Positions 1 through 18,751 of a DNA stretch of 18,751 nucleotides are shown piece after piece. The position numbers were made by a program, and so were the translations under genes. The notes under the pieces were generated by a model. The model did not search any database and was not told the origin of the DNA. It saw only the letters and a list, made by a program, of their open reading frames with translations. The DNA is from a bacterium (GTDB lineage: Bacteria; Spirochaetota; UBA4802; UBA5550). Location: contig JAAENB010000940.1 of NCBI GenBank assembly GCA_024224995.1, forward strand, positions 1-18,751, written 5' to 3'. Positions within the stretch are counted from its first letter, which is position 1; every line of letters starts with the position of its first letter.

Positions 1-12
1 CGAGCTGCATCT

Positions 13-106
13 GGCCTGGAAGTAGTATGGGCTCTTTGGGTTGTGAGGACTGTTTGAGCGGAGCGAGTTCCGGAGCAATCCAAAGAGCCCATACTACTTC
101 CAGGCC
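13..106 (+). repeat. Long hairpin element with conserved loop (copy 1)
   Basis: A perfect 27-bp inverted repeat (13-39 against 80-106) encloses about 40 nt. On the + strand the stem extends further through G40-U79, U41-A78, U42-A77, G43-C76 and U44-G75, leaving a loop of about 30 nt. The loop-side sequence begins GGGTTGTGAGG and contains TTGAGCGGAGCGAGTT. Almost the same loop lies inside a different stem at 16202-16287 on the minus strand. The element sits directly upstream of the Cache/CheD-like gene. It has no T-run, so it is not an ordinary intrinsic terminator. It is most likely a dispersed palindromic repeat or a structured RNA; its function is unknown. Confidence 0.8.
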
Positions 107-148
107 CGCGCACAAGCAAAATTTAGTTTCTTGAGAGAGGATTAAATA

Positions 149-1636
149 ATGACTATTGCCCGAAAAAAAATCGGTCTTTTTTTGGCAGCCAGCACTGCCT
201 GTATATTGTGCCTGGGGTTTTTCCTGTATCCGCGTGAGCCCCATGGAGATTTAAAAAAAGAAACCTTTTTGAACCTGAAAGAACTCAGGGTTAAAAAGAA
301 AAAAGAAGTAACCGGGTATTTTAACAGTATTTACCGGATCGCGAAAAACGTCTCCGGGGACAAAACATTGCTGCGTTATTTTGAGATGCTGCAAACCTCG
401 GGAAAAAATTCCGGCAACAGCCTTGAACTGAATATCGACCGGCATTATGTTGAGCGCTACAGCAATTTTTATGATATTCTTTTTATTGACCGGACCGGCT
501 ATGTTTTTCACTCTATAAAACAGGAATCCGATTATCATAGCAACCTGTTTAGCGGGAAACTTACCGGTACCAGGCTTGCTGAAAGCTTGCGGAAAAAAAC
601 AAACGATCAATTTATTGAATACGAGCCTTATTCTCCATCAGGAGAGGCTGCTGCCTTTTTTGTTGTTCCCGTCAATAAAAGCGGCACACATTCAGGCTGG
701 TTTGTTCTCCAGTGTTCTATCAACAAACTGAATAAAATACTAACGGAAAACGGCAGGCCCGGCCGCACCGGAGAAATATACCTTGTTAATAACAAAAAAC
801 TGATGCTTTCGGAATCCCGTTTCATTGAAGACTCAACAATCTTAAAATTAAAAGTAGACACTCTGGCCGTTAAAGAAGCATTGAAAAACAAAAAAGGAGA
901 ACGGATCATCAAGGATTACCGCGGTACCAGGGTGTTCAGCTCCTACGAACAATTCGATATATTCGGCAGTTCATGGATAATTATCGCGGAAATTGATGAA
1001 AGTGAAGTTATTACGGAACTCTACAAAAAGTACCGGGCCTATTTCCGGGAAAAAATCCCGGTATATTTAAGCAGTTTGCCCCACAAACAGTATACCGGAC
1101 CTGTAAACAGTCACAACACAACATATATCAACATGAATGAATACAAAAAAGCTCTTCCCGGCAGTAGATTGGGAACAAAGGGAATCAGCTCTTGCACTGG
1201 TGTTGCCATAGTATACCCTGAAAAATTCGGGTATCTTGTTCATCTTTCACCCACGGACAGCATGTACAGCTCAAACCCTTTTGTTAAAATTTTTCTTAAA
1301 GACAGGTATAGCGACTTCCTGGGTGAAATTACCGGGAGAATTATTCATTACAATGTGTATCAATCCGAACTGAACAGGCTCCGGTTTACGATGATCGCGC
1401 CTCACAAGAAAAGTTTTCATAATTTTGTCGATAGGCTGCTTGAAAAGGGAATCAATCTTTCAAACATACAATTTATGTATAATCCCCGGGCATCATCCGC
1501 CAACATGACGCTCCATATGGACTCAAACAAGATCCTGGTTGAATGGAATAATACCGGCATTCGCCTTATTGAAAGCTCATGGGATGTTGAAGACCTGGGA
1601 ACCATTGTAAAAAAAATAATTAACTATAATGGTTAA
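149..1636 (+). CDS. Exported Cache sensor-like protein with CheD-like C-terminal domain
   Basis: A 495-aa protein with a basic N-terminus (RKK at 5-7) and one hydrophobic segment (about 8-26) that should anchor it with the rest outside the cytoplasm. A lipobox ending at Cys17 is a weaker alternative. Residues about 35-290 look like a double Cache ligand-sensing domain of the kind found in chemoreceptors: GRTGEIYLV at 205-213, then a Tyr- and Phe-rich strand and SSWIIIAEID near 274-283. Such receptors normally have a second membrane helix and HAMP domain here; this protein has neither. Residues about 300-495 contain Thr343, Cys349 and His365 around SSCTGVAIV and YLVHLSP, which resembles the CheD glutamine deamidase active-site layout. 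The start is supported by GAGAGAGG upstream. The Cache call is fairly good; the CheD-like call is inference from motif spacing. No other chemotaxis genes are nearby. Confidence 0.75.
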   Translation: MTIARKKIGLFLAASTACILCLGFFLYPREPHGDLKKETFLNLKELRVKKKKEVTGYFNSIYRIAKNVSGDKTLLRYFEMLQTSGKNSGNSLELNIDRHYVERYSNFYDILFIDRTGYVFHSIKQESDYHSNLFSGKLTGTRLAESLRKKTNDQFIEYEPYSPSGEAAAFFVVPVNKSGTHSGWFVLQCSINKLNKILTENGRPGRTGEIYLVNNKKLMLSESRFIEDSTILKLKVDTLAVKEALKNKKGERIIKDYRGTRVFSSYEQFDIFGSSWIIIAEIDESEVITELYKKYRAYFREKIPVYLSSLPHKQYTGPVNSHNTTYINMNEYKKALPGSRLGTKGISSCTGVAIVYPEKFGYLVHLSPTDSMYSSNPFVKIFLKDRYSDFLGEITGRIIHYNVYQSELNRLRFTMIAPHKKSFHNFVDRLLEKGINLSNIQFMYNPRASSANMTLHMDSNKILVEWNNTGIRLIESSWDVEDLGTIVKKIINYNG

Positions 1637-1642
1637 TTTCTC

Positions 1643-1670
1643 TTGAAATATTTCACTTTGTTTATATTCT
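1643..1670 (+). promoter_or_regulatory. Candidate promoter for the DUF362 gene, with dyad
   Basis: TTGAAA (1643-1648) and TATTCT (1665-1670) are separated by 16 nt, placing a start point about 25 nt before the DUF362 ATG. A 7-bp dyad, ATTTCAC (1650-1656) and GTGAAAT (1673-1679), flanks the -10 box and could be an operator. Both boxes are imperfect and the intergenic DNA is AT-rich, so a chance match is possible. Confidence 0.35.
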
Positions 1671-1700
1671 ATGTGAAATGCATACTGATGAGGAAATACT

Positions 1701-3032
1701 ATGACAAAACATACTGTCTCTATTACCCGTTATAAAGAAAAATACGAATCAGTTAAAGAAGCAATAAGGCTTTCCAGCGCCTTTGGAGAATTGGAAAAGA
1801 TCAAAGGAAACGCGAAGGTCTTTATTAAGCCGAATATTGTTGTATGGACCGAGAAAACCGTTTTTCCAAAATGGGGAGTAATAACAACATCCAGGGTGAT
1901 AGAAGACATTGTTCTTGTTCTTAAAGAAATGGGGATTGATACGATTACCATTGGTGAAGGGATCACCACCCTGACCCCGAAAAATACGGAAGCCCCAAAA
2001 CATGCCTATTCCACCCTGGGTTATGAAAAACTGAACCAGCGCTACGGTGTTCGGTTTCTCAATATATTTGAACGGCCCTTTGAGCAGGTTGATATTGGCA
2101 ATAACACGCGCTTGAATATGAATTCGGACATTCTTAATGCCGATTTTGTCATCAATGTTCCCGTTCTAAAAACACACGCCCAGACCGTTGTGAGCCTGGG
2201 CATGAAAAACCTGAAAGGGGTATTGAACATTGCTTCTCGAAAAAAATGCCATTCAATAGAGACTGTACAGGACCTGGATTTTATGATATCACAGCTTCCC
2301 GGTCTTCTTCCGCCGTCGGCCACCATCATTGACGGTATTTACACCCTTGAAAAGGGACCCTCTCCCGACGGGAAGGCCAGGAGGTCGAATATTCTCATTG
2401 CCTCAGCCGACACCCTTGCCGCCGATATGGTTGGAGCACGGGTCCTTGGCTACGAGCCCGCGAATGTCCCCTATCTTGTACACGCGGCAAAGGATACGGG
2501 CAGACCAACAGACCTGTCCGATATTGACATACAGGGGGAACCCATCGAAGCGGTTGAATCCTTTCACCAATACGACTTTCCCTACAATGAAGCGGGAACC
2601 CTGCATGTTAAAATGGAAAAAATGGGGATCACCGGGCTCTCATACAAAAAATATGATAATACCATGTGTACCTATTGTTCAATTATCAACGGGGCCATTC
2701 TTACGGCCATCTCCTTTGCCTGGAAAGGGGAACCCTGGGACGATATTGAAGTTCTTACGGGCAAAAAAATGGAACCCACGCCGGGCATAAAAAAGACCAT
2801 TCTCCTGGGGCAATGCATGTGCGCCCTGCATAAAGACAATCCTCAAATAAACGAAATGCTGCCCATTAAAGGATGTCCCCCCAGTCCCGAAGAAACAGTA
2901 AAAGTCTTTCACCAGGCAGGCATTCCAATAGAACCGGGCATTTTTCAAAATATTGAGATGGGTCTTGGATTTTTCATGCGAAAATATGTAGACAAACCGG
3001 AATTTGAAGAATCTTTCTTTGGTATAGAGTAG
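1701..3032 (+). CDS. DUF362 family protein with clustered C-terminal cysteines
   Basis: A 443-aa protein of the DUF362 family (Pfam PF04015), a group of uncharacterised, often iron-sulfur-associated proteins of anaerobes. Family landmarks are VFIKPNIV at 40-47, the NVPVLKTHA stretch at 152-160, GMKNLKGVL at 167-175 and DGIYTLEKGPSPDG at 211-224. The C-terminal third has no classic 2x[4Fe-4S] ferredoxin domain but holds Cys323 and Cys326 (CTYC), Cys372 and Cys374 (CMC), and Cys392 (GCPPSPEE), enough to bind one Fe-S cluster or another metal. No signal peptide or membrane helix is evident, so it is probably cytoplasmic. The start follows GAGGAA at the right spacing. The reaction is unknown. It lies 64 nt after the Cache/CheD-like gene. 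Confidence 0.85.
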   Translation: MTKHTVSITRYKEKYESVKEAIRLSSAFGELEKIKGNAKVFIKPNIVVWTEKTVFPKWGVITTSRVIEDIVLVLKEMGIDTITIGEGITTLTPKNTEAPKHAYSTLGYEKLNQRYGVRFLNIFERPFEQVDIGNNTRLNMNSDILNADFVINVPVLKTHAQTVVSLGMKNLKGVLNIASRKKCHSIETVQDLDFMISQLPGLLPPSATIIDGIYTLEKGPSPDGKARRSNILIASADTLAADMVGARVLGYEPANVPYLVHAAKDTGRPTDLSDIDIQGEPIEAVESFHQYDFPYNEAGTLHVKMEKMGITGLSYKKYDNTMCTYCSIINGAILTAISFAWKGEPWDDIEVLTGKKMEPTPGIKKTILLGQCMCALHKDNPQINEMLPIKGCPPSPEETVKVFHQAGIPIEPGIFQNIEMGLGFFMRKYVDKPEFEESFFGIE

Positions 3033-3058
3033 GTCTTCGGCTCCGCTCAGACACCGAG
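3033..3058. repeat. Short GAGCGGAG-type intergenic repeat-like sequence
   Basis: Immediately after the DUF362 stop codon the minus strand reads CTGAGCGGAGCCGAAGAC, with GTCT and AGAC (3033-3036 and 3049-3052) able to pair as a tiny stem. The GAGCGGAG core resembles the loop of the hairpin elements at 13-106 and 16202-16287. The element ends just before the ribosome binding site of the next gene. The similarity is short, so membership of one family is only suggestive. Confidence 0.35.
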
Positions 3059-3072
3059 GAGGGAGAGAAATT

Positions 3073-3528
3073 ATGTATAAAGCAACAAGACACGCGCGGA
3101 TTGAGTTTTACCTAAAAGATAAAAGTGAGATAAAACATATTATCGACCGGGTACATATTATTTATAATGAGGTCGATTATTCCATTAACAATTTTCTGCG
3201 GACTTTTTTTAATGGCGATCCTTACAACCTTAAAGAGAACATCACCGGTGAAGATATTCTTAAGCTGATTAATGACTACGCGGAAAAGTTATACCCGGAA
3301 GAATATAAAAAGCTGGAAGTGGATACATCAATTCATACCGCGTTAAAGGGCGAAACCAACACCTGGCAGCGAAAACTCCTCTTTTTCCTGGGTAAATTCT
3401 TTAAGGTTAATGACACCTCAACCTGGGATATAGACATAAACGAAGGAATAATATCCTATGCGCCGGAAGAAGGACCATTGCAGAACTCCGTTCGCCAGGA
3501 TCTGCTGAAGGAGAAAAAGGAGAGGTAA
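3073..3528 (+). CDS. Hypothetical protein, 151 aa
   Basis: I do not recognise this family. The protein is soluble-looking and rich in Lys, Glu, Ile and Asp, with no signal peptide or convincing membrane helix; residues about 103-111 are hydrophobic but short. Predicted helices cover much of it and the C-terminus is basic (LLKEKKER). Cysteines are absent. The start is well supported by AGGAGGGAGAG about 8 nt before the ATG. It lies 40 nt downstream of the DUF362 gene on the same strand and is probably co-transcribed with it, which is the only functional hint. Codon use resembles its neighbours, so I regard it as a real gene. Confidence 0.75.
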   Translation: MYKATRHARIEFYLKDKSEIKHIIDRVHIIYNEVDYSINNFLRTFFNGDPYNLKENITGEDILKLINDYAEKLYPEEYKKLEVDTSIHTALKGETNTWQRKLLFFLGKFFKVNDTSTWDIDINEGIISYAPEEGPLQNSVRQDLLKEKKER

Positions 3529-3549
3529 TCGGTGGGCCCGAGGGCCTGG

Positions 3550-3563
3550 TGATCGGTGATCGG
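3550..3563 (+). repeat. Heptanucleotide tandem repeat (TGATCGG x2)
   Basis: Two perfect copies of TGATCGG lie between the convergent ends of the 151-aa gene and the histidine kinase gene. The same 14-nt pair recurs at 10830-10843, in both cases preceded by G and followed closely by an AAGAA tract. This links the site to the larger heptamer patch at 10830-10916. No terminator is visible in this gap. Confidence 0.7.
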
Positions 3564-3585
3564 TTAAGAAGGGGAAGCAACTGTC

Positions 3586-5688
3586 TTAAACCGGCAGCGT
3601 TATGGTAAAGCTGCTTCCTTTACCCGGTTCACTTTCAATGGAGAGCATTCCCAGGTGAAGCTCTACCAGTTTCCTGACGATGGCCAGGCCAAGGCCGGTG
3701 CCTTCCGGTTTCCCCGCTTTCATGGTCTTGACCTGCTCAAAAGGATTCTGTATGGTATCCAGCCGTTCGGGTTCAATACCGCGTCCCTCATCCCATACAA
3801 TAATAGAGACCACCCCATGGGACTCAAAGGCCCGGAGGCCTATTTTCTTTTCCGGTTCAGTAAATTTAATCGCGTTGGAAAGAAGATTATATACTGCCTG
3901 GCGCAGCCGGATCTCGTCGCCCCTGAATAATCCCAGGCCGGGAGAAAGATCCTCCTCAACAATGAGCCCCTTTGCATCGGCCCTGTTTCGCATCGATACC
4001 AGGAGAATTTCCAGCATTTTTTTAAGATCAAAGGGCTGCTTTTCAATAACCAGTTTATTCGACTCAATCCGTGAAATATCAAGAATATCATTTACCAGGG
4101 CAAGAAGATGCTCCCCGCTATTTAGAATATGCTCCACATATTCACGATGTTTCGGGGGCAGAGAATCACCCTTGCCAAGTAATATTTCGCTAAATCCCAG
4201 GATACCATTAAGAGGAGTTCTCAGTTCATGGCTCACATTGGTAAGAAAAGCGCTTTTTGCCCGGTTCGCGGATTCAGCTTCATCTTTTGAGGCAATCATA
4301 TCAATTTCCATTCTTATACGATCCGTAATATCACGGGTTATTCCGCGAAAACCAATACCATTTCCCAGAGAGTCACGGATCAAGGATATGGATGAACCAA
4401 TAAAACGTTTCTCTCCGTCTTTCCGGATGATCTCATACTCAAAAACATCTTTTGAAATTCCCGTTGTATAAACTTCATTAAAAGTCCGGAATACCTCTTT
4501 TATCATTCCCATTGTCATATACTGACGATTATTCATGCCCAGTAACTCATCCTCTGAGTATTGCATAACTTCAACCATCTTATTGTTAAAAAAGGTAAAA
4601 TTACCTTTAAGATCAATCTCCCAGTATCCTTCTTCTATATTTTCAATAATATCCCGGTATTTTTCTTCACTCTCCCTGAGAGCCTTTTCTGTTTTAATAC
4701 GTTCCGTAATATCACTGGCAATGCAAACAATCCCCATCTTCTCATTATCATCTTCCTGCTTCATCACTGAAACAGAAAAAAGAACCGGAATGCCCACCCC
4801 ATCTTTTGAAATAAGTCTTTTTTCAGCGCTACCGGGATTACTCTCCTGAAAGATCACATCAATTCTTTTCTCTAACAGCTCCTGCCGGCTATAGCCAAGC
4901 AATTCCACAGCGGCATTGTTCACATATTTTATGATGCTCTCATGATCTACCAGGAATAAAGAATCGGACATTGCAGAAAGAATATTTTCCGCGGCTGTTG
5001 CCGGTTTTATTACAAATATGCGGAATCTCAGCATAGCATAGGCCACAACCAGGACCATTACTACTGAGGACAGGTTGCCCAGGTGAAAAACCCGGATATG
5101 AAACAGGGGAAGAATAATATCGGTAATCATGCCCATGGAAGCAGGAAAAACAAGTCCCACAGCAATTAAAACAGCCTGTATCTTTTCACGGCGGTTGCCT
5201 GTCTCCCGGTACAGGCGCAGGCATAAATACAGACCTGTTAAAAAAATACCCATCGTCCAGGCAACATAAAGTTCATAGAACTCTCCGGGATTAAAGACAT
5301 ATCCCCACCGGGAGAGTTCTATATTATTAATCATGAGATTGGTATTCCATAACAGGAAACTAAAAAAGACAGGAGGGGAATATATAAACAAATAGATGAT
5401 CTTTTTCTTCAGGATGCCTGTTTTTTTATTTAAGATCAGCATAAAGTGAAGAAAAAAAGCGGGCATCAGGTTAAGCCCCGCTCCCCCGATCCGGATCCAG
5501 CTAAAAGCGGCATCGGCATTAACCGAATAATTCCCCATAAACTCACCAAAACACCAGGCAGCAAGACCCATGCAGAACAAGCTGAATGTCCGGTTAAGCG
5601 GGCTTTTCTCGTCTTTGGCAAAGATATAAATCCCTAAGAATGCATTCGCCAAAAATCCGATGAGAGACGGAATACTGTAGAGGTTCAC
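3586..5688 (-). CDS. Membrane sensor histidine kinase (7TM, two PAS, HisKA, HATPase)
   Basis: A 700-aa sensor kinase counted from a GTG start. Residues 1-226 hold about seven hydrophobic segments, matching the 7TM N-terminal region of this kinase type. Two PAS domains follow (about 235-335 and 340-455). HisKA carries the phospho-acceptor His487 in SHELRTPLNG. HATPase_c shows an N box (Asn601 and Asn605), G1 box (DEGRG, 633-637), F box (NPFEQV) and G2 box (GTGLGLAI, 663-670). The protein ends after the ATPase domain with no receiver domain. GTG at 5688 is chosen because GGAG lies about 10 nt upstream; an in-frame TTG at 5709 would add 7 residues but has no ribosome binding site, and the ATG at 5704 is out of frame. 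No response regulator is adjacent, so the partner is unknown. It has its own promoter and diverges from gatA. Confidence 0.93.
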   Translation of the reverse strand: MNLYSIPSLIGFLANAFLGIYIFAKDEKSPLNRTFSLFCMGLAAWCFGEFMGNYSVNADAAFSWIRIGGAGLNLMPAFFLHFMLILNKKTGILKKKIIYLFIYSPPVFFSFLLWNTNLMINNIELSRWGYVFNPGEFYELYVAWTMGIFLTGLYLCLRLYRETGNRREKIQAVLIAVGLVFPASMGMITDIILPLFHIRVFHLGNLSSVVMVLVVAYAMLRFRIFVIKPATAAENILSAMSDSLFLVDHESIIKYVNNAAVELLGYSRQELLEKRIDVIFQESNPGSAEKRLISKDGVGIPVLFSVSVMKQEDDNEKMGIVCIASDITERIKTEKALRESEEKYRDIIENIEEGYWEIDLKGNFTFFNNKMVEVMQYSEDELLGMNNRQYMTMGMIKEVFRTFNEVYTTGISKDVFEYEIIRKDGEKRFIGSSISLIRDSLGNGIGFRGITRDITDRIRMEIDMIASKDEAESANRAKSAFLTNVSHELRTPLNGILGFSEILLGKGDSLPPKHREYVEHILNSGEHLLALVNDILDISRIESNKLVIEKQPFDLKKMLEILLVSMRNRADAKGLIVEEDLSPGLGLFRGDEIRLRQAVYNLLSNAIKFTEPEKKIGLRAFESHGVVSIIVWDEGRGIEPERLDTIQNPFEQVKTMKAGKPEGTGLGLAIVRKLVELHLGMLSIESEPGKGSSFTITLPV

Positions 5689-5736
5689 AAATATATATCT
5701 CCATTGCAATTGCTATTGACCGGTTTTAATTTGAGA

Positions 5737-5765
5737 ATTATACCATATTTTAACAGCTTCGTCAA
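5737..5765 (-). promoter_or_regulatory. Sigma70-type promoter of the histidine kinase gene
   Basis: On the minus strand TTGACG (5765-5760) and a perfect TATAAT (5742-5737) are separated by exactly 17 nt. Transcription should begin near 5730, giving a leader of about 40 nt to the GTG start at 5688. Immediately upstream of the -35 box lies GACCTCAGAGCT (5767-5778), a 12-mer that also forms part of each arm of the palindrome at 17152-17190; it could be a regulator site. Confidence 0.7.
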
Positions 5766-5856
5766 TAGCTCTGAGGTCTCATCTAATTTTTTTATTGACA
5801 CTCTTTTCCATCTCTGTTTTTTGAGACCATAGTCGCATAGCCGGAGGAGAACAGGA

Positions 5857-7305
5857 ATGTTAACAGATAAAAAGATAACCGAACTTGCAGAAATGCTTGA
5901 AAAGGGTGAAGTTTCATCCGTAGAAATAGCAAAAGCCTATATTGAAAGAATTGACACTATTAATGGCAAAATAAACGCCTATATTACCGTAGATAAAGAT
6001 ATTCTCCTTGAAGAGGCCAAAAAATCGGACGAAAGAAGAGCCGGTGGAGCAGCTCGTTCCCGGTACGATGGAATACCCATTGCCATAAAAGACAATATTA
6101 ACACTGAAGGGTTACGAACCACCTGCGGATCAAAGATCCTGCATAATTATATATCACCCTATAATGCCGGCAGTTATGAGAACCTCAGGTCTCAAGGATT
6201 TCTCCCCCTGGGCAAAACAAATATGGATGAATTTGCCATGGGTTCAACAACGGAAAGCTCCCATTTTGGTGCTGCGAAAAATCCTTTTGACCCGGAAAAA
6301 GTTCCCGGCGGCAGCTCCGGTGGTTCTGCCGCTGCTGTGGCAGCCATGATGGCTCCGGGTTCCCTTGGCTCCGACACTGGCGGTTCAATCCGGCAGCCTG
6401 CTGCTTTTTGCGGTGTTGTGGGAATCAAGCCAACCTACGGGAGAGTATCCCGTTACGGCCTGGTTGCCTTTGCCTCATCGCTTGACCAGGTTGGAACCTT
6501 TGGCCGTAGTGTGGATGATGCCGCTCTTCTGCTTGCCGCAATATCGGGCTGGGACAAACGGGACAGCACCTCTATTGAAAAAGAGATCGATTTTACCCCG
6601 GAAGATTTGAATGATGATATTTCAGGAATGGTTATTGGTGTTCCTGATGAGTATTTTCAGGGAGTCTCCCCGGAAATTAAAGATACAATAGAAAAAAAGA
6701 TACAGGATCTTGAAGCACAGGGAGCCAGGGTTGAAAAAATATCCCTTAAGTATACGGATTACGCTATCCCTGTATATTATATGATTGCCACTGCCGAAGC
6801 TTCATCAAACCTCGCGCGTTTTGATGGTATTCGATACGGGTACCGGCCTGAAGGAGTATCGGACCTCACGTCCTTATATGAAAAAACCAGGGAAGAGGGA
6901 TTTGGCAAAGAGGTTAAAAGACGGATCATCCTGGGAACCTATGCCTTAAGCGCGGGATACTATGACGCCTATTATCTCCAGGCACTCAAAGGAAGAACTC
7001 TCATAATAGAAGATTTTAAAGATGCCTTTTCAAAGGTCGATGCCATTGTTAGCCCCGTAACCACGACCACGGCATTTAAAATGGGAGAGATGCTGAGTGA
7101 TCCCCTCCAGATGTACATGTCCGACATCCTTACCATCTCCGCCAATCTCGCGGGCATACCGGGTATTTCCATTCCAGTCGGCAAAGACAGTTCGGGAATG
7201 CCTATTGGTCTCCAGGTAATGGGAAGTCATTTTCAGGAGAAAACAATTTTATCTTTAGCCAGGGCGGTTGAAAAAACCTGTGAACCCATTAAACCTGTTA
7301 TTTAA
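5857..7305 (+). CDS. gatA: Glu-tRNA(Gln)/Asp-tRNA(Asn) amidotransferase subunit A
   Basis: A full-length 482-aa amidase-signature protein, the glutaminase subunit of the GatCAB complex. GatCAB converts Glu-tRNA(Gln), and often Asp-tRNA(Asn), to the amidated form, using ammonia released from glutamine. The Lys-Ser-cisSer triad is present: Lys78 in GIPIAIKDN, Ser153 in PGGSSGGS and Ser177 in GSDTGGSIR, at the spacing known for GatA. GIKPTYGRVSRYGLVAFASS is characteristic of GatA rather than generic amidases. The start is supported by GGAGGAGAA upstream. gatB and gatC are not in this window, so the complex is encoded at separate loci. The 3' end overlaps the next gene by about 38 nt. Confidence 0.96.
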   Translation: MLTDKKITELAEMLEKGEVSSVEIAKAYIERIDTINGKINAYITVDKDILLEEAKKSDERRAGGAARSRYDGIPIAIKDNINTEGLRTTCGSKILHNYISPYNAGSYENLRSQGFLPLGKTNMDEFAMGSTTESSHFGAAKNPFDPEKVPGGSSGGSAAAVAAMMAPGSLGSDTGGSIRQPAAFCGVVGIKPTYGRVSRYGLVAFASSLDQVGTFGRSVDDAALLLAAISGWDKRDSTSIEKEIDFTPEDLNDDISGMVIGVPDEYFQGVSPEIKDTIEKKIQDLEAQGARVEKISLKYTDYAIPVYYMIATAEASSNLARFDGIRYGYRPEGVSDLTSLYEKTREEGFGKEVKRRIILGTYALSAGYYDAYYLQALKGRTLIIEDFKDAFSKVDAIVSPVTTTTAFKMGEMLSDPLQMYMSDILTISANLAGIPGISIPVGKDSSGMPIGLQVMGSHFQEKTILSLARAVEKTCEPIKPVI

Positions 7306-7876
7306 AGTAATAACGCTCGTACTTCTCATGCTCGCGGGCCTGGGCGCGGTATCCTGCAATTCCTACAGTCCCATTCGGGTACATCAAAGGAGCCGGAACG
7401 TTCTTCCGGCCCTGAGTACTCCGGGCACTCAATACTCCAGGCGTTATTTTGCCCCGGTAGATGAATTATCCCTGTTTTCAAGCCCTCTTTCGGAAATAAA
7501 CAACCAGGCCATTACTCTTGCTCTTGAAGGGCAATTCGCCCAGGCGGAACGCTTGCTTAAAGAGATCCTTAACGAAGAAAAAAACTCAGGAGCGGTTTAT
7601 AATAACCTGGGTATTATTTATGAAGTCTTTAACCGCCACGACAAAGCCTTTTCCATGTATTCTACAGCCTGTCTGCTCAATCCCGACAATCAGTATTATA
7701 GAAAAAACTTTTTATTTTTTATCGACAAAAACGGCTCCGGAAAAAAAAGCACTATAGTTAAAAAGGAAGCAGAAGAAAAAGCAGAAGAAGCAAAAAAAGA
7801 TGCTGAACATGAAGTTGATGAAGTTGAAGAGATAAAAAAAATTGAGAAGATTAAGGAGACTCCGGATGAAAAATAA
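7268..7876 (+). CDS. TPR-containing lipoprotein
   Basis: A 202-aa protein beginning inside the end of gatA. A basic start, a hydrophobic core (about 8-25) and a lipobox-like GAVSC give lipid attachment at Cys30, so it is probably anchored on the periplasmic side of a membrane. Residues about 75-145 form two tetratricopeptide-like helix pairs (YNNLGIIYEVFNRHDKAF). From about 155 to the end is a highly charged Glu/Lys helix, possibly coiled coil, that may bind a partner or the cell wall. The TTG start at 7268 follows AGGGCGG; GTG at 7280 is an equally plausible start and keeps the whole signal. Overlap with gatA and with the next gene implies translational coupling. Function unknown; TPR suggests a protein-binding scaffold. 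Confidence 0.8.
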   Translation: MKKPVNPLNLLFKVITLVLLMLAGLGAVSCNSYSPIRVHQRSRNVLPALSTPGTQYSRRYFAPVDELSLFSSPLSEINNQAITLALEGQFAQAERLLKEILNEEKNSGAVYNNLGIIYEVFNRHDKAFSMYSTACLLNPDNQYYRKNFLFFIDKNGSGKKSTIVKKEAEEKAEEAKKDAEHEVDEVEEIKKIEKIKETPDEK

Positions 7877-8405
7877 GTTTATTAAAGCCCTTGTAATAAG
7901 CTTTTGTATCATCCCGCTCATTATGATACCGGGGCAAAAGGGATTATTTGCCGGTGATACGATGCCTGTTAAAGAGAAAGACATAGACCCCCTTGTTCCC
8001 CGGAAAATAGGAGGCACCTCTCTTTTTACCACCCTGGCCCTTGATATTTTACCCGGCGGCGGGCATTTTTACCGGGGTGATTACCCCTATGGTATTGGTT
8101 TTGCCCTTCTTAAAGCAGGCGGCGGCATGGCGATATATTTTTGCTATAACAATTTCAGTAATGCCCGGGATACGTATAACAATGACCGGTCCCTGGGCAA
8201 CGAACGAAGTTACGACAGCGCGGCGCAGGGCATTGTTTTTGCCGTTATTGCCAATGTGATAATATACACCGCGTCGGCGATTATTAATTACAATGACGTT
8301 ACCCGTATAAACGAACGGGCAATCCCTTCCTTCCAGGTGGCTTACTCCGTCTCTCATGAAAACCATGAGAACCGCTACTCCATACTATATACGTTTAAGC
8401 TGTAA
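7866..8405 (+). CDS. Small membrane or envelope protein, function unknown
   Basis: A 179-aa protein. The ATG at 7866 follows AAGGAG by about 7 nt and overlaps the end of the TPR lipoprotein gene, so I prefer it to an in-frame start 8 codons upstream. An N-terminal hydrophobic stretch (about 6-28, before GLFAGD) looks like a signal peptide. Two further hydrophobic segments follow: the glycine-rich one around ILPGGGHFYRGDYPYGIGF continuing to AIYFCY, and IVFAVIANVIIYTASAII. The pattern of a glycine/aromatic loop between short membrane helices is common in small spirochaetal membrane proteins, but I cannot name a family. The last residues (SILYTFKL) end in an aromatic strand. Translational coupling suggests it works with the TPR lipoprotein. 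Confidence 0.78.
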   Translation: MKNKFIKALVISFCIIPLIMIPGQKGLFAGDTMPVKEKDIDPLVPRKIGGTSLFTTLALDILPGGGHFYRGDYPYGIGFALLKAGGGMAIYFCYNNFSNARDTYNNDRSLGNERSYDSAAQGIVFAVIANVIIYTASAIINYNDVTRINERAIPSFQVAYSVSHENHENRYSILYTFKL

Positions 8406-8407
8406 AT

Positions 8408-9100
8408 TTAAATCGCGCCTTCCAGGGATGACCGCAGTGAACGGGATACCACCCGGGCCAGCATCTCGCCGAATAGCACATGCTTGCCGCAATAGTCTAT
8501 TTCCCTGCCTGTTCCGTTAAAAAAAGCGGTGGAATCGGTTCCGGTTCCCGTGGCGATCTCTCCGCTCAGGGGACTGCGTATATTCAATTCCTGTAATACG
8601 GCAGCTTTCGCCTCTGTTATGATCATAAGCGCTTCAACCAGTGCAGCGCCTGTTAAACGGGCATTGGTTCCGGCGACTATATTTATGGTTCCCTGCTGTT
8701 CCGGGACATTTCCAAAGAATTTCCAATCGGCCGGGTCTCCCGCGCGGCGCGCGTTTGAGACTCCTGCCGTAAGAAAGCACTCGATAATGACATCGTCATG
8801 TGAGCAGGTATTATGCCGGAAAGAGTTCATGGAAGCGGATGTCATCATGCCCACTGCTGTTCCTGTCCAGCCCTGTTCTTTCGCGTATTCCCTGAGAGAT
8901 TCTTCAGGTTCGGGAAACCCGGATTTACTTCCCTTATAATTTTCCTCCACCCCCATATTAAAAATAGACCGGGCGCTGGAATACCCGCCATTGAGAATAG
9001 CGGAACTGAGAACCTCCACCGGAGAGTGGAACCGGAGGTGAAAATGATTATTTGTTTTTTCCCGGACAAGACCGGGGAGTGCTGCGTTAGTAATATTCAT
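8408..9100 (-). CDS. cbiZ: Adenosylcobinamide amidohydrolase
   Basis: A 230-aa protein of the CbiZ family (Pfam PF01955). CbiZ cleaves the aminopropanol arm of adenosylcobinamide, or of some cobamides, to give adenosylcobyric acid for salvage and remodelling of B12-like cofactors. Family motifs are LSSAILNGG at 31-39, GMMTSASM at 84-91, FLTAGVSNARRAGD at 109-122, GTINIVAGTNARLT at 137-150, ITEAKAA at 161-167 and ATGTGTDS at 183-190. Length is typical for the free-standing enzyme and no signal peptide is seen. The ribosome binding site is weak. It converges on the upstream operon with only 2 nt between stop codons. No other cobamide genes are adjacent, but a cobalamin-type radical SAM gene lies about 5.5 kb away. 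Confidence 0.93.
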   Translation of the reverse strand: MNITNAALPGLVREKTNNHFHLRFHSPVEVLSSAILNGGYSSARSIFNMGVEENYKGSKSGFPEPEESLREYAKEQGWTGTAVGMMTSASMNSFRHNTCSHDDVIIECFLTAGVSNARRAGDPADWKFFGNVPEQQGTINIVAGTNARLTGAALVEALMIITEAKAAVLQELNIRSPLSGEIATGTGTDSTAFFNGTGREIDYCGKHVLFGEMLARVVSRSLRSSLEGAI

Positions 9101-9154
9101 ACTAAAAGGTATTCATACAGACCAATGAAATTGACAAGGATTTTTTTAATTATC

Positions 9155-9183
9155 TTGACTTCTTGAATTTTTTATGGTTAAAT
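9155..9183 (+). promoter_or_regulatory. Candidate promoter for the SBP gene
   Basis: TTGACT (9155-9160) and TTAAAT (9178-9183) are 17 nt apart, giving a leader of about 40 nt to the ATG at 9231. A second TTGACA at 9131-9136 lacks a well-placed -10 box. The -10 box matches the consensus at only 4 of 6 bases. Confidence 0.35.
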
Positions 9184-9230
9184 TAAGTATTATTTTTGTA
9201 CTGCAACTTGTAATTCATGGAGGTGTTTAC

Positions 9231-10832
9231 ATGACTGGTATTAAAAACAAACGAACTTATATGCGAATTTGCATTTTTTCTCTAATCTTTTTTATCGCAG
9301 CGATTCTTTCTTTTTCCATATCATGCAAAAAGGACGATGGCGGACAAACGGATGTCCTGGAAGATACCATATCTCCCGATGACACTTTAACAGTGGTCTA
9401 TTTTTCCGAAGATCCCCCGGCCATTAGCCCGGTTCACGCGTTTGATCCCGATTCATATTCGGTATTAAATTGTATTTTCGATACCCTGGTATATCTCGAT
9501 TATGACGGGAACATCAAGCCGAGACTGGCTACCCGGTGGAAACTGCAAAACCCCACTACAATGAGAATGTGGCTCCGCAAAGGAGTCAAGTTCCATAACG
9601 GCGATCCCTTTGACGCCAAATCAGTAAAATATACCTTCGATAAACAGCTCGACCCCAGGACGAAATCTCCAACAGGCGCGGTTCTCAACAGTGTCAAAGA
9701 AGTAAAAATTATTGATGATTTTACGATTGATATTGTCACTCATTTTCCCGATGGTATGCTGCTCTATCGTTTTACCATGTTCAGCAGTATTATCCCTGAC
9801 GGATTTATTGAAAAAAACGGAAAAAACAAACTGAATGAACACCCAATAGGTACGGGCCCGTATAAATTTGTTTCCTGGAATAAGGGAAAATCCATCCGCA
9901 TGGAAAAAAACAGTGAATACTGGCTGGCTGGTGAGCCCAAAATGGATAAGCTTGTTTTTAAGATTATTCCGGAAAAGGACTGGTTTAAGGCGCTCTTAAA
10001 AGGAAATGTCGATTTTGTTATGCAAATGTCCGGGCGATACGCGTCTAAGATAGAAAAAGATGCCGAGACCAAGCTCATGAAGCGGCTGGTTACTTCATCG
10101 TATTGGATAATTTTGAGCAACAAAGGCGCTTTTGCAAATATCAATGTGCGGAAAGCGCTCAACCTGGCAATAGACCGGCAAAAGCTTATTAAGTTTGGGG
10201 AGTACGGCAATGGTGAAGTAATGGCCTCTCTGGGCAAAAAGGGTGAATTCGGGTATAATAGCAGCCTGAAACCAATAAAGCAGGATATTGCCAAAGCCAA
10301 AGAACTGCTTAAAGACGCTGGTTTTGAAAAAGGGCTAAAAATAAAAGCGCTTGTTTCTGATGTGTCCGCTAAGGTTGCCGATCTTCTTAAAAAAGACTTT
10401 GCTAAAATTGGGGTCACTCTTGAAATCGTGGAGGTTTCGCGGCCGGAATGGGCAAAAAAAATCCCTATTTCAAAAATGACAAAGGGTAAAGTCGATTTCG
10501 ACGGCGACATGATTATCAACCTTGTGGATAATCCCCTGATCAACCTGGGTTTTCACGCCTTTATCTTTCTTCATAGCAAGGGTCCTTTTTCCCTTCAAAA
10601 CAATCCCGACTATGACAAAGAATTGATTGGTGCGGTGGGCACGTCAAATCCCGCTGAACATAAAAAGAAGCTCAAGGAACTGGATGAATATATATACGAC
10701 AATGTCCTGGTTATTCCTACATACCAGAGAGTTTTAACCGTTGCGCTCCGGAAAAATGTTAAACTGGAAAAAATAAATCTCAACGGACATCTCAGTTTTG
10801 ATATGATAACGAGGACGGTTAAGAAGAAGTGA
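9231..10832 (+). CDS. ABC transporter substrate-binding lipoprotein, family 5
   Basis: A 533-aa protein of solute-binding family 5 (SBP_bac_5: peptide, nickel, sugar and other ligands). The ATG at 9231 has GGAGG about 9 nt upstream and gives a clean lipoprotein signal ending SFSISC, with lipidation at Cys32; the in-frame ATG at 9174 would add 19 residues and lacks a ribosome binding site. Family landmarks: YSVLNCIFDTLVYLDYDGNIKPRLATRWK, then LRKGVKFHNGDPFDAKSVKYTFD, GTGPYKF, NINVRKALNLAIDRQKLI and AKELLKDAGF. It should bind ligand in the periplasm, but no permease or ATPase genes are adjacent. The next gene is a membrane-bound PP2C phosphatase, so it may supply a signal rather than, or in addition to, substrate. 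The ligand cannot be read from the sequence. Confidence 0.93.
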   Translation: MTGIKNKRTYMRICIFSLIFFIAAILSFSISCKKDDGGQTDVLEDTISPDDTLTVVYFSEDPPAISPVHAFDPDSYSVLNCIFDTLVYLDYDGNIKPRLATRWKLQNPTTMRMWLRKGVKFHNGDPFDAKSVKYTFDKQLDPRTKSPTGAVLNSVKEVKIIDDFTIDIVTHFPDGMLLYRFTMFSSIIPDGFIEKNGKNKLNEHPIGTGPYKFVSWNKGKSIRMEKNSEYWLAGEPKMDKLVFKIIPEKDWFKALLKGNVDFVMQMSGRYASKIEKDAETKLMKRLVTSSYWIILSNKGAFANINVRKALNLAIDRQKLIKFGEYGNGEVMASLGKKGEFGYNSSLKPIKQDIAKAKELLKDAGFEKGLKIKALVSDVSAKVADLLKKDFAKIGVTLEIVEVSRPEWAKKIPISKMTKGKVDFDGDMIINLVDNPLINLGFHAFIFLHSKGPFSLQNNPDYDKELIGAVGTSNPAEHKKKLKELDEYIYDNVLVIPTYQRVLTVALRKNVKLEKINLNGHLSFDMITRTVKKK

Positions 10833-10916
10833 TCGGTGATCGGAGAAGAAAGGGATCGGGGGTCAGGGGTCAGGGATCGGCAAAAAACCTTGAACCTCGA
10901 ACCTCGAACCTCGAAC
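10830..10916 (+). repeat. Mosaic of heptanucleotide tandem repeats
   Basis: Three different 7-nt repeats are packed into 87 nt. TGATCGG x2 is at 10830-10843, its first TGA being the SBP stop codon. GGGATCG-GGGGTCA-GGGGTCA-GGGATCG runs at 10852-10879. TTGAACC-TCGAACC-TCGAACC-TCGAAC runs at 10890-10916. All share 7-nt periodicity although their units differ. The patch ends 6 nt before the AGGAGG of the phosphatase gene. The TGATCGG pair also occurs at 3550-3563. It resembles the short tandemly repeated repetitive sequences described in cyanobacteria in form, not in sequence. Confidence 0.8.
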
Positions 10917-10934
10917 TTTTTTCAGGAGGATGGT

Positions 10935-12494
10935 ATGGGTAAAGAGAAAAAAAAACGGTCCCTTATTGAACGGCTGCGCTTCTTACGGAGGAGCATTACC
11001 TTTAAAATTGTGGTTCTTATAGTGGGGACTATTCTCATTGTTGTATCGTCCATTGCCTTTCTCTCCATTCGCCACGGAATTTCCCAGATTGAAAAAGAAT
11101 TAACTCTGCGGGGCCAGTTGTTGAGCAGGTACCTGGCCAACATCAGTTACGACGCCATATTAAAAAAAGATGATTATCGCCTCATTGATATCATTGATAT
11201 TATAACGAAAGAACCGGACGTTGGCGCGGCCATGATCGTGGACACTACGGGAACCATTATCGCTCATAGCAATAATGACCTGTATAACACAAAGTTAAAA
11301 AACTTTGTTCCCATAGAAAAAGAAAAGATGGATGATAATAATAAAAAACTGGTTTTTTATTACCCTGTAGAAGAAGGAGCCAGGGGCTATGTTACGGTAA
11401 CCATATCAAAGGACAGGATCGCAAACCAGGTTACGGACATTGTTATGCAGCTTGGCCTGGTAGCCTTTATTATTCTGGCAGTTGGAGCAGTCAATGCCAT
11501 ATTTTTCTCTTTCCAGTTGATAAAACCCATCAGGAACCTGAAAGAAGGGGCTGAGGCGATAGCGGATAAGAACTATTCTCACCGCATCAATATCAAACGA
11601 AAAGACGAATGGAATATTTTATCCGGCGCTTTTAACAAAATGGCCGGAGAGATCCAGGATTTTACCGGGAACCTGGAAAAGAAAGTTGAAGAAAGAACCG
11701 AAGAACTCAACATGGCAATGCAGGAGCTCAAGCTGATGAATGTGGAACTGGCGGAAGCCAGGGATGCCATCTGGGGCGAAATGGAACTTGCCAAAAAAAT
11801 TCAGACTGCCCTGCTCCCGGAAGAGCCGGCCATTAAGGGATATGAAATTTCGGCATATATGAAACCTGCCGACCTGGTTGGGGGTGATTATTATGATATA
11901 ATCAATACTGCGGGGAAAGACTGGGTCATAATCGGTGATGTATCGGGTCATGGGGTACCTGCCGGGCTCATTATGATGATGGTACAGACCTCTATACAGT
12001 TTGCCCTTAACCAGCAAATAGATCTTTCTCCATCTGAGCTCCTTGCAGTTGTAAACACTACAATATCCGACAATATTAAAAAACTCGATGAAGATAAATA
12101 TATGACCATTACTGCCATTGCCTGCCATGAACAGGGCAAGCTGCTCTTCTCAGGGCTTCACCAGGACATTATGGTATACAGGCAAGCATCAGGAGATGTG
12201 GAACTGGTAGAAACCAGGGGGCTGTGGATAGGTTTAGGTGAAGATATAAAAGATGTGCTCCACAATGACTCAATAGACCTGGCAGTTGGAGACGCGGTAC
12301 TGCTGTATACCGATGGAATTTCCGAATCTATTGATAGTGACGGCACCCTCTACTCCGACGAAAAGCTCCTGGATATATTCAAAGATTCGGGCAAGGGTTC
12401 AACAGAAGAGATCAAAAAAACAATCCTCGATTCCGTAGAAGGATACACCTGCCATGATGATATCACCATGGTTCTATTTAAGAGACTCAAGTAA
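10935..12494 (+). CDS. Membrane HAMP-SpoIIE (PP2C-type) protein phosphatase
   Basis: A 519-aa RsbU-like phosphatase that would dephosphorylate an anti-sigma-factor antagonist or similar Ser/Thr-phosphorylated regulator. Order: cytoplasmic basic tail, helix 1 (about 23-45), an extracytoplasmic sensor region of about 125 residues, helix 2 (about 172-194), HAMP (195-247), a coiled coil (about 245-285) containing EMELAKKIQTALLP, and the SpoIIE/PP2C domain (300-519). Metal-binding motifs are intact: VGGDYYD with Asp318 and Asp321, GDVSGHGVPAGL with Asp335, YTDGISE with Asp460, and CHDDITMV with Asp508 and Asp509. The start at 10935 follows a strong AGGAGG; the longer in-frame start at 10836 would translate the heptamer repeats. 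It probably shares a transcript with the SBP gene 102 nt upstream. No anti-sigma or antagonist partner is present. Confidence 0.94.
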   Translation: MGKEKKKRSLIERLRFLRRSITFKIVVLIVGTILIVVSSIAFLSIRHGISQIEKELTLRGQLLSRYLANISYDAILKKDDYRLIDIIDIITKEPDVGAAMIVDTTGTIIAHSNNDLYNTKLKNFVPIEKEKMDDNNKKLVFYYPVEEGARGYVTVTISKDRIANQVTDIVMQLGLVAFIILAVGAVNAIFFSFQLIKPIRNLKEGAEAIADKNYSHRINIKRKDEWNILSGAFNKMAGEIQDFTGNLEKKVEERTEELNMAMQELKLMNVELAEARDAIWGEMELAKKIQTALLPEEPAIKGYEISAYMKPADLVGGDYYDIINTAGKDWVIIGDVSGHGVPAGLIMMMVQTSIQFALNQQIDLSPSELLAVVNTTISDNIKKLDEDKYMTITAIACHEQGKLLFSGLHQDIMVYRQASGDVELVETRGLWIGLGEDIKDVLHNDSIDLAVGDAVLLYTDGISESIDSDGTLYSDEKLLDIFKDSGKGSTEEIKKTILDSVEGYTCHDDITMVLFKRLK

Positions 12495-12540
12495 TTGGCT
12501 GTTTTTTTGAAAAAAAAATGATTGTAATTAATTCCCAAAT

Positions 12541-12583
12541 AAAGAGGACTGGATATCCGGTATAAAACCGGGGAAGGCTCTTT
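12541..12583 (+). other. Possible structured leader before moaA
   Basis: In the 106-nt gap before moaA, AAAGAG (12541-12546) can pair with CTCTTT (12578-12583), enclosing a second stem CCGGT/ACCGG (12557-12561 and 12567-12571) with a 5-nt loop. It ends just before an AAAGGA ribosome-binding-like site. I cannot match it to the conserved bases of the molybdenum cofactor riboswitch, so a leader fold is only suggested. Confidence 0.3.
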
Positions 12584-12600
12584 TAAAGGACCGGGAAATC

Positions 12601-13614
12601 ATGTTAACCGACGCTTATTTACGAAAACACAACTATTTACGCATCTCAATAACCGACAAATGCAACCTTCGGTGCAGGTATTGTATGCCTCCTGAGGGAG
12701 TTGAGCTTTTGGAACATGACCAGGTCTTACGGAACGAAGAATTTATTCAGCTTGCCCGGCTCTTTGTAGAAATGGGCATAAACAAAATCCGCTTTACCGG
12801 CGGGGAGCCCCTTATTAGAAGAGGATTTATCGATATAGTTGCCGGTGTCCGGGAACTATTTCCGGAAATTGAGCTCTGTCTTACCACGAACGGAGTACTT
12901 CTCGACTCTTATATAGAAGATCTCTGCCGCTTAAAAGTACAAAAGATCAACATCAGCCTTGATTCTCTTTTACGGGACCGGTATACCACTATAACGGGGA
13001 GTGATTACCTGGACCGGGTGCTGCAAAATATCGACAGGATCCTTGAAAAAGACTGCTTCCATCTGAAGATTAATGCGGTACTTTTCGAAGAAACGTTAAA
13101 AGAACTCGATTCTTTTTTTGATTACTTCAAAGACAAAAAGATCTCCCTGAGGTTCATTGAACGAATGCCCTTTACTGAAGAGGATTCATCGCAAAGTTTT
13201 CTCCCGGCCAACAGGCTCGTTGAGGCTATAGAAAGCATGGGAAAGCTGGTACGGAATGAAAAAACAGATTCCCAGGTAGCCCGGATGTATGATTTTATGT
13301 ACCGGGACCGGTTTCCAATGAAAACAGGTATTATTCCGCCCATTTCCCATAAATTTTGCGCTTCATGCAACCGGCTCCGCCTCACTTCCGATGGTCTTCT
13401 CAAGACCTGTCTCCACTCTCCTGTTGAGTATAATCTTTTGGAACCACTACGGGCTCAAAAAAATAATAATGCTGATATTAATAACTCTATAAAAGAAATT
13501 ATTCATAAAGCCTTAAACCTCAAACATGAAGGCCACGACCTTGACTGCTATTCCCGTGAAGGCGGCTGCGCCTCCATAAGCAAAACCGGGGCCATGTCGA
13601 AGATTGGGGGATAG
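12601..13614 (+). CDS. moaA: GTP 3',8-cyclase (molybdenum cofactor biosynthesis)
   Basis: A 337-aa radical SAM enzyme that makes (8S)-3',8-cyclo-7,8-dihydroguanosine 5'-triphosphate from GTP, the first step of molybdopterin synthesis. The N-terminal cluster is Cys21, Cys25 and Cys28 in CNLRCRYCMPPEG, with FTGGEP at 65-70 and LTTNG at 94-98. The C-terminal cluster, which holds the substrate, is Cys253, Cys256 and Cys270 in KFCASCNRLRLTSDG. The protein ends SKIGG, keeping the essential C-terminal Gly-Gly. Two oddities near the end: an Asn-rich insert (QKNNNADINN, about 286-295) and a Cys- and Gly-containing stretch around CYSREGGCAS (316-325) before the terminal GG. No other moa or mog genes are adjacent, so the pathway is scattered. 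The start is conventional, with a weak AAAGGA upstream. Confidence 0.96.
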   Translation: MLTDAYLRKHNYLRISITDKCNLRCRYCMPPEGVELLEHDQVLRNEEFIQLARLFVEMGINKIRFTGGEPLIRRGFIDIVAGVRELFPEIELCLTTNGVLLDSYIEDLCRLKVQKINISLDSLLRDRYTTITGSDYLDRVLQNIDRILEKDCFHLKINAVLFEETLKELDSFFDYFKDKKISLRFIERMPFTEEDSSQSFLPANRLVEAIESMGKLVRNEKTDSQVARMYDFMYRDRFPMKTGIIPPISHKFCASCNRLRLTSDGLLKTCLHSPVEYNLLEPLRAQKNNNADINNSIKEIIHKALNLKHEGHDLDCYSREGGCASISKTGAMSKIGG

Positions 13615-13691
13615 AAAAAAAGTTTCAAGTTTGAACTTGTTATGCGCAGGCTGTTTCATGAAAAAAAAATTCAAAAATAGCGCTTTTGCAC

Positions 13692-13728
13692 TTGACATTT
13701 GTTTACGCAACTACACCAATGTATACAT
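13692..13728 (+). promoter_or_regulatory. Candidate regulatory site upstream of the AraC-type gene
   Basis: In the 182-nt gap between moaA and the regulator gene, a consensus TTGACA (13692-13697) is followed by a weak ACCAAT at 17-nt spacing and by a perfect 10-bp palindrome, ATGTATACAT (13719-13728), that could be an operator. A further inverted repeat, CAAGTT-TG-AACTTG, lies at 13626-13639 just after moaA. The gap is AT-rich, so both are tentative. Confidence 0.3.
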
Positions 13729-13796
13729 GTTATCTGATTATTTTTTAATAAAAAAAACTTGCCGAAGACCTGAATTTTTATTTAATTATAAATATT

Positions 13797-14609
13797 ATGA
13801 AGTTTGAAATATATCATCCGTCACCGGTTTTATCCGAATATATTCATTATTACTGGCTTCTGGAAGCGGACAGATCACTCTCTCCGGGCGAGGATATTCA
13901 CCGGGTAATTCCCAATGGGCTAATGGAAGTACTGCTCAATTATGGTGATGATTTTACCTGCACCGGGAACAACGCCCCGGAAGATATCCAGCCCCGGGTT
14001 ACCATTTGCGGCCAGAAAAAAACCTTTTTTGATATTCGGCAGCTGGGACATACCAAACTTATCTCCATCCTGTTTAAACCGGCCGGGGCAAGCGCGCTTC
14101 TTCCCTTTCGCCTGTCGGAAATCGTAAACTTCAGCCTGGACCTGGACGATATTTTCAGCAACCAGGGAGACCGCTTGCTAAACCGGCTCACTGAAGCCGG
14201 CTCCTCGCTTGAAAAGATCGGGGTAATTGAACAATTTCTAATGGGCATCATTAAGCGGGAACACCGGAAAGATTATTACCTTATGGAAGGTATTATTGAT
14301 GAAATAAACGGTTCGTACGGACAGGTTACTGTTGATGATCTTTGTTTCGCCTTTGACCTGAACGCGAAATCAATTGAACGAAAGTTTTCCGAGTATATTG
14401 GCGTGCCGCCCAAAACCTTTCTCCGCATTGTCCGATTCCAGAGCGTGCTCCAAAAGTACAATTCCTTTCACGGGTCTTTAACGTCCCTGGGATACGAATG
14501 CGGTTACTATGACCAGTCACATTTTATTAAAGATGTAAAATCCTTTACCGGTCATTCTCCAAAAAATTTCTTCTCCTGCGAACCGGTCTATTCCGATTAT
14601 TTTGTTTAA
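13797..14609 (+). CDS. AraC-family transcriptional regulator
   Basis: A 270-aa protein. The N-terminal part starts YHPSPVLSEYIHYYWLLE and contains RVIPNGLMEVLLNYG, typical of AraC-type regulators whose sensor half is a DUF6597-like cupin domain. The C-terminal 95 or so residues form the double helix-turn-helix: VDDLCFAFDLNAKSIERKFSEYIGVPPKTFLRIVRF, then SLTSLGYECGYYDQSHFIKDVKSFTGHSPKNF. This is the complete AraC signature, so DNA binding is expected. There is no visible Shine-Dalgarno sequence before the ATG, so translation may be weak or leaderless. It is convergent with the radical SAM gene (21 nt between stops) and 182 nt after moaA. The effector and targets are unknown. Confidence 0.93.
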   Translation: MKFEIYHPSPVLSEYIHYYWLLEADRSLSPGEDIHRVIPNGLMEVLLNYGDDFTCTGNNAPEDIQPRVTICGQKKTFFDIRQLGHTKLISILFKPAGASALLPFRLSEIVNFSLDLDDIFSNQGDRLLNRLTEAGSSLEKIGVIEQFLMGIIKREHRKDYYLMEGIIDEINGSYGQVTVDDLCFAFDLNAKSIERKFSEYIGVPPKTFLRIVRFQSVLQKYNSFHGSLTSLGYECGYYDQSHFIKDVKSFTGHSPKNFFSCEPVYSDYFV

Positions 14610-14630
14610 TAAAACAGAACGCAGCTGACT

Positions 14631-16157
14631 TCAAACAAAAAACGCCGCGTGATTCGAAGTAAAAAAGGGCGGATTCCTTCGCAGGATTTCCGCCACTGCC
14701 GGATGCTTTTTAAACTCCTTTTCCAGGAAATGCCGCACCAGATTCCGGTTCCATCCTTCCGGATGCTCAAAGCTGTTATACAACGAAAGATCCCCTTCAT
14801 AGAACTGGTCTACTTCCAGTGCCTCTACGCCGGGTCCGTACGCGGGAAGATTAAATATTGCCAGGTTTAAAAACCCAATACAATCTTTATGACGCGCCAC
14901 AAACTCAAGGGTAGACTCTGCTTCCCTGCGGGTTTCCGCGGTTGTTCCAAAAAGGAAATAACAATAAACCGCGATCCCTGCCTCCCGCAGATTTTTGAGC
15001 GCCCGGGAAGCCTGGTCCGGGGTAATCCCTTTATGCAGAGCCTCAAGAACTCCCTGGTCTCCCGACTCCAGCCCCAGTTTAAGCATAACACATCCCGATT
15101 CGCGCAGGGATCTGCAAAACGCAAGGTCTTCCAGGTCCCGTGTTACGCGGGTAAACCCGTACCAGGGAGCCGGCAGGGGATTTTCGCCTATCGCGCGCAA
15201 GAGCTTTGGGCTTACGGCATTGTCCAGCAGGTGAATAAGCCCGGGACGGTATTTATGGGCAAGAATTTTTATTTCATTTATCGCGGTCTTTGCCGGTACC
15301 GGGGTATACTCGTTCCCCTCGGCTTTTTCCGGGCAAAAGAGGCAGCTGTTCCAGTAGCAGCCCCGGGACGCGCTGTAGGGTAGAATAAACCCGGGCGATA
15401 AATACCGGTCCCGGGGAAAGAGGTCATAATCAAAGGTATAATGCCTGCCGCACAAATCAGTTTCTTCAATTCCCGCCATTGTTAAAAGCTGCTGCTCCCC
15501 GGAGCCCGGCACCATTGTATGGACGAGTCCGGTAAAGGGATTCGTCCACCGGGGGCTTCTCATCCACGAGGTTACCAGGCCGCCGCCCAGAACGATTTTC
15601 ACCCCGGGATTTTTTTTCCTGATCCAGCCGATCATCGCGAAGGTGGTAATGGCCTGGCTGAGATAATTCAGGGAAAATCCAACATCCCCATTCAGGGTCT
15701 CTTCGGAAAATCGTTTGCTAAAATAGGGATAAAAAGGGTTACGCTCAGGTTCTTCTGCCGCGCGGATCAGGTCCGCGCTTCGTACGGGAGAAAGTTCTTC
15801 ATCCCGGAAATCGGCAAGGGTGATATGAACCCCTGATGGACGCCCTGCCATTGCCAGTACCCTGTTCAGCTCTGTTGCCACCTGTATATACCGGTTGATA
15901 TGATAGGTCTTCCGGTTCCTTATAGCCGCAAGGTTCCCGCTTAGATTCGCGCGGGCGCGGGTGGTCCAGGTGTCGGTGGCGTCGGCCTGGTTTTCCATAA
16001 GGTACAGAAGCCCTTCAAGGTTGGCGTCAATAATATCGCATTGCACAGAATGCGCGCGTAAGGCCCCGGCGAGTTTCGCGAGTCCTGCCGGGGGTTCTCC
16101 GGCTTTTGCCACAGGGGGATGAATGAGGATCATGAGGCATAAAGGATCATGGATCAT
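14631..16157 (-). CDS. B12-binding-type radical SAM protein
   Basis: A 508-aa protein. The N-terminus (MILIHPPVAKAGEPPAGLAKLAGALR, then DIIDANLEG) matches the degenerate cobalamin-binding domain fused to many radical SAM enzymes, with VKIVLGGGLVT at 186-196 closing that domain. The radical SAM motif is Cys267, Cys272 and Cys275 in SRGCYWNSCLFCPEKA, a CX4CX2C spacing rather than the common CX3CX2C. Later landmarks are GLESGDQGVLEALHKGIT (362-379), a typical Elp3-like strand-helix region, and YCYFLFGTTAETRREAE (398-414). The substrate is unknown; such enzymes do methylations, ring contractions or other C-C bond chemistry. The first ATG has no clear ribosome binding site, and Met9 (16133) fits the domain start equally well. 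The gene looks more GC-rich than its neighbours, which could mean horizontal transfer. Confidence 0.88.
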   Translation of the reverse strand: MIHDPLCLMILIHPPVAKAGEPPAGLAKLAGALRAHSVQCDIIDANLEGLLYLMENQADATDTWTTRARANLSGNLAAIRNRKTYHINRYIQVATELNRVLAMAGRPSGVHITLADFRDEELSPVRSADLIRAAEEPERNPFYPYFSKRFSEETLNGDVGFSLNYLSQAITTFAMIGWIRKKNPGVKIVLGGGLVTSWMRSPRWTNPFTGLVHTMVPGSGEQQLLTMAGIEETDLCGRHYTFDYDLFPRDRYLSPGFILPYSASRGCYWNSCLFCPEKAEGNEYTPVPAKTAINEIKILAHKYRPGLIHLLDNAVSPKLLRAIGENPLPAPWYGFTRVTRDLEDLAFCRSLRESGCVMLKLGLESGDQGVLEALHKGITPDQASRALKNLREAGIAVYCYFLFGTTAETRREAESTLEFVARHKDCIGFLNLAIFNLPAYGPGVEALEVDQFYEGDLSLYNSFEHPEGWNRNLVRHFLEKEFKKHPAVAEILRRNPPFFTSNHAAFFV

Positions 16158-16201
16158 TAAGTGTCAATTGCTAAATAGTTAATGCACCCGGAATGTAAAC
16201 C

Positions 16202-16287
16202 ATGCCTGGCGTAATGCCTCCGCAGAACGTTCGGAACTCGCTTCGCTCAAACAGCCTCACAACCCGCAGAGGCATCACGCCAGGCAT
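16202..16287 (-). repeat. Long hairpin element with conserved loop (copy 2)
   Basis: A 22-bp inverted repeat (16202-16223 against 16266-16287) with two imperfect positions. Read on the minus strand both become G-U wobbles, so an RNA from that strand pairs completely. The minus-strand loop reads GGGTTGTGAGG, CTGTTTGAGCG, AAGCGAGTTCCG, matching the loop of the element at 13-106 except for one inserted base and one A/G change. The stem sequence differs apart from a shared GCCTGG end and CTCT near the loop. The 264-nt gap 16158-16421 holds this element and no other feature I can support. Confidence 0.8.
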
Positions 16288-16421
16288 AGTGTTCATTCCG
16301 AATTGCGTTTTTTGGTATATTAAGACACGCCCCATTCATGTGCCGAACATAAATTTATTCCGGGGGAGCACCTTGAAAGCCTGGAAGACAAAGACGGGTC
16401 GTTTAGTAAGGGTTCGGAAGC

Positions 16422-16946
16422 TTAATCGAGCTCTATATTCTTAAACCGTTTATAGTCGCCTTTTTCACTAAAAGAGGCTGGCGTTTTTTTCACCATGTAC
16501 CCTCTTCTGTTCAGCTCTTCTATGAGCGTATCGGTTTCCAGTTCTTCCAGCTCCAGGTACTGGCTCTTGATGTTCTTGTCGAATCCCACGAAGAGGAAAA
16601 ACCGGCAGTCGCCGCTTTTCAGTTCCGCGGGAGAGCCCTGTAAAGATAGATCGTAGTTATACCGGTTGGCAATTTTTTCAATTCCTTTGATGAGCCGGAG
16701 CCCTTCAAAGGAGAGGCCGCCGGTCATGACTATTGAGGAGTCCTGGATTGGATTAAAGGGCGTGGAGGTTACGTTTATGCAGATTCGCTTCCAGAAACTG
16801 TTCTCGCTTTTTTCTATGGTAAACGCGCATTCGGGCAGGTGTCCCACTTTCATCTCTTCCTGTATTTCCCATTCAATATATTCCGCCACTTCCGGAAAAC
16901 TTAACTCCCTGGTTGCCTCGTATTTCGCGCCTTCAAATTTATCCAT
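16422..16946 (-). CDS. Hypothetical protein, 174 aa
   Basis: I do not recognise this family. The ATG at 16946 is preceded by AAGGAGGGA at ideal spacing and gives a 174-aa protein. The frame stays open upstream to 17126, but those 60 codons lie over the candidate promoter at 17055-17083, so I reject the longer form. The protein has no signal peptide or membrane helix. It alternates strands and helices: an N-terminal amphipathic part (SFPEVAEYIEWEIQEEM), a middle with SSIVMTGGLSFEGLRLIKGIEKIA and a C-terminal Glu/Leu-rich helix (YLELEELETDTLIEELNRRG). Cys occurs at three scattered positions. It is monocistronic as far as the window shows, with an operator-like dyad in its promoter. Confidence 0.72.
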   Translation of the reverse strand: MDKFEGAKYEATRELSFPEVAEYIEWEIQEEMKVGHLPECAFTIEKSENSFWKRICINVTSTPFNPIQDSSIVMTGGLSFEGLRLIKGIEKIANRYNYDLSLQGSPAELKSGDCRFFLFVGFDKNIKSQYLELEELETDTLIEELNRRGYMVKKTPASFSEKGDYKRFKNIELD

Positions 16947-17054
16947 TACGTCCCTCCTTTTTCCCCTCAGTATATAATCATCGGTCAAAACCGGTTCCCT
17001 GTCAATCAAAATAATATCTCCTGTCCGGTGATTATAGTTGAGTATTCTATTTTT

Positions 17055-17083
17055 AATATAACAGGTTTCCTGTGAAGAATCAA
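17055..17083 (-). promoter_or_regulatory. Promoter with operator-like dyad for the 174-aa gene
   Basis: On the minus strand TTGATT (17083-17078) and TATATT (17060-17055) are separated by 17 nt. The spacer contains a perfect inverted repeat ACAGG-AAA-CCTGT (17073-17061), the placement expected of a repressor site. Transcription from here would leave a leader of about 100 nt before the ATG at 16946. Confidence 0.55.
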
Positions 17084-17107
17084 AAAAATGTTTTTCCATA
17101 TGGATTC

Positions 17108-17147
17108 TGCTGTCCCAAACTGACAATTGCTGTTGGAAATTGACATA
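17108..17147. repeat. Tandem 20-bp direct repeat (TGCTGT...TGACA)
   Basis: Two adjacent 20-bp units, 17108-17127 and 17128-17147, both follow TGCTGT-NNN-AAA-Y-TGACA and match at about 14 of 20 positions. On the minus strand the core reads TGTCA-RTTT-NNN-ACAGCA. Repeated units of this size occur at the ends of IS21-type insertion sequences and also at operators. No transposase is present. Confidence 0.65.
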
Positions 17148-17151
17148 TTGC

Positions 17152-17190
17152 CGCGACCTCAGAGCTCTTATAAAGAGCTCTGAGGTCGCG
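17152..17190. repeat. Perfect 18-bp palindrome
   Basis: 18-nt arms (17152-17169 and 17173-17190) are exact reverse complements around a 3-nt centre (ATA). There is no T-run on either side, so it is not a classical terminator. It sits 4 nt from the 20-bp direct repeats. A 12-mer from each arm, GACCTCAGAGCT, recurs next to the histidine kinase promoter at 5767-5778. Confidence 0.8.
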
Positions 17191-17237
17191 ATCCCCGGAA
17201 AAGCTCTTTCCTGGCGTTAAAACCACTTTTCGCCAAT

Positions 17238-17269
17238 AAAAAAAGGCCGGATAAAATCCGGCCTTTTTT
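17238..17269 (-). terminator. Intrinsic terminator of the Met-rich lipoprotein gene
   Basis: A 9-bp GC-rich stem, AGGCCGGAT/ATCCGGCCT (17244-17252 and 17256-17264), with a 3-nt loop, is flanked by an A-run on the left and a T-run on the right. It therefore works as a terminator in both directions. It lies about 27 nt past the stop codon of the minus-strand lipoprotein gene. Confidence 0.9.
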
Positions 17270-17295
17270 GTTTACTTATTTTAAAATGGTTTTTA

Positions 17296-18648
17296 TTACA
17301 GGGTTCCTGCATCAACCGTGCCCGTAACCTGAGAAAAACCTGTTGGCTCTCCGGTATCGGGGTCCCTGCTTGTTACTGCGTATACTTCAAGTCCCGTCAT
17401 ATCTGAGGTTCCCCAGTAGGCAACTTCTATTTGATCCGCTGATCCGTCATTAAATACATTTACAAATCCCACGACTAACGCTGGATCGGGATCACCAATT
17501 AGAAAATCATCCAGGACGATAATATATCCTAAATCATTAACAGGCAGAGTAAGCCCGCTAACATCAACAGTAGGAGCTCCGGTCATCTCGTGTCCGGTTT
17601 CATAGTCGTCGTACCCGCCGGGAACAGCACCCTCTACAAGATCCCATTCGCCGGTTGAGTCATTATAAACCTGGTATCCCTTTGAAGCACCGGTTCCGTC
17701 GAAATAATCTCTTGACTTTTGAGCTGTTCCATTATAAACAAAAGAAGTTTCAAGAAAACCGCCGTTGTCGTCTGCTTTCCCTTCTATTGTATAGGTATCA
17801 TTATTATTATCTCCGTCAACAAACTTCATGGTTGCTTTTACCTTCACACAGTTATCAGCATTATCAGTCGCGCTGCACTGCATAAGCGTCATGTTAACAG
17901 ATCCGTTTAACTGCTCACCATCAAAGTTTTCCTTAAAATCTTCAACGAATGTTGAAACCTTTTTATCATCATCATAGGTAAAGGTCATGCTTGCGCTATT
18001 GGTCATACCTGGCCCCATTTCCATAGTATGATTCATAGTCATTTTGATCTTGCTCTTTCCGGTCCACTGGATAACTTCTTTGTTATCTTCGACCAAAGTA
18101 TCACAAGTTGCCTGCTGATTCATATCAGAACCGGGATAAAAAATAATTTCGTTATCGTATCCCACTACTTGTTGTGAATCGTATTTCATGGGTGGAGCAG
18201 GCATGCTGGAAGGCATCTGTGATAACATATCATTAACTTCCTGTTCGGACATACCCATACCTGTCATCTGTTCTTTAATAGCGGCTTTAATTGCACCATC
18301 CATAGAAACTGACAAACCACTAACACATTCACCGTTCTTATCTTTTACATTGCTCATAAGCTGATCAATTATAAGCAGGTACATCTGCGCGTTCTGTGAA
18401 TTCATTTTCATCATACCGGTAATCATTTTCATCTGCTGGTACCCCATAGATCCTTCAGCACCCGGACCACCAGCCTTACCACCAGGGCTTGAACTGTTTA
18501 AACTTGACGGAACAGTAACAGAGAGTTTGCTCGGCAGATTTCTGGATAATTGATCACTGCCGCCGCCATTATTGTCGTCGCCGCCGCCGCATGTTACGAC
18601 AAATGCAAAAACAGCTGCAATGAAGAGTGTTAAAATAGTTTTCCTCAT
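17296..18648 (-). CDS. Methionine-rich lipoprotein, function unknown
   Basis: A 450-aa exported lipoprotein. The start is MRKTIL at 18648, 8 nt after GGAGG; an in-frame TTG at 18663 lies inside that ribosome binding site. The signal ends FAFVVTC, with lipidation at Cys20, followed by a flexible GGGDDNNGGGS tether. Residues about 65-160 are strikingly rich in Met (QQMKMITGMMKMNSQNAQM; MTGMGMS; MLSQMPSSMPAPPM). The rest is Asp-, Asn-, Gly- and Thr-rich with beta-type repeats, and includes paired cysteines (around QQATC, LMQCS and DNCVK) that could form disulfides. No catalytic motif is recognised. Possible roles are surface or periplasmic ligand or metal binding. Its own terminator follows, and the upstream region reaches the window edge. 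Confidence 0.85.
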   Translation of the reverse strand: MRKTILTLFIAAVFAFVVTCGGGDDNNGGGSDQLSRNLPSKLSVTVPSSLNSSSPGGKAGGPGAEGSMGYQQMKMITGMMKMNSQNAQMYLLIIDQLMSNVKDKNGECVSGLSVSMDGAIKAAIKEQMTGMGMSEQEVNDMLSQMPSSMPAPPMKYDSQQVVGYDNEIIFYPGSDMNQQATCDTLVEDNKEVIQWTGKSKIKMTMNHTMEMGPGMTNSASMTFTYDDDKKVSTFVEDFKENFDGEQLNGSVNMTLMQCSATDNADNCVKVKATMKFVDGDNNNDTYTIEGKADDNGGFLETSFVYNGTAQKSRDYFDGTGASKGYQVYNDSTGEWDLVEGAVPGGYDDYETGHEMTGAPTVDVSGLTLPVNDLGYIIVLDDFLIGDPDPALVVGFVNVFNDGSADQIEVAYWGTSDMTGLEVYAVTSRDPDTGEPTGFSQVTGTVDAGTL

Positions 18649-18731
18649 AAAAAAAACCTCCAAATTTTTTTTTAAATGTAATAACTTTTTTGACTCTTTC
18701 CTAAATGTTGGGATTTTCTGTTAATCATAAA

Positions 18732-18748
18732 TAGACCGAACATGTCTA
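18732..18748. promoter_or_regulatory. Inverted repeat upstream of the Met-rich lipoprotein gene
   Basis: TAGAC and GTCTA (18732-18736 and 18744-18748) are separated by 7 nt, about 85-100 nt upstream of the lipoprotein start. The arrangement is operator-like, but the arms are short and the window ends here. I see no convincing -35/-10 pair between it and the gene. Confidence 0.3.
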
Positions 18749-18751
18749 AAA

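Follow-up and report, generated by a model that had tools for sequence, protein, structure and literature searches.

The window, by which we mean the whole 18,751-nucleotide stretch of spirochaete DNA analyzed here, carries two long hairpins on opposite strands. Hairpin 1 reads on the forward strand; its 5' arm at positions 13 to 43 (31 nt) is 97% complementary to the 3' arm at 76 to 106, with 30 of 31 positions paired and 32 nt left between the arms. Hairpin 2 has its motif strand in the reverse direction, and its 5' arm (16266 to 16300, 35 nt) is 86% complementary to its 3' arm (16189 to 16223), with 42 nt between the arms. The tip of hairpin 1, CTGTTTGAGCGGAGCGAGTT with N = G and core GCGGAGC, occupies positions 50 to 69 of the forward strand, set off from the regular stem by a short irregular stretch; that of hairpin 2, CTGTTTGAGCGAAGCGAGTT with N = A and core GCGAAGC, occupies 16235 to 16254 of the reverse strand. 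At the stem base the arm ends, as read from the sequence, are GGCCTGG/CCAGGCC and CGGAATG/CATTCCG, respectively. On the motif strand, hairpin 1 folds at -71.4 kcal/mol (z -12.7) and hairpin 2 at -75.9 kcal/mol (z -10.5), and for neither was any of 200 dinucleotide shuffles as good. The complementary strands fold too, more weakly, at -59.3 kcal/mol (z -9.6) for hairpin 1 and -51.0 (z -7.0) for hairpin 2.

Several other features of the window are distinct from these two elements. A perfect palindrome of 18 bp, with 3 nt in its loop, lies at 17152 to 17190, and a strong, T-flanked, terminator-like hairpin lies at 17239 to 17269, behind the reverse-strand gene at 17296 to 18663. A 27-nt direct repeat (GTGATCGGTGATCGG...), 89% identical between its copies at 3549 to 3575 and 10829 to 10855, falls at a gene boundary both times. 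The window contains no tRNA, and no Rfam 15 family reaches its gathering score there. Its assignment to Spirochaetota follows the best matches of its GatA protein, at 73% to a 'Spirochaetes bacterium'.

The two hairpins have the tip YTGTTTGAGCGNAGCGAGTT in common, one base change and one insertion apart. Pairwise alignment sets positions 32 to 72 against the reverse of 16232 to 16271; from GGGTTGTGAGG to GAGTTCCG the elements differ by one inserted A and by a single substitution, G or A at the variable base of GCGNAGC, giving the window consensus GGGTTGTGAGG(A)CTGTTTGAGCG(G/A)AGCGAGTTCCG, and two more mismatches lie beside the CTCT. The word TTTGAGCGNAGCGAGTTCCG is present twice in the window at no more than three mismatches, where 0.01 occurrences are expected by chance, and two copies appeared in none of 200 shuffles. 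An earlier note on this DNA had described a common loop with exactly these two differences, which the alignment confirms, and stems that differ yet are each self-complementary, which is borne out by arm search and by folding against shuffles. The 27 and 22 bp that it quoted for those stems, however, were too short, the arms being 31 and 35 nt.

The repeat units are longer than the hairpins, extending over at least 1 to 138 on the forward strand (subfamily A, its 5' end cut by the start of the window) and about 16186 to 16332, with the motif on the reverse strand (subfamily B). These extents come from similarity to L013 (JAAEMX010000089.1), a 3-kb contig found by a strict-pattern genome scan, which holds three copies in 3.0 kb, one A-type and two B-type. 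L013 positions 191 to 320 are 78% identical to window 1 to 138 over 138 nt, the outer ends and tip agreeing and the inner stem differing; for subfamily B, L013 1 to 125 is 86% identical to window 16212 to 16332, and L013 2888 to 3011 is 84% identical to window 16186 to 16301. The two A copies have their outer arm ends, tip and flanks up to window base 138 in common, and between these the stem is rewritten on both arms within one subfamily: inner-stem pairing is 18 of 19 and 14 of 15 for each copy's own arms, versus 7 and 5 when the arms are crossed. The two subfamilies have different outer ends, GGCCTGGAAG... in A and CGGAATG... in B, and the suggestion that a shared GCCTGG end marks common ancestry of the two window stems is not supported. 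L013 is filed under a Lentisphaerae metagenome-assembled genome. Because the motif occurs in none of 48 and none of 386 other Lentisphaerae genomes, and all three matches are confined to this single contig, we reject Lentisphaerae as host and consider the contig probably misbinned.

A scan of viral contigs found CTGTTTGAGCGNAGCGAGTT in 12 of them. By reading, complementary arms adjoin the tip directly, or almost so, in every one of the 12, and arm sequence varies from family to family. Duplex energy exceeded the best of 50 arm shuffles (shuffles of single bases) at 10 of the 11 scorable sites of this 20-mer, the exception being L002; L001, with too little 3' flank, was dropped. A word one base shorter matched at least 80 contigs, unrelated sites included. 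Removal of exact duplicates reduced the 99 matches listed to 42 distinct sites, and among these, again by reading, 21 are armed and 21 armless; by energy, the armed site L057 fails to beat its arm shuffles and the coding-looking L078 beats them. Copies lacking arms, which the earlier note had named as the observation that would count against a family, are therefore absent for the 20-mer, but they make up about half of the sites for the shorter word. Because the shorter word also matches unrelated armless sites, we define the family by tip and arms together, YTGTYTGAGCGNAGCGAGTT between flanking complementary arms, and not by the tip alone; both window elements have this arrangement.

Armless word matches were not counted as members. 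By reading, they comprise sites in phage of putatively streptococcal type, att-like sites of the L027 type, and coding-looking sites (L078, L152, L154-L156 and L158-L161); L168 and L169 have the short word without arms as well. The att-like group (L027, L037, L048, L050, L054, L063 and L073) has a left flank that hardly varies until TGTTTGAGCGAAGCGAGTT ends, followed by right flanks that differ, and looks like a prophage attachment core containing the same word by chance. At one further site, L129 2446-2515, which is the same as L157 357-426, a different palindrome, CCTGCCTGCCGGCATAGGCAGG, interrupts the conserved tip between GAG and TT, a case of one palindromic repeat inserted into the tip of another. 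BLAST searches of the elements of the window and L003 against phages returned no match, and searches against plasmids (window, L012, L006, L003 and L009) returned only three weak 37-base matches (E 0.05), to Sphingobium/Sphingomonas.

Covariation in the stems was scored on three alignments: A1, with 18 members (12 unselected plus six chosen for having arms) and a 14-bp stem; A2, with only the 12 unselected members and 10 inner pairs; and A3, with one member per subfamily, seven sequences in all. The scores were 0.667 for A1 (0.208±0.030 when shuffled), 0.920 for A2 (0.266±0.050) and 1.052 for A3 (0.299), none of them reached by any of 500 shuffles, and slid registers scored at most 0.44. Pairs changed on both sides number 14 of 14, 10 of 10 and 9 of 10, but this count does not stand out from the shuffles, since 52, 22 and 49 in 500 do as well for A1, A2 and A3, respectively. 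The four outermost A1 pairs are mostly unpaired. With arms at every viral match of the 20-mer and covariation above every shuffle, a conserved tip on compensating stems proves to be a property of the family, as had been proposed from the window alone.

A model, R1, built from the 18 members of A1 with the window sequence excluded, recovers both window tips, its E-values being rough. Its best match is 16221 to 16268 on the reverse strand, with the stem scored (31.8 bits, E 1.3e-7). The second, at 25 bits and E 2.4e-5, covers the hairpin 1 tip through loop positions 15 to 34 only, because the regular stem there starts a few bases away. The third, 17237 to 17271 (E 0.012), is the terminator hairpin, so hairpins score by shape in this model.

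All four bases are found at the N of GCGNAGC. The core is present in 26 of the 32 sites listed, most of which were fetched with a pattern containing it; since the searches used exact patterns, much of the tip's constancy follows from the method. Nine sites were found without a core-containing pattern (L090, L091, L126, L135, the L151 copy at 2681, three L005 copies and L164): three keep GCGNAGC, three have lost it through point changes and three have a longer tip. The point-changed tips belong to three near-identical Pasteurellaceae-type copies. The longer tips, of L005/L164 type, are GAGCGAGTCATCGAGCGAG or GAGCGAGTCCGCGAGCGAG; one possible reading of them is a pair of tandem-GA blocks stacked on GC pairs. 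Another tip form, GAAGCGNAGCAAG, keeps the GC-GNA-GC core and changes both flanks. The forms GAGCGNAGCGAG and GAAGCGNAGCAAG are both seen at different sites of one phage contig, as in L151 (2681 and 5473), L010 and L170, and L012 and L167. Tips built from GNA triloops and tandem sheared G.A pairs are compact, and the pattern of variation suggests that the tip is structured, whether in RNA or in DNA. In L005 copy 1 and in L151, the minimum free energy fold pairs the tip region differently.

Outside the spirochaete, a second hairpin lies downstream of the first in 21 of the 24 copies examined, its 5' arm pyrimidine-rich and its 3' arm purine-rich. Two of the three copies for which none was scored, L001 and L007, run off the end of their contigs, and the third, L135, was missed by the automatic search. 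No second hairpin was found at the B copies, and what forms hairpins near the A copies is an A/T run and a terminator-like stem, neither of them this module; the link between the window copies and the wider family therefore rests on tip and arms. In many copies the loop of the second hairpin can pair with the linker at the foot of the first, and linker and loop have changed on both sides: CTTGAT:ATCAAG, CTTGAC:GTCAAG and CTTGAA:TTCAAG. This pseudoknot reaches at least 5 nt in 11 of the 21 second hairpins outside the spirochaete, versus 13% for shuffled loops (23 rows). Pairing with a copy's own loop averages 4.8 nt, versus 3.9 nt with loops of other subfamilies (23 rows), a modest gain, and five rows reach just 3 nt.

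The copy search covered 95 of 161 loci plus the window. Eighteen of the 22 scored sites lie between open reading frames (ORFs) of at least 90 aa as called by a simple ORF finder; three lie under an ORF of 92 to 153 aa, and at L004 an ORF starts inside the tip. Since some frames run open through the element, the ORFs over tips look spurious. Protein clusters P0121-P0137 (17 clusters of the KKCCLSESSSEFISFS type, 10 of the 17 sequences having been looked at) are probably translations of these elements, which would make them spurious hypothetical proteins; a search with the spurious ORF of the spirochaete found no match. Orientation relative to neighboring genes is mixed, with L008, L010, L012 and L005 copy 1 antisense to both neighbors. 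Within 10.9 kb, L005 itself carries four copies. Identity between copies 2 and 3 is 96% over 176 nt, and remnants that resemble a different copy type flank copy 2. One of the 17 database relatives of the spurious ORF of L005 is named Ignavibacteriaceae, by which this locus is classed as Ignavibacteria type. At a site collinear between L005 and L164, stems, tip and pseudoknot are all different and pairing is kept.

Relatives can be compared at a single site in the spacer behind a prophage gene that appears P2-like and gpM-like, judged by reading of its sequence and not by a family search. We take the hosts of these prophages to be Pasteurellaceae, from the uptake-signal words in the flanks. The spacer holds the element in 17 of 39 loci and none in 22, with many near-identical strains among the 39 and absence judged by base and tip words, by which L126, with its mutated tip, would have none. 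Eleven of the 17 have an intact tip, three a mutated tip (L090, L091 and L126), and three have the apical hairpin deleted (L089, L093 and L096), in what may be plain slippage between TTA repeats. The spacer (L088-L126) holds varied inserts: the element, an ACGCAC-rich repeat with a gene-tail duplication (L104 and L105), and others (L095, L107, L112 and L113). Neither a clean empty site nor a target duplication was found among the 39 loci, the flanking gene tails differing as well; because the 22 element-free spacers have different gene tails or other inserts, we regard the site as polymorphic and not as a clean empty one.

Imperfect pairs bear on which strand acts. With arms aligned by a symmetric score in 28 copies, the motif strand shows 33 G.T cells and 11 A.C cells; for the B copies, this alignment extends into flanks beyond the hairpin. 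Counting unique contexts within subfamilies gives 31:10 (p 0.0015 assuming independence, which is not fully true), and an initial set of 22 copies stood at 24:9. Copies of Bacteroidota type, L005 type and spirochaete subfamily B account for most of the excess; among Pasteurellaceae-type copies the ratio is 2:2. Since a process acting on the duplex should give equal numbers of G.T and A.C, the bias favors folding of the motif strand, as RNA or as single-stranded DNA. Because G.T is the milder mismatch in DNA as well, the bias does not distinguish between the two.

Among known systems, the closest resemblance is to REPINs, doublets of REP sequences that form hairpins and are moved by RAYT transposases, as set out in excerpts of their description (PMC3116915). 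According to those excerpts, REPINs, like the elements here, are extragenic, dispersed and non-autonomous, with a predicted long single-strand hairpin, common compensatory changes between the arms, and outer ends conserved within a subfamily. By analogy, our elements may be REPIN-like in their working, but the position of what is conserved across groups is reversed: REPINs, in the same excerpts of PMC3116915, conserve the two end 16-mers and vary the spacer, whereas here the ends are common only within a subfamily, the tip is common across groups and the mid-stem varies. Most non-spirochaete copies also add the second hairpin, unlike REPINs. A Pfam scan of the 15 window ORFs found no transposase family, no RAYT (Y1 transposase) family and no integrase family.

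Integron attC sites are likewise single-strand hairpins with variable stems between conserved parts. They vary the tip and have a GTTRRRY partner box at the stem base; attC thus conserves the stem base and varies the tip, and the elements here do the reverse. The box RYYYAAC is given for the attC stem base in the portion of PMC8632094 on an attC-like motif. Neither RYYYAAC nor GTTRRRY is present at the stem bases of the two window elements. Skipping-rope RNA (RF02924) is a long hairpin with a conserved loop. It has a pseudoknot, according to an extract of PMC7779021. We rejected it as a match: its consensus is unrelated, none of 13 genomes or records scored above 36.7 bits, and the only sub-threshold matches among them were two elsewhere in G001. 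RF02924 gave no match at E <= 10 in 12 viral records, and none for L009 and seven further loci. Rfam 15 matches at gathering score in 12 loci were only a tRNA (L007) and sRNA-Xcc1 (L011), away from the element, and weak matches to microRNA and sRNA models, all far below their gathering cut-offs, were set aside as generic long-hairpin scores. The PBC-28-3 motif, compared by its description in part of PMC8632094, has pyrimidine stretches in its loop and is nearly always oriented with a downstream ahpC-type gene. A search of the CC-licensed PMC literature by tip words and themes found no description of this tip family. We place it with a known kind, the dispersed palindromic repeats, with a real chance that it is more than that.

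Our leading explanation, held tentatively at a little short of an even chance, is a MITE- or REPIN-like fold-back element, dispersed, non-coding and non-autonomous, whose motif strand acts when single-stranded. The motif strand can fold into one long hairpin whose stem sequence is free as long as pairing is kept; the tip is common to a spirochaete and to phage contigs of other groups; and copies are mostly intergenic, point either way, can be closely packed, and vary among relatives at one site. On this explanation, the motif strand would fold when single-stranded, presenting a compact tip of tandem G.A pairs on a GC clamp, usually with a GNA triloop closing it (GA-GC-GNA-GC-GA). A trans-acting protein, most likely a single-strand-handling transposase or nuclease, would grip the tip, and the stem would serve as a spacer with pairing as its sole requirement. 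New stems may arise by exchange or nesting of inner hairpins and by correction of one arm from the other, and movement would be by a transposase. The main rival is a structured non-coding RNA, in which the transcribed motif strand would form the long hairpin and the second, often pseudoknotted one, spread by recombination and phages, and might be a protein-bound sRNA, a stabilizer or a processing signal. We consider it a serious possibility, if on the whole an unlikely one. The G.T excess on the motif strand, the linker and second-hairpin loop changing on both sides, and the window copies lying sense to the flanking genes seen are all in keeping with an RNA, but orientation to genes elsewhere is mixed, to the point of being antisense to both neighbors at four sites, Rfam has no match for the elements of the window and 12 loci, and only about half of the second hairpins make a pseudoknot of 5 nt or more, with modest gain over foreign loops.

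A further rival is self-correction of palindromes. Template switching during replication would copy one arm to the other, keeping stems paired with no selection for pairing, and only the tip would be selected or conserved by descent. The near-perfect stem of hairpin 1 beside a diverged relative fits recent correction of this sort, as do the A copies of the window and L013, which differ over about 15 to 19 inner pairs while each is near-perfectly paired. Such a process, however, predicts equal G.T and A.C, in conflict with the observed ratio (itself tempered by the non-independence of subfamily members and the even Pasteurellaceae-type count), and the pairing of loop to linker is no simple palindrome, yet has partly changed on both sides. 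Self-correction is an improbable account of the family; it probably contributes to the perfection of some stems, without predicting the strand bias. Least probable of all, and very unlikely in our judgment, are intrinsic terminators or ordinary repeats converging on a stable GNA-capped tip. GNA-capped DNA hairpins are unusually stable, which counts for convergence, as does the mostly intergenic position of the elements. Neither window hairpin, however, has a T-run after it on the motif strand, a scan allowing loops of 3 to 8 called no terminator-like site at either element, and the 19 shared specified bases go well beyond GCGNAGC and exceed what a stability motif needs.

The elements could, more ambitiously, belong to an undescribed class of single-strand-acting element, with one recognition tip and one widespread putative handler protein, across Spirochaetota, Bacteroidota-type phages (Ignavibacteria among them) and P2-like prophages. 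Its members would combine freely rewritable stems with a tip of tandem G.A pairs seated on a GC clamp and closed in most cases by a GNA triloop, often adding a second, pseudoknotted hairpin. We think this rather doubtful, and it is weakened because just three of the nine sites from core-free searches keep GCGNAGC. If one kind of protein reads the tip across unrelated bacteria, the family would be a concrete bait for finding it and would separate what such a protein reads, the tip, from what must merely pair, the stem. Annotators also stand to benefit, since translated elements have entered protein databases as short hypothetical proteins. The many stems that have been rewritten along both arms, finally, are a natural record of how long palindromes evolve in bacteria, whether through selection or through copying between arms.
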